Shown piece by piece: positions 1 through 64,000 of a DNA stretch of 64,000 bases; within the stretch, counting starts at the first letter, position 1, and every line of letters begins with the position of its first letter. A program made the position numbers and the translations under genes. The DNA lies in NCBI GenBank assembly GCA_025060595.1, contig JANXBX010000008.1, positions 16,629-80,628 of the forward strand, in the 5' to 3' direction. The DNA comes from Synergistota bacterium (lineage in GTDB: Bacteria; Synergistota; GBS-1). The notes beneath the pieces are model-generated. The model worked only from the letters and a program-made list of their open reading frames with translations. It was not told the origin of the DNA and did no database searches.

Positions 1-119
1 GCCACAACGCAACTTATGCTATAGGTTGGAAGGAGCTTTTTGAATCCCTCAACTACTTCCCAATCAACGTTTGCGTGAGCTAAAATCTTAGGAAAGCTTT
101 TCTTTTCCTCTTTACACAT
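1..119 (-). CDS. N-terminal fragment of an unrecognised protein (cut by window edge)
   Basis: An open frame starts with ATG at 119 and runs off the left edge, giving 39 codons that begin MCKEEKKSFPKILAHANVDW. Its start codon overlaps the TAA stop of the upstream dehydrogenase gene as TAATG, which suggests translational coupling in one operon. There is no recognisable motif in the visible part and I assign no function. The overlap and the absence of stops are what support it as a real gene. Confidence 0.55.
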   Translation of the reverse strand, partial: MCKEEKKSFPKILAHANVDWEVVEGFKKLLPTYSISCVV

Positions 120-1162
120 TAGGATCCCTCCTTTATATTCCTCCTGAATCGGAGGTTAGGCGAGTTAAGTACTTCTCTGTTAACTATGTTATTGGGCAAA
201 GTTCCTGTTAATGCTCTGGAGACCTCTAAGGCTGCGGTTGTCCTGGCTTCGATCAAGGATTCCTCAGAGTAATAGGCAGCATGTGGTGAGACTACAAGGT
301 TGCTTAGCTTGAATATAGGATTTATAGGCTTCCAATTTCTTTGCTTTGCTGGTTCCTCCTCAAGGTCATCAAGAGCTGCCCCAGCTATCTTTCCCGAGGA
401 TAAGGCTTCATACAAGGCATCGTTTTCTATTATAGGGCCTCGTGCGGTGTTGATGATAAAGGCCCCTTGTTTCATCATGGAGAAAGCCTTTCTATTAAAC
501 ATCCCTCTCGTTTCCTCAGTAAGAGGAGCTTGAATAAAAATTACATCAGAGTTTCTTAAAAGTTCCTCAAAGGAAACGGCTTTACAACCGTCGCTTTCTA
601 TCTTAGATTTATCAGCATAAGGGTCATACACCAGGATCTTAAGGCCAAAGGGCTTTAATCGAGAGGCTATGGCGCTACCTATCCTTCCGTAGCCTACGAT
701 TCCTGCTGTCATTCCAGCAATTCTATGGATTTTATAACCGCACGCGTCCCAATGCCACTTTCCTTCTCTGACAGCTTTGTCATATTCCCTTATTCGCCTG
801 GCCATTGTTAAAAACATCGCTAGTGCGTGATCCGCCACCTCGGAAATACAGTACGCTGGCACATTTGTTACTATTATTCCATTTTTGGTAGCTGCCTTTA
901 CATCTACAATGTCAACGCCAACGCCATATCTTGCTATGATAATGCAGTTTTTCATTTCGGATATGACCCTTTCGCTTACCTTTGCATACTCAACGAGTAT
1001 TCCATGGGCGTCATGAGCTACCTCTATTAGCTCTTCTTCTGTTTTACATTGATTTCCTATAACTTCAGCACCGATTTCTCTTAATATAGATGTTTCTATG
1101 CTTAGATCTGGATAATCGTAATCAGTAACTACTACTTTGTATTTGAAATTAGGTCTGTTCAA
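119..1162 (-). CDS. D-2-hydroxyacid dehydrogenase family protein (CtBP/phosphoglycerate dehydrogenase-like)
   Basis: This is a 347-residue NAD-dependent dehydrogenase that would interconvert a 2-hydroxy acid and a 2-oxo acid in the cytosol. The Rossmann motif GYGRIG lies at residues 158-162 (glycines 157, 159, 162). The catalytic triad of the family is present: Arg241 (NTARGPI), Glu270 (EEEP) and His294 (SPHAA). Length matches single-domain-pair family members without the ACT domain of SerA. The sequence resembles the CtBP-like branch, so the substrate is open. It lies 45 bases downstream of rsmA and is fused by a TAATG overlap to the next gene. A serine-biosynthesis role is possible but not shown. 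Confidence 0.88.
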   Translation of the reverse strand: MNRPNFKYKVVVTDYDYPDLSIETSILREIGAEVIGNQCKTEEELIEVAHDAHGILVEYAKVSERVISEMKNCIIIARYGVGVDIVDVKAATKNGIIVTNVPAYCISEVADHALAMFLTMARRIREYDKAVREGKWHWDACGYKIHRIAGMTAGIVGYGRIGSAIASRLKPFGLKILVYDPYADKSKIESDGCKAVSFEELLRNSDVIFIQAPLTEETRGMFNRKAFSMMKQGAFIINTARGPIIENDALYEALSSGKIAGAALDDLEEEPAKQRNWKPINPIFKLSNLVVSPHAAYYSEESLIEARTTAALEVSRALTGTLPNNIVNREVLNSPNLRFRRNIKEGS

Positions 1163-1207
1163 ATCTTAAGCACCCCCTATTTGGCTTTCTGATTTAAGGC
1201 TACTTGG

Positions 1208-2077
1208 TTAACCTTCTTTTGTCAAGCTTTCTTTGATACTATTAGTTATCTTAACCCAATCCTCTAAAGGGAGCTCTTCTGCTCTTACCGTTGCAGGTAG
1301 ATTCATTTCCGCTAATATAGACTTTAGCTTGATTTCTTCGAAGAGGACTTTGAGATTGTTAAGTAAGGTTTTCCTCTTCCTTTTAAAACCTTCTTTGACT
1401 ATCTTGAAAAATAGGTCTTCATCCTTAATACCCCATTTTCCTCTCGGGTTTTCATAAGGTTTAAGTTTTATGAAGGAGGATTCAACCTTAGGTTGGGGAT
1501 AAAATACCCTTGAAGGAACGTTAAAAAGGATCTGGACCTCTGCATAATATTGCACTATCACGCTTAAAGCTCCGCGGGTTTTTCTTTTTGGGGGTGAGGC
1601 GATTCTTTCCGCTACCTCCTTTTGAAGCATTAGGTATAGTTCATCTATAAGCCCTTTACCCTTTTCTAAAAGGTATAGTATTATTTCAGTTGCAATTCTA
1701 TAGGGGAGATTTGCCACAACTTTTACCTCATATTTCTTCTTCTCTTCCTCTAAAAAAGATAGATCTACCTTAAGAATATCATCTTCTATTAGATAAAAGT
1801 TTGGTTGACTTCCCATCACTTCATCTAGTACTTTGCATAGCTTTTCATCGACTTCTACACCTACGACCTTTGCTGCATATCTAGATAGGAAAAGAGATAG
1901 GTTGCCCATTCCCGAACCTATTTCTAATACGAAGGTATTTTTACCTAAATTTGCTACTCTGCATATCTTATCCAGTAGCTGGGGATCGTATAGAAAGCTC
2001 TGCCCCTTAGCCTTGCTAAATCTTAATTTAACTTTGTGAGCCAGGACCTTCATCTGTTTTAGGGTTAGATATTTCAT
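1208..2077 (-). CDS. rsmA: 16S rRNA (adenine1518-N6/adenine1519-N6)-dimethyltransferase
   Basis: KsgA/RsmA dimethylates two adjacent adenines in the 3' terminal helix of 16S rRNA during small-subunit maturation. Residues 51-60 carry the SAM-binding motif I (LEIGSGMGNL), and the N6-adenine methyltransferase motif IV NLPY is at 123-126. The C-terminal helical part includes the family-typical QPKVESSF segment and a basic KRKTLLNNL helix. The 289-residue length is normal. It is separated from the upstream tRNA-Pro gene by a hairpin terminator, so it must have its own promoter or depend on read-through. Confidence 0.96.
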   Translation of the reverse strand: MKYLTLKQMKVLAHKVKLRFSKAKGQSFLYDPQLLDKICRVANLGKNTFVLEIGSGMGNLSLFLSRYAAKVVGVEVDEKLCKVLDEVMGSQPNFYLIEDDILKVDLSFLEEEKKKYEVKVVANLPYRIATEIILYLLEKGKGLIDELYLMLQKEVAERIASPPKRKTRGALSVIVQYYAEVQILFNVPSRVFYPQPKVESSFIKLKPYENPRGKWGIKDEDLFFKIVKEGFKRKRKTLLNNLKVLFEEIKLKSILAEMNLPATVRAEELPLEDWVKITNSIKESLTKEG

Positions 2078-2090
2078 GGCTTTCTTAAAT

Positions 2091-2124
2091 AAAAAGGACC
2101 GGGTTAAACCGGTCCTTATTTTTT
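2091..2124 (-). terminator. Rho-independent terminator after tRNA-Pro
   Basis: A perfect 9-bp stem (2094-2102 with 2109-2117, AAGGACCGG) closes a 6-base loop and is flanked by A- and T-runs on both sides, so it could work on either strand. On the minus strand it sits between the tRNA and rsmA. Confidence 0.75.
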
Positions 2125-2133
2125 AAAACTAAA

Positions 2134-2212
2134 TGGTCGGGACGAGAGGATTTGAACCTCCGACCCCCTGCGCCCCATGCAGGTGCGCTAAACCAGGCTG
2201 CGCCACGCCCCG
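2134..2212 (-). tRNA. tRNA-Pro (anticodon GGG)
   Basis: The minus strand folds into a full cloverleaf of 79 bases: acceptor CGGGGCG paired with CGTCCCG (one G-U), D-stem GCGC, anticodon stem CCTGC/GCAGG with loop ATGGGGC (anticodon GGG), T-arm GGAGG/CCTCT with loop TTCAAAT, discriminator A and an encoded CCA. The G-rich D-arm and anticodon arm match bacterial tRNA-Pro. The D-loop is two bases longer than in common versions. Confidence 0.95.
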
Positions 2213-2225
2213 ACCGCTAATTTAA

Positions 2226-2254
2226 ATTTTAAACTTTTTTTTCTTTTAAGTCAA
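2226..2254 (-). promoter_or_regulatory. Sigma-70 type promoter for tRNA-Pro
   Basis: On the minus strand TTGACT (2249-2254) is separated by exactly 17 bases from TAAAAT (2226-2231). Transcription would start about 7 bases before the mature tRNA 5' end. This is a sequence-only prediction. Confidence 0.7.
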
Positions 2255-2264
2255 GGGGAGCCTC

Positions 2265-2834
2265 TTATTCAAGCGGGTTTCCAAAGTTGTTCAAGAAAGC
2301 GAACTCTTTAAGCTGTAGGCGGGGAGGCCTTTCCTTTTCAGCTTTAATTTGTTTTTCGGTCAAGGTTGGTTTTATATCTTTCGAGTGTTTTCCCACTACT
2401 AAAAGGGTTATCACTTCATATTCTTTAGGTATGTTAAGAATCTCCTTTACCTTATCCGGTGAGTATCCTGCTATGGGATGTGCTACTAAGTCAAGCTCGG
2501 TTGCTCTTAACATCAATATTCCAACGGATATCCCTACATCGAAGGCGTAATACTGTCTTCCGTCTTTAAGCATGCAATCGAGATCTGGTTTGCTACAAAC
2601 GGCTATAAAAGCGGATGCATCATAAGCCCATTCGTTTCCTTTTGATAAGGCTTCTCGCATCGCTAATAGCTTTTCCTCTGAGTTCACAAAGATGAACCTC
2701 CAAGGTTGATTGTTAAAGCAAGAGGGAGATAAAGAGGCGCATTTTGCTAAGTCTATAAGTGTTTCCAGAGGTATGTTGATCTTATCGAGAGATCTGTAAG
2801 CTCTTCTTTCCTCTATAGCTCTTTTTACATCCAT
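2265..2834 (-). CDS. Nitroreductase family protein
   Basis: A 189-residue FMN-dependent oxidoreductase of the nitroreductase fold. The N-terminal RRAYRSLD segment and the CASLSPSCFNNQPWRFIFV-type segment (about residues 33-52) are the usual FMN-contacting elements. The C-terminal half has the family pattern for a small soluble homodimer (GISVGILMLRATELDL, IPKEYEVITLLVVGK). The physiological substrate cannot be read from sequence. A good Shine-Dalgarno (GGGAGGTG) precedes the ATG. The gene lies directly upstream of the tRNA-Pro promoter and has no operon partner. Confidence 0.88.
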   Translation of the reverse strand: MDVKRAIEERRAYRSLDKINIPLETLIDLAKCASLSPSCFNNQPWRFIFVNSEEKLLAMREALSKGNEWAYDASAFIAVCSKPDLDCMLKDGRQYYAFDVGISVGILMLRATELDLVAHPIAGYSPDKVKEILNIPKEYEVITLLVVGKHSKDIKPTLTEKQIKAEKERPPRLQLKEFAFLNNFGNPLE

Positions 2835-2975
2835 GTTCTCACCTCCCTTTTAAATTATATCAGACTTGAAAATATTAATAGATGTATAATCTTAAGTTTT
2901 ATATAGCATTTTGAAAAAGCCTTGTTTTAAATGTATTAAATCTTTTTACTTCATTTTACAAATATGTTAAAATAC

Positions 2976-3004
2976 TTGACCTTTTTTAGAACTTCTTGTA
3001 GAAT
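2976..3004 (+). promoter_or_regulatory. Sigma-70 promoter of the amino-acid dehydrogenase operon
   Basis: TTGACC (2976-2981), a 17-base spacer and TAGAAT (2999-3004) form a near-consensus promoter. Transcription would begin near 3011, leaving a leader of nearly 190 bases before the first structural gene at 3198. That leader contains a short open frame and a stable hairpin. Confidence 0.7.
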
Positions 3005-3063
3005 ATAAAAGTGTTGAAGGATTGCTATTCTAGGAGATATTGATTTAAGAGGAGAAAGTGATT

Positions 3064-3108
3064 ATGCTTTTTGTTTTGTGTGTTTTTGATGAAAGCCCTT
3101 TATTATAA
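3064..3108 (+). CDS. Possible 14-residue leader peptide
   Basis: ATG at 3064 follows a strong Shine-Dalgarno (AAGAGGAGAAAG, 3048-3059) at good spacing and encodes MLFVLCVFDESPLL, then TAA. It lies between the promoter and the large hairpin at 3130-3166, the arrangement of a translation-coupled attenuator. There is no run of one amino acid, so what it would sense is unclear. It may also be a chance open frame. Confidence 0.35.
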   Translation: MLFVLCVFDESPLL

Positions 3109-3129
3109 AATTAGGATATGGCTTTCCGT

Positions 3130-3176
3130 GTCGGTGGGAGGGATCATGAGAAACCCTCCCATCGACTTATTTTAGA
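3130..3176 (+). terminator. Leader hairpin / candidate attenuator
   Basis: A 13-bp stem (3130-3142 with 3154-3166, one G-U pair) with an 11-base loop is followed by a T-rich tract and lies 31 bases before the first gene of the operon. A second, weaker inverted repeat (GAAAGCC 3091-3097, GGCTTTC 3120-3126) sits upstream and overlaps the end of the leader peptide frame. Together they look like a terminator with an adjacent regulatory stem. Confidence 0.6.
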
Positions 3177-3197
3177 GTTTTTATAAGGGGTGATCTT

Positions 3198-3509
3198 GTG
3201 GTGGGATGGATAGGGGAGCATCCTATTTTGAGTTTTAAGCATGGTAGAAAGGTCAAGTTTTACGTTGATGGGAGGGAATGCGAAGGATATGAGGGAGAGC
3301 CGATTGCCGCTGCCCTTCATGCTAATGGTATTAAAGTTTATAGAAGGAGTGTAAAGTTGGGAAGACCGAGAGGCTTTTTCTGCGCTGTTGGCAAGTGTTC
3401 CTCCTGCTTTATGGTTGTGAATGGTGTTCCTAACGTTAGGGTTTGCATAACTCCTCTTAAAGAGGGAATGAGGATTCAAACTCAAACTGGAAAGGGTGAG
3501 ATACGTTGA
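3198..3509 (+). CDS. (2Fe-2S)-binding small subunit of FAD-dependent amino-acid dehydrogenase (HcnA/SoxA N-terminal-like)
   Basis: A 103-residue plant-type ferredoxin-like subunit related to HcnA and to the N-terminal domain of sarcosine oxidase alpha. Cysteines in CAVGKCSSC (about residues 62-70) and a later Cys in VRVCITPL give the expected [2Fe-2S] ligand set. The GTG start at 3198 has AAGGGG seven bases upstream. Its stop overlaps the TTG start of the next gene (TTGA), showing tight coupling. It would pass electrons from the flavin subunits to an acceptor. In SoxA-type proteins this domain is fused to the next one, whereas here it is a separate gene. Confidence 0.85.
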   Translation: MVGWIGEHPILSFKHGRKVKFYVDGRECEGYEGEPIAAALHANGIKVYRRSVKLGRPRGFFCAVGKCSSCFMVVNGVPNVRVCITPLKEGMRIQTQTGKGEIR

Positions 3510-4612
3510 AAGAGACAGAGATATTGGTGGTAGGTGGCGGGCCTGCCGGTTTAAGCGCATCAATTGAGGCCGCTCGTGCAGGAGCCAAGGTTTTAATAAT
3601 AGATGATGGCCTTAGACTAGGTGGCCAGCTTGTAAAGCAGACGCATAAGTTTTTTGGCTCGAAGGAAGAATACGCTGGGACAAGGGGTTTCAAGATAGCG
3701 GATCTTCTTCTTCAAGAGCTCGAGGAGTATAAGGATAGATTTGAAGCTATCACTAATACAACTGTTACGGGGTATTACGCTGATGATGGGGTTTTTGGAG
3801 CTTTAACCGGGGAGGAAAAGTACTTTAAGGTGAAGCCTAAGAAGGTTGTAATTGCTACCGGTGCTTATGAAAAGACCATTCCTGTTCCTAACTGTGATCT
3901 TCCTGGGGTTTATGGTGCTGGGGCAGTTCAAACTCTGATGAATGTTTATGGAGTTAAACCTGGCGAGAAGGCTTTAATGGTTGGAGCTGGGAATATAGGG
4001 CTTATAATAAGCTACCAGCTAGCACAAGCTGGCGTTAAGGTTCAAGCGGTTGTGGAAGCTATGCCTAAGATAGGTGGATATTTAGTTCACGCTTCGAAGA
4101 TAAGAAGGATAGGCATACCTATATATACATCTCATACTGTTAAAGAGATACATGGTGAAGATTATGTAGAGGGGGCAACTATAGTGCAAGTGGATGAAAG
4201 GTGGGAGTTTATATCTGGGACTGAAAAGTATATAGAAGCTGACCTTATTTGTCTTGCTGTTGGGTTATCTCCCCTAATTGAGCTTCTGTGGCAGGCGGGG
4301 TGCAAGATGAGGTATATTCCTGAACTCGGAGGCTATGTTCCCGTAAGGAATAAGGAGATGCGAACTTCACATCCGGATTTCTATGTTGCAGGAGATGCTG
4401 CTGCCATAGAGGAGGCCTCTACAGCAATGATTGAAGGTAGAATAGCTGGTTTATGTGCTGCAGCAAGCTTAGGATATAAGTTGCCCGATTTTGAAGAGAG
4501 ATTTAACAAGTTTTGGATGCAGCTTGAGATTTTGAGGAAGGGTCCCGTAACTGAAAAGATAAGACAGGGACTTCCAAGGGCTACTGTGGAAGGAGTGCAA
4601 GAATATGCTTGA
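3506..4612 (+). CDS. FAD/NAD-binding oxidoreductase subunit (HcnB/SoxA-like)
   Basis: A 368-residue two-dinucleotide-domain flavoprotein. The N-terminal FAD motif VVGGGPAG is at residues 8-15 and a second Rossmann motif (VGAGNIGL) lies mid-protein, with the late FAD motif YVAGDAAA near residue 295. The family includes HcnB, opine oxidase A and the alpha subunit of dye-linked proline dehydrogenases. It lacks the fused [2Fe-2S] domains at either end, which are encoded by the flanking genes at 3198 and 5089. The TTG start is coupled to the previous stop and the next gene overlaps by 8 bases. The exact role depends on the substrate-oxidising subunit at 5373. Confidence 0.88.
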   Translation: MKETEILVVGGGPAGLSASIEAARAGAKVLIIDDGLRLGGQLVKQTHKFFGSKEEYAGTRGFKIADLLLQELEEYKDRFEAITNTTVTGYYADDGVFGALTGEEKYFKVKPKKVVIATGAYEKTIPVPNCDLPGVYGAGAVQTLMNVYGVKPGEKALMVGAGNIGLIISYQLAQAGVKVQAVVEAMPKIGGYLVHASKIRRIGIPIYTSHTVKEIHGEDYVEGATIVQVDERWEFISGTEKYIEADLICLAVGLSPLIELLWQAGCKMRYIPELGGYVPVRNKEMRTSHPDFYVAGDAAAIEEASTAMIEGRIAGLCAAASLGYKLPDFEERFNKFWMQLEILRKGPVTEKIRQGLPRATVEGVQEYA

Positions 4613-5102
4613 GAAAACGGGCGTACCTACTCCTGAACAGATAAAGGAAGTGACACCTCCGGAAGAAATTCTAAACTCTAAGCCTGTTGTTATAGTTGAA
4701 TGCTTTCAAAAGATCCCTTGCGATCCGTGTCATACAGCTTGTCCAACGGGAGCTATTTTAGAGTTTGAAGATATAAATGATCTTCCAAGGGTAGATTGGA
4801 ATAAGTGTACAGGATGTGCCCTTTGTGTTGCTAAGTGTCCGGGTCTGGCTGTTTTCGTTGTTGACATGACCTATTCTGACAAAGAAGCGATCGTTAAACT
4901 TCCTTATGAGTTTCTTCCCGTTCCTCAAAAGGGAGAAATTGTAGAGTGTTTAAACAGAGAAGGGATTGTCGTTTCGAAGGGTAAGGTTCTTCATGTTTTT
5001 GAGCCCTTCAAAGATGGTACAAAGGTTATTTCTGTAGCGGTTCCTAAAGAGCTTGCGATGGAAGTAAGGCACATAAGGGTGGTGAGGAATGGTGGCAGAT
5101 GA
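4605..5102 (+). CDS. 4Fe-4S ferredoxin-type electron-transfer subunit
   Basis: A 165-residue protein with two Cys clusters. CDPCHTACP together with a preceding CFQKIPC forms the first set, and CTGCALCVAKCPG forms the second, giving up to two [4Fe-4S] centres. The remaining C-terminal part is beta-rich and unassigned. A ferredoxin-like subunit of about this size is present in the four-subunit dye-linked proline dehydrogenases of Thermococcales. It overlaps both neighbours, so it is part of the same complex by position. Confidence 0.82.
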   Translation: MLEKTGVPTPEQIKEVTPPEEILNSKPVVIVECFQKIPCDPCHTACPTGAILEFEDINDLPRVDWNKCTGCALCVAKCPGLAVFVVDMTYSDKEAIVKLPYEFLPVPQKGEIVECLNREGIVVSKGKVLHVFEPFKDGTKVISVAVPKELAMEVRHIRVVRNGGR

Positions 5103-5376
5103 GAAGGATATCGTAATTTGTAGGTGTGAGGATGTAACATTGGGTGAGATACGTGAACTTATAAAGAAAGGATATGCTACAGTTGATGAAATAAAGAGGA
5201 TTACTCGAGCTGGTATGGGGCCCTGTCAAGGGAGGACCTGCAGGGATCTTATAATAAGGGAGATAGTTCGCTTGACAGGTAAAAGGATAGATGAGGTACC
5301 GATGCCTACCTTTAGGCCTCCTATTAAACCTATTAAACTTGGGGTCCTCGCTCAAGGCGAGGATGAGGGGGAATGA
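5089..5376 (+). CDS. BFD-like [2Fe-2S] subunit
   Basis: A 95-residue protein with the bacterioferritin-associated-ferredoxin pattern: CRCEDV near residue 11 and GPCQGRTC near residue 47, four Cys that can bind a [2Fe-2S] cluster. In HcnB/SoxA homologues this domain is fused at the C-terminus of the FAD subunit, while here it is free-standing. It overlaps the ferredoxin gene by 14 bases and the next gene by 4. It probably links the two flavin subunits electronically. Confidence 0.85.
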   Translation: MVADEKDIVICRCEDVTLGEIRELIKKGYATVDEIKRITRAGMGPCQGRTCRDLIIREIVRLTGKRIDEVPMPTFRPPIKPIKLGVLAQGEDEGE

Positions 5377-6515
5377 GAAAGAGCGCTGATGTTGTTATTA
5401 TAGGTGGAGGAATCCAAGGGTGTGCTATAGCTTATAACTTAGCTAAGATGGGCTGTAAAAACGTAGTAATTCTTGAAAGGAATACCATTGCAAGCGGTTC
5501 CACTGGGAGATGCGCTGCAGGTATAAGGGCTCAATGGGGAACGGAGATGAACTGTCGCTTAGGTATAGCTTCTATAGAGATATTTGAAAATCTCTCTGAG
5601 GAGCTTGGAAGGGATATAGATTTGCATCAAGGAGGCTACCTGATAATAGCTTATAAGGAGAGCGAGTTTGAACAGCTTAAGAAAAACGTGAAGCTTCAAA
5701 ATAGCCTTGGTATAAAGTCAAAGATTATATCGGAAGAAGAAGCTAAGGAGCTATGTCCCCTTCTGAATACGGAAGGGGTGGTAGGCTTTACTTTTCACCA
5801 AAGAGATGGACATGCGGATCCTCTTTTAACCACTTTCGCTTATGCTGAGGCTGCTCGAAGGCTTGGAGTGGAGATATGTAGTTTCACTGAAGCTATAGGT
5901 ATAGATGTGAGGAATGGGAAAATTAGAGGTGTTATTACAAACAAAGGATATATCTCAACTAAAGTGGTAGTTAATTGCGCTGGTCCTTATGCTAAGGAAG
6001 TAGCGGCAATGGTTGGAGTAGACATACCGATATATCCTGAAAGGCACGAGATACTTGTTACTGAGCCTATAGAAAGGGTTTCAAAGCCTATGCTTATGTC
6101 TTTTTCTGGGAACTTCTACGTTCAGCAAAGACCTCATGGAAGTTTCATAATGGGTTATGGACCTAAGGAGCATTTAAGAAGCCATGCACTTAACTCTACT
6201 TGGGGATTTCTCGAGGAGATGGCAAAAAAGTTTGTGAGATTGTTACCAGCCTTAAGTGGGCTTAGAGTTGTTAGACAATGGGCAGGTTCCTATGAGATGT
6301 CTCCAGATGCTCAACCTATCTTAGGGGGAATAGACGAGATAGAGGGATTTTACATATCAGCGGGCTTTAGTGGTCATGGCTTTATGTTTGGTCCGATAAC
6401 CGGAAAGGTCTTGGCAGAACTTATACTTAATGGAGAAAGCTCTATACCAGTGGAAATGCTAAACTATAGAAGATTTGAGAGAGGAAACCTGATCAAAGAA
6501 CCTGCTGTGGTTTAA
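5373..6515 (+). CDS. FAD-dependent amino/imino-acid dehydrogenase, catalytic subunit (DadA/SoxB/HcnC family)
   Basis: A 380-residue D-amino-acid-oxidase-fold flavoprotein. The FAD motif IIGGGIQGCAIAYNLA is at about residues 9-24 and the SGHGFMFGP segment near residue 335 is typical of the glycine oxidase / sarcosine oxidase beta / proline dehydrogenase group. It is the likely substrate-oxidising subunit, removing two electrons from a secondary or primary amine. Subunit sizes (380, 165 and 95 residues plus the FAD subunit) resemble the alpha-beta-gamma-delta proline dehydrogenases, with alpha split in two. Proline, sarcosine, glycine or opines are all possible substrates. Confidence 0.87.
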   Translation: MRKSADVVIIGGGIQGCAIAYNLAKMGCKNVVILERNTIASGSTGRCAAGIRAQWGTEMNCRLGIASIEIFENLSEELGRDIDLHQGGYLIIAYKESEFEQLKKNVKLQNSLGIKSKIISEEEAKELCPLLNTEGVVGFTFHQRDGHADPLLTTFAYAEAARRLGVEICSFTEAIGIDVRNGKIRGVITNKGYISTKVVVNCAGPYAKEVAAMVGVDIPIYPERHEILVTEPIERVSKPMLMSFSGNFYVQQRPHGSFIMGYGPKEHLRSHALNSTWGFLEEMAKKFVRLLPALSGLRVVRQWAGSYEMSPDAQPILGGIDEIEGFYISAGFSGHGFMFGPITGKVLAELILNGESSIPVEMLNYRRFERGNLIKEPAVV

Positions 6516-6516
6516 A

Positions 6517-7729
6517 TATTTTTGTCGCCTCATGATGGCAGCTGTAGGTATGGCCGTAGGTACCGGAAATATTTGGCGTTTTCCAAGGATAAGTGCCGCG
6601 AATGGTGGTGGCTCTTTTGTCTTAGTTTATATTATCGCTTTTATACTTTGGGCCATACCGCTTCTTATGGCTGAGGCGGTTTGGGGAAAGGCTACAAGGA
6701 GAGGAGTAATTGGCGCCTTTAAAGAGTTTTTAGGAGAGAGATATTCTTGGATGGGAGGCTTTGTAGGTTGGATTTCTTACGCTATAGCTTGTTACTATGC
6801 TGTAGTTATGGGGTATTGCGTTAGGTATTTTGTATATGCCCTAACTGGTGTTATAAGTCCTGGCGTGAATACGGAAGCTCTATGGAATAATTTTGTAAAT
6901 TCTTCCTCTCAAATGATGATCTTTTTTGCTAATAAAGTAATGATCCCATCTCTATTTGTAATGCTTATTCTATGTCTATTCAAGGGAAGATGAAGATATA
7001 GCCTTGAACTGCACTTTAACGTGTTTTGCTGATACTGCTGCTGCATTGTTAGCTGCTTTAGCTGTCATTCCAATGAAGGTTGTAGGTTCTGGGAACACTG
7101 GTCTTGCTTTCATTCATCTCACCAGCCTGTTTGCCCAAATGCCTGGTGGAAGTATTGTTGCTGCTATATTCTTCTTGGCTTTAATCTTTGCAGCTTTGTC
7201 TTCGCTTCTTTCCATGCTTGAGCTTGCAACCAGGGTTTTAATTGATGCGGGTTGAGAGCGCACCAAAGCTGCGTTGGTTGTAGGTATAGTTACACGCTTT
7301 TGGGATTGCCCTCTTCCTATAAGGCTTATATTCTTGAGAATCAGGACTGGGTATGTGGCGTAGGATTGCTTATAAGCGGTATGTTCTTCTGGTATGGTGT
7401 AATTAAAAAGGGTGTAGATAAGATATATGAAAAATATATACGTCCCGTGTCTGATATAGATGTTCCTTGGCTTTGGAAGCTAATATATCTCTTCCCGGTT
7501 TGGTTCTTTATAATTGTTGGTTGGTGGATTTACCAGGCGATAACTTGGTATCCAGGAGAGTGGTATATGCCGTTTCCAATTGATAAATATTACTTATACT
7601 GTTGGAACTATGCTCTTTCAGTGGGCTATTGCCTTTATAATAATTTATTCTCTTAATAATAAGCTTGCGGGTTGGGTTAAACCATTAAATAATACCAAAA
7701 TCTCTAAAAGCGGAAAGAGGGTGAGCTAG
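6517..7729 (+). pseudogene. Decayed NSS-family sodium:amino-acid symporter
   Basis: Three frames carry consecutive pieces of one transporter. 6517-6993 holds the TM1 signature (AVGTGNIWRFPRISAANG) through TM5 remnants (ANKVMIPSLFVMLI). About 7030-7255 holds a TM8-10 region (DTAAALLAALAVIP to LLSMLELATRVLIDAG). 7280-7650 holds the C-terminal helices. A further shift at about 7610 is needed to read the last helix (LFQWAIAFIIIYSLNNKLAG) ending at 7729. Against the intact homologue at 51725 it lacks the N-terminus, the loop before ANKVMIP and the whole GQAFFSLSLGMG region. It directly follows the amino-acid dehydrogenase operon, so it probably once imported that substrate. Confidence 0.88.
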
Positions 7730-7741
7730 ATATAGGTCTTA

Positions 7742-7840
7742 ATGATGGTTATCGTTTTTATCCTCGTCTTTGGAGGATTAGGTTGGTGCATTAAAAGGTC
7801 CTTTGAGGCCGAAAAGAGGAGAAACTCTCGATCAAGATAG
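7742..7840 (+). CDS. Possible MetS-like small subunit of the NSS transporter
   Basis: A 32-residue frame (MMVIVFILVFGGLGWCIKRS then a charged tail) consists of one membrane helix with the FGGLG pattern of the small subunits that accompany MetP-type NSS transporters. It lies just after the decayed transporter. The only good Shine-Dalgarno (AGAGGGTGAG) is about 16 bases away, so translation may be poor. It is likely a remnant of the same locus. Confidence 0.4.
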   Translation: MMVIVFILVFGGLGWCIKRSFEAEKRRNSRSR

Positions 7841-7847
7841 AAACTAA

Positions 7848-7882
7848 TAGGGGCTATCCCTTAAGGGATAGCCCCTAAGTTT
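7848..7882. terminator. Bidirectional terminator between convergent units
   Basis: A perfect 30-base palindrome (7848-7877, arms of 15) followed by TTTT on the plus strand and TTT on the minus strand separates the transporter remnant from the glycyl-radical enzyme gene. Confidence 0.75.
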
Positions 7883-10333
7883 TCATACCTTGTTATGTTC
7901 CGTGCGGGCTATTATTTCCTCTTGTAATCCCTTTGGTAGGTTAACGAAGTAGTCGCTATAACCTGCTACTCTAACCATTAGATCTTGGAAGTCTGCAGGT
8001 CTTTTCTGAGCTTCTCTTAAGACTTCAGCGCTTATTACATTAAATTGGACGTGATGTCCACCAAGCCTAAAGAAAGTCCTTATAAGTTGTGCAAGCTTAA
8101 AGAGATTTTCTTCGGTTTCAAAGAGATCAGGCGTTAGCTTTTGGTTAAGTAAGGCTCCTCCAGTTTTGTCCCAATCGCATTTAGCTATGCTTTTAAAAAC
8201 TGCGGCTATACCCTTTCTATCCATTCCTTGAACGGGTGATATCCCTTCAGATACAGGAAAGCCTGCCTCTCTACCATCAGGAGTGGCTCCAGTTACCTTT
8301 CCAAAATAAACATGAACTGTGGTTGGTAAAAAGTAAACCCTTCTTTGGGCTCTCCTTATAGAGGAGGGTGGATAGCTTTCAATCATTTCTACTAGGGAAT
8401 CTACTAGCATTTTAGCTATTTCATCTACATAATCATCATCATTCCCAAACTTGGGAGTTTTTTCAGGGTTGCGTAAAACCTCCCTTAGTAGTTCATAACC
8501 TTTCCAGTTAGATCTTAAAGCATCTAAGAGTGTGTTTATGGAGATTTTCTTTTTGTCAAAGACATGATACTTTATAGAAGCTAGGCTGTCAGCTAAGGTT
8601 CCAAGTCCAACTAATTGGATGTATTGAGTGTTGTATCTTGCTCCTCCTGCGTTATAGTCCTTTGCGTTTCTGATACAGTCATCTATCCATAAGGATAAGA
8701 ATGGTACTGGAAGAAGCTTGGCGTAAAGGCTTTCTATTATATCGTTGCCTCTCATTTTTATATCTAAGAAATGCTTTACTTGTCTTAGAAAGGCATTCCA
8801 TAGCTCTTCAAAGCTTCTAAAATCTCTGGGATCGCCAGTTTCTAATCCTATCCTCTTGCCCGTTAAGGGATCAGTTCCATTATTTAATGTTATCTCAAGT
8901 ATCTTTGGGAGGTTAAAGTATCCAGTTAATATGTAACACTCTTTTCCAAAGGCACCAGTTTCAACACATCCGCTTACCCCAGAGGTTCTTGCATCTTCTA
9001 AGCTTTTCCCCTGTCTTAACATCTTCACTATAACTCCATCAAAGTTGAAAAACGGGGGTTCACCGAAGCCATCTGAAGCTACCCTTAGGGCCTCTATTAG
9101 AAACCTATCTGGGTTTTTGTTACTTATCAAAACCGCAGTGTTCGGTTGTAATGTTCTCATTTCCCTTAAAACCTCTAAGAAAAGGTAAGATAGTTCGTTA
9201 ACTCCATCAGATCCATCCTCCTTTAGGCCACCGAAGTTTAGCTTTGAGAAATCATTGTATGTAAAGCTCTCTTCCGCTGTAACTCCAACTTTTGGGACAG
9301 CTGGTTGGTTATTAAATTTAAGCCAAAAGGCTTGGAGTAGTTCCTTCGCCCTTTCTCTTGTTAACCTTCCTTCCTCTAAATCTCTCTTGTAAAATGGATA
9401 AAGATGTTGATCTATCCTTCCAGGATTAAAGGAATCCCAGGGGTTGGTCTCATAAGTTACCCCCACATGAATAAACCAGTAGTGTTGAAGAGCCTCCCAA
9501 AAAGTTCTTGGAGCATGTGCGGGTACCCATCTGCATATCTCCGCCATTTTTTCAAGCTCTGCTTTTCTCTCTGGATCCTTTTCTTCATTTGCCGTTTTTT
9601 CTAATTTTTTTGCATAACGCTCAGCATAAATCATTATGGCATCGGCTGCTATATCCATGGCTTTCAATTCTTCCATCTTCTCGTAGTAGTCTGGATCGCT
9701 TTCTTTAAGTTCGGTTATCTTTTTCTTTATTTCCTCCTTTATGTCGAGGATCCCCATTTTAAAAATTCTCTCTCCTCCTGCAGTATGGCCTGGAGATCTT
9801 TGCTCCATAAACTCCGTCCATATCCCTGCTTCATAGGCGTTTATCCACTCTTTAGGGAGATTCTCAAAGATGATGTTTCTCATATCTTTGCCTTTCCAGA
9901 AAGGGATTATCTCTTCTTTATAAGCTTTTTTGACCTCTTCATTTACCTTATAAGGCATGTTTTCCCTTGAATTTAATATTTCTAAATCCTCTAAACTATG
10001 AACACAAATCTCAGGATAGGTTGGAACCTCCTTTATTCCTGTTCCTCTCAAGCCCACTATAAGTTCTCCTTCTTCTAAGGGTATTGAGCAGTTTTCAAGG
10101 AGATATTTAAAGAATAAAGCTCTTTGAATCGGGATTGACTTCCCTTTCGGAAGATCGCTTTTGTAAAACTCGGTTATAAGTTTTGCCCTTTCAAGGGAAA
10201 TCTTAACTTCTTTTTCAACGCTTTCATTCCTTAGTTTTGAAATTCTTTCATTAACTGGTTTTATGGGGGATCTACGCCTTTTGATCTCCCTTCCGATCTT
10301 CTCTTCACATACTTTAGACACAAACTCACCCAT
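7883..10333 (-). CDS. Glycyl-radical enzyme, GCxE dehydratase/lyase type; candidate trans-4-hydroxyproline dehydratase
   Basis: An 816-residue member of the pyruvate formate-lyase superfamily. The active-site loop reads SGCVETG with the thiyl Cys at 456 and the base Glu at 458. The glycyl-radical site is RVAGYS with Gly791. A Cys followed two residues on by Glu marks dehydratases, C-N lyases and decarboxylases rather than PFL, which has two adjacent Cys. The ETGAFGKECY context resembles what I recall of hydroxyproline dehydratase (HypD), which makes pyrroline-5-carboxylate. Choline, glycerol or isethionate enzymes are the alternatives. It lies 5 bases downstream of its activase. The nearby proline-dehydrogenase-like operon supports an imino-acid role by inference. 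Confidence 0.88.
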   Translation of the reverse strand: MGEFVSKVCEEKIGREIKRRRSPIKPVNERISKLRNESVEKEVKISLERAKLITEFYKSDLPKGKSIPIQRALFFKYLLENCSIPLEEGELIVGLRGTGIKEVPTYPEICVHSLEDLEILNSRENMPYKVNEEVKKAYKEEIIPFWKGKDMRNIIFENLPKEWINAYEAGIWTEFMEQRSPGHTAGGERIFKMGILDIKEEIKKKITELKESDPDYYEKMEELKAMDIAADAIMIYAERYAKKLEKTANEEKDPERKAELEKMAEICRWVPAHAPRTFWEALQHYWFIHVGVTYETNPWDSFNPGRIDQHLYPFYKRDLEEGRLTRERAKELLQAFWLKFNNQPAVPKVGVTAEESFTYNDFSKLNFGGLKEDGSDGVNELSYLFLEVLREMRTLQPNTAVLISNKNPDRFLIEALRVASDGFGEPPFFNFDGVIVKMLRQGKSLEDARTSGVSGCVETGAFGKECYILTGYFNLPKILEITLNNGTDPLTGKRIGLETGDPRDFRSFEELWNAFLRQVKHFLDIKMRGNDIIESLYAKLLPVPFLSLWIDDCIRNAKDYNAGGARYNTQYIQLVGLGTLADSLASIKYHVFDKKKISINTLLDALRSNWKGYELLREVLRNPEKTPKFGNDDDYVDEIAKMLVDSLVEMIESYPPSSIRRAQRRVYFLPTTVHVYFGKVTGATPDGREAGFPVSEGISPVQGMDRKGIAAVFKSIAKCDWDKTGGALLNQKLTPDLFETEENLFKLAQLIRTFFRLGGHHVQFNVISAEVLREAQKRPADFQDLMVRVAGYSDYFVNLPKGLQEEIIARTEHNKV

Positions 10334-10338
10334 ATCTT

Positions 10339-11238
10339 TTACCCCCCGATTTTAACCTTTAAGCCTATCTTCTCGAACTCTCCTCGTATCCAGCTTAAGG
10401 TTTCCTCGCTTGTTTTTAAATTTAGCTTCATTTTATATTCTTTATTTAGCCTCTGATATTTTTCACTGACCTCGTGATAGGGTAAGAGGTTTACCTCTAG
10501 GATTCCATCAAGCTTAGATATTAAGTTTACCCACTCTTTAACGTTATTAAGGCTATCGGTAATCCCAGGTATTACTGGAAGTCTTAGGATGGTCTTCTTT
10601 CCGTTTTCTAACAAAAATTTAAGGTTCTCTTTTATGATTTCGTTTGATACACCTGTATATCTTTTGTGTTCGTTAGAGTTAAAAAGCTTTATATCATAGA
10701 GGAATAGATCTGTGTGAGGAAGGATCAACGCAAGGCTTTCCCTCGGGGCATAACCGGAGGTATCCACTATGGTATTTATATATCTTTTCTTTAATTCTTT
10801 TAAACATTGCGCTAAAAACTCAGGTTGTGCTAACGGTTCTCCCCCTGAGAAAGTTACACCTCCATTTGAGCTATCATAGAAAGGTAAATCCTTTTCTACC
10901 TCTTCTATAAGCTCTGGGATACTTATTACTTTTCCGATCTTCTTAAGAGCGCTTGTAGGACATGCTTCTACACATATTCCACAACCGTTGCATCGGTTGC
11001 GGTCGATTAATACCTTTTTCTCGCTAAAGCTTATGGCTTTCAAAGGACAAGCTTCAAGGCAACCTTTGCACCTTAGGCACTTATACTCAAGGTGAGCTAT
11101 TTCTATTTTTCTTGATATACCTTCAGGATTATGGCACCACCAGCAATTTAGGGGACAACCTTTCATAAATACAGTTGTTCTTATTCCTGGGCCATCGTGA
11201 ATAGTATACCTTTTAATGTCGAAAATCAGCCCTTTCGT
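10339..11238 (-). CDS. Glycyl-radical enzyme activating enzyme (radical SAM)
   Basis: This enzyme uses SAM and a [4Fe-4S] cluster to install the glycyl radical on its partner. The radical SAM motif CPLNCWWC is followed by two ferredoxin-like clusters (CLRCKGCLEACP, CNGCGICVEACP) as in dehydratase-type activases, and by GGVTFSGGEPL. The first ATG (11166) lies inside the conserved core. The frame upstream of it encodes GLIFDIKRYTIHDGPGIRTT, the family's conserved N-terminus. Reading back, the only codons before the in-frame stop are ACG, AAA, GGG, CTG and ATT. ACG at 11238 sits 8 bases after a perfect GAGGTG, where an ATG would be expected. The start given is therefore provisional. Confidence 0.85.
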   Translation of the reverse strand, partial: TKGLIFDIKRYTIHDGPGIRTTVFMKGCPLNCWWCHNPEGISRKIEIAHLEYKCLRCKGCLEACPLKAISFSEKKVLIDRNRCNGCGICVEACPTSALKKIGKVISIPELIEEVEKDLPFYDSSNGGVTFSGGEPLAQPEFLAQCLKELKKRYINTIVDTSGYAPRESLALILPHTDLFLYDIKLFNSNEHKRYTGVSNEIIKENLKFLLENGKKTILRLPVIPGITDSLNNVKEWVNLISKLDGILEVNLLPYHEVSEKYQRLNKEYKMKLNLKTSEETLSWIRGEFEKIGLKVKIGG

Positions 11239-11246
11239 TTAAAAGA

Positions 11247-11252
11247 CACCTC
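11247..11252 (-). promoter_or_regulatory. Shine-Dalgarno that points to a non-canonical start of the activase
   Basis: GAGGTG on the minus strand is spaced 8 bases from ACG (11236-11238) and 17 bases from CTG (11227-11229). It does not fit the first ATG at 11166, 80 bases away. Confidence 0.55.
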
Positions 11253-11287
11253 TTTTTTTAAATGCTAATCGAATTTGGCGTTTAATT

Positions 11288-12223
11288 TTAAAGTAATTTA
11301 ACTTTATTTTTTAAGATTCCTATTTTCTCTATTTCTATCTCTACTATATCTCCTTCAATTAACGAAAAATCCTCGGGAGGGATTATCCCTGTTCCTGTTA
11401 AGCATACGCTTCCTGGAGGAACAGGGTTATACTTTAAAAGATACTCTCTTATTTCGCTTATGCTTCTTTTCATCTGCTCTGTGCTAGTTTTTCCTTCGAA
11501 TATCATATTTCCGTTTCTAAATATTCTACATTCTATGTTGAGTTTAGGTTCAAGGCCTACCTCGTCAACGGTAACTATTGATGGACCTATTGCACAGCAT
11601 GCTTCGAATATCTTGGCCTGGGAAAGGTAAAGGGGATTTGCTGCCTCTATATCTCTTGAAGATACATCATTTCCTGCTGTGAAACCGATTATTTCTCCAT
11701 CGAATCCAAGTACAAAAGCAAGCTCTGGCTCTGGTACGCTCCAATTAGAATCTCCTCTTATCCCTATTTCCTCGTCGGGGCCTACACAGCGATGATTTGT
11801 AGCTTTAAAGAATATCTCCGGTCTTTTTGCCCTATAAACCATACTATATATTCCCTTTATACCCGTTTCTTTTTCTCTTTCCTCTTCGCTTCTTTTATAG
11901 GTTACTCCTGCTCCCCAAACCTCAGGAGGGTCTATGGGTTTTATGATCTTGAGGTTTTTGAATGGTAACCTTTTGAGACCTTGAGGATTTTCAGTTATTA
12001 TTTCCTTCAGAAGATCCCCAATGCTTCTATTTTTCCTTTTTGCATCAATAGATAAATCTAATATGCTCTGATACTTATCATCTTTCGCCTCGGTTATGTC
12101 TATAACTTCTTCGTTTACCCAGACACCGAGACGAACCTCATCCCTGAGAATGAAACGTACAATTTTCAAGCTTGAACCCTCCTTTCTCTCTTCTATTATA
12201 TCGTATTGATCTTTATCTAGCAT
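11288..12223 (-). CDS. Fumarylacetoacetate hydrolase family protein (sugar-acid dehydratase-like)
   Basis: A 311-residue FAH-fold protein. The PEVWGAGVTY and RPEIFFKAT segments and the acidic metal-site stretch PEPELAFVLG (about residues 158-167), followed by GNDVSSRDIE, match the group containing 2-keto-3-deoxy-D-arabinonate dehydratase and acylpyruvases. It probably binds Mg2+ and cleaves or dehydrates a 2-keto acid. It lies upstream of the glycyl-radical activase on the same strand with about 49 bases between. Whether it shares a pathway with that pair is not shown. Confidence 0.83.
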   Translation of the reverse strand: MLDKDQYDIIEERKEGSSLKIVRFILRDEVRLGVWVNEEVIDITEAKDDKYQSILDLSIDAKRKNRSIGDLLKEIITENPQGLKRLPFKNLKIIKPIDPPEVWGAGVTYKRSEEEREKETGIKGIYSMVYRAKRPEIFFKATNHRCVGPDEEIGIRGDSNWSVPEPELAFVLGFDGEIIGFTAGNDVSSRDIEAANPLYLSQAKIFEACCAIGPSIVTVDEVGLEPKLNIECRIFRNGNMIFEGKTSTEQMKRSISEIREYLLKYNPVPPGSVCLTGTGIIPPEDFSLIEGDIVEIEIEKIGILKNKVKLL

Positions 12224-12276
12224 GGTATTATAATTTTTTTAAATCGTGTTATTAATTTTAATGGAGGTGTCACGCT

Positions 12277-12885
12277 GTGAAGGAAAAGCTTCGGACCTTC
12301 TTTAACGAGATGGCTGATAAATGGGATGAGATACAAGATATATCCTATGAGAAGCTGGAACAGCTTCTTTCTCGGCTACCTATACCAAGGGGAAGCGTGA
12401 TACTAGATGTGGGTTCTGGAACTGGCGTGCTTATACCTTTCCTAAGAAAGCTTTTTATGCCCTCCTTGATAGTTGAGATGGATATAGCTGAAAGGATGCT
12501 TGCTATAGCTAGGAGGAAGTTTGGAAGTGATGGAATACTTTACATTTGGGGTGACGCGGAAAGTTATAGGTTTGATATAAACTTTGATGCTATAATCTGC
12601 TACTCCTCCTTTCCTCACTTTGAGGATAAGGAAAAGGCAATCAAAAATCTCGTTAATTTTCTTGATGGGAGGGGAATATTTGCTATAGTTCATACCTTGG
12701 GGAGAGAAGATATCCGCAGGATTCATTCTATGAATGAGATAACCAAGGATGATATCCTTCCTTCGGCAGAAGAGATTTCTCTTTTATTTAAAAAGAATGG
12801 ATTGGAAATCCTTGAAAGTATAGACGATGAGGACAAGTATCTTGTCGTTGGTGTAAAGGTTGAGAATCCAAGACTAAATTTATAA
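12277..12885 (+). CDS. Class I SAM-dependent methyltransferase
   Basis: A 202-residue cytosolic methyltransferase with SAM motif I VILDVGSGTGVL at about residues 41-52, an acidic motif II (IVEMDIAERML) and a motif IV region FDAIICYSSFPHF. The N-terminus (FFNEMADKWDE) resembles ubiquinone/menaquinone-type small-molecule methyltransferases. The acceptor is unknown. GTG start with GGAGGTG at suitable spacing. It is a single-gene unit divergent from the FAH gene and convergent with the DUF4198 gene. Confidence 0.84.
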   Translation: MKEKLRTFFNEMADKWDEIQDISYEKLEQLLSRLPIPRGSVILDVGSGTGVLIPFLRKLFMPSLIVEMDIAERMLAIARRKFGSDGILYIWGDAESYRFDINFDAIICYSSFPHFEDKEKAIKNLVNFLDGRGIFAIVHTLGREDIRRIHSMNEITKDDILPSAEEISLLFKKNGLEILESIDDEDKYLVVGVKVENPRLNL

Positions 12886-12899
12886 TTTCATTTTCAGTC

Positions 12900-12931
12900 T
12901 CCGGCCACAATCTTACAAGATTGTGGCCGGA
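12900..12931. terminator. Strong hairpin between convergent genes
   Basis: A perfect 15-bp stem (12900-12914 with 12917-12931, including CCGGCCACAATCTT) with a 2-base centre. No T-run follows on either strand, so termination is plausible but not certain. Confidence 0.5.
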
Positions 12932-12956
12932 AAGACAGCATATATAAGTTATAATT

Positions 12957-13649
12957 TCATTTTAGCTCGAAGCATAAGGTTGAAGATAAGGATAGTCTAT
13001 CCGCATGTGTTTTATCCTCCAGGGGTATCCTTGTGCTTGCTATTATTACGTTATAACCTTCCCTTATACCGGTTATGATAACCGTGCCGTTCTTATCCGT
13101 TTTAAATGTCTTATCTGAACCTTGGATTTCGATTGTTACATCGGGCGTGGGTTTCCCCTTGTACAACACTTGAAGTCCAAGCTCTTTGTCTTTTATAGGT
13201 TGATTTAAAGGTATTATTTCAAACTCTAAACCAACCGGTTTTAGAGATGCTTCACTCCAACTTAAAATTAGTTTGCTGTACTTTAATGGATGAGAGGAGT
13301 CCTCAACAGGTTTTCCGTATTCAACTTTTGACATGTTTTTCCATCCCTCAGGCGTTTTTACCCAGTAACCATTGTCGAAGAAAACGGTTAAAATAGCCAG
13401 ATTTTTAGAGGAATCAGTCAAACTCACAGCTACCTCGCCATCTCCTTCGATCAGCTTTACCCCTAGAGGTTCTCCCTTAGGGGAAAAACCCTTAACCTCT
13501 TTGACCTTCTTGACATCGTACTTTTCAAGATCGTTTCCGTGTCCATAGGCTATAAGGAAAAGATTTCCCTTTGGTATAAACCAAACGTCGTGTCCCCATG
13601 CTACACCCGTAATAGTAAATACCAGCAGTACCGCTAACAGTAAGCGCAA
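12957..13649 (-). CDS. Secreted DUF4198-family protein
   Basis: A 230-residue exported protein: a cleavable signal peptide (about residues 1-20, hydrophobic LLLAVLLVFTITGVAWG) leads to a mature N-terminus HDVWF. DUF4198 proteins share this HDxW start and are often found with nickel or cobalt uptake genes; a metal role here is inference. A C-terminal Ig-like/carboxypeptidase-regulatory-like beta region (VLYKGKPTPDVTIEI, FKTDKNGTVIITG) is visible. I chose TTG at 13649 because GGAGG lies 10 bases upstream; an in-frame GTG 24 bases further out would place the Shine-Dalgarno inside the gene. It has a consensus promoter. Confidence 0.75.
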   Translation of the reverse strand: MRLLLAVLLVFTITGVAWGHDVWFIPKGNLFLIAYGHGNDLEKYDVKKVKEVKGFSPKGEPLGVKLIEGDGEVAVSLTDSSKNLAILTVFFDNGYWVKTPEGWKNMSKVEYGKPVEDSSHPLKYSKLILSWSEASLKPVGLEFEIIPLNQPIKDKELGLQVLYKGKPTPDVTIEIQGSDKTFKTDKNGTVIITGIREGYNVIIASTRIPLEDKTHADRLSLSSTLCFELK

Positions 13650-13703
13650 CTTTAATCTACCTCCTTTTAACACGAATTTTATTTTTTGTGCTATTAGGCA
13701 AGC

Positions 13704-13732
13704 ATTATATCAATGGGGTATTACTATGTCAA
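13704..13732 (-). promoter_or_regulatory. Consensus sigma-70 promoter of the DUF4198 gene
   Basis: On the minus strand TTGACA (13727-13732), 17 bases, TATAAT (13704-13709): all twelve positions match consensus. Confidence 0.8.
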
Positions 13733-13735
13733 GGG

Positions 13736-13764
13736 TTGCTTGATAGGCTTTTTTGATTTAAAAT
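13736..13764 (+). promoter_or_regulatory. Promoter of the D-Ala-D-Ala carboxypeptidase gene
   Basis: TTGCTT (13736-13741), 17 bases, TAAAAT (13759-13764). It runs divergently from the DUF4198 promoter, and the two -35 boxes are only 3 bases apart. Confidence 0.55.
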
Positions 13765-13803
13765 TCTTAAAGGTGGGGAATTTTAATTGAGGGAGTGTAA
13801 GGC

Positions 13804-14616
13804 GTGAAAAGGAGATCTTTCGTGAGAGCTTTTGTGGTGTTTTTATTTTTGCTTTTTACTACAGGTGGCTTCTCAGAGGCTAAGGAATTAATAGATCCAT
13901 TTCCTTTTATAGCTTCATCTTATTTAGTTAAGATAGATGGTAAGATCGTATGGGCTAAGGATATTCATAAAAGGCTTCCTCCTGCAAGTTTGACCAAGAT
14001 TATGACTGCCTTGATCGCCCTTGAGAAGATTAAACCTGATGAGATAGTTCGGGTTAGCAGAAGTGCTGCTATGGAAGACGGATCGAGGATAAGGCTTAAA
14101 GAGGGAGATAGGTTAAGGGCTATAGATTTAATTTGTGCAGCTTTAATACATTCTGCTAATGATGCCTGTAGGGCTATAGCGGAATATGTGGGTGGAAGTG
14201 AGTCTAACTTTGTAAGGATGATGAACCTTCGTGCGCAGAGGATGGGCTTGAAGAACACAAATTTCGTCAACTCTTGTGGTCATGATCACCCGAATCATTA
14301 CTCAAGCGCTTACGATTTAATGATATTAACCGAAGCTGCTATGAGAAATCAAGCCTTTGCCAGAATAGTTTCAATTCCTGAAATGGAAGTGAAAACTGTT
14401 GATGGTAAGAGAACCTTTAAACTTAAGAATAAGAATAAACTTATCGATTGCTATCCAGGGGTTATTGGAGTGAAGACGGGTTATACAGATAGAGCGGGGA
14501 GATGTTTAGTGGCCTGGGCAGAGAGAGGCAATAGAAAGGTTTTATTGATCCTCTTAAATGCTCCCAATCGCTGGGATGATGCGCCTTTCCTTCTTGACCT
14601 CGCTTTTGAGTTTTAG
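13804..14616 (+). CDS. D-alanyl-D-alanine carboxypeptidase (peptidase S11, DacF-like)
   Basis: A penicillin-binding-protein-5-type enzyme that trims the terminal D-Ala of peptidoglycan stem peptides on the outer face of the cytoplasmic membrane. An N-terminal signal segment (FVVFLFLLFTTGGFS) precedes the catalytic domain. Active-site motifs are Ser62-x-x-Lys65 (SLTK), Ser117-Ala-Asn119 and Lys224-Thr-Gly226. At 270 residues it lacks the usual C-terminal beta domain and amphipathic anchor, ending soon after the KTG motif, so it is the short single-domain form. GTG start. Confidence 0.9.
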   Translation: MKRRSFVRAFVVFLFLLFTTGGFSEAKELIDPFPFIASSYLVKIDGKIVWAKDIHKRLPPASLTKIMTALIALEKIKPDEIVRVSRSAAMEDGSRIRLKEGDRLRAIDLICAALIHSANDACRAIAEYVGGSESNFVRMMNLRAQRMGLKNTNFVNSCGHDHPNHYSSAYDLMILTEAAMRNQAFARIVSIPEMEVKTVDGKRTFKLKNKNKLIDCYPGVIGVKTGYTDRAGRCLVAWAERGNRKVLLILLNAPNRWDDAPFLLDLAFEF

Positions 14617-14633
14617 GGGAGGGGTGGTTTTTT

Positions 14634-15680
14634 TTGTTAAAGTGTAGGGTTTGTGGAAAAGGCTTCGTTGGTTTTAAAATTTCGTGTGATTGTGGTGGGT
14701 TATTGGACTATTTTTATGAAAGACCTAGAGTTTTCGATGTTTGCATTGATAAGAGGTTTTTGGACATAAGAAGGTATGTTAAGTTGCTTCCGTTAAAAGA
14801 GGCTTTTTATCCAAGCCTTACATTACCTTTAACTCCTATTGTTGAAAGGACCTTTAGTAATGTAAAGGTTTTCTTTAAGCTTGAGTATTTGATGCCAAGC
14901 GGTTCCTTTAAAGATCGAGGAACCTATGTAACGGTAGCAAAGCTTAAGGAAGAGGGTATACAAGAGGTTACTTTAGACTCTTCAGGTAATGCTGCTTTAA
15001 GCCTAGCTCTTTTTTCTAAGTGTGAAGGATTAAAGGCTCACATATTTATACCTAGTCACACAAGCAAGGGTAAAAAGAGGCTCCTTAAGTTTTTGGATGC
15101 TGAGGTTCATGAGGTTGAGGGCTCGAGAATGGATGTATATAAAAAGGCAAAAAGCTTTGAAGGGGGACTATATGTATCTCATTGGTTTAATCCCTTCTTC
15201 CTTGAAGGTACAAAATTGATCGCTTACGAGGTCTATGAGCAGGTAGGCTCGATAGATTACGTTTTAAGCCCTGTAGGAAGTGGAAGTCTATTTATAGGTC
15301 TTTATAAGGGCTTTAAAGAGCTTGAAAAATATGGTAAGCTTACCATGCCTGTCATGATAGCTGTCCAAGCTAAAGGTTTTGAGAGTTTAATTGAAAGAAG
15401 CGAAGAAAAGAGTTCCTTAGCTGAAGGAATAGCTATCCCAGAGCCACCGAGAAAAGAGGAGATGAAAGAAATCCTTAAGGAAAGCTGTGGAAAAGCTATT
15501 TCTGTGGGAGATAGTGAGATAAGTGAAGCTTTAGCTGAACTCCTTTCTTTTGGTTTTCTTGTTGAACCTACATCAGCTGCAACTTATGCTGGATTTAAGA
15601 TCTTATTTAATGAAGGTTATTTTAAGGGAAAGGCGAAGGTTTTGATCCCTTTAACTGGCTCTGGTTTAAAGAGCGTTTAA
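14634..15680 (+). CDS. Threonine synthase-like PLP enzyme
   Basis: A fold-type II PLP enzyme of 348 residues. The PLP lysine is Lys93 in SGSFKDRGT, followed by the phosphate-side SSGNAALSLA segment and a C-terminal LTGSGLK. An N-terminal Cys set (C4, C7, C18, C20: CRVCGK and CDCGG) looks like the zinc ribbon found in many thermophile threonine synthases. It would convert O-phosphohomoserine to threonine, though related diaminopropionate- or cysteate-synthase activities cannot be excluded. TTG start after AGGGGAGGGG, 17 bases behind the carboxypeptidase gene. No other threonine genes are near. Confidence 0.8.
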   Translation: MLKCRVCGKGFVGFKISCDCGGLLDYFYERPRVFDVCIDKRFLDIRRYVKLLPLKEAFYPSLTLPLTPIVERTFSNVKVFFKLEYLMPSGSFKDRGTYVTVAKLKEEGIQEVTLDSSGNAALSLALFSKCEGLKAHIFIPSHTSKGKKRLLKFLDAEVHEVEGSRMDVYKKAKSFEGGLYVSHWFNPFFLEGTKLIAYEVYEQVGSIDYVLSPVGSGSLFIGLYKGFKELEKYGKLTMPVMIAVQAKGFESLIERSEEKSSLAEGIAIPEPPRKEEMKEILKESCGKAISVGDSEISEALAELLSFGFLVEPTSAATYAGFKILFNEGYFKGKAKVLIPLTGSGLKSV

Positions 15681-15682
15681 TG

Positions 15683-16525
15683 CTATATGTTCACATCCTT
15701 AAGCTTCATTTGAGCTTTTACTACAGAGGATATTACTCTGGATAGCGTTTCGAATTTTTCAACCGTTTTTTCCATAACTTCAAGAGCCCTATCAAAATTA
15801 TTTTTCTCTTCAAGGAGATTTTCTCTTGTTCCTGAAAGGAGCTCTGCTATGCGATAAAGCAAAGTGTAATTACTTTGCATGAATTCCATTAGCTGTTGTA
15901 AGGATTTCTGAACGCTGGTGAAAATTTCTCCCACAAGTTTAGTGCTTTCCAAGGCCTCGCTAACTGCTTTTGATAGCTCCCTTACCTGATCTGTTATGCT
16001 TTTAGCTACTTTGTTTGATTCTCCAGCTAGCTTTTGCACTTCAGAAGCCACCACAGCAAATCCCTTGCCAAACTCTCCAGCTCTTGCAGCTTCTATAGAT
16101 GCATTTAAAGCTAGTAGGTTTGTTTGCTTTGCAATTTTAGTTATTTCAATAGCCATGCTTTGTATTTCACTAAACATAGAAAGCGTATGAGAGGTTTTAT
16201 TTATGGATGAGAGAACCACTTCGCTTATCTTAGATATATCTGCACCAGATTTCTCCAGATCTTCAACTATTTGTTTATTAACCTCTCTAGATTTTTCTAT
16301 GCTTTCTATAAGGTTTTTACTTTCTTCCCCAAATTTTTCTGAAAGCTCTTCTATTTTCTTGCGAGTTTCTTCAAAGGTTTTTTCGAGCTCCTTTAGATTT
16401 CCTTGAGATTTTCTTACTCTTGAAAGAAGAGCCTCGTCAAGTTGCGACATGAATGATGTCATTAGGTTTTCTGCAAAAAACGCCGATAAAACTCTTTCAC
16501 TGCATTTATCTTTGGACCTTATCAT
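15683..16525 (-). CDS. Cytosolic methyl-accepting chemoreceptor (signalling domain only)
   Basis: A 280-residue soluble chemoreceptor without transmembrane segments or a ligand-binding domain. It is almost entirely coiled coil, with the hairpin-tip sequence that docks CheA/CheW ([18 protein letters not shown], then [12 protein letters not shown]). I chose the ATG at 16525 because GAAGGTG lies six bases upstream, overlapping the stop of the previous gene. An in-frame ATG at 16549 would start inside that gene. The partner is the ODP-type diiron protein directly upstream, the arrangement known for ODP-coupled receptors in which the diiron protein supplies the sensing. Confidence 0.88.
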
Positions 16526-16529
16526 GTTA

Positions 16530-17309
16530 TCACCTTCCGTAGATTTCATCTATTATATCTATTCCACACTTTAGGGTTTTAAGCCATTCAAGGAATTTCT
16601 TAACGTTTTCTCCCTTAATTATAGCTCCATGTTGTGGTGCTATTACGTTTATTTCCTTTCTTTCGACCAAGCTGAGCCACTTTTTGAGCACAACGCTTGA
16701 GGCAACATATCTTTTATGGAAGCCTTCCATTAGCTTTGTATGACTATTAAAGTCCTCCACAATTGGGTATCTCTTGCCCTTTTCAAATATTGCAGCTCCT
16801 ATATCGCCAGAGAAAAGAATCTTGGCCCTGGGATCATAGAGGTTGAAATTACCTGTTGAGTGAAGGAAATGAGCAGGTATTAACTCAAGCTCGACCCCTG
16901 AGGAAAGCTTTATCTTATCTCCGTTATCTGGTATGGGCACTACTCTTCTGTAATCGTATATGCCGAAGTGGGGAAGAAATCTTATCCACAGTTTCGATAT
17001 ATATATCCTTGCGTTTTCAGCTATGGAGAGCCAAAGCATTATTCCGGAGGATACATCTGGGTCTTGATGAGTGAAGAAGATATACTTTATCTTGCTTGGC
17101 TCTATTATTTCAGATACGTTAGCTAAAACTCTTGGGAAAACGTGAACTCCGCCTGGATCAAGTAAGACCGCTTCATTTCCATCGATTATCATATACTGGT
17201 TGGTTTGAACGATACCTTCTTCCTCCTTTTCCTCCCAAGCGAGAAATAGGAACTTATGGTTACTGTCTTCGTATAGGGTGATGTTTTCTGTCCCTTTTAT
17301 ATTTTGCAT
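16530..17309 (-). CDS. ODP-type diiron oxygen/iron sensor (metallo-beta-lactamase fold)
   Basis: A 259-residue metallo-beta-lactamase-fold protein related to the flavodiiron N-terminal domain but without a flavodoxin domain. The metal-site motif is HQDPD from His81, replacing the HxExDH of flavodiiron proteins, and this version marks the oxygen-binding diiron proteins. Further ligands lie in PAHFLHS, LFSGDIG and PQHGA. Such proteins are known, for instance in Treponema denticola, to sense O2 and iron for a soluble chemoreceptor encoded next to them, exactly as here. ATG at 17309 follows GGAGGTG; an in-frame ATG at 17324 would place that Shine-Dalgarno inside the gene. Confidence 0.87.
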
Positions 17310-17373
17310 CTTTGACACCTCCATTTTGTGGAATAGAAGTCAAGTTGATTATAGTTCAATTATATCATCTACC

Positions 17374-17402
17374 TTGAGCTGTTTAAAAAGCTGTGGTAAA
17401 AA
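17374..17402 (+). promoter_or_regulatory. Possible promoter of the tandem OFA transporter unit
   Basis: TTGAGC (17374-17379), 17 bases, TAAAAA (17397-17402), about 55 bases before the first start codon. The -10 match is weak. Confidence 0.35.
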
Positions 17403-17458
17403 TTATTAAGTATTATGACTCTATGAGTTTAAATTCCTGAGAAAGGAGAGTATTGAGA

Positions 17459-18673
17459 ATGCTTCATAGTAGATGGGTTGTTTTAATATCAACTCTTTTA
17501 ATCATGTTTTGTATAGGTGGAGTTTATGCTTGGAGTGCCTTTGCCTATGAGCTTATCAAAGGAGGATATTTTTCTGTAACACAGTCTCAAATAGTTTTCA
17601 GTTCCATAAGTGGAGGAATACCCTTTTATATGATCTTGGCAGGCAGATTGGAGCAGAAGGTTAGAAGGCTAAAAAAGGTAGTTTTACTTACCGGGATACT
17701 GTTTGGTATAAGCTATATTCTTGCGGGGCTTTTTAATGGAAATTTTTGGGGAGTATGGCTTTCTTTAGGCTTTTTAAGTGCGATAGGTATAGGGATTCTT
17801 TATGCCTTAGGTATAGGTATTCCTATAAGATGGTTCCCTGCCCATAGGAAAGGTTTGGTTGCCGGTTTAGCTGTTGGTAGCTTTGGATTGGGATCGGTAG
17901 TATTGCCGTTCATAATTATGTATTTTAAGGGCTTGGGTTACTCTGTTCATCAAATATTCATAATTGTGGGTGTTATTTATCTTTCAGTCATTTCGGTAAG
18001 CGCTATCTTTTTTGATAGGCCAAATGATCCTGAGGGATCCTTATCTGGAGAGGGAATTTCAGTGAAGATTAAGTTTTTCAATCAATGGTGTTTCTGGAGG
18101 CTCTGGCTAGGTATTTTTTGTGGTGTGTTCGGAGGGGTGACTATAATAGGTAACTTGAAAAATATAGGATTGACACTTATTAATGATGAGTTTCTTGTTA
18201 CAGCAAGCATATCTTTGTTTGCGATTACTAACTGTATAGGAAGGGTTTTATGGGGATTTATAGGTGATAGAATTGGTTCTCCTCGCGCTATAGTTCTGAG
18301 CATGCTTTGTGGAGCGTTAGCTTTAATAGGACTTTACACTCTCTCCATTAGTGCTATTATATATGTGTTATTGATATTTTTGCTTGGTTTTAGCTATGGT
18401 GCGAACTTCGTTCTCTTTGCGAGGGAGACCGCTGAGTGTTATGGGATTAATAAGGTTACCTTAATTTACCCATATGTCTTCCTTGGTAATGCTCTAGCAG
18501 CAATTTGTGGACCGATCATTGGAGGGATTCTATATGATCTTTCTGGTGGATATTATAAAGTTATTTTAGTTGCCTTTTTTGTGAACTTATTAGGGGTTTC
18601 CTTCTTTGCGAAGGATGTGCTAAGGCTTATCCTATCCTTAATAAAACATCTTGGATTTTGTAAGGGGGGATAA
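17459..18673 (+). CDS. MFS transporter, OFA (oxalate/formate antiporter-like) family, copy 1
   Basis: A 12-helix major facilitator with the OFA-type N-terminus (CIGGVYAWSAFAYEL), the cytoplasmic arginine-lysine loop (IRWFPAHRKGLVAGL) and the second-half signature GRVLWGFIGDRIG. OFA members exchange carboxylates such as oxalate/formate, but the substrate here is unknown. I chose ATG at 17459 instead of TTG at 17453 because the paralogue's N-terminus aligns with it residue for residue and AGGAG lies 10 bases upstream. Followed after 3 bases by a close paralogue. The C-terminal tail is a little longer than in the paralogue. Confidence 0.87.
   Translation: MLHSRWVVLISTLLIMFCIGGVYAWSAFAYELIKGGYFSVTQSQIVFSSISGGIPFYMILAGRLEQKVRRLKKVVLLTGILFGISYILAGLFNGNFWGVWLSLGFLSAIGIGILYALGIGIPIRWFPAHRKGLVAGLAVGSFGLGSVVLPFIIMYFKGLGYSVHQIFIIVGVIYLSVISVSAIFFDRPNDPEGSLSGEGISVKIKFFNQWCFWRLWLGIFCGVFGGVTIIGNLKNIGLTLINDEFLVTASISLFAITNCIGRVLWGFIGDRIGSPRAIVLSMLCGALALIGLYTLSISAIIYVLLIFLLGFSYGANFVLFARETAECYGINKVTLIYPYVFLGNALAAICGPIIGGILYDLSGGYYKVILVAFFVNLLGVSFFAKDVLRLILSLIKHLGFCKGG
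18375..18435 (+). repeat. Near-identical 61-base tract shared by the two OFA genes, copy 1
   Basis: This segment matches 19593-19653 at 60 of 61 bases, including silent sites, well above the surrounding similarity. It encodes a stretch containing GFSYGANFVLFARETAE. Confidence 0.85.
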
Positions 18674-18676
18674 GGC

Positions 18677-19873
18677 GTGTTTAAAAACAGATGGATTATA
18701 CTGCTTGCGAGCTTTTCAATGATGTTCTGTGTGGGTGGGATCTATGCTTGGAGTGCCTTCGCCTATGAACTTATGAAGGGAGGGTATATTTCTGCTACAC
18801 AGTCTCAGGTAATTTTTAGCTCTATAGTGGGTGGTTTTTCTGCTTTTATGATCCTTGTGGGTAAGTTAGAGCGTAAATTAAGAACTCTTAAAAAGCTTGT
18901 TTTAACTGGAGCGATTCTTTTTAGCAGTGGTTACTTTCTCGTTGGCTTCTCCGGAGGGGATTTCCTCAAAATTTGGCTTTTCTTGGGAGTTTTAGGTGCT
19001 CTAGGCATAGGTATCATTTATACATTGGGAGTAGGTATTCCTATAAGATGGTTTCCTCCAGATAGAAAGGGATTAGTTACAGGAGTTTCTGTAGGTGGTT
19101 TTGGTTTAGGAGCCATAGTTTTACCCTTTATAATCTCTTATCTGATTGGCTTAGGATATAACATCTTTCAAGTGTTTATGATCGTCGGATTGTCCTATTT
19201 AGTTATAGTTGGTTTTAGTGCCCTTCTTTTTGATAAGCCTTATTACGAGGAAAACTTCGTCAAGGAGGAAAGCGGCTTAAAGGTAAAAGACATTTTCAAA
19301 AGGTGGACTTTTTGGAGGCTTTGGCTTGGCATCTTTTGTGGGACCTTTGGTGGAATGATGGTAGCGGGGAGTTTAAAAAGTATAGGGTTAAGTAAGCTGA
19401 ATAATGAATCTGTGGTAACTATAAGTATCTCCCTCTTTGCCTTTGCTAACTTTATGGGTAGAATAGTGTGGGGATGGATTGGTGATCTTATTGGTTCCCC
19501 TCGAGCTATAGTTTTAAGCTTCCTTTGCGGGGCTTTTACCTTGCTGAGCTTAAATGTTCTTTCTTTCGGCGTTGTGTTGTATTTAGTTATGGTATTTTTG
19601 CTTGGTTTTAGCTATGGTGCGAACTTTGTTCTCTTTGCGAGGGAGACCGCTGAAAGATATGGGGTTGATAAGGTTACATTGATTTATCCTTTTGTTTTTC
19701 TAGGGTATTCCCTTGCGTCCTTTGCTGGGCCAATTTTGGGGGGTTTCTTATACGATCTTTATGGAAATTATAACAGTGCTATATTAATCTCATTTTTAAT
19801 TATGGTGATTGGTATTATAATTTTCTTTAAAAGTGCAGTGTTCGAAAGAAAAGCTCTTCGAATGGAGGGATGA
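18677..19873 (+). CDS. MFS transporter, OFA family, copy 2
   Basis: A 398-residue paralogue of the preceding gene with the same landmarks: CVGGIYAWSAFAYEL at the first helix, IRWFPPDRKGLVTGV in the central loop and GRIVWGWIGDLIG in the second half. GTG start with a G-rich Shine-Dalgarno that overlaps the end of copy 1. Tandem OFA pairs may form separate carriers with different substrates or one heteromeric system; sequence does not decide. The next gene begins 3 bases after its stop. Confidence 0.87.
   Translation: MFKNRWIILLASFSMMFCVGGIYAWSAFAYELMKGGYISATQSQVIFSSIVGGFSAFMILVGKLERKLRTLKKLVLTGAILFSSGYFLVGFSGGDFLKIWLFLGVLGALGIGIIYTLGVGIPIRWFPPDRKGLVTGVSVGGFGLGAIVLPFIISYLIGLGYNIFQVFMIVGLSYLVIVGFSALLFDKPYYEENFVKEESGLKVKDIFKRWTFWRLWLGIFCGTFGGMMVAGSLKSIGLSKLNNESVVTISISLFAFANFMGRIVWGWIGDLIGSPRAIVLSFLCGAFTLLSLNVLSFGVVLYLVMVFLLGFSYGANFVLFARETAERYGVDKVTLIYPFVFLGYSLASFAGPILGGFLYDLYGNYNSAILISFLIMVIGIIIFFKSAVFERKALRMEG
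19593..19653 (+). repeat. Near-identical 61-base tract shared by the two OFA genes, copy 2
   Basis: Counterpart of 18375-18435 with one C-to-T difference. Confidence 0.85.
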
Positions 19874-19876
19874 TAC

Positions 19877-21121
19877 TTGGCTATTTTAAAACCCTTTAAG
19901 GCTTTAAGGCCTAAATCTCATTTAGTTTCTCTTGTAGCTGCACTGCCTTATGATGTGGTGGGTTTTAAGGAGGCAAAGGAAATTGTTAAGGGTAACCCTT
20001 ATTCCTTCCTCAGGGTTGAAAAATCTGAGATCGAGTTCCCTTATGAGCCTGATGTTAACGATGTGAGCGTTTATGAAAAGGCCAGAGAAAATTTGGAGAA
20101 TATGATTAAGGAAGGAGTATTTATTTTAGAGGAAAAGCCTTGCTTTTACATTTATAGGGAAATCATGATGGGGAGAGCTCAAACTGGCATAGTTGGATGT
20201 TGCAGCATAGATGATTATTTAAGTGGAGTTATTAAGAGGCATGAGCATACCCGTGCGGATAAGGAGCTTGAAAGAATAAAACATATAGATATATGTGATG
20301 CTAATACTGGTCCGGTTTTCCTATTTTATCCCTTTAATGAGGAAATAGACGCTTTGATTAAAAGTTGGATAGAAGCTCATGTTCCGATTTACGATTTTAT
20401 TTCTGAGGATGGAGTTAAACATACCGTTTGGATTGTGGATGAGGATGAGATTATTGGTAAATTAGAAGCCCTATTTAATAAGGTTAGCTCTCTTTACATA
20501 GCTGATGGTCACCATAGGTGTGCCGCTGCCGTTAAGGTTGGTTTTGAAAGAAGAAAGGGTTCTAAATATAAGGATGGGGAGTTTAACTACTTTTTGGCAG
20601 CTGTATTTCCCGATAAGGATGTTTACATAATGGAGTATAACCGTTTAGTTAAGGATCTTAACGGTTTAAGCGAAGAGGAATTTTTAATTAGTATTAGGGA
20701 TAAATTTGAAGTAGAAGAAAAGGGAGTTCACCCCTATAAGCCAGAAAGGGAACATATTTTTGGTATGTATCTTGAGGGTAAGTGGTATAAGCTTGAGGCT
20801 AGGAAGGGAAGTTATGATGAATCCGATCCAGTTAAAAGCCTTGATGTCTATATTTTGCAAGAAAATCTATTGAGGCCATTACTAGGTATATTAGATCCAA
20901 GAACTGATAAGAGAATAGATTTTGTTGGAGGTATAAGAGGGCTTGAGGAGCTTAAGAGAAGGGTTGATTCAGGAGAGATGAAGGTAGCCTTTGCCCTTTA
21001 TCCTGTATCAGTTAAAGCTCTAATGGCCGTTTCTGATGCGGGTATGGTTATGCCTCCTAAATCTACATGGTTTGAGCCAAAGTTAAGGAGCGGTTTGTTT
21101 GTCCACAGATTAAGTGAGTAG
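19877..21121 (+). CDS. DUF1015 family protein
   Basis: A 414-residue soluble protein with family landmarks: an N-terminal KPFKALRP and PYDVV, a central RHEHTRADKELERI segment (about residues 117-130), and the strongly conserved DGHHR followed by AA (about residues 211-217). The DGHHR stretch is also characteristic of ParB/sulfiredoxin-fold ATP-binding enzymes such as the archaeal ADP-dependent serine kinase, so a nucleotide-dependent small-molecule kinase is a reasonable guess, not a demonstrated function. TTG start after GGAGGG. It sits between the OFA transporters and an amino-acid-pathway dehydrogenase in one tightly spaced run. Confidence 0.82.
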   Translation: MAILKPFKALRPKSHLVSLVAALPYDVVGFKEAKEIVKGNPYSFLRVEKSEIEFPYEPDVNDVSVYEKARENLENMIKEGVFILEEKPCFYIYREIMMGRAQTGIVGCCSIDDYLSGVIKRHEHTRADKELERIKHIDICDANTGPVFLFYPFNEEIDALIKSWIEAHVPIYDFISEDGVKHTVWIVDEDEIIGKLEALFNKVSSLYIADGHHRCAAAVKVGFERRKGSKYKDGEFNYFLAAVFPDKDVYIMEYNRLVKDLNGLSEEEFLISIRDKFEVEEKGVHPYKPEREHIFGMYLEGKWYKLEARKGSYDESDPVKSLDVYILQENLLRPLLGILDPRTDKRIDFVGGIRGLEELKRRVDSGEMKVAFALYPVSVKALMAVSDAGMVMPPKSTWFEPKLRSGLFVHRLSE

Positions 21122-21136
21122 AGGGAGGGTAAGCTT

Positions 21137-22147
21137 TTGCGCATAGCTCTTTGGGGATTTGGTGCAATGGGGAGAGGGATAGCTACTGCTTTAATTCAGA
21201 GCGATTTAATAAAGCTTGTTGGGGTAATAGATAGAGATCCTTCTCTTTCGGGTAGGGATGTGGGCGAGATCTTAGGGATAGGCCCTTATGGGATTAGAGT
21301 TTCTGACTCTCCAGAAATTATAAGAAAGGTCAATCCCGATTTAGTTATAATTGCCACAAGCTCTTTTGTTAGGGAGGTTCTTCCTCAGGTGGAGTTTGCC
21401 GTTAAGGCGTGCTCCAATGTTATAACTATAGCTGAGGAAATGGTCTTTCCCTTTTATACTTATCCTGATGAATCCAGCTATTTAGATGACTTGGCTAAAC
21501 GATATGGGGTTACCATACTTGGAACCGGCGTAAATCCTGGTTTTGTATTAGACACTCTTATAATTGCCTTGACGGGGGTATGCTTGAAAGTTGAAAGAAT
21601 AGTTGCAAGAAGAATAAACGATCTCTCCCCCTTTGGTAAAACTGTCATGGAATCCCAAGGGGTTGGTAAAACCTTAAGCGAGTTTGAGAAGGGTTTAAGA
21701 GATGGAAAAGTCGTTGGGCACATTGGTTTCCATCAGAGCATCGGGATGATATCAAGGGCTTTAGGTTGGAGGATAACGAGGGTAGAGGAGGAAAGAAGGC
21801 CTATCGTATCTAAAGTTTATAGGGAAACCCCGGTTGTTAAGATTGAGCCTGGCTTAGTTGCTGGCTGTGAGCACTTGGTTAAGGCTTATATGGGAGACAA
21901 ATGCGTGATCGAGTTTTATCATCCTCAGCAAGTCTATCCTCATCTTGAGGGGATCGAAACCGGTGATTACATAGAGATTTATGGTGATCCAGATATAAAG
22001 CTTGCTATAAGGCCTGAGATACCTGGTGGGAAAGCTACTGTTGCCATAGCAGTTAACATGATCCCAATTGTCTTGAGGGCAGAGTCTGGATTAAAGTGTA
22101 TGGCCGATCTTCCTGTGCCGAGATCGATGTTATCATGCTGGAGATAA
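21137..22147 (+). CDS. ord: 2,4-diaminopentanoate dehydrogenase-like protein
   Basis: A 336-residue NAD(P)-dependent oxidoreductase with the dinucleotide motif GFGAMG at residues 7-12, in the dihydrodipicolinate-reductase-like fold. The pattern GTGVNPGFVLDTL and the conserved C-terminal PGGKATVAIAVNMIP are characteristic of Ord, which deaminates 2,4-diaminopentanoate in the anaerobic ornithine pathway. The other ornithine genes (orr, oraSE, ortAB) are not in this window. TTG start after GAGGGAGGG. It ends the OFA-OFA-DUF1015 run, hinting that this run handles amino-acid breakdown. Confidence 0.82.
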   Translation: MRIALWGFGAMGRGIATALIQSDLIKLVGVIDRDPSLSGRDVGEILGIGPYGIRVSDSPEIIRKVNPDLVIIATSSFVREVLPQVEFAVKACSNVITIAEEMVFPFYTYPDESSYLDDLAKRYGVTILGTGVNPGFVLDTLIIALTGVCLKVERIVARRINDLSPFGKTVMESQGVGKTLSEFEKGLRDGKVVGHIGFHQSIGMISRALGWRITRVEEERRPIVSKVYRETPVVKIEPGLVAGCEHLVKAYMGDKCVIEFYHPQQVYPHLEGIETGDYIEIYGDPDIKLAIRPEIPGGKATVAIAVNMIPIVLRAESGLKCMADLPVPRSMLSCWR

Positions 22148-22348
22148 AGGGTGGCCTTCATCTAATCTAAAGGGTTTGAAGGTAGAGGAAGGGCATTGCT
22201 TATTTTCATACTTTATGATAAAACAAGAGCATAAAGCGCTAATTAGACCAAGGAGTAGATATTGATTGTAAGATTTTTGAGAAAATATTAGCTTCAGATA
22301 AAGTCCGAATTTCCCTTTCCTGGATTTGGGGAAGTCACATCCTTAAAG

Positions 22349-23215
22349 TTGGTCTATAAATTTGCTTTTGGAGGTTGGAGGCTTAAGCTTTTAAGGAATG
22401 CGATGAGCGTTGAGTATAAGGTTGATTGGTGGAGCGTATTTAGAGAGATACTTTCCTCTCACTCTCCCGAGAAGATTAGATTCCCTTCAGTGAGTCTAGT
22501 TAAGGAGGAGGATGGTTTCGGTTTTTTTAGGATTGGGGAAAGAGAGTTTTATTTCCCTTTGTCTTTCTACTCTCAAAGCCTTTTAGGATTTATTTACTGG
22601 GAGGTCTTTGACAGGAAGGTCTATGAGGGTGGGAACTGCTTAATTCAACCTGGTGACTGGGTGGTTGATGCAGGGGCATGCGAGGGCTTCTTTTCTCTTT
22701 ATGCGTTAGAGAAGGGAGCTAACGTTCTCGTTTTTGAGCCTATACCTGAATTAGCGAAGGCTCTTGAGATGACGCTTAAGAAATATATAGATGAGGGAAG
22801 GGCTAAGGTTTTCCCTTTAGGTCTTGGTAGTAGAAATGCTAGTGTGGAAATGTTTGTTTCAAGAAAAAGTGTGATAAGTAGTAGTTTTTCCAAAGATAAG
22901 ATAGACTATCTTAAAGAAGAGTGGCTAGACTTTGAAAGAAAGATATTAAGAGTTGCTCCTCTTGATGAGCTTTTAAGATCTAATCTTTTGCCTCCTATAT
23001 CTTTCATTAAGGCGGATGTGGAGGGTTATGAGAGGGAGCTACTTTTGGGTGCTTCTGAGGTTATCCGCAGATATAAGCCTCGTTTATCTATATGTACTTA
23101 TCATCTTCCAGATGATTATATTGAGATACCGAAAATAGTTGAAGGCTTTGGCCTAAACTATAAAATAATACTAAAAGTGCATGGTAACACCTTAAGTATT
23201 ATGCATGCTTGGTAA
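22349..23215 (+). CDS. FkbM-family methyltransferase
   Basis: A 288-residue class I methyltransferase of the FkbM type. Motif I is GDWVVDAGACEGFFSLYAL (about residues 103-121) with the acidic VFEPIPE after it, and the family's ISFIKADVEGYE segment near residue 213. FkbM enzymes O-methylate sugars or natural products. The start is uncertain: TTG at 22349 has no clear Shine-Dalgarno, whereas ATG at 22403 follows AAGGA closely and may be the true start, which would shorten the protein by 18 residues. The 200 bases upstream hold no gene I can support. Confidence 0.8.
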   Translation: MVYKFAFGGWRLKLLRNAMSVEYKVDWWSVFREILSSHSPEKIRFPSVSLVKEEDGFGFFRIGEREFYFPLSFYSQSLLGFIYWEVFDRKVYEGGNCLIQPGDWVVDAGACEGFFSLYALEKGANVLVFEPIPELAKALEMTLKKYIDEGRAKVFPLGLGSRNASVEMFVSRKSVISSSFSKDKIDYLKEEWLDFERKILRVAPLDELLRSNLLPPISFIKADVEGYERELLLGASEVIRRYKPRLSICTYHLPDDYIEIPKIVEGFGLNYKIILKVHGNTLSIMHAW

Positions 23216-23291
23216 AGAGGGGGCTGGATGGCTTTGGTATGTAATTGGAGAACTTGGTTTTATGAGGATATTCTTGAAAAGGTGAGGTAGG

Positions 23292-23900
23292 TTGTTATGT
23301 AAGGTTTTTGGGGGTATTATATTTTGGATTTTTGTTTTTTCTTTATCTTTAGATTTGGATGGGGATGGGTTGTTAGAGGATGTATCTTTTTACCCTCATG
23401 TTGATAACGCTATCAGGGTTTTTAGAGAGGGCGTTGAAGTTTGGAAAGGGGTTCCCGCTCGCTGGGAAGCATGGAAGCTTGTTATAGCTGATGTCGATGG
23501 TGATGGTATAAAGGAGCTTTTGGTTGGGGTTAATATTAAAACTCGATTTTTTCCTAACAAGCATAGGAGTATCTTTGTTTTAGGATGGAATGGAAGCTTT
23601 GCTTATCCTCGCTGGCTTGGTTCTCACATGTCTAAGCCCTTAATTGATTTTACGGCTTTTAACTTGGATGGTTTGCCTCAGGATGAGCTTATAACTTTAG
23701 AGGAGACTCGCGAAGGCAGACGTTGTTTATTAGTTTATAGATGGGTCGGTTTTGGTTTCATTGTGATTTGGCATAGTGAGCCGTTTAATGGTGGAGAGCT
23801 TTTCAATGATGGAAGTGTAGTCGGGGTAAAGTTTCAAGATGGGGGATTTCGCATAGTTCGATTTTTTAACGGGGGATTTCTTTTAAGGCCTTATCCTTGA
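23292..23900 (+). CDS. Exported FG-GAP/VCBS-repeat-like protein
   Basis: A 202-residue protein with an N-terminal hydrophobic signal (GGIIFWIFVFSLSL) immediately followed by calcium-loop-like repeats: DLDGDGLLEDV near residue 20 and DVDGDGIKELLVG near residue 70, with weaker DGLPQDELITLE. This suggests a small beta-propeller on the outer side of the membrane. TTG start after a GGTGAGG stretch. It lies 32 bases upstream of the DUF3160 gene, also exported, so the two may work together. No enzymatic motif is visible. Confidence 0.72.
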   Translation: MLCKVFGGIIFWIFVFSLSLDLDGDGLLEDVSFYPHVDNAIRVFREGVEVWKGVPARWEAWKLVIADVDGDGIKELLVGVNIKTRFFPNKHRSIFVLGWNGSFAYPRWLGSHMSKPLIDFTAFNLDGLPQDELITLEETREGRRCLLVYRWVGFGFIVIWHSEPFNGGELFNDGSVVGVKFQDGGFRIVRFFNGGFLLRPYP

Positions 23901-23932
23901 GAGGATAAGTGAAAATTTAAGGAGGTAGAATT

Positions 23933-26020
23933 ATGAGATTAAAAATTTTTTTATTTTTAGTATTAGGTTTTTGTTCCCTTTTATCTGGCCCATCCTTAAG
24001 TTATGTAAAGATTGAGGATGTTTCTAATATTGATAGGTTTCATATACCCGATAGCTCTAAGGCCCTGTTGGAGAAAAATCTCTTTGTAGTTTGTCCTGCT
24101 AGTCATTGGCAGCCTTTCTTTGTATACGAGGATAACGTATATCGCCGTATACCTAACTTTGTTACCGTTGATAGCGTTCTTCATCTTTATCATCTTTTCT
24201 TTAACTTCACCTTAAGGAAATTGGAGGAAGAAAGATTTCTACCCCTTCTTAAAACCTTTACAAGAGGGCTTCTATCTCAAACTATTAGAACCTATGATAG
24301 CCTTCAAGGTGGGGAGCTTAAAGAAGCGGCCTTACGAAACGTAGCTTATGTAGGTGTGGCATTTAACTTACTTGGCCTTAAGGGGGAGCTTCCTCCTCAG
24401 GCTCAATCTATGGTTTCGAGGGAGCTCAATCTTATCAGAGAAAGGCCTGGTTTAGTTGAAGGGAATATATTCCCATATGCGATCGACTATACTCAGTTTA
24501 TTCCTCGAGGGCATTACGCGGGAAAGGAAAGCCTAAGGCGATACTTTATGGTTATGGCTTGGTATGGCCTTGTCCCCTTTTCCCCAGCCTATAGGGATTC
24601 TGAGGGTAACCTGAAGTTAAGCTCGAGAGTGGCCCTTCAGACGATGCTCATAGTTAATGATGTTTATTCAGCTGGTTTAGTTGATACATGGGATAGGTTA
24701 TTTAAACCACTTAACTATTTTGTTGGTTTTTCTGATGACCTTACAGTGAGAGAGGTAAGAGGTCTTTTAGAAAGCGTTTATGGCAAGAGGTATAACCTAT
24801 CTGATCTTTCTAACCCGAGCGCACTAAGATTATATATAGATAAGTTTATTAAGCTAAGACAGCCTAGGATTAAGCCTAAGTTAGCTCACCTTGCTGGAAG
24901 GTTGCCTAACTTACCTGATCCTGAGGCCTCTCAGTTTCGGCTGATGGGACAGCGTTATACCCCCGATAGCGAAGTTTTACAAGAGCTTTCTGATCCTAAG
25001 GAGCGTCCTATACCATGCGGTTTAGATCTTATAGCTGTTATGGGAAGTGATAGGGCTTATCAGATAATCGATGGAGGATATAGGGTTTATGGTTTGCCGG
25101 AAGCTTTTGGCAAACTTGTGTGGAAGGAATATATTAATAGGCGCGATGAGTTAGCCCAGAGGTTTAGTCAGCTTAGGGAAGGCGATTGGACCTCTACACT
25201 TTATTGGGGTTGGCTTTGGGTCTTAAAAAGCTTGATTGAGCCTGTTGATGAAAGATGCCCTCCTTTTATGAAAAACGTTGCCTGGAAAGATAAATCTATC
25301 CAGACCGCTTTAGCCTCTTGGGTTCAGCTACGTCATGATATCGTACTTTATGCTAAGCAATCCTTTGTAGGCGCTGAAGGGGGAGACGGAAGTGAGGAAG
25401 TTGTTAAAGGTTATGTGGAGCCTAACGTTGAAGCTTGGAAGCGCTTGCTTACTCTGATTCGTCAAACTAAAAAGTTATTCAATTACCAGAGATTGTTTGT
25501 TAAGGGTGTGGATGAGAAGTTAAATAGACTTGAAAATATGATTGATTTTTTACTTAAATGTGCTGAAAAAGAACTTAAAGGAGAGCCTTTAAGCGAACAA
25601 GACTATATCAGGATAGAGACTATAGGCGGAGAGATGGATTTCCTCGCTTTGGAAGTAGTTAGCGATGGTAAAGCTTCAGGTTGGATGGAATTAGTTCATC
25701 CCTCTGATAGGAACATGGCATGTGTCGTTGATGTTCACACCGCAGATATTCGTGTAGAAGGTTTTGGACATCAAGTTTTGGAGGAGGCTATCGGGCATGC
25801 TAACGAGATATTTGTTATCGTTCCTATAGAAGGTAAGCCTACTTTAACTCGAGGGGCTGTTTTCAGTTATTATGAGTTTTTATGGCCAGCCTCTGATAGA
25901 TTGACTGATGAAAGATGGCAGGAAATGTTATCTAGAAATATAGCACCGCCTCAACCATCTTGGACAGGTTCCTTTACATCTCCTGAGAAAATAAAAGTAA
26001 AAGAAACCCCGGCACCTTGA
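23933..26020 (+). CDS. Exported DUF3160 domain protein
   Basis: A 695-residue protein with a clear signal peptide (FLFLVLGFCSLLSG) and then one long domain of the DUF3160 family. Visible conserved pieces are FVTVDSVLHLYHLFF (about residues 77-91), WKDKSIQTALASWVQLRHD and VDVHTADIRVEGFGHQVLEEA near the C-terminus. The family is found in many thermophilic and anaerobic bacteria and has no established function. The start ATG has AAGGAGG at ideal spacing. The neighbouring FG-GAP-like exported protein probably shares its transcript. Confidence 0.85.
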   Translation: MRLKIFLFLVLGFCSLLSGPSLSYVKIEDVSNIDRFHIPDSSKALLEKNLFVVCPASHWQPFFVYEDNVYRRIPNFVTVDSVLHLYHLFFNFTLRKLEEERFLPLLKTFTRGLLSQTIRTYDSLQGGELKEAALRNVAYVGVAFNLLGLKGELPPQAQSMVSRELNLIRERPGLVEGNIFPYAIDYTQFIPRGHYAGKESLRRYFMVMAWYGLVPFSPAYRDSEGNLKLSSRVALQTMLIVNDVYSAGLVDTWDRLFKPLNYFVGFSDDLTVREVRGLLESVYGKRYNLSDLSNPSALRLYIDKFIKLRQPRIKPKLAHLAGRLPNLPDPEASQFRLMGQRYTPDSEVLQELSDPKERPIPCGLDLIAVMGSDRAYQIIDGGYRVYGLPEAFGKLVWKEYINRRDELAQRFSQLREGDWTSTLYWGWLWVLKSLIEPVDERCPPFMKNVAWKDKSIQTALASWVQLRHDIVLYAKQSFVGAEGGDGSEEVVKGYVEPNVEAWKRLLTLIRQTKKLFNYQRLFVKGVDEKLNRLENMIDFLLKCAEKELKGEPLSEQDYIRIETIGGEMDFLALEVVSDGKASGWMELVHPSDRNMACVVDVHTADIRVEGFGHQVLEEAIGHANEIFVIVPIEGKPTLTRGAVFSYYEFLWPASDRLTDERWQEMLSRNIAPPQPSWTGSFTSPEKIKVKETPAP

Positions 26021-26132
26021 TGGTATTATACATTGCTAATTTTGTATAAATATGATATCATTTTGATGAGACTTAATTAGAATATTTAAATGAAATTATT
26101 CTTACCAAAATATGAAAGGAGTAGGTACAAAA

Positions 26133-27017
26133 ATGGTTAAAAAGGCTCCCTATGGTATTATAATTCCTCCTGTTATACCCTTTAAGAAAGATGGGGCGCT
26201 TGATAAAACTGCGCTCAAAGAGCTTATAGAGTTTTGGTGTAAGCATGTTGACGGTTTCTTTATATGCGGTACGGTTTCATCTGGTCCATTGATGACAGTA
26301 GATGAGAAAAAAGAGCTTACGGAGAAGTTTATTGAATACGTTAATGGTTGTTGTCCAGTATTCGTTCATGTTGGATCGCCCTCTACTTATGAAGCGTTGG
26401 ATCTTGCTAAGCATGCTGAAAGGGCAGGTGCTGATGCCATTGCGGCTGTTCCTCCTTATTACTATCCTCACACTTCGAGTGCCATTAAAAGCTATTATGA
26501 AACGATATTGAGCTCTGTTTCTTTGCCATTTTATGTTTATACTATACCTCAGAATACGAATGTTAATTTATCAGTTGAGCTTTTAAAAGAGCTAGCGGAT
26601 ATGGGAATAAATGGCATAAAGGACAGTACCCTTAATTTCTCATATCACATGGAGTTGAGGAGGAAGCTTGCTCCTTTAGGTTTTGAGGTAATTCAAGGAA
26701 GCGATTCTCTTTTGGTTCCCAGTTGGATGGCGGGAAGTCGTGCATGCGTTTCCGGAATTGCTAATGGTTTGCCTGAATTGGTTAAAGATGTTCTTAGGAA
26801 GTGCGAAGAGAGATATTATGAGGAAGCCTTTCATATGCAACAGGTTCTACTGAGTATCAGGGATTCCTTTGGACAGGCTTCTTTTATTCCGATGCTTTAC
26901 GGGCTTCTTAAATTGAGGGGGTTAAATGCTGGATATCCTAGACAACCTTTTATCCCTGTTTCTGATGATCTGTTAAGGAATGTGGAGCAGAATTTAAAAG
27001 AATTGGGAGTTTTATAA
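26133..27017 (+). CDS. Dihydrodipicolinate synthase/N-acetylneuraminate lyase family aldolase
   Basis: A 294-residue (beta/alpha)8 class I aldolase of the DHDPS/NAL family. The Schiff-base lysine is Lys163 (GIKDST) and the conserved tyrosine is Tyr136 (YTIP). The GTVSSGPLMT phosphate/carboxylate-binding loop, GTxxE-like in the family, lies at 46-55. Position in a TRAP-transporter and sugar-acid cluster suggests cleavage of a 2-keto-3-deoxy or 4-hydroxy-2-oxo acid instead of lysine biosynthesis. I chose the ATG at 26133: an in-frame ATG at 26112 would start before the AAGGAG Shine-Dalgarno. Confidence 0.82.
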   Translation: MVKKAPYGIIIPPVIPFKKDGALDKTALKELIEFWCKHVDGFFICGTVSSGPLMTVDEKKELTEKFIEYVNGCCPVFVHVGSPSTYEALDLAKHAERAGADAIAAVPPYYYPHTSSAIKSYYETILSSVSLPFYVYTIPQNTNVNLSVELLKELADMGINGIKDSTLNFSYHMELRRKLAPLGFEVIQGSDSLLVPSWMAGSRACVSGIANGLPELVKDVLRKCEERYYEEAFHMQQVLLSIRDSFGQASFIPMLYGLLKLRGLNAGYPRQPFIPVSDDLLRNVEQNLKELGVL

Positions 27018-27061
27018 GTTATTAAAAAGAAAAACAAGCTTTAAGGAAGGAGGGGGTAGTT

Positions 27062-28063
27062 TTGGGGAAAAAGTTGGTTGTGGTATTGATGGTAACAGCT
27101 TGTATAGGGTTGGTGGCTTCCGGTGCTTTTGCCTCTGAAAGTACCCTGATATTTGCCACACAAAGTCCTGGGACGAGCTGGTATGCTTATGCTACAGTGA
27201 TGTCTGGTCTAATTAGTACGGTGTTGCCTCAGGGTTATAAAGTTGATGTTCAAACGATATCCCCTGGAGGACTTGCTGCTCCTTTTCTTATTGCTGAAGG
27301 AAAGGCACATTTAACGTTTGCTAATGCGGCGGCAGTTAAATGGGCTCTTGAGGGAACTGTTCCGGGTAGGCCTAAAATTAGCGGTGTTACCGCTCTCGCA
27401 GGAGGGTTTGATACTCCCTTCCTTGTGGTGATATTCACTGATAACTTTGTTAAGAAGACAGGTATAGCTACCATGGAGGATTTAGTTAAGAAGAAGCATC
27501 CTGTTAGAATAGCAGTTAAGGCTTTGGGATCCTTTGGTGAGATAGCATGTAAACATGTTTTTAGCGCTTATGGTGTTACCTATGACGATATTAAATCATG
27601 GGGTGGATCCATTACACATACTGGTCCAGCTCAGATCGTGGATCTTTTGAGGGATGACAAGGCTGATATAACCATCGACCACATACCTGCAGGTCAAGCT
27701 GCTATAAGTGAGCTTTGCATGACTACCAAGGTTCATTTTATACAGCTTCCTGATGAAATTATTGCAAAGCTTAATCAGATGGGATGGGATACTTATGTTA
27801 TGCCTGCAGGGACATGGAAGGGACAGGAAAAGGATATTAAGACGGTTGGTAGCGGAACGGTCTTAATAGCTACTGATAAATTGCCAGGGGATGTAGCCTA
27901 TGCAATAACGAAGAAGCTTTGTGAAAGTAAAAAGGAATTGGTTTCTGCTTTTGCTGCTTTAGAGGTATTTGATCCAGCTACCGCATGGAAACCGCTTAAA
28001 TGCGGGGCTCCCCTTCACCCTGGTGCGGAGAAGTATTACAAAGAGAAAGGGTACATGAAATAG
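27062..28063 (+). CDS. TAXI-family TRAP transporter solute receptor
   Basis: A 333-residue periplasmic receptor with an N-terminal signal peptide (VVVLMVTACIGLVASGAFA) and the TAXI family pattern TQSPGTSWYAYATVMS followed by SPGGLAAPFLIAEGKA. It captures a small carboxylate and delivers it to the fused TRAP permease at 28171. TTG start after GGAAGGAGGGGG. A terminator-like hairpin follows before the permease gene, which would allow more receptor than permease to be made. Confidence 0.9.
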   Translation: MGKKLVVVLMVTACIGLVASGAFASESTLIFATQSPGTSWYAYATVMSGLISTVLPQGYKVDVQTISPGGLAAPFLIAEGKAHLTFANAAAVKWALEGTVPGRPKISGVTALAGGFDTPFLVVIFTDNFVKKTGIATMEDLVKKKHPVRIAVKALGSFGEIACKHVFSAYGVTYDDIKSWGGSITHTGPAQIVDLLRDDKADITIDHIPAGQAAISELCMTTKVHFIQLPDEIIAKLNQMGWDTYVMPAGTWKGQEKDIKTVGSGTVLIATDKLPGDVAYAITKKLCESKKELVSAFAALEVFDPATAWKPLKCGAPLHPGAEKYYKEKGYMK

Positions 28064-28103
28064 TAAATGCTGATATAGAGATATTAGTGATGTTAATTTC
28101 TGG

Positions 28104-28143
28104 CCCTCCTGATAGGTTTGCAAACCTATCAGGAGGGTTTTTT
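28104..28143 (+). terminator. Intra-operon terminator between TAXI receptor and permease
   Basis: A perfect 34-base palindrome (28104-28137) followed by a run of six Ts. It is likely leaky, reducing transcription into the permease gene. Confidence 0.8.
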
Positions 28144-28170
28144 AAAAGCTGATTAGGAGGTGAATTCGTT

Positions 28171-30036
28171 TTGGAATTTAGATCTTTCTTTAAACGCCAT
28201 ATTGCTATTTTGATTTCAGTGTCGTGGATCTTGTTTCAGCTTTATATAGCTTTAGTTAAACCCCTTCATCCTATGTTACAGAATCCAATACATTTGCTTT
28301 TTGCTCTTTTATTGGTTTTTGTATATTTTCCAAGCGGTAAGGGATGGTTGAGAGTGATTGATATAGTGAGTGGAATTGCTTTAGGTTTTCTGGCTTACTA
28401 TTTTATAGCTCATACCCTTAGGCTTCAAACAAGGTGGCCTTATGTAGATCCTATATTAAGCATAGATATAATTGCTGGTTTAATTACAATTGTTCTTTTA
28501 CTTGAGGCGGTTAGGCGTGCTGTTGGAATAGAGCTCTTTATCTTGAGTTTGATGTTCTTAGTTTACGCGATTTGGGGGAAATACTTTCCAGGCTTACTTA
28601 AATTTAGCGGCATAGGGTTAAATCAGTTTGTGGAATTGATGGTAATGGGACCTGATGGTATCTTTGGTGTACCCCTATCTACATCGACAAGCATGATATT
28701 TTACATTATTCTGTTTGGTGCCTTTTTCTCAGAGTTAGGCGGTAAGCTTCTTATTGACATTGGGTTGAAGATAGGTGGAAGACAATATGGTGGTCCAGCT
28801 AAAGCTGCGGTTATATCGAGTGGTTTAATGGGTATGGTGAGTGGTAGCGCTGTGGCTAATGTTAGCACTACGGGAGTTATAACTATCCCTCTTATGAAAA
28901 GGATAGGTTATAAACCGGAGGAAGCTGGAGCTATTGAGGCTGTTGCATCAACTGGAGGCCAAATTATGCCTCCTATAATGGGTGTAGGGGCATTTATAAT
29001 GGCTGAGTTTTTAGGTGTTAGATATGGATTTATAGCAAAATCAGCGATATTCCCTGCTCTATGCTATTACTTGACCTTATGGTTTGTGGTTGATTTTCTC
29101 GCAAGAAAGCGTAATATTAGGCAGATTCAGATGGAACAGTTTCTAAGTATAGAGCCTATTTTGCCGCGTTTGCATTCCTTAATACCAATGATAGCCCTTA
29201 TTTGGTATATTTTCTCAGGAGCGTCTCTAGGTAGAGCTGCGATTATGAGTACCGCTATAGCTATATTAATAAACGGGTTTAACTATATATTGAGATTTAA
29301 AAATGTATTAGGTTTAAGAGATTTCTTAGATTGTCTTATTCAGGCGACGAAACAGGCAGTGGGAGTTGCAGTTCCCACGGCAGCCTGTGGCATCATAATA
29401 GGTATAGTAGTTCAATCAGGATTGGCTGCTAAAGCTAGTAATCTATTGATTAGCGTAGGGCATAATAATTTAGCTCTATCTTTAATTATAACTATGGTAG
29501 GTTGTATTGTGCTTGGCATGGCTGTTCCCACAGTAGCCGTTTATATATTAGGAGCGGTTTTCTTTGCACCTAATTTGATAAAGTTAGGACTTCCTCCTCT
29601 TGTTGCTCATATGTTTGTTTTTTACTTTGGAGCTATAGCTCAAATTACTCCGCCGGTTTGTTTAGCTTCTTTTACCGCTGCGGGAATTGCAAAAGCAAGC
29701 TCATGGCGTACTGGGTGGATTGCCTTTAGCTATGCTTTGACCGGTTTTCTTGTCCCATTTGCTTTTGCATATAAGCCTGAGTTGTTGTTACTTGGATCAT
29801 TTTCTGAATCAATCGGTGCCTTTTTATTGGTGATTTGTGGAGGCGTTTTATTAGCTTCTAGTTTAGTCGGATATTTTATGGTTCCTATAAAAAGCTTACT
29901 ATTAAGGGTTATCTTAGGGGTTTCAGCTATAGGAGTTATATTGCCCGAGATTATAAGCTCTATCTTAGGGTTAAGCATTGGGGCTTTGATACTTATTTTT
30001 AATCACATTTATGTAAGAAGAGCTTTAAAGGGGTGA
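28171..30036 (+). CDS. TRAP transporter fused permease (DctQM-type)
   Basis: A 621-residue integral membrane protein in which the 4-helix small subunit and the 12-helix large subunit of TRAP permeases are fused, as is usual in TAXI systems. Recognisable large-subunit segments include GGPAKAAVISSGLMGMVSGSA and VASTGGQIMPPIMGVGAFIM-type loops, and PPVCLASFTAAGIA near residue 495. It would import a carboxylate with Na+. TTG start after AGGAGGTG. The next gene begins 5 bases after its stop. Confidence 0.92.
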   Translation: MEFRSFFKRHIAILISVSWILFQLYIALVKPLHPMLQNPIHLLFALLLVFVYFPSGKGWLRVIDIVSGIALGFLAYYFIAHTLRLQTRWPYVDPILSIDIIAGLITIVLLLEAVRRAVGIELFILSLMFLVYAIWGKYFPGLLKFSGIGLNQFVELMVMGPDGIFGVPLSTSTSMIFYIILFGAFFSELGGKLLIDIGLKIGGRQYGGPAKAAVISSGLMGMVSGSAVANVSTTGVITIPLMKRIGYKPEEAGAIEAVASTGGQIMPPIMGVGAFIMAEFLGVRYGFIAKSAIFPALCYYLTLWFVVDFLARKRNIRQIQMEQFLSIEPILPRLHSLIPMIALIWYIFSGASLGRAAIMSTAIAILINGFNYILRFKNVLGLRDFLDCLIQATKQAVGVAVPTAACGIIIGIVVQSGLAAKASNLLISVGHNNLALSLIITMVGCIVLGMAVPTVAVYILGAVFFAPNLIKLGLPPLVAHMFVFYFGAIAQITPPVCLASFTAAGIAKASSWRTGWIAFSYALTGFLVPFAFAYKPELLLLGSFSESIGAFLLVICGGVLLASSLVGYFMVPIKSLLLRVILGVSAIGVILPEIISSILGLSIGALILIFNHIYVRRALKG

Positions 30037-30041
30037 CTTGA

Positions 30042-31670
30042 ATGATTGGGTCTCGCTATGATGTGATAATCTTGGGTTCTGGACTTTCCGGCTTATGTGC
30101 TGCAATGCGTATATTAGAGCTTGAAAAGGCGAATATCTTAGTTCTATCTCCTGGATCAGGAGCTACCCCATATATAGCGGCTATAAATGTAGCTTTACCA
30201 TATAATCCGTGGGGGGATAGTGTTAAGCAGCATTACCTAGATACAATGGAAGCAGGTTTCTGGATAAATGATCCGATGCTTGTTGAGGAGATGTGTTTTT
30301 CTGCTCCAAGATGTATAGAACTTTTGCAAGAGTGGGGAGTAAGATTTGCATCAAAGGATGGTGATTTTCTTCGCAGACGTACCTCTGGTTCAAGCTATCC
30401 CCGGTCACTCTGTCAAACTAGTGGATTGATAGGAGGACAAATTAGTAGTTTACTGAGAGAGGTTCTTTTGCGAAAAGGAGTAAAGTTTGTAAGGGGTTTT
30501 TGTAATAACTTAATAGTTTATGATGGTAGGGTTTACGGTGTGAGCTTTGTTACCCATGATGAAAGTGATTCTAAAAATATATTTGCTCCTGTTGTGGTTG
30601 CTGCGTGGGGTGGTATAGGTACGCTTTTTCCTGATTCTACCTACCCTTCAGATGTGGATGGAAGAGGTCTTGCTATTGCCTTTGAAGCTGGAGTTTCTCT
30701 TATTGACTTAGAGTTCTTAGAGTTTGAGCCCCTTGTTTTACTTCATCCCCCATCTTTAAGAGGCGAGCCCTGCCCTACTGCTATGCTTGGTGAGGGGGCT
30801 TACCTGTTAAACAAAAATGGTGAGAGGTTTTTGCTAAGATTTAGACCGCAAGGGGAGGCTGGAGCGCCTAAGAGTTTGATTAACATGGCTATTTGGGATG
30901 AAGTATCTAGGGGTAATGGTTCACCTCACGGTGGGATCTATGTTGATTTGCGACATATACCTGAGAGCACGTTAAGGGCTTATCCATGGTTTTATAATAG
31001 AGTTGTTAGTGTTGGTCTGGATCCAAAAAGGGACCTCTTAGAAGTTGGCCCAATGGCTCACAGTCACTCTGGAGGTATAAAGGTGGAAAGAGGGTATAGG
31101 ACGTCTGTGAAAGGGTTTTTCGCTATAGGGGAGGCTGCTGGTGGAATACATGGTGCATGTAGGTTGGGTGGTAATGCTGCTACACAAGCTTTAGTCTCAG
31201 GAATTTTAGCAGCGGAGGAAATAGCTAAAGAAAGAGAAGAGAATGAAAGGGAGTTTGAAAAAGCTTTGGGAAAGAAAAGCTTAATAGATAGTTCTATAAG
31301 GTTTAAGAGAAACGCTTCTATTATGGGAGAGAAAATTTGTTTAATAAAAGATATATTAAGAAAGGCTTTTGGTTTTCGACGTAGTGGGTGTGAACTTGAG
31401 AGGGCATTTAATCTTATAAGCGATATTCTCGAATCTACCGAGCTTAAGCTCGATACCTTCTCATATCAGACAGTTCTTTCTGCTTTATTGCTGATAAAAG
31501 CTGCCTTTTTAAGGGAAGAAACACGTGGTTCTCACTATAGAGAGGATTATCCCTTTATTAAGCCCCAGTGGCAGTGCTCGATTGAGATATTTAAGGGGGA
31601 GGATGGTTCCGTCTGCTGGAGAAAAGTATCTCGGAGTCCCACTGAGGAGGGTTTCAAGTCTTGCTTTTAA
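30042..31670 (+). CDS. FAD-dependent dehydrogenase (fumarate reductase/L-aspartate oxidase flavoprotein family)
   Basis: A 542-residue flavoprotein with the FAD motif ILGSGLSGLCAAMRI at about residues 10-24 and the late FAD motif FFAIGEAAGGIHGACRLGGNA near residue 360. The covalent-flavin and succinate-binding layout resembles fumarate reductase A and L-aspartate oxidase, though no partner iron-sulfur subunit is adjacent. In this operon it probably oxidises the imported hydroxy acid or reduces an unsaturated one. Its end overlaps the SDR start by 10 bases. Confidence 0.84.
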   Translation: MIGSRYDVIILGSGLSGLCAAMRILELEKANILVLSPGSGATPYIAAINVALPYNPWGDSVKQHYLDTMEAGFWINDPMLVEEMCFSAPRCIELLQEWGVRFASKDGDFLRRRTSGSSYPRSLCQTSGLIGGQISSLLREVLLRKGVKFVRGFCNNLIVYDGRVYGVSFVTHDESDSKNIFAPVVVAAWGGIGTLFPDSTYPSDVDGRGLAIAFEAGVSLIDLEFLEFEPLVLLHPPSLRGEPCPTAMLGEGAYLLNKNGERFLLRFRPQGEAGAPKSLINMAIWDEVSRGNGSPHGGIYVDLRHIPESTLRAYPWFYNRVVSVGLDPKRDLLEVGPMAHSHSGGIKVERGYRTSVKGFFAIGEAAGGIHGACRLGGNAATQALVSGILAAEEIAKEREENEREFEKALGKKSLIDSSIRFKRNASIMGEKICLIKDILRKAFGFRRSGCELERAFNLISDILESTELKLDTFSYQTVLSALLLIKAAFLREETRGSHYREDYPFIKPQWQCSIEIFKGEDGSVCWRKVSRSPTEEGFKSCF

Positions 31671-32407
31671 AGGGAAAGGTAGCCATAATCACTGGAGCGA
31701 GCAGGGGTATAGGTAAGGCTATAGCTTTGGTCTTTGCTCAGCATGGTGCTTTTCTTGTGATTAATGGGACTAAGGGTGAACTTTTGGAGAAGTTGAGGGA
31801 TGAAATAAGGAGCATGGGACGGAAATGTATTATTCAAGTTGGAGATGTGTCTGATCCCGATACGGGGGTCAAGCTTGCGAAATCTGCTTTTGATGAATTT
31901 GGCCATATTGATATTCTTGTTAATAATGCAGGCATAATAACGCGTACTACTACTTTGGATACTGAACCAGAGGAATGGCGTAGGATAATAGAAGTAAACT
32001 TAAGCGGTACATTTTATTGCTGTAAGGCGGTCTTGCCTTATATGATTAATCAGAAATATGGCAAGATTATAAATATATCCTCTACAAGAGGAAAAGCTCC
32101 CCATCCGAATGCATCTCCTGCTTATGGTGCTTCTAAAGCAGGAATAATATATTTAACTCGGCATCTAGCTTTAGAGATGGGTAAATATAACATATATGTC
32201 AATGCTATTTGTCCCGGTCCTATAGAGACGGAGATGGTATCTACCTGGGAGAGGGATTATCGCGATCAAGTTATAAGCAAGATCCCTTTGGGTAAGCTTG
32301 GATTGCCTGAAGATGTAGCTAATTTAGTTTTGTTTTTGGCCTCAGATATGTCGAACTTTATAACCGGTGAGGCTATAAATATCAATGGTGGAGCATATAT
32401 GGATTAA
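31661..32407 (+). CDS. Short-chain dehydrogenase/reductase
   Basis: A 248-residue classical SDR: cofactor motif TGASRGIG at 11-18, NNAG at 88-91, and the catalytic set Ser140, Tyr155, Lys159 (YGASK). It resembles FabG and sugar or gluconate dehydrogenases; given its place after the flavoprotein and TRAP genes, a sugar-acid or hydroxy-acid dehydrogenase is likeliest. The TTG start overlaps the upstream gene, showing coupling. Only 5 bases separate its stop from the convergent pdxA-like gene, and no terminator is visible there. Confidence 0.88.
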   Translation: MLLKGKVAIITGASRGIGKAIALVFAQHGAFLVINGTKGELLEKLRDEIRSMGRKCIIQVGDVSDPDTGVKLAKSAFDEFGHIDILVNNAGIITRTTTLDTEPEEWRRIIEVNLSGTFYCCKAVLPYMINQKYGKIINISSTRGKAPHPNASPAYGASKAGIIYLTRHLALEMGKYNIYVNAICPGPIETEMVSTWERDYRDQVISKIPLGKLGLPEDVANLVLFLASDMSNFITGEAININGGAYMD

Positions 32408-32412
32408 TAAAG

Positions 32413-33447
32413 TTAAATTTCAAGGTTTTTGTATATCTCTTTCCATTTAGGTCCTAACTTGGCTGCTAACTTTATTGCCTGAGCCATGCTACTTTCGTTG
32501 GCTATTCCTAAACCAGCGATATCAAAAGCTGTACCATGATCTACTGACGTTCTTAGGATAGGTAGTCCAACAGTTATGTTAACTCCCTCATCGAAGAATA
32601 AGCTTTTGAAGAATATATGTCCTTGGTCGTGATACATGGCTATGAGGAAACGGTATTTTCCTTTAGTGGCAGCTGGGAAGAGGGCATCCCCAGGTAGAGG
32701 ACCTATCGCATTTATTCCTTCGCTTTGAGCTATTTTAACGGCTGGTTCTATGATCTCGATTTCTTCTCTTCCGAAAAGCCCCCCTTCACCTGCGTGTGGG
32801 TTTAAAGCTGATACAGCGATCTTCTCTTTATCGTACCCCAAGGCCTTGGAGAATAGGTGCGCTAACCTTATCTGATTTAATATACGTTCTATGTTTATAA
32901 GGTCAATTGCTTCACGCAAGGAAACATGGGTTGTTACGTGGAAGATAAAAATGTCTCTTGCTGTTAAAACTAAGGAGTATCGTTCTATTCCGAATTCACT
33001 GGCTAAAAGCTCCGTATGGCCTGGATAGTTAAAGCCGGCTTTATTTATAGCCTCTTTGTTTAGCGGAGCTGTAGCTATAGCATGTATAAGTCCCTTTTTG
33101 GCAAGCTCTGCTCCTGCCTTTACATATAAGGCTGCTCCTCTTCCTGCTTCTAAGGAAAGTTTGCCAGGTTCTATCCCTTTTAAGGAAGGGATTGGCTGTA
33201 TGATATTAATTTTACCTACTTCCCAGGAAGCGTATTCTGGAGAGCTAATTAAGATAAGCTTTGGGTCTTTGATCTCCGAATCTTTTGGCCAAAACTTTAG
33301 GTTTTGCTCCATTATATGAAAATCTCCTATTATCAATGGTTTACATGTTTCCCAGATTTCCCTTTTAGCTAAGGCCTTGACTATTATCTCCGGTCCTATT
33401 CCAGCAGCGTCCCCCATTGTTATACCAACTACCGGAAGCTCACTCAT
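32413..33447 (-). CDS. 4-phospho-tetronate dehydrogenase, PdxA2-like (4-hydroxythreonine-4-phosphate dehydrogenase family)
   Basis: A 344-residue PdxA-family NAD-dependent decarboxylating dehydrogenase. Visible motifs are ITMGDAAGIGPEI at about residues 9-21, the metal-binding HVTTHVSL, NPHAGEGG and YHDQGH, and the terminal DHGTAFDIAG. PdxA proper acts in vitamin B6 synthesis, but members encoded beside a four-carbon acid sugar kinase (the next gene upstream) oxidise phosphorylated D-threonate or D-erythronate to dihydroxyacetone phosphate. The neighbouring kinase and permease make that role the better guess. Confidence 0.88.
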   Translation of the reverse strand: MSELPVVGITMGDAAGIGPEIIVKALAKREIWETCKPLIIGDFHIMEQNLKFWPKDSEIKDPKLILISSPEYASWEVGKINIIQPIPSLKGIEPGKLSLEAGRGAALYVKAGAELAKKGLIHAIATAPLNKEAINKAGFNYPGHTELLASEFGIERYSLVLTARDIFIFHVTTHVSLREAIDLINIERILNQIRLAHLFSKALGYDKEKIAVSALNPHAGEGGLFGREEIEIIEPAVKIAQSEGINAIGPLPGDALFPAATKGKYRFLIAMYHDQGHIFFKSLFFDEGVNITVGLPILRTSVDHGTAFDIAGLGIANESSMAQAIKLAAKLGPKWKEIYKNLEI

Positions 33448-33472
33448 TTGGCCAATCCCTCCCTTTTAATTT

Positions 33473-34816
33473 TCATGGCATGTTAACTAGATAATCTACC
33501 GCTTGTATCAAAATATCGGGTTTGCCAAACCCCCCTGCTTTAGTTATTATCTTAAGGTTAGGTTTGCTTCCACCGCTTACTGTACCGACTGGAACTCCTG
33601 GTGAAACCTCAGAGATTAAGTCGATACCATTACCCCTAAGCTCGTTAAGAAGCGCTCTTGCGGTGTCACCACCTGTAGCTATTACTCCGTGAACGTTTAT
33701 TTTCTCTAACATTAGGGAAGCTAGCTTGGCTAAGAGCTTAGCAACTTTGAGAGATAAAGTCGTTTTGTCAATTCCTCTTTTTTCAGCTTCAATCTTTATT
33801 GAATCTATAAAGTTTGGATCGGCTGGTGTTGTTAGAACCATTATGTTATGCCCTTGATTAATTGCGGTTTCTGAGGAGTTTAATGCTTCCATTAAAGCTT
33901 TATCCTGTAAGTGTTCATTTTCTAAGACAACGCTTACATCTAAAGTTATTATCCATGGATTTTTCTTTTCTTTAAGCAAGGATAATTGTTCTCTTGTTAC
34001 AGGGTTAACTGATCCAATGAGTAATAATATCGTCTTTAACTTAGGCTTAGGTGGCTCTTTTTTAAGCTTCTTTGCTAAGGTCTTTGCTAAAGGACGGGCT
34101 AATCCAGCTGAGCCAGTCAAAATTACTCTACAGGGGTTTCCTTTTTCATCCAAGAAGTATGGTATATCTTCCTCGTGTAAGAATAAAGATTTAACTATCG
34201 TTTCTAGGTCTTCGTTTGTTATGGCGTCTATCACCACTATACTTCCGCCAGCTCTCTTAAAATTAGCAAGGGTTTCGGTTAGCTTTTCTGGTCCATATTG
34301 TAGTTGTTTTATATCTATGCTAAGTACAGGTCGCCGAACGTTTTTTGATAACAAGGTTGGTATATGAGCTTCTCTTACCGGTGAAACTGGATCGCGAGAT
34401 ATAGATGTTCTGGATACTAATTCTCCATTTACTAATAGGTATCCTCCTATTACGGTCCTTCCGTTATCTGGAAAAGCGGGGCATATTATAGCCATGTCAA
34501 AAGCGAAAGCATCCATCATCGCATCGGTCTCTACGCCTACGTTGCCTCTCATGGTGGAGTCTATTTTCTTATATATGGGATATACGCCTTTTTCTTTGGC
34601 AGATTTTGCAGTTGAGAGAACTGCATTATATGCTTCCTCTGCTTTTAATGGTCTACTTTCAGTGTTAAGCACGATTACATCAGTTTCTAATAAAGATTCT
34701 GGTGTCCATTCCCCAAGTAAAACCCTTGTTCTTAATCCTGCTACCGCAAATTGGACACCGGTGTCTCCTGACCCGGTTAGATCATCCGCTATTATGGCAA
34801 AAACCCTGCTTTTCAA
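33473..34816 (-). CDS. Four-carbon acid sugar kinase family protein (DUF1537; threonate/erythronate kinase-like)
   Basis: A 447-residue kinase of the OtnK/DtnK family, with the N-terminal substrate domain (IADDLTGSGDTG, residues about 8-19) and the C-terminal nucleotide domain (ATGGDTARALL, PGVPVGTVSGG). It would phosphorylate a tetronate at C4 using ATP, with PdxA2 acting next. I chose TTG at 34816, six bases after GAGGTG; the in-frame GTG at 34825 overlaps that Shine-Dalgarno. Gene order permease, kinase, dehydrogenase suggests a compact uptake and breakdown unit. Confidence 0.88.
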   Translation of the reverse strand: MKSRVFAIIADDLTGSGDTGVQFAVAGLRTRVLLGEWTPESLLETDVIVLNTESRPLKAEEAYNAVLSTAKSAKEKGVYPIYKKIDSTMRGNVGVETDAMMDAFAFDMAIICPAFPDNGRTVIGGYLLVNGELVSRTSISRDPVSPVREAHIPTLLSKNVRRPVLSIDIKQLQYGPEKLTETLANFKRAGGSIVVIDAITNEDLETIVKSLFLHEEDIPYFLDEKGNPCRVILTGSAGLARPLAKTLAKKLKKEPPKPKLKTILLLIGSVNPVTREQLSLLKEKKNPWIITLDVSVVLENEHLQDKALMEALNSSETAINQGHNIMVLTTPADPNFIDSIKIEAEKRGIDKTTLSLKVAKLLAKLASLMLEKINVHGVIATGGDTARALLNELRGNGIDLISEVSPGVPVGTVSGGSKPNLKIITKAGGFGKPDILIQAVDYLVNMP

Positions 34817-34847
34817 AATTAACACCTCTTTTAGAGTTATAAGCGGA

Positions 34848-35795
34848 TCACTTGTTTTTGTTAAGTCTCTTATGTAGATAATGGGTTATAAGAGGAGTTA
34901 CTATTGCGGTGACTAAGACTGAGGCAGCAACTTGAGCTGTTGCCACTGAGGAAAATGGAGCGAACCTTGGATCCGCTTGAGCTACTACAGCAGGGGTAGC
35001 CACAGCGTTGCCTGCGGTTGTCCCGATTGCAAATCCAACAGCGCTTCTTTCCTTTAGAATATGACGATAGGATAGATATCCCAGAGTTCCGGTTATCAAA
35101 GATACAAGTAAGCCTAACCATATACCGGTTACTCCTCCTAGTGCTAATGATTTTAGATCTATTCCTGCTCCCAAAGCAAAGGCGAAAAATGGTACGGTTA
35201 TTGAGCTTGCTGGTTTCATCATGTCTGCAAACTTTTGGTCTAGATTGCCTAAAATAAAGCCTACCAGGAATGGTATTATAGCTGCTAAAATATATTTAAG
35301 AGGTATAGCTCCTAAACCGCTCAGTCCTAAGAAGACGAGTGTAAAGAATGGGCCATCGTTTAATGCGCTGGCGATATAGGCACCACGATCCTCATGATTG
35401 CCGTATTGAGCTGCTAAGGCTAACCAGAGACCGCCATTAGAGTTTATAAAGGCTGTCATTGCGGCAAGCAAAGACATACCGAATATCCCATTAAGCCCAA
35501 ATATGTAACCATAGATGACCACAAGTATAGCTGGTATAATCGTTTTAGCTAAAAGCAATACTCCTGTTTTAATCATTACTGCTCCACTTTGGCGGAGATT
35601 AATCTGTGCTCCTGTAGCTAATATTAATAAGGCGATAAGTGGTAAAGCACCGTTTTTAAAGAGCGCTGTGGTAAATGATCCGAGATCTAAGAAGCCGGGA
35701 GAGGTTGTCCTTACTATAGATCCAAGAAGAAGAGGTATCAGCATCATTCCACCGGGAACGCGCTGTAAGGTAGTTACTATTGGGACATTGATCAT
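34848..35795 (-). CDS. kdgT: 2-keto-3-deoxygluconate permease (KdgT family)
   Basis: A 315-residue membrane protein with about ten hydrophobic helices and the KdgT-type N-terminus (VPGGMMLIPLLLGS). The conserved pieces ATGAQINLRQSG and NSNGGLWLALAAQYG support the family. KdgT imports 2-keto-3-deoxygluconate by proton symport; in this setting it probably imports a tetronate. ATG at 35795 follows AGGAGGTG by seven bases; an in-frame ATG at 35858 lies upstream of that Shine-Dalgarno and is unlikely to be used. It is the first gene of the unit and has a good promoter. Confidence 0.88.
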   Translation of the reverse strand: MINVPIVTTLQRVPGGMMLIPLLLGSIVRTTSPGFLDLGSFTTALFKNGALPLIALLILATGAQINLRQSGAVMIKTGVLLLAKTIIPAILVVIYGYIFGLNGIFGMSLLAAMTAFINSNGGLWLALAAQYGNHEDRGAYIASALNDGPFFTLVFLGLSGLGAIPLKYILAAIIPFLVGFILGNLDQKFADMMKPASSITVPFFAFALGAGIDLKSLALGGVTGIWLGLLVSLITGTLGYLSYRHILKERSAVGFAIGTTAGNAVATPAVVAQADPRFAPFSSVATAQVAASVLVTAIVTPLITHYLHKRLNKNK

Positions 35796-35848
35796 GAAAA
35801 TACACCTCCTATTATTTAGCTTTATAATGATAAATCTTTCATAAGATG

Positions 35849-35877
35849 AAAATATCACTATTTAGTATAATTGTCAA
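35849..35877 (-). promoter_or_regulatory. Promoter of the kdgT-kinase-pdxA2 unit
   Basis: Minus-strand TTGACA (35872-35877), 17 bases, TATTTT (35849-35854), about 55 bases before the kdgT start. Confidence 0.6.
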
Positions 35878-35967
35878 CTGATTGTTAGGATATTTTCGAT
35901 TATATTTATTCTTATGTTTGTTGTTATCTCCTATAATTTAATCCTTTTGAACGAATAGAGGTGAAGA

Positions 35968-36684
35968 ATGTTTAGAGAGGAAAAGCCTTTAATTATCATT
36001 CTTGATTTTGATGGTATATATGGCGAACAATATTACTTATCTTCCCTGGGTAGGGTTATAGATTTGAGAAAGGTAGATGGGGTTAAGTTCATGTGTTTTC
36101 CTTCTAAGCTTTGTGAAATTGATGATCTGATTCCGAAAAGGCAAAAGCTTATCTGCTTTCTTGGGGGTGGGGAGTATCATCATTTTTCTCTGCTCTTTTT
36201 AAGAAGGATAAGCTTTCCATTTGTTTTGCTTCTTTTTGATAAGCATTTTGATGCTCTAAAAAGAGAGGATAACTTTATCAGATGCGATTCTTGGATAAGA
36301 GATGCCTTAGGGCTTAAGAACTTGTTTAAGCTTGTATTTATTTGTAAGGCTGAAGTAAGGCGGGACAAGATTTGCTTTCTTCCACCAGATCCATCTAAGC
36401 TCAGCAATCTTATTAAGGGCAAGCAAGTTTATATAAGCATAGATAAGGATGTGCTTGATCTTCCATTGACACGATGGGGTAGGGGATGGCTTTCTTTAGA
36501 TGAGCTTTTAAATTTATTGATCTCTATTTCAAGGGAAAAGATTATCGGAGTTGATATATGTGGAGAGCCTGACAAGCTTGAGCTGTGGAAGATACCGCAG
36601 AGCGAAAGAATTAATCTCTTGATTCTAAAGGCGTTAGGAGTTGTAATCCCAGATAATGTAATAACTAGTATTAAAATTGCATAG
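35968..36684 (+). CDS. Divergent arginase/agmatinase-fold (ureohydrolase) protein
   Basis: A 238-residue protein retaining the dimanganese landmarks of ureohydrolases: GGGEYHH near residue 69 in place of GGDH, FDKHFDA near residue 93 (Asp, His, Asp ligands) and SIDKDVLD near residue 155. It is shorter than the usual 290-320 residues and otherwise divergent, lacking the typical substrate-binding loop after the first motif. It could hydrolyse a guanidino compound, but formimidoylglutamase-like or other activities are possible. A single-gene unit, divergent from kdgT and convergent with ggt. Confidence 0.72.
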   Translation: MFREEKPLIIILDFDGIYGEQYYLSSLGRVIDLRKVDGVKFMCFPSKLCEIDDLIPKRQKLICFLGGGEYHHFSLLFLRRISFPFVLLLFDKHFDALKREDNFIRCDSWIRDALGLKNLFKLVFICKAEVRRDKICFLPPDPSKLSNLIKGKQVYISIDKDVLDLPLTRWGRGWLSLDELLNLLISISREKIIGVDICGEPDKLELWKIPQSERINLLILKALGVVIPDNVITSIKIA

Positions 36685-36704
36685 CTAAGTTTTTGAACTA
36701 ATCT

Positions 36705-38309
36705 TTAAAATACAGCTATATAACCATCGGCCCTTGGTTCTGTAGCTCCTATTAAGGTTCCGTTTTCAAGTTGCCATATAACTTGTCCTCTCCCGAAAGA
36801 GTCTACATCATCGCTATATAAAATTTCATGCCCCATCTGTTTTAAAGTTTCAGCTACTTCTTTTAAAAATTTGCTCTCAAGATGTAATGTTTTCTCTCCT
36901 CTCCATTGCCATCTTGGGCCATCCAAGGCTTCTTGAGGATTCATCCCCCAGTCTATAATCCTAGAAAGTACCTGTAGGTGTCCCTGAGGTTGCATAAAAG
37001 CTCCCATAACACCAAAGGGACCTATCGGCTTTCCTTCCTTCATCAGAAAGCCTGGGATAATCGTATGATAAGGTCTTTTGCCTGGCTCTAAAAAGTTAGG
37101 ACTTTTAGGATCTAAGCTAAAACTGTAACCTCTATTATGAAGGGCTATTCCGGTTTCTGGAACAACTAAACCTGAGCCAAAGCCAGTAAAGTTGCTTTGT
37201 ATGAAGGATACCATGTTTCCTTCTTTATCTGCTGTGGCTAAGTAAACTGTTCCAAACTCCTTAATTATGTCTACTTTTGGAAGATAAGCTCTATCGCTTA
37301 TTAAGGCCCTTTTCTTTTCTAGTCTATCTTCGCCTAAAAGCTCTTTTATAGGGATTTCTCTAAATCTAGGGTCGGATATAAAGTGGAAAGCATCTTCAAA
37401 AGCAAGCTTTATCGATTCTATTTGAAGATGTAAGGCTTCTGGGGTATCGGGAGGTGGCATCTTAAAACCAGAAAGTATTCCCAGGGCTATTAGTACCACC
37501 ATTCCCTGGGAATTAGGAGGAAGTTCGTAAACTTCATAACCTCTATAATTAATACTTAAGGGATTTACCTCTTCAGGTTCGAAGGAAGCAAGATCTTCCT
37601 TTCTTATATATCCTCCATACTTTCTTGAAAAGTTATCTATTCGTTCGGCGATTTCCCCCTTATAGAACTCTTCAGAGTGACTTTCTGCTAATTTTCTTAA
37701 GGTTTTTGCATGATCTCTAAGTTTAATTATCTCTCCTGGTTCGGGTGGTCGCCCTTCATAGCAGAAAGCTTTAAACCAGAAGGAGAACTCTTCTCCGGAG
37801 AGTTTCGAGTATGTTTCGAAGGCCTTTTTCCATGAGCTTGCCACGGTTACTGATATCGGGAAGCCTTCTTCTGCGTAAGCTATAGCTGGTTCAAAGAGCT
37901 CCTTAAAGGGTAGCTTTCCAAACTTTCTGGATAGATATGCCCAGGCTGCAGGCGCTCCCGGGACAGTTACCGGAGGAAAACCATATTTTGGTATCCTCTT
38001 TAAGCCTCGTTCGATGAATTTCTCTGCTGAGATGAGCTTTGGAGCAAAGCCGCTTGAGTTTAAACCAACGAGCTTACCGTTATGATAAACTATAGCAAAT
38101 GCATCTCCACCTATACCATTGCTTGTGGGTTCGACGACTGTTAGACATATAGCTGTAGCTATAGCGGCATCTATGGCGTTGCCACCCCTTTTTAAAATCT
38201 CAAGGCCAGCTTGGGCTGCTAGGGGAACGGATGTTGCGATCATGCCTTTATTTCCATAAACTAGGCTTCTTCTTGAAGGATATCTATAAGAAAATGGGTT
38301 GAAACTCAT
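36705..38309 (-). CDS. ggt: Gamma-glutamyltransferase family protein
   Basis: An Ntn-hydrolase of 534 residues that is made as a precursor and self-cleaves at a Thr to give large and small subunits. The N-terminal IATSVPLAAQAGLEILKRGG and GGNAIDAAIA region, the GIGGDAF loop and the cleavage/nucleophile region GTVYLATAD (Thr after Gly) are visible, with FTGFGSG after it. No signal peptide is seen, so it is probably cytosolic. It could process glutathione-like or gamma-glutamyl compounds. ATG at 38309 follows GGAGGTG; the upstream in-frame TTG at 38324 overlaps that site. Confidence 0.88.
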   Translation of the reverse strand: MSFNPFSYRYPSRRSLVYGNKGMIATSVPLAAQAGLEILKRGGNAIDAAIATAICLTVVEPTSNGIGGDAFAIVYHNGKLVGLNSSGFAPKLISAEKFIERGLKRIPKYGFPPVTVPGAPAAWAYLSRKFGKLPFKELFEPAIAYAEEGFPISVTVASSWKKAFETYSKLSGEEFSFWFKAFCYEGRPPEPGEIIKLRDHAKTLRKLAESHSEEFYKGEIAERIDNFSRKYGGYIRKEDLASFEPEEVNPLSINYRGYEVYELPPNSQGMVVLIALGILSGFKMPPPDTPEALHLQIESIKLAFEDAFHFISDPRFREIPIKELLGEDRLEKKRALISDRAYLPKVDIIKEFGTVYLATADKEGNMVSFIQSNFTGFGSGLVVPETGIALHNRGYSFSLDPKSPNFLEPGKRPYHTIIPGFLMKEGKPIGPFGVMGAFMQPQGHLQVLSRIIDWGMNPQEALDGPRWQWRGEKTLHLESKFLKEVAETLKQMGHEILYSDDVDSFGRGQVIWQLENGTLIGATEPRADGYIAVF

Positions 38310-38369
38310 TTCTCTCACCTCCAAGTTTATTATATAATTTAAATTAAAACTTTGAAGGAGGTGTTTGTT

Positions 38370-39941
38370 TTGAAGAAGATAGCTTGGTTTTTGTTTTTCT
38401 CTCTTGCTTTAGGGGTTTTGTTTTCTTTTTCAGTTATGGCTCTGGATAGATCAAAGATAGTAATAGTCGCTACACCTGAGGATCCGACTACTCTTGATCC
38501 TGCTGTAGCTTGGGAACCTAAGGCTCAGCTTGTTATAAAGAACTGTTATAACACGCTTGTTGTAATGGATGGGGAAAGCGCAACTAAAGTTAAGGGGGAG
38601 CTTGCTGAAAGGTGGGAAGTTAGGGACGAGGGTAAAACCTATGTATTTTACTTAGTTAAGGGAGTTAAGTTTCATGATGGTACGGAGCTTACTGCAGAGG
38701 ATGTAAAATATTCTATTGATAGAACTATAGGGGTGAACAAGGGTCCAGGGGCTCAGCTTAAGGAGATAGTAAAGAATATCGAAGTAGTTGACAAATATAC
38801 TGTTAAGTTTGAGCTTAATCATGCTACCCCATGGTTTTTAACTCTTTTAGCTCAGTCTGGTGCTTCCATTTTGAATAGCAAGTTAGTGAAAGCTCATGCT
38901 ACTGAGAAAGATGTGTGGGCCTTAGATTGGCTTCATGATAAAGTTGCAGGCTCTGGTCCTTATAAGCTTGATAGGTGGGTTCATGAACAGCAGATAGTTT
39001 TGGTTAAGAATCCGGGTTATTTTAAAGGATGGAAGGATAATCAGTTTGAGATGGCTATAATAAGGACTATAAAGGAGCCATCCGAAAGAAGGCTTCTGCT
39101 TGAGAAGGGAGATGTGGATATAGCTTTCAGAGTTTCTGAGGATGATTTGCTAAAGATAAGGGACCAAAAAGGGATAAAGGTCTTAACACAGCCTTCTTTA
39201 ACTATATTTTATATTGGGTTTAATGTTAAGAAGGGTCCCTTGCAAGATGTTAGAGTTAGGAAGGCTTTAGCATATGCTTTTGACTATGATGCTTTTATAA
39301 ACGATGCAATGCGTGGATTTGTTCAAAGGCTGAAGGGGCCTGTTCCAAGCGCTATATGGAACTATGATGAGAGTTATCCATATTATAAGAGGGATATAGA
39401 AAAAGCGAAGAAACTACTAGCTGAAGCCGGATATCCTAACGGTGGTTTCACTTTGGATTTCATAGTTGAAACAGGTGGTGATATACATAAACAGGCGGCC
39501 TTGGTTTTTCAGCAAAGCCTTAAGGAGCTTGGGATAAAGGTCAACATTCAGTTCTTGTCATGGACCACTATATGGGCTAAGATGGCTAAGGAGGAAGAGG
39601 CCCCTCAGGTTTTTAATACTCACTGGTATGCTGATTATGCGGATGTGGAGAATTTTCTTTACTATCAGTATCATTCCTCTATGTGGGGGGATAGAGGGTT
39701 TAATGAGTCTTACTATTCTAATCCCGAGGTCGATAAGTTGCTTGATGAAGCAAGGTATATGACTGACGAAGCTAAAAGGAGAGAATTGTTTGCTAAGGCA
39801 GTTAGGATTGTAATGGAAGATTGTCCAGCTATATGGTGTGCTGAAAGGCTTCAGATAGTATCAATAAGAGATTGGATAAAGGGGTACGTCTTAAATCCCA
39901 TTTATTACGAAACTCCTTGTTTTTATGATCTTTATAGGTAG
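38370..39941 (+). CDS. ABC transporter substrate-binding protein, family 5 (peptide/nickel type)
   Basis: A 523-residue extracytoplasmic receptor with a signal peptide (IAWFLFFSLALGVLFSFSVMA) and SBP family 5 landmarks: TLDPAVAWEP, FHDGTELTAEDVKYSIDR and VRVRKALAYAFD-type segments. It delivers oligopeptides or similar solutes to the permease encoded downstream. TTG at 38370 lies six bases after GGAGGTG; an in-frame TTG at 38352 overlaps that site and is unlikely. First gene of a five-gene importer operon and separated from the permease by a hairpin. Confidence 0.9.
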   Translation: MKKIAWFLFFSLALGVLFSFSVMALDRSKIVIVATPEDPTTLDPAVAWEPKAQLVIKNCYNTLVVMDGESATKVKGELAERWEVRDEGKTYVFYLVKGVKFHDGTELTAEDVKYSIDRTIGVNKGPGAQLKEIVKNIEVVDKYTVKFELNHATPWFLTLLAQSGASILNSKLVKAHATEKDVWALDWLHDKVAGSGPYKLDRWVHEQQIVLVKNPGYFKGWKDNQFEMAIIRTIKEPSERRLLLEKGDVDIAFRVSEDDLLKIRDQKGIKVLTQPSLTIFYIGFNVKKGPLQDVRVRKALAYAFDYDAFINDAMRGFVQRLKGPVPSAIWNYDESYPYYKRDIEKAKKLLAEAGYPNGGFTLDFIVETGGDIHKQAALVFQQSLKELGIKVNIQFLSWTTIWAKMAKEEEAPQVFNTHWYADYADVENFLYYQYHSSMWGDRGFNESYYSNPEVDKLLDEARYMTDEAKRRELFAKAVRIVMEDCPAIWCAERLQIVSIRDWIKGYVLNPIYYETPCFYDLYR

Positions 39942-39948
39942 ATCCTTT

Positions 39949-39977
39949 GAGGGCTCTCTAATTTTAGGAGAGCCCTC
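39949..39977 (+). terminator. Hairpin between peptide receptor and permease genes
   Basis: Ten-base perfect arms (GAGGGCTCTC 39949-39958 with 39968-39977) and a 9-base loop. No T-run follows, so it is more likely an RNA-stabilising or weak attenuating stem than a strong terminator. Confidence 0.6.
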
Positions 39978-40012
39978 TGAATTATCTTATTATAGTGAGG
40001 TGTTTAAGCTAG

Positions 40013-41035
40013 TTGAAGCTCCGTCATTATGTGATTAGAAGGATTCTTCTTCTTTTCCCTGTTCTTCTTGGAGTTATCACTATAACCTTTTTCCTTATTT
40101 ATCTTGTTCCGAGTAATCCTGCAAGGCTTATAGCTGGTCCACGTGCTACAGGTGATCAGCTTAAGCAAATTAATCTTGAGCTTGGTTTAGACAAGCCCAT
40201 TTATGTTCGGTATTTTATGTATCTTAAAAAGCTAATTAAGGGGGATCTGGGAAGATCTATTTTGACCAGGAGGCCTGTTCTTGATGATCTTATGACGTTT
40301 TTCCCAGCTACGCTTGAACTGACTTTAGCAAGTATGCTAATCATGGTTCCAATGGGGATCCTTTTAGGGGTTATTTCTGCGATTAAGAGAAACTCCTCTT
40401 TAGATCATATTATAAGAATTTTTGCTTTAAGTGGGGTTTCCATGCCTGTCTACTGGCTAGGGCTTATATTGCTTTTAGTTTTTTACTTTAAGCTTGGTAT
40501 CCTTCCCGGGCCGGGAAGGCTTGATCCTCATATAGTTCCACCTCCTATGATAACCGGTCTTTATATATTAGATAGCCTTCTTACGGGAAGGTGGGATGCC
40601 TTCACAAGTAGCATAAAGCATATTATACTCCCCGCTATGACCTTAGCTTATGCCACTACTGGCATGACCGCAAGGGTGATGCGCTCTTCTATGCTTGATG
40701 TGATAAGTGCGGAATATATAAGGACTGCAAGGGCCAAGGGGTTAGGTTTTTGGCAAATAGTATTTAGGCATGCTTTGCGTAATGCTCTGATAGCTCCTTT
40801 AACCTTTATAGGTTACCAGTTTGGCTATCTTTTAGCAGGTGCCGTGTTGACCGAGAGCATATTTGGGTGGCCGGGTCTTGGAAGATATGCGGTTGAAGCT
40901 ATGACAAATGTGGATTTTCCAGCAGTTTTAGGTGTGGTTATACTAACTACGATTATTTATGTCATAGTCAATCTGGTTGTGGATATAGCTTATGTAGTAA
41001 TAGATCCGAGGATAAGACTGGGAGGAAAGGAATGA
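40013..41035 (+). CDS. ABC transporter permease (DppB/OppB family)
   Basis: A 340-residue inner-membrane permease with the DppB-type N-terminus (RRILLLFPVLLGVITITFFL), the LGLDKPIYVRYFMYL segment and the EAA loop (EYIRTARAKGLG near residue 235). Six helices are visible. It forms the translocation pore with the next gene's product. TTG start after GAGGTG. It ends with a 4-base overlap (ATGA) with the next gene. Confidence 0.92.
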   Translation: MKLRHYVIRRILLLFPVLLGVITITFFLIYLVPSNPARLIAGPRATGDQLKQINLELGLDKPIYVRYFMYLKKLIKGDLGRSILTRRPVLDDLMTFFPATLELTLASMLIMVPMGILLGVISAIKRNSSLDHIIRIFALSGVSMPVYWLGLILLLVFYFKLGILPGPGRLDPHIVPPPMITGLYILDSLLTGRWDAFTSSIKHIILPAMTLAYATTGMTARVMRSSMLDVISAEYIRTARAKGLGFWQIVFRHALRNALIAPLTFIGYQFGYLLAGAVLTESIFGWPGLGRYAVEAMTNVDFPAVLGVVILTTIIYVIVNLVVDIAYVVIDPRIRLGGKE

Positions 41036-41886
41036 AAAGAAGCGAGTTTAAGTATACGCTGTTTCTTATAAAGCGGAATTATCTTATAATGCTTGGGTTA
41101 GCTATAGTTAGTATGGTTGTCTTCCTCGGGCTCTTTGCTCCTCTTTTGGCTACTCATGATCCTGAAGATATGGTTTTTTCAGATCGTTTGAAGCCTCCAT
41201 CTTTGAAACATCTTCTTGGTACTGATGATAATGGGATGGATATCTTTAGTAGAATACTTTATGGGATAAGGTTTGATTTAACAATTGCTTTTGTGGTTAT
41301 AGCTGTGGTGAGCGTGTTTGGGACCCTTTTAGGAGTTATATCAGGTTACTATGGTGGTTTAGTTGATGAAATTATAATGAGGATAGCTGATATATTTTTA
41401 TCCTTCCCATATATTCTTTTGGCTATGGCTATAGCTGCTGCTTTGGGACCAGGTCTCTTTCACTCCATAATAGCTATATCTGTAACGTGGTGGCCTGTTT
41501 ATGCAAGACTTGCAAGAGGTATGACTCTATTTGTTAAAGAAATGAACTATGTGGAGGCTGCTCGGGCTTTAGGTGCGGGAGGCCTTTATATAATTTTTAA
41601 ACATATCTTGCCTAATATACTGCCTCCGATACTCGTTCAAGCGACTCTTGACATGGGAAATGTAATCTTGGAGGCAGCTGCGCTTAGTTTCATAGGTTTA
41701 GGGGCACAACCCCCTCAACCTGAGCTTGGACTTATGGTTAGTATTGGGAGAGGTTACATGAGGGATTATCCGTGGGTTTCTCTCTTTCCAGGCTTAGCGA
41801 TATTTTTAATGGTCTTAGGCTTTAATCTGTTAGGCGATGGTTTAAGAGACCTTTTAGATCCGAAAGTGAGAAGGAAGCTACTATGA
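41032..41886 (+). CDS. ABC transporter permease (DppC/OppC family)
   Basis: A 284-residue second permease. N-terminal helix and PPSLKHLLGTDDNGMDIFSR, characteristic of DppC, then the EAA loop (NYVEAARALGAGG near residue 180) and the conserved GLGAQPPQPELG. It overlaps its neighbours on both sides by 4 bases, showing translational coupling within the importer operon. Confidence 0.93.
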   Translation: MKRSEFKYTLFLIKRNYLIMLGLAIVSMVVFLGLFAPLLATHDPEDMVFSDRLKPPSLKHLLGTDDNGMDIFSRILYGIRFDLTIAFVVIAVVSVFGTLLGVISGYYGGLVDEIIMRIADIFLSFPYILLAMAIAAALGPGLFHSIIAISVTWWPVYARLARGMTLFVKEMNYVEAARALGAGGLYIIFKHILPNILPPILVQATLDMGNVILEAAALSFIGLGAQPPQPELGLMVSIGRGYMRDYPWVSLFPGLAIFLMVLGFNLLGDGLRDLLDPKVRRKLL

Positions 41887-42839
41887 GTGGAAATCTGCTG
41901 GAGGTTAGGAATCTTAAAAGCTACTTTTATACGTATGATGGTGTGGTTAAAGCGGTTGATGGGATCAGCTTTTATATAAAGGAGAAGGAATCTTTTGGAT
42001 TGGTGGGAGAAACCGGTTGTGGAAAGAGCGTAACTGCTCTTTCAGTTATGAGGCTTCTTGACCCTCCTGGAAGGATAGTCGATGGAGAGATCTTATTTGA
42101 AGGTCTTGATATTTTGCGTATTCCAGAGGAAAAGATGCGGGAGCTGAGAGGAAGCAGAATCTCAATTATATTTCAAGATTCTATGGCTTCGCTTAATCCC
42201 CTTATGAAGATAGGAGATCAGATAGCTGAGGTTTTGAGAAAAGGCAGGAGTAAAGTGGAAAGGGAAGATATAGAGGAGCTTCTCAAGCTAGTGAGGATGC
42301 CCTCACCTAGACGAGTGGTAAATTCCTATCCATTTGAGCTTTCAGGTGGGATGAGGCAGAGAGCAATGATAGCCATGATGCTTGCTTCTAAACCGCGATT
42401 GCTTATAGCGGATGAGCCCACTACCGCTTTGGATGTAACCACACAGGTTCAGATTTTGAATCTTCTTAAAGATATGAAAGAAAATATGGGACTTTCTGTA
42501 TGGCTTATAACTCATGATCTTGGTGTTGTAGCAGAGTTTTGTGATAGAGTTTGTGTTATGTATGCTGGAAAGATTATCGAATGTGGTAGCGTTAGGGAGA
42601 TATTTAAGGAGCCTCTTCACCCTTACACTATAGGGTTACTTAGTTCCATTCCGGTTGTTAATAGGAGGGTTGATAGACTTTCGAGTATTCCGGGAAATGT
42701 TCCTAATCTTATAAATCCACCTTTAGGTTGTAGGTTTCATCCAAGGTGTTCATACGCTTTTTCTTTGTGCTCTGAAAGGGTCCCTGAGGAAACGCGAGTA
42801 AGCGAGACTCACACGGTTTTCTGTCATCTTTACTCTTAG
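41883..42839 (+). CDS. ABC transporter ATP-binding protein (DppD/OppD family)
   Basis: A 318-residue ATPase with Walker A GETGCGKS near residue 41, Q-loop, signature LSGGMRQRA, Walker [13 protein letters not shown] and the C-terminal peptide-importer extension ([17 protein letters not shown]) with Cys residues that bind an iron-sulfur cluster in some homologues. It powers uptake together with the next gene's product. Confidence 0.93.
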
Positions 42840-42858
42840 GGGAGAGGAGATATTAGCT

Positions 42859-43830
42859 TTGAATGAGATTATCCTGAAGGTCGAGGATTTAAGGAAGTAT
42901 TTTCCTATAAAGGCCGGTATTTTCGGCAAGGTATCGGGATATGTTAGATCTGTAGATGGGATTAATCTGACCATAAGTAGGGGAGAAGCCCTTGCCCTTG
43001 TTGGTGAAAGCGGTTGTGGTAAAACGACCTTTGGAAGGCTCGTTTTAAGGCTTATAGAACCTACCTCAGGGAGGATATTCTTTGATGGAATTGATATAAC
43101 TGGCCTTTCAAGTAAGGAACTAAGGCCCTTAAGAAGAAGGATGCAGATAGTTTTTCAGGATTCCCTTTCCTCTTTGAACCCTCGAATGATGGTTAAGGAG
43201 ATATTGTCGGAACCTTTTAAGCTTCAGGGAGGTTTTTCTTCGAGGGAAATCAGAAGAAAGATTATTAAGCTTCTTGAAATGGTTGGCTTAGGGGAAGAAC
43301 ATATGTATAGGTATCCTCATGAACTTTCAGGTGGACAGAGACAAAGGGTTTGTATATTAAGGGCTATTTCTTTAAATCCAGAGTTCTTAGTTTTGGATGA
43401 GCCCACATCTGCTTTAGATGTTTCTGTACAAGCTCAGATACTTAATTTACTTAAAAGCCTTCAAGAGGAATATAGGCTGAGCTATCTTTTTATAACTCAT
43501 GACTTGGGTATAGTTCGCTTTATTAGTGACCGTGTTGCGATAATGTATCTCGGTAAAATAGTGGAGCTTGCCTATAATGAGGAGCTCTTTAAGAATCCTC
43601 TTCATCCTTATACGAGATCTCTTCTTTCCTCTATCTTTATACCTGATCCAGATGTTAAAAGGATTAAAGAGTTTGTTTTTGGAGAGGTACCAGCTTCAAC
43701 AAATATACCTTCAGGCTGTCGGTTTCATCCTAGGTGCCCTTATGCTTTAGATATTTGTTATACGGAAGAACCTATCTTACAAGATAAAGGAAATCATCAC
43801 TTTGTTGCTTGTCATATTCATCTACATTGA
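42859..43830 (+). CDS. ABC transporter ATP-binding protein (DppF/OppF family)
   Basis: A 323-residue partner ATPase: Walker A GESGCGKT near residue 50, signature LSGGQRQRV, Walker [12 protein letters not shown], and the C-terminal [14 protein letters not shown] extension. TTG start after GGGAGAGGAG. Last gene of the peptide importer. It converges on reverse gyrase with only 25 bases between the stops, and no terminator hairpin is seen there. Confidence 0.93.
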
Positions 43831-43855
43831 AGTTCACAGATGGATACGCTTACCT

Positions 43856-46800
43856 TTATAAGGTTTTTTCTTCAAGTGAGTTAAGTATTTCTTTTGTTTC
43901 CTCATAAAGCTTCATTAAGACCTTTTGATATTCTCTTTCTCCCCTCTCAACTAAGCTCATCTCCTCTTCAATTTTCCTCGTGAAGTCCTCATCCGTGTAT
44001 TGTGGATATTGTTCTCTTAGATGTCTATAAACCTCTATGCCAAGTTTGGTTGGGAATAGGAATCCGTTTTTCTGTACTACATAGTGTCTTTCAAGTAAAG
44101 TTTCAATTATAGTAGCATAGGTTGATGGTCTTCCGAGACCGCTTTTTTGCATCATCTCTATGAGAGACCCTTGAGTGAATGGATAGGCCTTAGGTAGCGT
44201 TATAACTTTAGACTCTTTTATGTCTAAGGAAAGACTCCCTTTTTCAAGGAGCTCTTTCCCTAAAGGAAAGATGCTTAAGGGTGTTAAAGTGGAAAATCCT
44301 GGTTCCAATATCTTTAAGGTTAGGCTTTCCTCTTTTTCCATATGGTCAAGGGAAAGTAAAACCTTTCCCCTTAATACCCTTGCGTTTTTCATTTGAGAGG
44401 CTATGAATCTTCTAAATATCAGAGTGTAAAGGGAAACCGCTTTAGATGAGAGTGGGGGCTTACCGGTAGTATATATGTAGCTTAAGAGCTCTCCCTTATC
44501 CCATGGATGAGTTGGCCTTATTCCTTCGTGAGCTCCTCCATCTCCCCATGTTCTTCCTTGGAATAGATTTTCTCCAAGCTTTTCTAATATATACTCTTTA
44601 GCTATAGATATGCCTTTACCGCTTATCCTGAAGGAATCGGTTCTATGATAAGTTATAAGACCTCTTTCAAAAAGCTCTTGAGCAAGGGTCATGGTCTCCT
44701 CAGCGCTCCAACCGTATCTTGTAGAAGCCTCTTTAAGCATATTTGCGGTATCGAAAGGAGGGAGAGGAGAAATCTCTTCCTCGGATAGGCTTATAAGCTT
44801 TAGATGAAGGTGACGCGGTTTTGAACCTTTGATATCCTCTTTTTTAGCTAAGGGAAACTCAACCCTTATATTGGGATCAGCTGATATCCTTAATATGTAC
44901 TCCTTTTCCTTTCTCTCTTTTTCTTTCTCTATGATCCAACCTAAAACAGGGGTTTGAACTCTGCCTGCTGAAAGCCATTTTTGTTTGAAGGTCTCTTGAA
45001 GAAGTTGACTTAGGGAAAAACCGAACCATCTATCAGCTATTCTTCTTATAAATTGAGCTTCAACCAGCGGTTCATTAATATCTCTTGGTTCATCTATTGC
45101 TTCTAAAAAGGCTCTTTTCGTTATTTCGTGAAATTCAGCTCTTTTAAAATCTGGTGAATAAGGTTTTATATAACAGGCTAGGTCCCAAGCGATCTTTTCT
45201 CCTTCTGTATCTGGGTCTGTAGCTATAAAGGCTACGTCTGCTTCTAAGGCTAGCTCTTTTAATCCCTCGATTATCTCTCTCTTTTCATCAAAGGCTGGTA
45301 CCTTGCATCTTGGGCAGATTTCTTGAACGGTTTGTTCCCCACAGGTTTGACATCTCTTTATTGTGTCATAGTGGGGTATAAAGGATCCATCTTTTACTTC
45401 TACTCCGAAAAGGCCAAGCTCATATACTAGATCAGCTACATGTCCTTTCGATGCGGCTATTAAAAGGGTATATTTGAGGGCGTTTACTTCATAGACATCT
45501 ATGCCGTGGACTCTTCTTCTTTGAGGTGATCCAAAGAAAGAGGCCAAAGTCCTAGCCTTATTTGGTGATTCAACGATAATCAGGGCGGTTTTGAAGAGAT
45601 CTTTTGGTATGGCGTCTATCTTGGTCAGCTCTTGCCTTTCTTTGTCCACCTTGTTTAGAACCTCCATTACCTTATCATGGTCGAAGGTTTTGAAGGAAAA
45701 TTCTTCGAAGAAGTATCTTGCCTTTTTCTCAAGAAGGTGTAAGGCTTTTTCATCGTCAACTATAACTATTGATAAACCTTGTAGCAGTCCTCCTGAGCAT
45801 AGCCTAGAGGTTCTACCTGCAGCTTGTAGGTATCCAGTGACATCCGGTATCATTAAATAAATTTCCCCATCTATTATTCTTATAGGGCTTTCAGGGCTTG
45901 AGGCTACTTGAGCTAGGAACTCTGGATTAGCGAGCTTCTCTGATAAGAAAAGCCTTATCTCATCCAGTAGCTTTTTGGATCTTTCTGTGAGCTTTTCTTC
46001 TTCCTTCTCAAGAATGTTTCTCAAAAAGGGGAGATATCTTCTTTCAACCTCCGGGTGATCCTCAAGGAGTTTTCTTAATGAAGTAAGTGCGTTAAACAGA
46101 GCTATTGAAGAAGTTTCCACCTTCAAGTTTATAAACATTTTAGGAACTCCTATGAAGATAGCATATCTCGTTTCAGGTATGTCAAGTCCTCGAGTGAGAG
46201 GGTTTCTACCGGAAGCTATACCTACCAGAACATCTACTTCCCCCTTTAAAAAAGCTTCTAAGTCTGCTTCCTCATAGCTCAGAGCCTTTATCCCTTTAAT
46301 TTCAAATTTTTTGATAACCTCACTTACAGATTCCTTGCCTTTATCAGGGGATACAAAGATTAAACCCCTATTTCCTAATTTTTTTACAAGGTTTACCGTT
46401 TCATCTATCATACCGCTTAATGTCATTCGCTTAGGCCTTAATACAAGATCCTCAACTTTTCTTAAGAAAGAGGCACTTTTTCCAATTTCTAAGTCCAGTA
46501 ATTCACGGAATAAAGCTACTCTTACATTTTTGGGCTTTGCTGTTGCTGAAGAAACTATTAGAACTCCTTTCGCAAGCTTTTTAAGTTCCTCGAGCTTTCT
46601 TCTTCCTTCTTCTATCTTTTGCCAAGATTCTTTCGAAGGTCTCCTTAAAAGCTTAATGGATAGATAAAGGAAGGAAAGCGTTTCATCTACCGCCTCTTTT
46701 GGTATACCTAGAAGCCCTAAAATTCTATCTACGCTCCTTGATTGTTTTAGTAAGGCATCTACATCATCAACAAAAACGAAATCAAAGGGCTTTGGTATAT

Positions 46801-47353
46801 CTTCATAGCTTTTTACTAAGAACATGGTTGTTGAAACAAGTATGTCAAAATCTCCATTTTTAAGCTTCTCTCTTTCATCGTTTTTCATGTCCATAGCTAT
46901 AAGTATTTTCTTTTTACCATCGTTATATTTTTTAAGAAGATTTTCTGCTTGTTCCACAAGCAGGCGTGTTGGGAAGAGGAGGTATGACTTTCCATCTAAA
47001 AATAGGGATGCTATTATACCGAAGGTTGTTTTGCCGATCCCTGGAGGGGCGACTATGGCAAAGGATCTTTTAAGAAATAGCCTTCGTGCCCATGTTCTTT
47101 GGAGAGACCAAGGATCGCTACCAACTTTTTCCTTAAAGAAGTTTACAAATTCCCATTCGCTTTTTCTCAAATCATAAATACTTTTAAGTTTTTTTAAGGA
47201 ACCTCTTTCGCTTAATTTTTTTACTATATCTTCTAAGGTTATGTTATCTTCCTCAGGCAAACAAAGCTCACAAGGAAGCCCTTTAAGTAGCCTAAGGCTT
47301 GAGATTTTTCCCTCACAGTTTGGACAGGCTTTTTCGAATATAGCTTCTGCCAT
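43856..47353 (-). CDS. rgy: Reverse gyrase
   Basis: A 1165-residue fusion of a helicase-like module and a type IA topoisomerase that introduces positive supercoils, found in organisms living at high temperature. An N-terminal zinc finger (C10, C13, C28, C31) precedes Walker A APPGIGKTT (102-110) and a DDVD box. The topoisomerase half starts with the TOPRIM segment IIVESPNKARTLA, has a second zinc finger (CQTCGEQ...CPRC), the AGRVQTPVLGW motif and the catalytic tyrosine in ITYHRTDS. All modules look intact. It begins 6 bases after the V-ATPase C-subunit gene, last in a run with the feo genes. Confidence 0.97.
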   Translation of the reverse strand: MAEAIFEKACPNCEGKISSLRLLKGLPCELCLPEEDNITLEDIVKKLSERGSLKKLKSIYDLRKSEWEFVNFFKEKVGSDPWSLQRTWARRLFLKRSFAIVAPPGIGKTTFGIIASLFLDGKSYLLFPTRLLVEQAENLLKKYNDGKKKILIAMDMKNDEREKLKNGDFDILVSTTMFLVKSYEDIPKPFDFVFVDDVDALLKQSRSVDRILGLLGIPKEAVDETLSFLYLSIKLLRRPSKESWQKIEEGRRKLEELKKLAKGVLIVSSATAKPKNVRVALFRELLDLEIGKSASFLRKVEDLVLRPKRMTLSGMIDETVNLVKKLGNRGLIFVSPDKGKESVSEVIKKFEIKGIKALSYEEADLEAFLKGEVDVLVGIASGRNPLTRGLDIPETRYAIFIGVPKMFINLKVETSSIALFNALTSLRKLLEDHPEVERRYLPFLRNILEKEEEKLTERSKKLLDEIRLFLSEKLANPEFLAQVASSPESPIRIIDGEIYLMIPDVTGYLQAAGRTSRLCSGGLLQGLSIVIVDDEKALHLLEKKARYFFEEFSFKTFDHDKVMEVLNKVDKERQELTKIDAIPKDLFKTALIIVESPNKARTLASFFGSPQRRRVHGIDVYEVNALKYTLLIAASKGHVADLVYELGLFGVEVKDGSFIPHYDTIKRCQTCGEQTVQEICPRCKVPAFDEKREIIEGLKELALEADVAFIATDPDTEGEKIAWDLACYIKPYSPDFKRAEFHEITKRAFLEAIDEPRDINEPLVEAQFIRRIADRWFGFSLSQLLQETFKQKWLSAGRVQTPVLGWIIEKEKERKEKEYILRISADPNIRVEFPLAKKEDIKGSKPRHLHLKLISLSEEEISPLPPFDTANMLKEASTRYGWSAEETMTLAQELFERGLITYHRTDSFRISGKGISIAKEYILEKLGENLFQGRTWGDGGAHEGIRPTHPWDKGELLSYIYTTGKPPLSSKAVSLYTLIFRRFIASQMKNARVLRGKVLLSLDHMEKEESLTLKILEPGFSTLTPLSIFPLGKELLEKGSLSLDIKESKVITLPKAYPFTQGSLIEMMQKSGLGRPSTYATIIETLLERHYVVQKNGFLFPTKLGIEVYRHLREQYPQYTDEDFTRKIEEEMSLVERGEREYQKVLMKLYEETKEILNSLEEKTL

Positions 47354-47359
47354 TTTGCA

Positions 47360-48394
47360 TCAACCCACCTTTAAAAGTAATGGTCTTACTGTTTCTGGAG
47401 GTATATCATAGGCCTTGCTCTCTATTATAACTGTAAGGTCATATATTTCCATCTCCTTTTGGCAAAGAAGCTCTATAAAGCTTCCTATGGAGAATAGGTT
47501 ATTTCTTATTAGTGGAGATTTGGTAACGCTATTATAAAATCTCTTAAGAAGCTTTCTCTCAATCAGGGGATCTTTAAGATCAGTAAATTTTCCTATTTCT
47601 TCTCCCCATGGCGTATTTGATAAGGGTTTTAAAAAATCCTCTATTTTTTTAGCTTGGGTTAATTCCTTGAGTTTTTTATTATTTAAATATCTTCCAAATG
47701 GGAGTGTGTAGGAAAAGATCTTCTCTTCTCTAAGGCTAAAGTAGTTTTTCGCTCTTATTATCCATCCTAGATTTATTAAATCGCATTGCATTCCGAAGTA
47801 AAAATTATTTATATCTTTATCTATTGGATCTAGAGTTTCATTTAACTGTATTAGCTCCTTGAAAAAGCCGTAATCCAGGATCATCTCAATTCCAAATATT
47901 GTTTCTACGTCCTCTTCAGGTAGCTTCCCTTCAAGGTATTCGCCGTAAGAGCTTTTCCTTAATACCTCCACAGCTTCACTGAGTTTTCTTGCGGATAAAA
48001 GCTCATCTATGTCTAAATAGGAGAGTCCTTTAAGATCGTATAAGGCTTCCTTTGAGATTTCTTCGCCATTCTTAAGCTTACTTGTTAAGATTCTTTTTAT
48101 ATTATCTATTTCAAATCTCTTTATGGTTGCTTTTAGGAACTCTCTTGACCTTTTAGGCATAAACTCGAGTACCTTAAGATATATATCTATTATAGAGCTT
48201 TTAAGGAGCCTTTCTAGACCCTCTCTAGAGTATGGTAAAGGCTTATCTTTACCATAGGGGGTCTTTTTGATTATATCAACTAGTCCCTCTAAGCTTTTTG
48301 AATTTAAGGCCTCTTCTAGGACCTCTTTATTTAATAGCTCTCCTCTTATAGCTCTTATTCGGGCGAAGGCTGCTGAATAGTCTATTACTTTCAT
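47360..48394 (-). CDS. V-type ATP synthase subunit C
   Basis: A 344-residue helical protein of the V/A-type ATPase subunit C (d-subunit) family, which links the central rotor axle to the membrane ring. It matches by the N-terminal SAAFARIRAIRG, the KPLPYSREGLERLL region and the general all-helix, charged composition. The ATG overlaps the stop of the H-subunit gene (TAATG). The catalytic A and B subunits, rotor D/F and membrane I/K subunits are not in this window, so the genes are split from the rest of the complex. Confidence 0.83.
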   Translation of the reverse strand: MKVIDYSAAFARIRAIRGELLNKEVLEEALNSKSLEGLVDIIKKTPYGKDKPLPYSREGLERLLKSSIIDIYLKVLEFMPKRSREFLKATIKRFEIDNIKRILTSKLKNGEEISKEALYDLKGLSYLDIDELLSARKLSEAVEVLRKSSYGEYLEGKLPEEDVETIFGIEMILDYGFFKELIQLNETLDPIDKDINNFYFGMQCDLINLGWIIRAKNYFSLREEKIFSYTLPFGRYLNNKKLKELTQAKKIEDFLKPLSNTPWGEEIGKFTDLKDPLIERKLLKRFYNSVTKSPLIRNNLFSIGSFIELLCQKEMEIYDLTVIIESKAYDIPPETVRPLLLKVG

Positions 48395-48702
48395 TATCTC
48401 CAGAATACCTCTATTGCTTTAAGGATTGCTTTTTCCGTTTTTGGGATAACTTTTTCCCTGAGCTCTTTAGCTTCTTCTCTGCTCTTAGCGATAATTTCCT
48501 CAGCCTTGCTTTCCGCTTCTAATTTGGCTTCGCTTAAGATCTTTTCTTCTTTTTCCCTTAAGTCTTTGAAAATATCAGCTAATCTTTGTTCCTTTTCTTT
48601 CAAGTATTCTTCCCAAGCTTCTTCTATTTCTTCTTTGGTTTTTTCCACTATTGCTCTTGCGGTTCTTTCTGCTTCAAGTAGTTGTCTTATAGCGTTCTCC
48701 AT
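48394..48702 (-). CDS. V-type ATP synthase subunit H/G-like peripheral-stalk protein
   Basis: A 102-residue, highly charged coiled coil with the pattern of AhaH/NtpF-type peripheral-stalk subunits: an N-terminal LLEAERTARAIVEKTKEEIE helix and continuous heptads rich in E, K and A. Small coiled coils are hard to assign alone, but coupling to the subunit C gene makes the call good. Shine-Dalgarno GGGGGTGA precedes the ATG; the feoB stop is 27 bases upstream. Confidence 0.75.
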   Translation of the reverse strand: MENAIRQLLEAERTARAIVEKTKEEIEEAWEEYLKEKEQRLADIFKDLREKEEKILSEAKLEAESKAEEIIAKSREEAKELREKVIPKTEKAILKAIEVFWR

Positions 48703-48729
48703 GCCTTGATCACCCCCGATGGTATTTTA

Positions 48730-50727
48730 TCATAAGAGGCTTCCAATTTGATAAAATAACACGCTTACAATCCAGCCTAAGATCAGTGAGTAGAGAGTTG
48801 TAATCATGGCGAATTTTAAGCTGCTTTCCTTTTTAATTGTAGCGATAGTTGCTATACATGGTATGTATATGAGAGTCATTAGCATAAAAGCATATGCGGA
48901 AAGCGGCGTGAAAATATCCTTTAGTATTTCCTTAAGAGATTCTTCCTCTGCACCGTATAGGGTTCCTAATGTTCCTATTACTGTTTCTTTAGCAACGATT
49001 CCAAAGAGTAGAGCTACGCTCGCTTGCCATGTTCCAAAGCCAGCAGGTTTAAAAATGGGTGCTATAGTTTTGCCGATAGCTCCAATTACTGAATTTTCAG
49101 AAGCGTATTCAACTCCTATTGGAAGGGATGAGAGCATCCATATTAGTATAACAGCAAGGGCTATTACAGTTCCGGCTCTCTTTATAAATGTCAGGCTTCT
49201 TAGCCACATCTGTAGTAAGATGTTTCTTAAAGCTGGTAATCTATAAGGCGGAAGCTCCATAACGAAGGGAGCGCTCTCTTCTTTAAAGAATAAGCTTTTT
49301 GCTACTTTGGCTACAATTAAAGCGAGAAGGATTCCTGTTAGATATAAGGAGAAGATGATCAATCCCTGGTGTTTTTGAAAGAAGGCACTGGCGAAGAGTA
49401 CATAAACGGGGAGCCTTGCTGAGCAACTCATTAGTGGAATTATAAGTATAGTTAGCAATCTATCTTTTCTTGATTCAAGGGTTCTTGTGGCCATGATGGC
49501 AGGCACATTACAGCCGAATCCCAGTAAAAGGGGAATGAAAGATTTTCCATGTAGTCCCAAAGTGTGCATAACTCTATCCATAATAAAAGCTGCCCTAGCT
49601 AAATACCCGCTATCTTCCAATACAGATACTCCTAAGAAGAGAAGAGCGATGTTAGGTAGAAAGACCAATACGCTTCCTACACCGGCAAGGACTCCATCAA
49701 GTAAAAATGAGATAAGCCAAGGGGATACGGCCTTATCCTCTAAGGCTTCCTTTAGGTAATCCCTTAAGCTTGCGAAGCCGGTATCTATTAAGTCGGCCAG
49801 AGGATTGCCTATGTAGAAAACGAGGTAAAAAAGCAAATACATAAGGGATAGAAATATGGGGAAGCTAAGAAACTTATTGAGCAGGATTTTGTCAAGCTTA
49901 TCTGAGAAGGTTAGAGCTTTCACTTCCTTCTGATTAGTACATTCTCTAGTCAGTCCCTTTAAGAAGGAATATCGCTTTTCTATGATAAAGCTCTCGATGC
50001 TTTCCCCGTATATCTTTTCTATTTTATTTTCCGTTTCTAATATGATTCTCTCTATTTCTTCTGACAAGGGTTTCCCAATGAACTTGTCTTTGAAGTCTGG
50101 GTCTCCTTCTAAAAGCCTTAAAGCTACGGAGCGGGGCGAAATGCTAATATCGTAGTTTTCCTTAAGCATATTTTCTATCCTTTCAATGGCTTCTTCTACT
50201 TCTTTTCCATAATTTATTTTAAGGGGTTTTGGCCTTTTGGATATATTTTCTAAAATCTTTTCCTTTAAATTTTCTATACCTATACCTTGGTTAGCGACCG
50301 TTTCCACTATTTCTACACCAAGTATCTGTGATAGTTTTAGGTTGTCTATCTTTAATCCCATAGCATATACCATATCCATCATATTAAAATCTAAGAGAAG
50401 GTTAAGCCCCATTTCAAGAAGCTGCGAGGCTAAGTAAAGGTTTCTTTCTAGGTTTGTAGCATCTATAATGACAACTACAAGATCGGGTCTTTCTTGAATA
50501 AGAAAGTCTCTTGCGATCCTTTCATCTATAGAGTATGCGCTTAAACTGTATATTCCTGGTAGATCAATAACTTTAATTTTTTTACCTTTGTAATCTAATA
50601 TGCCTTCCTTTTTCTCTACAGTTGTTCCAGGCCAGTTTCCTACTTTTTCTCTTGTACCACATAAAATATTAAAAACGGTTGTTTTCCCAGAGTTAGGGTT
50701 CCCAGCTAAAGCTATCTTAGCTTCCAA
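48730..50727 (-). CDS. feoB: Ferrous iron transport protein B
   Basis: A 665-residue Fe(II) transporter with an N-terminal G domain (G1 GNPNSGKT at 9-16, G3 DLPG at 55-58, switch region GNWPGTTVEKKEG) and a membrane domain containing the two gate repeats with conserved Cys (LLGFGCNVPAIMATRTLE and LMSCSARLPVY). Slightly short but complete. TTG start with GGAGGTGG, 3 bases after feoA. The unit is headed by a DtxR-family regulator. Confidence 0.96.
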   Translation of the reverse strand: MEAKIALAGNPNSGKTTVFNILCGTREKVGNWPGTTVEKKEGILDYKGKKIKVIDLPGIYSLSAYSIDERIARDFLIQERPDLVVVIIDATNLERNLYLASQLLEMGLNLLLDFNMMDMVYAMGLKIDNLKLSQILGVEIVETVANQGIGIENLKEKILENISKRPKPLKINYGKEVEEAIERIENMLKENYDISISPRSVALRLLEGDPDFKDKFIGKPLSEEIERIILETENKIEKIYGESIESFIIEKRYSFLKGLTRECTNQKEVKALTFSDKLDKILLNKFLSFPIFLSLMYLLFYLVFYIGNPLADLIDTGFASLRDYLKEALEDKAVSPWLISFLLDGVLAGVGSVLVFLPNIALLFLGVSVLEDSGYLARAAFIMDRVMHTLGLHGKSFIPLLLGFGCNVPAIMATRTLESRKDRLLTILIIPLMSCSARLPVYVLFASAFFQKHQGLIIFSLYLTGILLALIVAKVAKSLFFKEESAPFVMELPPYRLPALRNILLQMWLRSLTFIKRAGTVIALAVILIWMLSSLPIGVEYASENSVIGAIGKTIAPIFKPAGFGTWQASVALLFGIVAKETVIGTLGTLYGAEEESLKEILKDIFTPLSAYAFMLMTLIYIPCIATIATIKKESSLKFAMITTLYSLILGWIVSVLFYQIGSLL

Positions 50728-50730
50728 TTT

Positions 50731-50955
50731 TTAAGCCACCTCCTCCACTAATATTTTGTGAGATAATCCTCTTCCGATGGCGAATCTTAGGTTATCCTTT
50801 ATCACTATGATTGGGCCATCCGAGTTAGTTAAAACGCATAGATATTCTCCTTCCAGTAGACCTAATTCCTGCAATTTTTTAGCTGTTGTTTTTCCAGCAA
50901 TTATTTTTTTAATTTTTATCTTTTTACCGCTTTCTATCATTGACAAAGGTATCAT
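50731..50955 (-). CDS. feoA: FeoA family protein
   Basis: A 74-residue SH3-like protein that assists FeoB. The ITVIKDNLRFAIGRGLSHKI-type C-terminus and KKLQELGLLEGEY segment fit. Its ATG overlaps the stop of the regulator gene by 4 bases (ATGA). Confidence 0.9.
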   Translation of the reverse strand: MIPLSMIESGKKIKIKKIIAGKTTAKKLQELGLLEGEYLCVLTNSDGPIIVIKDNLRFAIGRGLSHKILVEEVA

Positions 50956-51593
50956 CCTGAAATCACCTCTACTAAGATTTTTTCCGCTTCTTCTTTTCTC
51001 AAAGAAACGTTTGTTCCCTTAATTAAGATTTCTATTGGATCCCCCAAGGGAGCAACATTTTTTACCTCTAGTTCCTCTCCTTTTATAAATCCCATATCGA
51101 GTAGTCTTCTTTTGAGAGATCCTGCTGCTATAATCTTGATTATTCTGGCTTTCGAACCTATATTTAGCTCATTTAGGCTTTTAAGGGGGGTATCGATTTG
51201 ATTTTCCAGGTTTTTTTCTGCCTCGAAGGAGCTCACAAAGCTTATTAGCTTTTCTAAGGTCTCATTACTTAAGAAATGCTCCATCTTACAAGCGTCACTT
51301 TCCGCAATCTCCTCTCTAACCTTGAGTATGTTTATTAGAAATCTTTTAAGCATGGTATGTCTATCCTTTATGGCTTTGGCTATGTTTATGCCGGCTTGGG
51401 TAAGCTCTATATATCCATACTTTTCTTGCTCTATTAATTTCATTTCCTTTAGCTTTTTTAAAGACTCTACAGCAGATGAAGCCTTAACTTTGAGTAAGCT
51501 TGCAAGATCTTTAACCCTAACAACCCCCTTTTCCTCTTTTAATGTTAATATTCCTTCCAAATAATCCTCTAATGCTGGTGTTAGCGTAAACAT
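50952..51593 (-). CDS. DtxR/MntR-family metal-dependent regulator with C-terminal FeoA-like domain
   Basis: A 213-residue repressor with an N-terminal winged helix (TPALEDYLEGILTLKEEKG, VRVKDLASLLKVKASSAVESLKKL), a metal-binding dimerisation region with conserved Cys, Glu and His (SDACKMEHFLS) and a C-terminal SH3/FeoA-like domain (GSLKRRLLDMGFIKGEELEV). It likely represses the operon when bound to Fe2+ or Mn2+. ATG at 51593 follows GGAGGTG by nine bases; an in-frame GTG at 51605 overlaps that site. A matching palindromic operator lies in its promoter. Confidence 0.9.
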   Translation of the reverse strand: MFTLTPALEDYLEGILTLKEEKGVVRVKDLASLLKVKASSAVESLKKLKEMKLIEQEKYGYIELTQAGINIAKAIKDRHTMLKRFLINILKVREEIAESDACKMEHFLSNETLEKLISFVSSFEAEKNLENQIDTPLKSLNELNIGSKARIIKIIAAGSLKRRLLDMGFIKGEELEVKNVAPLGDPIEILIKGTNVSLRKEEAEKILVEVISG

Positions 51594-51610
51594 GACTTTT
51601 GACACCTCCT

Positions 51611-51644
51611 TTTAGCTAAACCTAATTATATTAGGTTAACCTAA
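51611..51644 (-). promoter_or_regulatory. DtxR-like operator array upstream of the feo operon
   Basis: Three overlapping palindromes: TTTAGCTAAA (51611-51620), AACCTAAT-TAT-ATTAGGTT (51619-51637) and TTAGGTTAACCTAA (51631-51644). The TTAGGTTA/CCTAA half-sites match the known DtxR/IdeR box pattern. One palindrome fills the spacer of the promoter and another covers the -10 box, so binding would block transcription. Confidence 0.8.
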
Positions 51645-51652
51645 AATGTCAA
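51625..51652 (-). promoter_or_regulatory. Consensus promoter of the dtxR-feoA-feoB run
   Basis: Minus-strand TTGACA (51647-51652), 16-base spacer, TATAAT (51625-51630): all hexamer positions are consensus. Its spacer is the DtxR-like palindrome. Confidence 0.8.
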
Positions 51653-51724
51653 GTTTCTAATTGTCAGTTTATGTGGTAAAATTAATTTATAAATTTTAAA
51701 TCACTTTAGAGGAGGGGAGACAAG

Positions 51725-53056
51725 ATGAGTAATGCTAGAGGTTCTTGGACCTCAAGGGTAGGTTTTATCATGGCGGCCGCTGGTTCGGCAATAGGTCTTG
51801 GTAACATCTGGAAGTTCCCTTATCTGACTGGTAAAAACGGAGGGTTCGCCTTTTTAATAGTTTATCTTGCGATTGTTTTTACCATGGGTATAAGTGTTAT
51901 GCTTGCTGAGGTCGTTGTAGGTAAGGCTGCTCAAAGAAATCCTGTTGGAGCTTTTGCAAAATTGGGAGGAGGTCTCTGGCCGCTTGTTGGATTCATGGGG
52001 TTGGTTGCAGGTTTCATAATCCTCTCATTTTATAGTGTAGTAGCTGGATGGACCATAGCTTATATGATTAAAGCTCCTACAGGGCTTTTGGCATCTACGG
52101 ATCCTAAGGTTCTTGGTGATATATTCGGTAAGTTTGTTAGCGACCCTGTGGAACCGCTTATATACCACGCAATATTTATGGCTTTAACTATTCTTATAGT
52201 AGCCGCTGGAATAGAAAAGGGAATAGAGAAATGGTGCAAGCTGCTTATACCAGGCCTAGTTGTTATACTTGGAGTTTTAATAATTAGAGCTGTTACTTTG
52301 CCAGGTGCTTTAAAGGGGATCTTATTTTATCTATCCCCTGATTTCTCTAAGATAAATGCAAAGGTTGTGAATGCCGCATTGGGGCAGGCTTTCTTCTCTC
52401 TATCCTTGGGGATGGGATGTATAATGACCTATGCTTCTTATTTTCCAAGGGAGGAAAATGCACCTAAATCTGTAATATGGGTTACTTTTATGGATACTCT
52501 CGTTGCCTTTCTGGCAGGTTTAGTAGTTATGCCAGCCGTTTTTGCTTTCGGTTTTGATCCTGCTGCTGGGCCTGGGCTGACGTTTATAACGCTCCCTGCG
52601 GTTTTTGCTAAAATGCCTCTTGGTGCTTTATGGGCGGTGCTCTTTTTCTTACTTCTTTTCTTTGCAGCAATAACTTCTTCCATATCTATTCTTGAAGTTA
52701 TAGTAGCGTATTTCGTTGATGAGATGGGAATGTCAAGGAAAAAGGCTGCTACCATATTTGGCATTATCATATTCTTTATTGGAATTCCTTCTTCCCTTTC
52801 TTTAGGTAAATGGAGTGGATTTACCATTATGGGTAAGGTTTTCCTTGACTTCATGGATTATCTTGCTTCTAATATAATGCTTCCTCTTGGTGGGATATTT
52901 ATATCGCTCTTTGTTGGATGGGTTTTTTGGAAGAGGGCCTTGATCGAGGCTACAAGCGAAGGTCGCTACACTCTAGCTTGGGCTCCTTTATGGAAGGTGG
53001 TTTGTCGCTACTTTGCTCCTTTAGCTATAGCTTGGATACTAATAAGCGGGCTTTAG
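51725..53056 (+). CDS. NSS-family sodium-dependent amino-acid transporter
   Basis: A complete 443-residue NSS symporter. TM1 carries AAAGSAIGLGNIWKFPYLTG, TM3-5 include KGIEKWCKLLIPGL, and the TM6-7 region shows GQAFFSLSLGMGCIMTYASY. The C-terminus ends in a charged tail after about 11 or 12 helices. It imports an unidentified amino acid with Na+. It is the intact relative of the pseudogene at 6517-7729 and has no MetS-like small subunit after it. Shine-Dalgarno GAGGAGGGG. Divergent from the iron operon and ending at a perfect palindrome. Confidence 0.92.
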   Translation: MSNARGSWTSRVGFIMAAAGSAIGLGNIWKFPYLTGKNGGFAFLIVYLAIVFTMGISVMLAEVVVGKAAQRNPVGAFAKLGGGLWPLVGFMGLVAGFIILSFYSVVAGWTIAYMIKAPTGLLASTDPKVLGDIFGKFVSDPVEPLIYHAIFMALTILIVAAGIEKGIEKWCKLLIPGLVVILGVLIIRAVTLPGALKGILFYLSPDFSKINAKVVNAALGQAFFSLSLGMGCIMTYASYFPREENAPKSVIWVTFMDTLVAFLAGLVVMPAVFAFGFDPAAGPGLTFITLPAVFAKMPLGALWAVLFFLLLFFAAITSSISILEVIVAYFVDEMGMSRKKAATIFGIIIFFIGIPSSLSLGKWSGFTIMGKVFLDFMDYLASNIMLPLGGIFISLFVGWVFWKRALIEATSEGRYTLAWAPLWKVVCRYFAPLAIAWILISGL

Positions 53057-53060
53057 TATA

Positions 53061-53100
53061 AACTAAGTGGGGCTCCAAAGCTTTGGAGCCCCACTTAGTT
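53061..53100. terminator. Bidirectional terminator (40-base perfect palindrome)
   Basis: Arms of 20 bases (53061-53080 and 53081-53100, centre AAGCTT) fill almost the whole gap between the convergent NSS and dctP genes. T-runs beyond it are short. Confidence 0.72.
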
Positions 53101-53104
53101 TGGT

Positions 53105-54076
53105 TTACTGCTTTAATACCTCTTCCCAAGTTGTAACAGGCCATGTGGTCTTAAATAACTCTTCTACCGCAGGTTTGGCCTTTTCTCTTATCTGTGTCAT
53201 AGTTTTCCCATCAAGGTATATTACTGTCATCCCGTTTTCGAGTAAGTCCTTAAGGATTTTATTTTCGTTTGCAAGTAGCTTTTCTGTAGCGGCTTTGCAG
53301 GCTTTCTCTGCTGCTTCGTTAAATAGCTTTTGTTCCTCTGGAGATAGCTTGTCAAAGGTAGGTTTATACATGTGTACCCAACCAAAGGATACTAGGTGGT
53401 TGGTTATTGTTAAATACTTTTGGACTTCATATAGCTTATAACCTGATATCTGGGTAAGGTCTCCTTCAGAAGCTTCGGCGGTTCCATCCTTTAGAGCTTG
53501 ATATAATCCCGGTAGAGGAACCTGTACAGGTTTTGTTCCAAGAGCTTCCCAGACTTTAACCCACGTAGGAACTACAGGTAGTCTTAGCTTTAGGCCTTCA
53601 AGATCTTTTAGCCCTAGTATGGGCTTGTTAGAGGTCATTTGCCTATATCCTCTGTAAAGATAACCAAGCGTATACATATTTCCTTTCTCTAATATTTGGG
53701 CTTTTGCTTTCTCTCCGATAGGTCCTTTCATGATTCTGTAAAAGTGTTCGTGATCTTTAAGAACAAAAGGCGCGTTCATGAAGAAATACTGTGGTGCAAA
53801 GACTTCAAGAGCTCTGCCACCGGTGAATTGCATGTCCACTTCTCCTTTGGCGCATTTCTCGTTTACTCCCTCTTCAGAGTCCTTTTGAATCTCGAGCTCT
53901 ACCTTGATCTTTCCTTTGGTTTGCTCTTCGACAATAGCTTTGAAATTTTCCATAGCCTCGGTAATTATGTGTCCTTTAGGGAAGGGAGTACCAGCCTTTA
54001 TAGTTGTTTGGGCATAGGCAAAGCTTAGTGTTAGAAGTACCATGAGCAGAGAAAACCACACTATGTGCCTCTTCAT
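53105..54076 (-). CDS. TRAP transporter substrate-binding protein, DctP family (orphan)
   Basis: A 323-residue periplasmic receptor with signal peptide (VWFSLLMVLLTLSFAYA) and DctP landmarks: GTPFPKGHIITEAMENF, LKLRLPVVPTWVKVW with the substrate-binding Arg, and SFGWVHMYKPTFDKL. No DctQ or DctM genes are beside it; the operon's permease genes are TctA/TctB. It may serve a TRAP permease elsewhere. Last gene of the six-gene unit. Confidence 0.9.
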   Translation of the reverse strand: MKRHIVWFSLLMVLLTLSFAYAQTTIKAGTPFPKGHIITEAMENFKAIVEEQTKGKIKVELEIQKDSEEGVNEKCAKGEVDMQFTGGRALEVFAPQYFFMNAPFVLKDHEHFYRIMKGPIGEKAKAQILEKGNMYTLGYLYRGYRQMTSNKPILGLKDLEGLKLRLPVVPTWVKVWEALGTKPVQVPLPGLYQALKDGTAEASEGDLTQISGYKLYEVQKYLTITNHLVSFGWVHMYKPTFDKLSPEEQKLFNEAAEKACKAATEKLLANENKILKDLLENGMTVIYLDGKTMTQIREKAKPAVEELFKTTWPVTTWEEVLKQ

Positions 54077-54092
54077 GTTTACCCCCTCCTTT

Positions 54093-55274
54093 TTATAGGA
54101 TCTCTATCTTCTTGCCCTCCTCGCTTGAGTAGTAGCCTGCATATATAACCTTTGCGGTTTCCTTGGCAAGCTCGAAACCTGATATAGGCTCTCTATTTTC
54201 TTTGGCTGAAAGTACGAAATCTTTTAGCTCCTGAGGGAAGCCTCTTGTCCAGAAGTCATCAGGGGATGGGAAGTTCCAGCCTCCCTTCGTTTCTATCTTT
54301 TCCGCTATGTATTCATCTTTCCATATAGTGCTTTCAGGAGCGTAAGCTAACATCATATTGTTTGGGTTAATATTGGCATAAATCATACCCTTAGATAAGC
54401 TAACTTGAACCCAGTTCTTAAGCCCTCCTAAGCTCACATCGTTTGAGAAAACTATTCCTTTGGTTCCGTCTTCAAAGTCTATTATTAAAACTGACCAATC
54501 CTCTACATCTTCCCATGCAGTAGCTACATAGTGTTTTTCTTCTTTAATGAACTCTGGCGTCTTCGTTAGATTTCCTATTTCTCCCCAAACCGCTTTTGCT
54601 CTTATAGGCCTTCCATTTCTCTGTAGCCCTTCAAAATGTTTAAGGTGTAAAACCACAGCTACTGGGTGGGAACCGAGCCTCATTAGGCTTCCGCCACCAG
54701 AGGTTCTCCAAGCCTTTGCATAGCTTGCTATTGAGCCTGAGTGGCTACATTCGGCCCTTATCTCTAATATGGGGGAAGAAGATACCTTTATCATCTTTTT
54801 CATCTTTTCGATTGAAGGGGCGTAAACTAGGTTTTCTCCATACATAAGTTTGACCCCGTTTTCCTTTATCTTTCTTTCAATCTTTTCAATTTTTTCTAAT
54901 ACCTTCTTATACATATGGCTTTTAGGTACTTCCATGCCTATAAGCTTTTTATCGCTGTCTTCTCCAAAGTATCCTGTCAGTGGTTTTTCACATATTACGT
55001 GTTTTTTATTCTCAGCGGCACATATTATAACGTCATCATGTAAACTTGTTGGAGTACAGACATCTACTATCTCAATTTCTGGTGAGGCGCAAAGTTCTTC
55101 AAAATTATTAAATACTCTAGGTATGCCAAACTCTCTTGCAAATCTCTCTGCGTTTTCCTTCCTACCTGAGCATATTCCTTCGATCTGTACGAAAGGTTCT
55201 ATTTCTCTATAGGCAGCCATATGTATTCTGGCTATAAAGCCTGCACCTACAATGCCCACTTTTACCTTTTCCAT
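54093..55274 (-). CDS. Gfo/Idh/MocA family oxidoreductase
   Basis: A 393-residue NAD(P)-dependent enzyme: GAGFIA at residues 10-15 for the cofactor, the conserved HVICEKPLTG with the catalytic Lys (about residue 97), then the alpha/beta domain. Family members oxidise or epimerise sugars, inositols and other polyols. It lies 16 bases after the M24 gene. The role in this operon would be to act on an imported or processed compound. Confidence 0.87.
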   Translation of the reverse strand: MEKVKVGIVGAGFIARIHMAAYREIEPFVQIEGICSGRKENAERFAREFGIPRVFNNFEELCASPEIEIVDVCTPTSLHDDVIICAAENKKHVICEKPLTGYFGEDSDKKLIGMEVPKSHMYKKVLEKIEKIERKIKENGVKLMYGENLVYAPSIEKMKKMIKVSSSPILEIRAECSHSGSIASYAKAWRTSGGGSLMRLGSHPVAVVLHLKHFEGLQRNGRPIRAKAVWGEIGNLTKTPEFIKEEKHYVATAWEDVEDWSVLIIDFEDGTKGIVFSNDVSLGGLKNWVQVSLSKGMIYANINPNNMMLAYAPESTIWKDEYIAEKIETKGGWNFPSPDDFWTRGFPQELKDFVLSAKENREPISGFELAKETAKVIYAGYYSSEEGKKIEIL

Positions 55275-55288
55275 ATTTGTTCCCTCCT

Positions 55289-56395
55289 TTAGGTAATGAT
55301 TAACATGTCAGGTTTAATAAGGGTTATGCCTTCCACTTCTATGCTTAGTTTAGGAAAGATGACCGGTTTTGTGATCATAATAGGTCCTTTCTCGGTTACT
55401 ATAAAGCCATCTTCTGATTTGGTCCCCGATATAGATGGATTCCAGCAGAAGGCCTGGTTTTTAAGTATTTTCTCAGCGGTGGATGGAGTTACTCTTATTT
55501 CTCGTGGATAGTATCCCATAGCTCCACCCTGGTGATGGAGTTTCCATTCATCCTTGTAACCTCGCTTTTCATATTCCTCTATAGCAGAAAGGACAGGAAC
55601 TCTCATCTCTTCTCCTATCCTTGTTTTCGCTATCATTATGCATTCGATTTCTACATTATCTTGATATTGTTTCTTAAGAGCAGCTGGGGGTTCTCCAAAA
55701 TATGCCATCCTTGTTATCGTTGTATATAAACCTTTGTATCGTGCATTAACTGATGCCATAAGAAGCTTTTCAATCCTTTTGTTTTTAGATATAGGGTGTC
55801 TATAGTTTCTGACCCTATCATCTGAGGAAATCATGAAAGCTGTTGGCTCTATTCCCTCTTTCCATAGTTTTGCAGATATTTCCCCAGCTACCTCTATTTC
55901 TGTTTGACCTGGTTTAACTTCATACATTAAAACTTCTTCTACTATTTTTGATAGTTTCTCCCCCAAGTATTTATACCTTTCTATTTCTTCTTCAGTTAGT
56001 TCATACCTTAGTTTTTTAAATGTGCCCTCCACGAATTGGGTTTCGGAAAGAGGGATGTCGCAACCAATATTTCTGTTTCCTGTTATCTTTTTGACAATTT
56101 CCATCTCTTTATCTTCATACCATTCGTATTCCAATACTTCAAATCCTATTTCTCCAACCTCTTCTTCTCTCATTCTTTTTGACTCGATCCTGTTAGCTAT
56201 TACGAAAGCCTCTTTCTCTGTCACTAATACTGATGTTACTCCAGTTTCTGTGGTCATGCCTACGAAGTTAACCCCACCCGCAGTGATCCATGAGAAGTTT
56301 GGTTGCTTCTTAATTAACATTGCAGAAAGATTATTTTCTCTTAAAAATCTTCTTACCCTTTCTAATTTTACTTTTACTTCTTCCTTTCTTCCCAT
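55289..56395 (-). CDS. M24 (creatinase/prolidase-fold) protein lacking most metal ligands
   Basis: A 368-residue protein with the two-domain layout of Xaa-Pro peptidases: an N-terminal creatinase-like domain and the C-terminal pita-bread fold. Aligning by GLYTTITR with the GYxSDITR of active enzymes puts Ser215 and Thr226 at the two Asp ligands and Asn319 (AFCWNPSI) at the first Glu, while His287/288 (KLHHQGG) and Glu328 (KSEDGFIV) remain. Such a site should not hold two metals, as in creatinase and other non-peptidase members. It probably hydrolyses a small C-N bond substrate; a peptidase is less likely. Confidence 0.84.
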   Translation of the reverse strand: MGRKEEVKVKLERVRRFLRENNLSAMLIKKQPNFSWITAGGVNFVGMTTETGVTSVLVTEKEAFVIANRIESKRMREEEVGEIGFEVLEYEWYEDKEMEIVKKITGNRNIGCDIPLSETQFVEGTFKKLRYELTEEEIERYKYLGEKLSKIVEEVLMYEVKPGQTEIEVAGEISAKLWKEGIEPTAFMISSDDRVRNYRHPISKNKRIEKLLMASVNARYKGLYTTITRMAYFGEPPAALKKQYQDNVEIECIMIAKTRIGEEMRVPVLSAIEEYEKRGYKDEWKLHHQGGAMGYYPREIRVTPSTAEKILKNQAFCWNPSISGTKSEDGFIVTEKGPIMITKPVIFPKLSIEVEGITLIKPDMLIIT

Positions 56396-56411
56396 TTCTC
56401 TTCCTCCTTTG

Positions 56412-57887
56412 CTATCTAGATTCTTTTTTCACGGAAATCAAGGAAAGCAAAATTGATATAATGGCTAAAATTAATAGTGTTAAAGAAATTGGGCTTCTTA
56501 TAAATATGCTCCAGTCATTTTGAGAGATTATCAAAGCTCTGTTTAAATTTTGTTCGGCCATAGGCCCTAATATGAGGCCGATTATTAAGGGGGTTTCGGG
56601 GAAACCCTGCTTTTTCATGAAGTAACCGATGAGCCCAAAAACTATTGTGACTCCTACATCGTAAAGACTGTTTCTTATTGCGAAGGAGCCTATGATAGCA
56701 AAAATGAGAATTATAGGCATCAGTATTTTTTTAGGAACTCTTAGGATATAAGGTGCCGAGAAAGTGGAAACAAATCCCGTGATTAGCATTAAGAACTGGA
56801 TTATAAACCAACCTGCAAAAAAGGAATAAACGAGATCTGGACTTGATTGGAAAAGGAGAGGACCGGGTTTTATTCCTATTAAGATCATTGCTCCAAGCAT
56901 GACTGCTGTAACTACATCTCCAGGAACACCAAGCGCAAGTGTGGGAACCATGGCTCCACCAGTGACTGCGTTATTAGCGCATTCTACGACAGCCACTCCT
57001 TCTATTATTCCTGATCCGAACTTCTCTTTCTTCTTAGACCAGTTCTTAAGCTGGTTATAAGCTAAGAATGTTGCTATGGTTCCTCCTGTTCCAGGTATAA
57101 CTCCAATTATTATTCCTATGATTGCTCCAACTAAAATAGGTATTATTATAGCTTTAAGTTCTTCTTTGGATAGGAATATGGATGATATTTGGTGTTGAAT
57201 TTTTTCCTCCTTGTTTCTTTCTTCAAGCCCAAAGAGTATTTCTGAGATAGCAAATATTCCTATTAATACAGGAAGAAGTTCAAAGCCAGCGGTTAAAGCA
57301 GAAATTCCAAAAGTAAATCTCTCAGACCCTCTGATATTCTCTATTCCTACGGTAGCTAAAAATAGGCCGAATAAACCTGATACTAATCCCTTAAGTATGT
57401 TTCTGCCTGATACGCTTGCGATTATGGTTAGGCCAAATATCGATAGGGAGAAATAATCTGCGGGTGAGAACTTTAGGGCGAAGGAGGCAAGCTCGGGAGC
57501 CAGTAAAACTAAAGTTATCCCGCTTAAAATACCTCCAGATGTAGATGCTATCAATGCCGTTAAAATAGCTTTTCCAGCTTTTCCTTGCTTAGCTAGAGGA
57601 TGCCCATCAAGAAGGGTTGCTGCAGCGGATGGGGTTCCAGGGACTCCAAGGAGTATGGCTGATATGGAGCCCCCAAACATAGAGCCAGAATACATTCCTG
57701 CAAGCATAAGGAGAGCAGATTTAGGATCTAAATAGAAGGTGAAGGGAAGAAGTAAGATTATTCCCATAGAGGAAGTTATGCCTGGTAAAGCTCCGACAAT
57801 TATTCCTCCCAGCGTTCCTATAAACATTAGCAAGATGTTTGAAGGCTGTAAAGCTATCCTTATTCCCTCAATCCAGTAACTTGTCAT
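56412..57887 (-). CDS. tctA: Tripartite tricarboxylate transporter permease TctA
   Basis: A 491-residue permease of about 12 helices with the TctA hallmarks: GIIVGALPGITSSMGIILLLPFTF near the N-terminus, the GVPGTPSAAATLLDGHPLAKQGKAGKA loop (about residues 80-106) and the repeated GVIPGTGGTIATFLAYN in the second half. It imports carboxylates delivered by the TctC receptor using the ion gradient. 29 bases after tctB. Confidence 0.93.
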   Translation of the reverse strand: MTSYWIEGIRIALQPSNILLMFIGTLGGIIVGALPGITSSMGIILLLPFTFYLDPKSALLMLAGMYSGSMFGGSISAILLGVPGTPSAAATLLDGHPLAKQGKAGKAILTALIASTSGGILSGITLVLLAPELASFALKFSPADYFSLSIFGLTIIASVSGRNILKGLVSGLFGLFLATVGIENIRGSERFTFGISALTAGFELLPVLIGIFAISEILFGLEERNKEEKIQHQISSIFLSKEELKAIIIPILVGAIIGIIIGVIPGTGGTIATFLAYNQLKNWSKKKEKFGSGIIEGVAVVECANNAVTGGAMVPTLALGVPGDVVTAVMLGAMILIGIKPGPLLFQSSPDLVYSFFAGWFIIQFLMLITGFVSTFSAPYILRVPKKILMPIILIFAIIGSFAIRNSLYDVGVTIVFGLIGYFMKKQGFPETPLIIGLILGPMAEQNLNRALIISQNDWSIFIRSPISLTLLILAIISILLSLISVKKESR

Positions 57888-57916
57888 TTTATGACCTCCT
57901 TTTTATAAAGAGGCTT

Positions 57917-58366
57917 TTAAAATAAGGAGAAGGAAGGTAAGGAAACCTTGAAGATGTTGTGGAATATGTAATAAACTATCACCGTTACAGTTATGCTTAT
58001 TAATATTGCTGTAGATGTTTTCTTAAACTCGAATAGATACATTGTTATTAACATTAATAGAGGGGTTAAGTATAGGAAGCCTATATAATCTACCAAGTAA
58101 ACGTAGGCGAGACTTACCCCTATTAAGAGGAGAACCCTTTTTAATGATTCCCAAGAATAAAGCTTCTTGATTGGTGATGGATGTAAAGTTTCCTGAAGAA
58201 GTAGTAGAAAACCACATATTATTAATCCTATGCTGATTATTCTTGGGTAGTCTCCAGGTCCTATTCCTAATGGAGATTTAGGCATACCAAGCGTAGTTAG
58301 TAATATCAAAAAACCGACTAAAATTATACCTATATCTATTCCTATATTTAGATTAAACCGTTTCAT
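57917..58366 (-). CDS. tctB: Tripartite tricarboxylate transporter small subunit TctB
   Basis: A 149-residue membrane protein with four predicted helices and the TctB pattern GIGPGDYPRIISIGLIICG near the N-terminus. Good Shine-Dalgarno (GGAGG) before ATG. Encoded between the receptor and large permease genes. Confidence 0.87.
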   Translation of the reverse strand: MKRFNLNIGIDIGIILVGFLILLTTLGMPKSPLGIGPGDYPRIISIGLIICGFLLLLQETLHPSPIKKLYSWESLKRVLLLIGVSLAYVYLVDYIGFLYLTPLLMLITMYLFEFKKTSTAILISITVTVIVYYIFHNIFKVSLPSFSLF

Positions 58367-58390
58367 CTATAAAGCCTCCTATATAAGCCT

Positions 58391-58417
58391 CCCCCCTATC
58401 CTTTAAGGATAGGGGGG
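58391..58417 (-). terminator. Hairpin between tctC and tctB
   Basis: A 13-base arm CCCCCCTATCCTT pairs with AAGGATAGGGGGG across one base. It falls in the 62-base gap after the receptor gene; no strong T-run follows on the minus strand, so it probably attenuates or protects the receptor mRNA end. Confidence 0.6.
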
Positions 58418-58428
58418 TTAAATTAACA

Positions 58429-59397
58429 TTACTTATACTTGTTTCCTAGCTTATTAGCTTTAATCAGGTCCTCGTAATATTTATCGTAATCCTGTATAAG
58501 TTTTGCAAAGTCAGCTGGATTTTTATAATCTATGGTTAGCGATAACTCTTTTGCTTTGCTTTGAAATTCTGGATCCTTAATGCACTTGGAGATAATCTCA
58601 TGAAGCTTGTCTACAATCTCTTTTGGAGTTCCCTTCTGCAAGGCTACTCCTCTCCACATACCAAACTGAAAATCAAAGCCTTGCTCTTTAGCTGTAGGTA
58701 CATCAGGATATTTATCAAGCCTCTTTGTTCCAAATACTCCTAAGATCCTGAGTTGACCAGCATCAACGTTTGAAAGCCCTTCAGGTGCTGCCCCCATATA
58801 AGAATTTATATGGCCTCCTACAAGAGCGGTAACTGCTGGTCCTCCTCCTTCAAAAGGTACGTGTACAAGTTTGATTTTGGCGAAGCTCTCAAAGGCTAAA
58901 GCTGCAAGGTGAGTTCCTCCTCCTGCACCACCGTTTCCTATGGTTACTTTCCCAGGATTTTGCTTAGCATACTCTACGTACTCTTTAAGGTCCTTCCATG
59001 GAGCATCTTTCTTAACAAGTATGTAGCATGGGTCATTTACAACTAGAGCGACAGGTTCAAAGGAGTTCGCGTCAAACTGAACAGGGTCCATATGAGATTT
59101 AATAATTATTGGAGCTGCAAGAGAAAGTAAGGTGTAACCATCAGCCTTTGCTCTTAAAAACTCCATCGTTCCAGGGACAGCTCCTCCACCGGGAAGGTTA
59201 GCTACTACCAAGGGATGTCCACCGGAGTATTTTGGAAATACAGCAGCTATGGCTCTGAAAAGAACATCGGTAGCTCCACCTGCGGCCCAGGGAACAATTA
59301 TAGTAACAGGTTTTGTGGGGTAATCTGCTGCGAAAGCTCCTGATGCTAAAAGGAAAGTAATGGACAAAACCAAAGCTAATAATTTTTTAGTATTCAT
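58429..59397 (-). CDS. tctC: Tripartite tricarboxylate transporter receptor TctC (Bug family)
   Basis: A 322-residue periplasmic receptor with a signal peptide (LLALVLSITFLLASGAFA) then ADYPTKPVTIIVPWAAGGATD, the canonical start of Bug receptors. Later segments GNGGAGGGTHLAALAFE and HVPFEGGGPAVTAL are also typical. It binds a carboxylate and presents it to TctBA. First gene of the operon, with a good promoter. Confidence 0.93.
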   Translation of the reverse strand: MNTKKLLALVLSITFLLASGAFAADYPTKPVTIIVPWAAGGATDVLFRAIAAVFPKYSGGHPLVVANLPGGGAVPGTMEFLRAKADGYTLLSLAAPIIIKSHMDPVQFDANSFEPVALVVNDPCYILVKKDAPWKDLKEYVEYAKQNPGKVTIGNGGAGGGTHLAALAFESFAKIKLVHVPFEGGGPAVTALVGGHINSYMGAAPEGLSNVDAGQLRILGVFGTKRLDKYPDVPTAKEQGFDFQFGMWRGVALQKGTPKEIVDKLHEIISKCIKDPEFQSKAKELSLTIDYKNPADFAKLIQDYDKYYEDLIKANKLGNKYK

Positions 59398-59435
59398 ACT
59401 ATCTTCCCTCCTTTCTGGTATACTGGACTAACCAA

Positions 59436-59448
59436 TTGTATCATACAA
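59436..59448 (-). promoter_or_regulatory. GntR-like operator over the tctC promoter -10 box
   Basis: TTGTA-TCA-TACAA is a perfect palindrome with the TNGTNNNACNA-like spacing recognised by FadR-type GntR regulators. It covers the -10 hexamer. No GntR gene is in the window. Confidence 0.5.
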
Positions 59449-59468
59449 CTAATCTTTTATTGTGTCAA
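59440..59468 (-). promoter_or_regulatory. Promoter of the tctCBA operon
   Basis: Minus-strand TTGACA (59463-59468), 17 bases, TATGAT (59440-59445), about 40 bases before the tctC start codon. Confidence 0.75.
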
Positions 59469-59566
59469 GATTAGGAACTTAATTTAAAGACCTAGAATTG
59501 AAGAAATATATTATTTATTTTGATATAAACACAGGAGTTTCGGGGACTTTACTTAGGAGGAAAACT

Positions 59567-59600
59567 TTAAGGGGCGGGAGTGATCGCTCCCGCCCCTTAA
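59567..59600 (-). terminator. Terminator after the aldo-keto reductase gene
   Basis: A 14-bp perfect stem (TTAAGGGGCGGGAG 59567-59580 with 59587-59600) followed on the minus strand by AAAGTTTTCC. Between 59469 and 59566 I see nothing else. Confidence 0.8.
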
Positions 59601-59606
59601 GATATC

Positions 59607-60626
59607 TTATCCAAGGTACTCCTTCAGTAGTTTTACGTTTTTTTCTATTAGGTCTGGAATGGGAAGCTGATAAGGGCATCTTGTAGCACAAACACCGCAT
59701 TTTGTACAAGTTTGTGCTTTAAGGTAGGGGTCGTAAAACCATTTCTCTCTTAAATATTCTTTTGGAAACCTTTTTACAAAGGAGTCTGCTCTTATTATTG
59801 TTGATATGGGTATCCCTTGCGGGCAGGGTTGGCAGTAATCGCATCTTCTGCAGAATGTTTGTCCTAATTCCTTTCTTATTTTTTCGATTTCTTTGATTTC
59901 TTCTTCAGTTAGAGGAGAAAGCTCGTGTAGGAGTCTTATGTTCTCCTCTACTTCTTCTAATCTCTCCATCCCTGGATCTGGTAGTATATAGTCATTTTGA
60001 AGCACAAACTTCAAAGATAATGTTGGATTTGGGACTACACCTCCTCCCATAGGTTTCATAGCTATGATGCCGATGTCCTTTTCTTTGGCTAAAGGGAAGA
60101 GCTTTTTCTCAGCTTCGGTTTCTATGAAGTTGTAACATACTTGGATTACATCAAATTTGTCTGTATTTACAAGTTCTATTGCTATATTTATGTTATGTGT
60201 AGATGCAGCTATAAAGTCTATAAGACCTTCTTCCTTTGCTTTAAGTAATCCGTAGTAAGCTCCGTTCGGTGAGAGAACTTTATTAATGGTTTCCTTATCA
60301 TTTATATTGTGCATGTGATATACATCTATTTTCTTTACGTTTAAATTTTTTAAGCTCACCTTCACATCAGCGTATATCTCATCTTTGGTTCTTCCAAAAG
60401 ATTTAGACGAAAGAAAAATCTTTTTATCTATTCCCTTCAATGCTTTACCGATCTTTATTTCACTATCTGAGTAAGCCCTTGCAGTATCTATGAAGTTGAC
60501 TCCGAGTTCTATCGCTCTTCTTATTACCTTTATTGCCTCTTCTTCTCTCACCCTTTGAATAGGTATTCCTCCAAAGGCAATGGGAAAGGCTTCTATGTTT
60601 GTTCTTCCTAGTCTTTTCATTTTCAT
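59607..60626 (-). CDS. Aldo/keto reductase with C-terminal ferredoxin-type clusters
   Basis: A 339-residue protein with an AKR barrel (NFIDTARAYSDSEIKIGKAL near residue 45, with the catalytic Asp, Tyr and Lys) and a C-terminal extension bearing two Cys-rich groups: CRRCDYCQPCP and CTKCGVCATRCP, each able to hold a [4Fe-4S] cluster. This Fe-S AKR group is common in anaerobes and may couple NAD(P)H to ferredoxin or quinone-like partners; the substrate is unknown. 24 bases after the peroxiredoxin gene, so the two may be co-transcribed. Confidence 0.87.
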   Translation of the reverse strand: MKMKRLGRTNIEAFPIAFGGIPIQRVREEEAIKVIRRAIELGVNFIDTARAYSDSEIKIGKALKGIDKKIFLSSKSFGRTKDEIYADVKVSLKNLNVKKIDVYHMHNINDKETINKVLSPNGAYYGLLKAKEEGLIDFIAASTHNINIAIELVNTDKFDVIQVCYNFIETEAEKKLFPLAKEKDIGIIAMKPMGGGVVPNPTLSLKFVLQNDYILPDPGMERLEEVEENIRLLHELSPLTEEEIKEIEKIRKELGQTFCRRCDYCQPCPQGIPISTIIRADSFVKRFPKEYLREKWFYDPYLKAQTCTKCGVCATRCPYQLPIPDLIEKNVKLLKEYLG

Positions 60627-60650
60627 GTTTTATTCCTCCCTAAGAAGATA

Positions 60651-61124
60651 TTATTTGGCTTTTTTCAAGAAGTTTATTATTTCTTCAACATCTGGGAGTT
60701 CCCTTATGGGATATATCTTAAAAAATATTATCTTCCCCTCTTCATCAACAATTATGTTTGCTCTTTCAGAAAAGCCGTCGTTTTCTCTAAATATGTTAAA
60801 CTTTTTGGCGGTTTCTCCATGAGGCCAGAAATCTGATAGAATTTTTAGCTTCTTTAAGCCTAAGCTTTCAGCCCATGCTTTCTTCGAAGGTATTGGATCT
60901 ACACTTAATCCCACAGGAATGGTGTTCAGTTCTAAGAAATTTTCATAGTTTTTCTCCAGAGACTCCATTTGTTGAGAACAAATTGAGGTCCATGCAAGTG
61001 GATGGAAAGAAAGAAGGATTTTCTTTCCTTTGCAGCTGGATAAGGTAAAATCTTCTCTGTTTTGATCCTTTAAGGTAAACTCTGGTGCTAAGCTTCCTAT
61101 TTCTAAGCCTTTTTGTTTACTCAT
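60651..61124 (-). CDS. Peroxiredoxin (AhpC/TSA family)
   Basis: A 157-residue thioredoxin-fold peroxidase. The peroxidatic Cys is Cys49 in HPLAWTSICS, with Thr46 in the usual place and Pro42 conserved, though the family motif PxxxT/SxxC shows Trp-Thr-Ser-Ile instead of the usual Phe-Thr. No clear resolving Cys partner beyond Cys31 is visible, so it is likely a 1-Cys or thiol-dependent form. It would remove peroxides in an anaerobe's cytosol. Confidence 0.88.
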   Translation of the reverse strand: MSKQKGLEIGSLAPEFTLKDQNREDFTLSSCKGKKILLSFHPLAWTSICSQQMESLEKNYENFLELNTIPVGLSVDPIPSKKAWAESLGLKKLKILSDFWPHGETAKKFNIFRENDGFSERANIIVDEEGKIIFFKIYPIRELPDVEEIINFLKKAK

Positions 61125-61149
61125 TTTATCACCTCCGTTTTTAATGTTT

Positions 61150-61914
61150 TTATCTTATATTCTCTCTCCATGGGAAGCTAGGAGAAATCGCACCGTAAAG
61201 TGCATAACTTTTACCACTCATCCATGCCCAATTTTGGTTTCCATAGTCGAAGTGCCACCATTCATCAATATAGTTAGTGAAACCTACGCTTGTTAGTATA
61301 TGGTACAGTAACCTCCTGTTTTGTAAAGCTTCTATTTCTTTCTCACCAAGCTTTTCACCTTTAAGTATTAATTCCTCGAAGTATGTAGTTCTAGATATTT
61401 CGGTGGAATCATCGTATTCTGTTCCCATGTAAAGTAACCTTCCGTATTCATCTGCTATTGTTAAGTCTATGGCTCCTCCGGTATTGTGAGGTGAGGGTTT
61501 TTTAGGGTCTGTTGATGGTAAAGCTACGAATTTTAGTGTCAGGTTCGTTAACTCTTCTTCGTTTAGGTTTGGATATTGAGTTTTAAACTTTTCTCTTAAG
61601 ATGTTAAACAGCGACTGTTGAACTTTTATAGGTCTCCAGGCGTCTAGAATAACGAGCTTGTGCCCATCTGGTAGCAAAAGGGATGCTTCTATTAGTTTTC
61701 TGTAAACTCCCTCACGGGCGTAACATTCTGGTAAGGCTCCTTCGATCCCTTGGATGAAGTATTGGGGTCTAACTAATATTTTTTCGGGAAATAAACTTAG
61801 GGGAACCAGCTTTTCGCCGTTTTCTCTTATCTCTTTGCTTTTAACGCTCTTCCATTCCCATTCTACCTTTGGAATGGGGATGGGGATGCTTTTAAGGATA
61901 CTAGTACTCATCAT
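61150..61914 (-). CDS. D-alanyl-D-alanine dipeptidase (VanX/DdpX family, M15D)
   Basis: A 254-residue zinc dipeptidase that splits D-Ala-D-Ala. The zinc motif SPHNTGGAIDL (SxHxxGxAxD) and the EWWHFDYG motif with catalytic Glu and third ligand His are both present, along with the substrate Arg in DAWRP. No signal peptide is seen, so it is probably cytosolic. Such enzymes serve in cell-wall recycling or D-Ala use; vancomycin resistance is not implied without vanH/vanA. It stands alone upstream of the peroxiredoxin gene by 25 bases. Confidence 0.9.
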   Translation of the reverse strand: MMSTSILKSIPIPIPKVEWEWKSVKSKEIRENGEKLVPLSLFPEKILVRPQYFIQGIEGALPECYAREGVYRKLIEASLLLPDGHKLVILDAWRPIKVQQSLFNILREKFKTQYPNLNEEELTNLTLKFVALPSTDPKKPSPHNTGGAIDLTIADEYGRLLYMGTEYDDSTEISRTTYFEELILKGEKLGEKEIEALQNRRLLYHILTSVGFTNYIDEWWHFDYGNQNWAWMSGKSYALYGAISPSFPWRENIR

Positions 61915-62046
61915 TTTTATCTCCCTTCTTTCGATTTGAACTACTGTTATAATTATACTACTTCCAAAAGTTTATGTTAGCTTGACCTGTGTTATACTAA
62001 CGATTAAGCTTATAGTAAGGCCATTTAATAGAGAGGTGATCTATTC

Positions 62047-62868
62047 TTGAAGATAGTTAGCATCGGTAATATAAGGATAGGTGGAGGAGCTCCCTTCGTT
62101 TTAATAGCTGGACCTTGTGTTATAGAATCTGAGGAGCTTGTTTTTAGAACTGCTTCTTATGTTAAAGGGCTTTGTGATAAGCTTAACATCTCTTATATAT
62201 TTAAATCTTCATACGATAAAGCTAATAGAACCTCTATAAGCTCCTTTAGAGGTCCTGGAATCGAGCGTGGTCTTGAGATACTATCTCGCCTTAAGGATAA
62301 GTTGGGTATACCCGTTTTATCTGATGTTCATCTTCCCGAGGAGGCTTCAATGGCTGCCGAAGTCTTGGACGTTTTACAGATACCAGCCTTTCTTTGTAGA
62401 CAAACCGATCTTGTTTTGGCTGTTGCTAGAACTGGAAAGCCCGTTAACGTTAAAAAGGGGCAGTTTCTATCTCCCTATGATGTCAAATATATAGTTGAGA
62501 AAATAGAATCCGAGGGAAATTACCAAATTCTCTTAACTGAGAGGGGAACCACCTTCGGTTATAACAATCTTGTTGTAGATTTTAGGTCTCTTCCTATAAT
62601 GCGGGAAACGGGTTATCCTGTAGTCTTTGACGCTACTCATAGCGTTCAACTTCCGGGTGGATTGAAGGGAGCATCCGGTGGAGATAGGAGATTTGTTCCC
62701 TATCTTGCAAGAGCGGCTGTTTCAGTTGGAGTTGACGCTTTGTTTATGGAGGTTCATCCCGATCCTGATAGAGCCTTATCAGATGGGCCTAATATGATTC
62801 CCTTGGAGAGTCTAGAGGGATTGCTTAAACAACTTAAGGAGATAGATGCTTTGGTTAAGGGTATTTAA
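62047..62868 (+). CDS. kdsA: 3-deoxy-8-phosphooctulonate synthase
   Basis: A 273-residue class I DAHP-synthase-fold enzyme that makes Kdo-8-phosphate from PEP and arabinose-5-phosphate, for [15 protein letters not shown] near residue 20, [12 protein letters not shown] near 58-69 and SDVHLPEE near 98 are characteristic. The Cys of AGPC, a metal ligand in metal-dependent KDO8P synthases, is present. TTG start after GAGAGGTG. Its presence supports an outer membrane with Kdo-containing glycolipid. Confidence 0.95.
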
Positions 62869-62917
62869 TTTGTTATAATATCCTAAGGATCTCTTTATTA
62901 AGGAAGGGGGGAGAGGA

Positions 62918-64000
62918 TTGAAGAGCTTAAGAGCTAAGCTTATTTTATGGGGTGTGGTGGTCTCGGTTTTGGGTGTGGGATTGAGCGCCTTCTTGTTATC
63001 GGAGATATCCCTTTATCGTATTGAGGAGGCTTACTATTCTGAGGCTCGTGCCATTGCTCATGGGCTTCTTGAGGTATTTAACGCTATTGGGACTACTAAC
63101 CTTGGCATAGCTAAGGTCTTTGCCTCAAGCGACATCGTTAATGAGGGACTTAAGCTTGGTGCTGAAGCAGGCAAGGGTATAGCAGCATTTAAGATAGAAC
63201 GTCTCATTAATCCCATATTTGAGAAGATGAAGAAAGAGGGCATAGATTTTGTTATAGTATTTAACGATCAAGGTGAGTGGGTTTATGAGGCTGGTTTGGG
63301 TTTAAAGGATCAGGTTGTTCCTGAGGCTCAGATAGCGTTAAGCGTTCTTAGTTCTAAGGGTGATCAGAAGACCATCTTTAAGGGGCTTAAGGGTATGGAG
63401 GTATTAGGGTGCTCTTATGTTGGTGCTGGTGGTGTTGTTATGGTTGGTACCGTTTTAAGTAACGAGCTTCTTGATAAGATGAAGGGTACGGAGCGCTTTG
63501 ATATGAGTCTGTTTGATATAGCTGGTGGTAGGATTGCGACTACCTTGCTAAGCAAGGGAGAGAGGGTGAAAACTCCTATTCCTGATGAGGCTAGGGAGAA
63601 GGTGTTAGTAGCTGGTGAGGAGTTTTTGAAGCTTATGGAAGTAGCAGGGGCTTTGAGGTTTGTGAACATAATACCTTTGAAGCATGCTTCTGGTATGGTT
63701 TTAGGTGCTTTAGGGTGTGCTATTCCGGCGGATGCTTATTTAGATGCGAGGAAGGCTTTGATGGAGAGGGCTTTAATAGTTGGTGGTGCTTTGATAGTTT
63801 TAGGTGTGGTTATATTTTTCTTTGTTTCGAGTGGTATATCGCGTAGGGTTAACAGGGTGAAGGAGGCGTTAACTTCTTTAGCTTCTGGGGATTTGAGTAT
63901 TAACTTACCTTCTCTTGGTAGTGATGAGGTAGGTGTTATGGCTTCTGCTTTGAGGGAGGCTTTAAGCTCTTTGAGGGGATTGGTTTTAGAAGTTAAGGGT
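62918..64000 (+). CDS. Transmembrane methyl-accepting chemotaxis protein, N-terminal part (cut by window edge)
   Basis: An uninterrupted frame begins at TTG 62918, after GGAAGGGGGGAGAGG, and runs off the right edge with 361 codons. It has an N-terminal transmembrane helix (ILWGVVVSVLGVGLSAFLL), a periplasmic sensor region of about 250 residues with a Cache-like look, a second helix (ALIVGGALIVLGVVIFFFV, about residues 282-300) and a HAMP region (SRRVNRVKEALTSLASGDL). The signalling tip lies beyond the window. No ligand can be assigned. Confidence 0.88.
   Translation, partial: MKSLRAKLILWGVVVSVLGVGLSAFLLSEISLYRIEEAYYSEARAIAHGLLEVFNAIGTTNLGIAKVFASSDIVNEGLKLGAEAGKGIAAFKIERLINPIFEKMKKEGIDFVIVFNDQGEWVYEAGLGLKDQVVPEAQIALSVLSSKGDQKTIFKGLKGMEVLGCSYVGAGGVVMVGTVLSNELLDKMKGTERFDMSLFDIAGGRIATTLLSKGERVKTPIPDEAREKVLVAGEEFLKLMEVAGALRFVNIIPLKHASGMVLGALGCAIPADAYLDARKALMERALIVGGALIVLGVVIFFFVSSGISRRVNRVKEALTSLASGDLSINLPSLGSDEVGVMASALREALSSLRGLVLEVKG

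Follow-up and report, generated by a model that had tools for sequence, protein, structure and literature searches.

Two adjoining genes lie on the minus strand at positions 15,683 to 17,309 of the window, the whole stretch of 64,000 nucleotides analysed here (Synergistota bacterium, contig JANXBX010000008.1). The first in the direction of reading, odp, encodes a putative oxygen-binding diiron protein (ODP) and is followed by the gene for a soluble chemoreceptor. The features of the locus, in the order in which they are read, are as follows.

17359..17387, minus strand: possible sigma-70-type promoter, TTTAAA - 17 - TATAAT, the second hexamer preceded by TG, some 50 nt 5' of the odp start; 10/12 in a consensus scan.
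16530..17309, minus strand: odp, 259 aa from ATG 17309; PF19583 at 261 bits; 6qrq at E 1.1e-124.
17055..17069, minus strand: HQDPD motif, H86-D90 of the 264-aa reading frame, with the diiron-ligand positions H86, D88 and D90; 100% conserved in 52 ODPs.
16526..16538, minus strand: ODP-receptor junction, GGA AGG TGA (end of odp), TAAC, then the receptor ATG; ribosome site inside the 3' end of odp.
15683..16525, minus strand: soluble chemoreceptor with the signalling hairpin only, 280 aa from ATG 16525; MCPsignal only; TM14 (3g67) at E 6e-35.
16412..16486, minus strand: receptor N-terminal box, residues 14-38; exceeded in conservation only by the tip; candidate ODP coupling site.
16025..16144, minus strand: receptor hairpin tip, residues 128-167; most conserved stretch, with an invariant 11-residue core; predicted CheA/CheW contact.
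15695..15760, minus strand: conserved receptor C-terminal end, residues 256-277; conservation above that of the arms; absent from the TM14 crystal construct.

The odp reading frame spans 16530-17324 (264 aa counted from an upstream ATG at 17324). The sequence GGAGGTG is found immediately 5' of ATG 17309, which is therefore the preferred start; this is also the position at which an earlier, sequence-only reading of the locus had placed the end of the pair. The receptor reading frame, 15683-16549, likewise contains an upstream ATG, at 16549, that was judged less likely to be the start than ATG 16525, because the final odp codons, GGA AGG TGA, provide an AGGTGAT-like ribosome site for the latter. 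This is a read-out of the letters and agrees with the earlier claim that the regulatory signals of the two genes overlap. The receptor ATG lies only 4 nt past the ODP stop codon on the same strand, so that the two genes are tightly coupled. A promoter and terminator scan of the region gave nothing above chance, and the promoter listed upstream of odp is a weak call since three promoter sites were found against 4.9 expected.

In a Pfam search the odp product matched the ODP family, PF19583, with 260.7 bits, the cut-off being 27.2. The closest solved structures are the ODPs of Thermotoga maritima (6qrq, 69% identity) and Treponema denticola (TDE2498; 6qnm, E 3.7e-94, 56% identity), with flavodiiron proteins (FDPs) far behind. 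Residues H86, Q87, D88, P89, D90, H155, D174, Q231 and H232 (numbering of the 264-aa frame) are invariant among 52 aligned ODPs, and the ligand positions H86, D88, D90, H155, D174, Q231 and H232 are those of both solved ODPs. The ligand set is thus intact, and includes as Q231 the glutamine at motif 5 that is an unusual ligand of the T. maritima ODP (PMC7785958). By analogy with these relatives, from which its iron content and O2 binding are taken, the protein is probably a diiron-centre protein that binds O2.

Two other identities were weighed. One is a common hydrolase of the metallo-beta-lactamase superfamily, either a zinc lactonase or a glyoxalase-like enzyme. It could account for a Lactamase_B match of 61.9 bits on the same protein, but the score of the ODP model is four times as high and HxDxD is found in place of the hydrolase HxHxDH. 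On this score and ligand set the hydrolase identity was ruled out, its probability being close to nil; in the sequence tree, moreover, the protein is placed among ODPs that include both solved ones, and the FDP outgroup is joined by a very long branch. The identification of an ODP by its HQDPD motif, proposed in the sequence-only reading, is upheld by these results, and the protein is not a lactonase. A very improbable alternative, if a less remote one, is that the diiron protein acts mainly as an enzyme (an O2/NO reductase or an O2 scavenger) and that the receptor is an unrelated neighbour. The metallo-beta-lactamase fold and a homologous diiron site are indeed common to ODPs and FDPs, and NCBIfam flavorubredoxin models match, although only weakly. 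FDPs, however, carry a flavodoxin domain and the ligand set HxExDH, whereas no flavodoxin or rubredoxin domain was found by Pfam in the 264-aa product, which matched only ODP and Lactamase_B. The host genome also encodes a separate full FDP (L002, 407 aa) with HTEPDH at the position of HQDPD, and in the window ODP the residues E, H and G of this protein are replaced by D at 88, V at 91 and an added Q at 231. The retention of the ODP-receptor pairing across phyla and the decay of the pair together, both described below, also argue against an enzyme with a chance neighbour.

The receptor has MCPsignal as its sole Pfam domain and no sensor domain. The maximum 19-residue hydropathy is only 0.75, and it is therefore regarded as having no membrane segment. 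These data accord with the earlier description of a chemoreceptor reduced to the signalling hairpin. Among solved structures the nearest to the receptor is TM14 of T. maritima, and the top Foldseek matches of an AlphaFold model of the receptor are TM14 chains. Alignment showed that the signalling tip is intact. A strict methylation motif was present in 3 of 57 ODP receptors as against 9 of the 12 other receptors examined in the host genome, and its near absence leads to the prediction that the ODP receptor is not methylated in the usual way and would lack the methylation adjustment of the genome's larger receptors.

The three receptors of the host genome without the motif are atypical in other respects. 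The product of L017:1030-1908 (+), on contig C1, is a soluble receptor of 292 aa whose N-terminal portion has a Rossmann-like stretch (VGGGKGALSLLKQF) matching no Pfam family. In L018:1192-2892 (+), on contig C6, the signalling domain is followed by a C-terminal phosphonate-binding domain (PF12974), the usual layout being sensor first. In L020:1033-1746 (+), on contig C1, MCPsignal is combined with an N-terminal protoglobin domain (PF11563, 67.6 bits); this short soluble receptor is possibly a second, haem-based oxygen receptor of this genome. On contig C17 a further receptor gene, L013:2-1315 (-), diverges from an adjoining 1-Cys peroxiredoxin gene at 1567-2208 (+).

An ODP is encoded by 41 of 185 genomes in Synergistota, the phylum of the window, and by 58 of 103 Thermotogota genomes. 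A PNAS study of ODPs from 2019 reportedly names eight phyla in its abstract. More than 90 natural pairs were obtained in this comparison. The order is nearly always ODP then receptor, the gene after odp encoding a receptor of about 280 aa at practically all loci for which the sequence extends far enough; the exceptions are contigs that end early and L033, which has none directly downstream and two receptors upstream. That the same order recurs at essentially all of the intact loci examined, in both phyla, indicates that the pairing is not due to chance. In the Thermotogota genome G289 both ODP and receptor are fragments lying side by side (L175:1452-1784, minus strand), and such joint decay is what would be predicted if the two were components of a single unit. 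CheA is present in 39 of the 41 ODP genomes of Synergistota compared with 89 of the 144 others (p ~1e-5, with relatedness of the genomes ignored). Some loci contain ODP reading frames of 415-439 aa; these were considered as fusions and rejected, as the extra N-terminal part looks like upstream read-through and has no domain-like character. In Thermotogota, L177:1691-3218 (-) and G237 have a tandem pair of ODPs before a single receptor, the extra ODP being 48-49% identical to that of the window.

Several known systems can be compared with the window pair. One T. maritima genome locus encodes the 6qrq sequence (100%) and, 9 nt downstream, the 3g67/TM14 sequence (100%). TM14 is thus the next gene after the crystallised ODP, and a thermophile pair has already been crystallised, as two separate structures. 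The T. maritima and window pairs have in common the gene order, the ligands, a hairpin-only receptor, the N-terminal box, the conserved C-terminal end and a thermophilic setting. They differ in sequence, the receptors sharing about 36% identity in the crystallised portion and the ODPs the level given above, and in spacing, the window genes being 4 nt apart with the ribosome site inside odp. The operon has also been described previously (PMC7319448), and the earlier suggestion that its occurrence in a probable thermophile extends the known case therefore falls. The same TREND paper reports from an earlier study that ODP-receptor operons occur in two gene orders, and that ODPs are also found with other signalling genes and in fusions (PMC7319448). 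In T. denticola the ODP serves chemotaxis as an oxygen sensor and its deletion alters CheA ordering, and the receptor TDE2496, which like that of the window is soluble and without a sensor module, modulates CheA (PMC7666581). By locus numbers TDE2496 is not directly beside odp (TDE2498), whereas the window genes adjoin. Given the identity to the T. denticola ODP and the retention of all its ligand positions, the two genes can nevertheless be regarded, as was first proposed from the letters, as a couple of the T. denticola type. ODP-GGDEF-receiver fusions in Thermotogota (L172:562-2589, minus strand; L173:1830-3851, plus strand) resemble the window pair in using the ODP as an input module, although here its partners are GGDEF and receiver domains of the same polypeptide and not a separate receptor. 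Most diiron ligands are gone from the ODP domain of L173, which may therefore no longer bind iron.

Gene trees bear on the history of the pair. The window receptor groups with those of Fervidobacteriaceae (Thermotogota) and not with those of other Synergistota, the joint set having support of 100/100. In the ODP tree the nearest sequences outside the window's family are from Fervidobacterium-like Thermotogota, at a fork that is not strongly supported. A single Synergistota clade was rejected for both proteins (p-AU 0.0006 for ODP and ~5e-47 for the receptor), in tests for which the groups were picked after identities had been seen and in which some receptor branches are long. L049, from another genome of the same family as the window genome, falls elsewhere. 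As both trees place the window pair with Fervidobacteriaceae, the two genes appear, on this sequence evidence, to have moved between phyla jointly.

The host genome (1.86 Mb, 99% complete) contains the components with which such a pair would work: a CheA gene followed by those for CheC and CheD, two for CheW, at least 12 receptor matches and flagellins. A second CheA-type dimerisation domain is also present (G000:C22:617-820, minus strand), in a 747-aa frame with no CheW-domain match. We consider it highly probable that the two genes form a chemosensory cassette in which an ODP sensor and a soluble receptor act on CheA to steer swimming. The ODP, with its metallo-beta-lactamase fold and non-haem diiron centre, would bind O2, the centre being dependent on Fe(II). 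It would then change state and act on the soluble, dimeric receptor encoded by the next gene, whose standard hairpin tip would join CheA and CheW and alter the activity of CheA. This change in activity would in turn make flagellar swimming respond to oxygen and iron. The binding of O2, the ODP-receptor contact, the effect on CheA and the taxis itself, with the direction of the response, are steps that we infer.

The pair might also couple to CheA in this way and yet sense chiefly iron or redox state and not oxygen, the lineage being probably anaerobic. We regard this as unlikely, though considerably less so than the enzyme or hydrolase readings. Work on T. denticola refers to the sensing of Fe(II) and O2, as judged from its title as cited in PMC7319448, and the protoglobin-receptor fusion of the host genome (L020) may itself sense O2. 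A DtxR-type iron regulator is also present in the window, but 34 kb away. Against such a role stands the ligand set, in which the protein does not differ from the solved O2-binding ODPs. The sequence-only reading had set the pair beside this regulator and a peroxiredoxin, both of which are indeed in the window:

50955-51605: iron-dependent repressor (DtxR-type), 34 kb from the pair.
60654-61124: peroxiredoxin, within the range of about 34-45 kb from the pair.

Neither is part of the locus, and at about 34-45 kb a link between these genes and the pair was ruled out.

With an oxygen-sensing cassette as the preferred reading, the question arises of where the ODP would contact its receptor. Conservation along the receptor is highest at the tip, followed by the box at residues 14-38 and then by the C-terminal end, all three lying above the arms. 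The box has the consensus SAFFxxxLMxSFMxQLDExLxxRV, and its residues S24, F25, D30 and R36 are invariant in a 30-sequence receptor alignment. The box is a candidate ODP contact because it is conserved above the arms and is placed at the end of the hairpin away from the tip. Of the 278 residues of TM14 the crystal construct comprises 42-252; the two conserved ends thus lie outside it and can be viewed as candidate docking sites. In the AlphaFold receptor model the box is contained in a single long N-terminal helix and does not form a cap domain of its own; with a monomer pTM of only 0.45, the contact site cannot be read from this model.

The distribution of the box was determined by searching whole genomes (185 of the own phylum and 103 of Thermotogota) with a profile of the first 50 receptor residues. 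Matches were obtained in 40 of 41 ODP genomes of Synergistota and none of the 144 without ODP, and in 56 of 58 ODP genomes of Thermotogota and none of the 45 without, exact tests on these counts ignoring the relatedness of the genomes. There is one match per genome, on the ODP-linked receptor wherever the contigs let linkage be seen, with the exception of G073, which has a second, partial match at a contig end. In G005, the Synergistota ODP genome with no match, the ODP is cut by the contig end; G289, with no match among Thermotogota, is the genome with the decayed pair. G209 (Thermotogota) was rejected as an ODP genome lacking a box receptor, as the adjoining receptor has a diverged box. The specificity of the box for ODP genomes is in part a matter of the orthology of these receptors. 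The receptors that partner ODPs in Nitrospirota, Aquificota, Thermodesulfobacteriota and Campylobacterota either lack the box or have none that can be recognised, and it cannot therefore be the sole coupling route; other solutions exist.

Cryo-ET of T. denticola gave no clear position for the ODP in the array, and it was suggested that it may act peripherally (PMC7666581). This weakens the case for a fixed docking site and allows for a peripheral or transient contact. Our best candidate for the ODP contact, put forward tentatively and with a little less than even confidence, is the receptor end away from the tip, built by the box and the C-terminal end. The broader proposal is held just as cautiously: that these two elements, outside the TM14 fragment, form a dedicated ODP dock where membrane receptors hold their sensor, and that the pair has been inherited, and moved across phyla, as a unit.

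The ODP-receptor pair itself was already known; what is new here is the candidate docking box and the evidence of joint transfer. The comparison yields a concrete candidate site, of about 25 N-terminal residues together with the C-terminal end. The pairing, the apparent joint transfer and the joint decay favour the idea that ODP and receptor function as a unit in thermophiles from both phyla. If the proposed dock is correct, the sensor-less receptor would be a receptor with a detachable sensor encoded by a separate gene.
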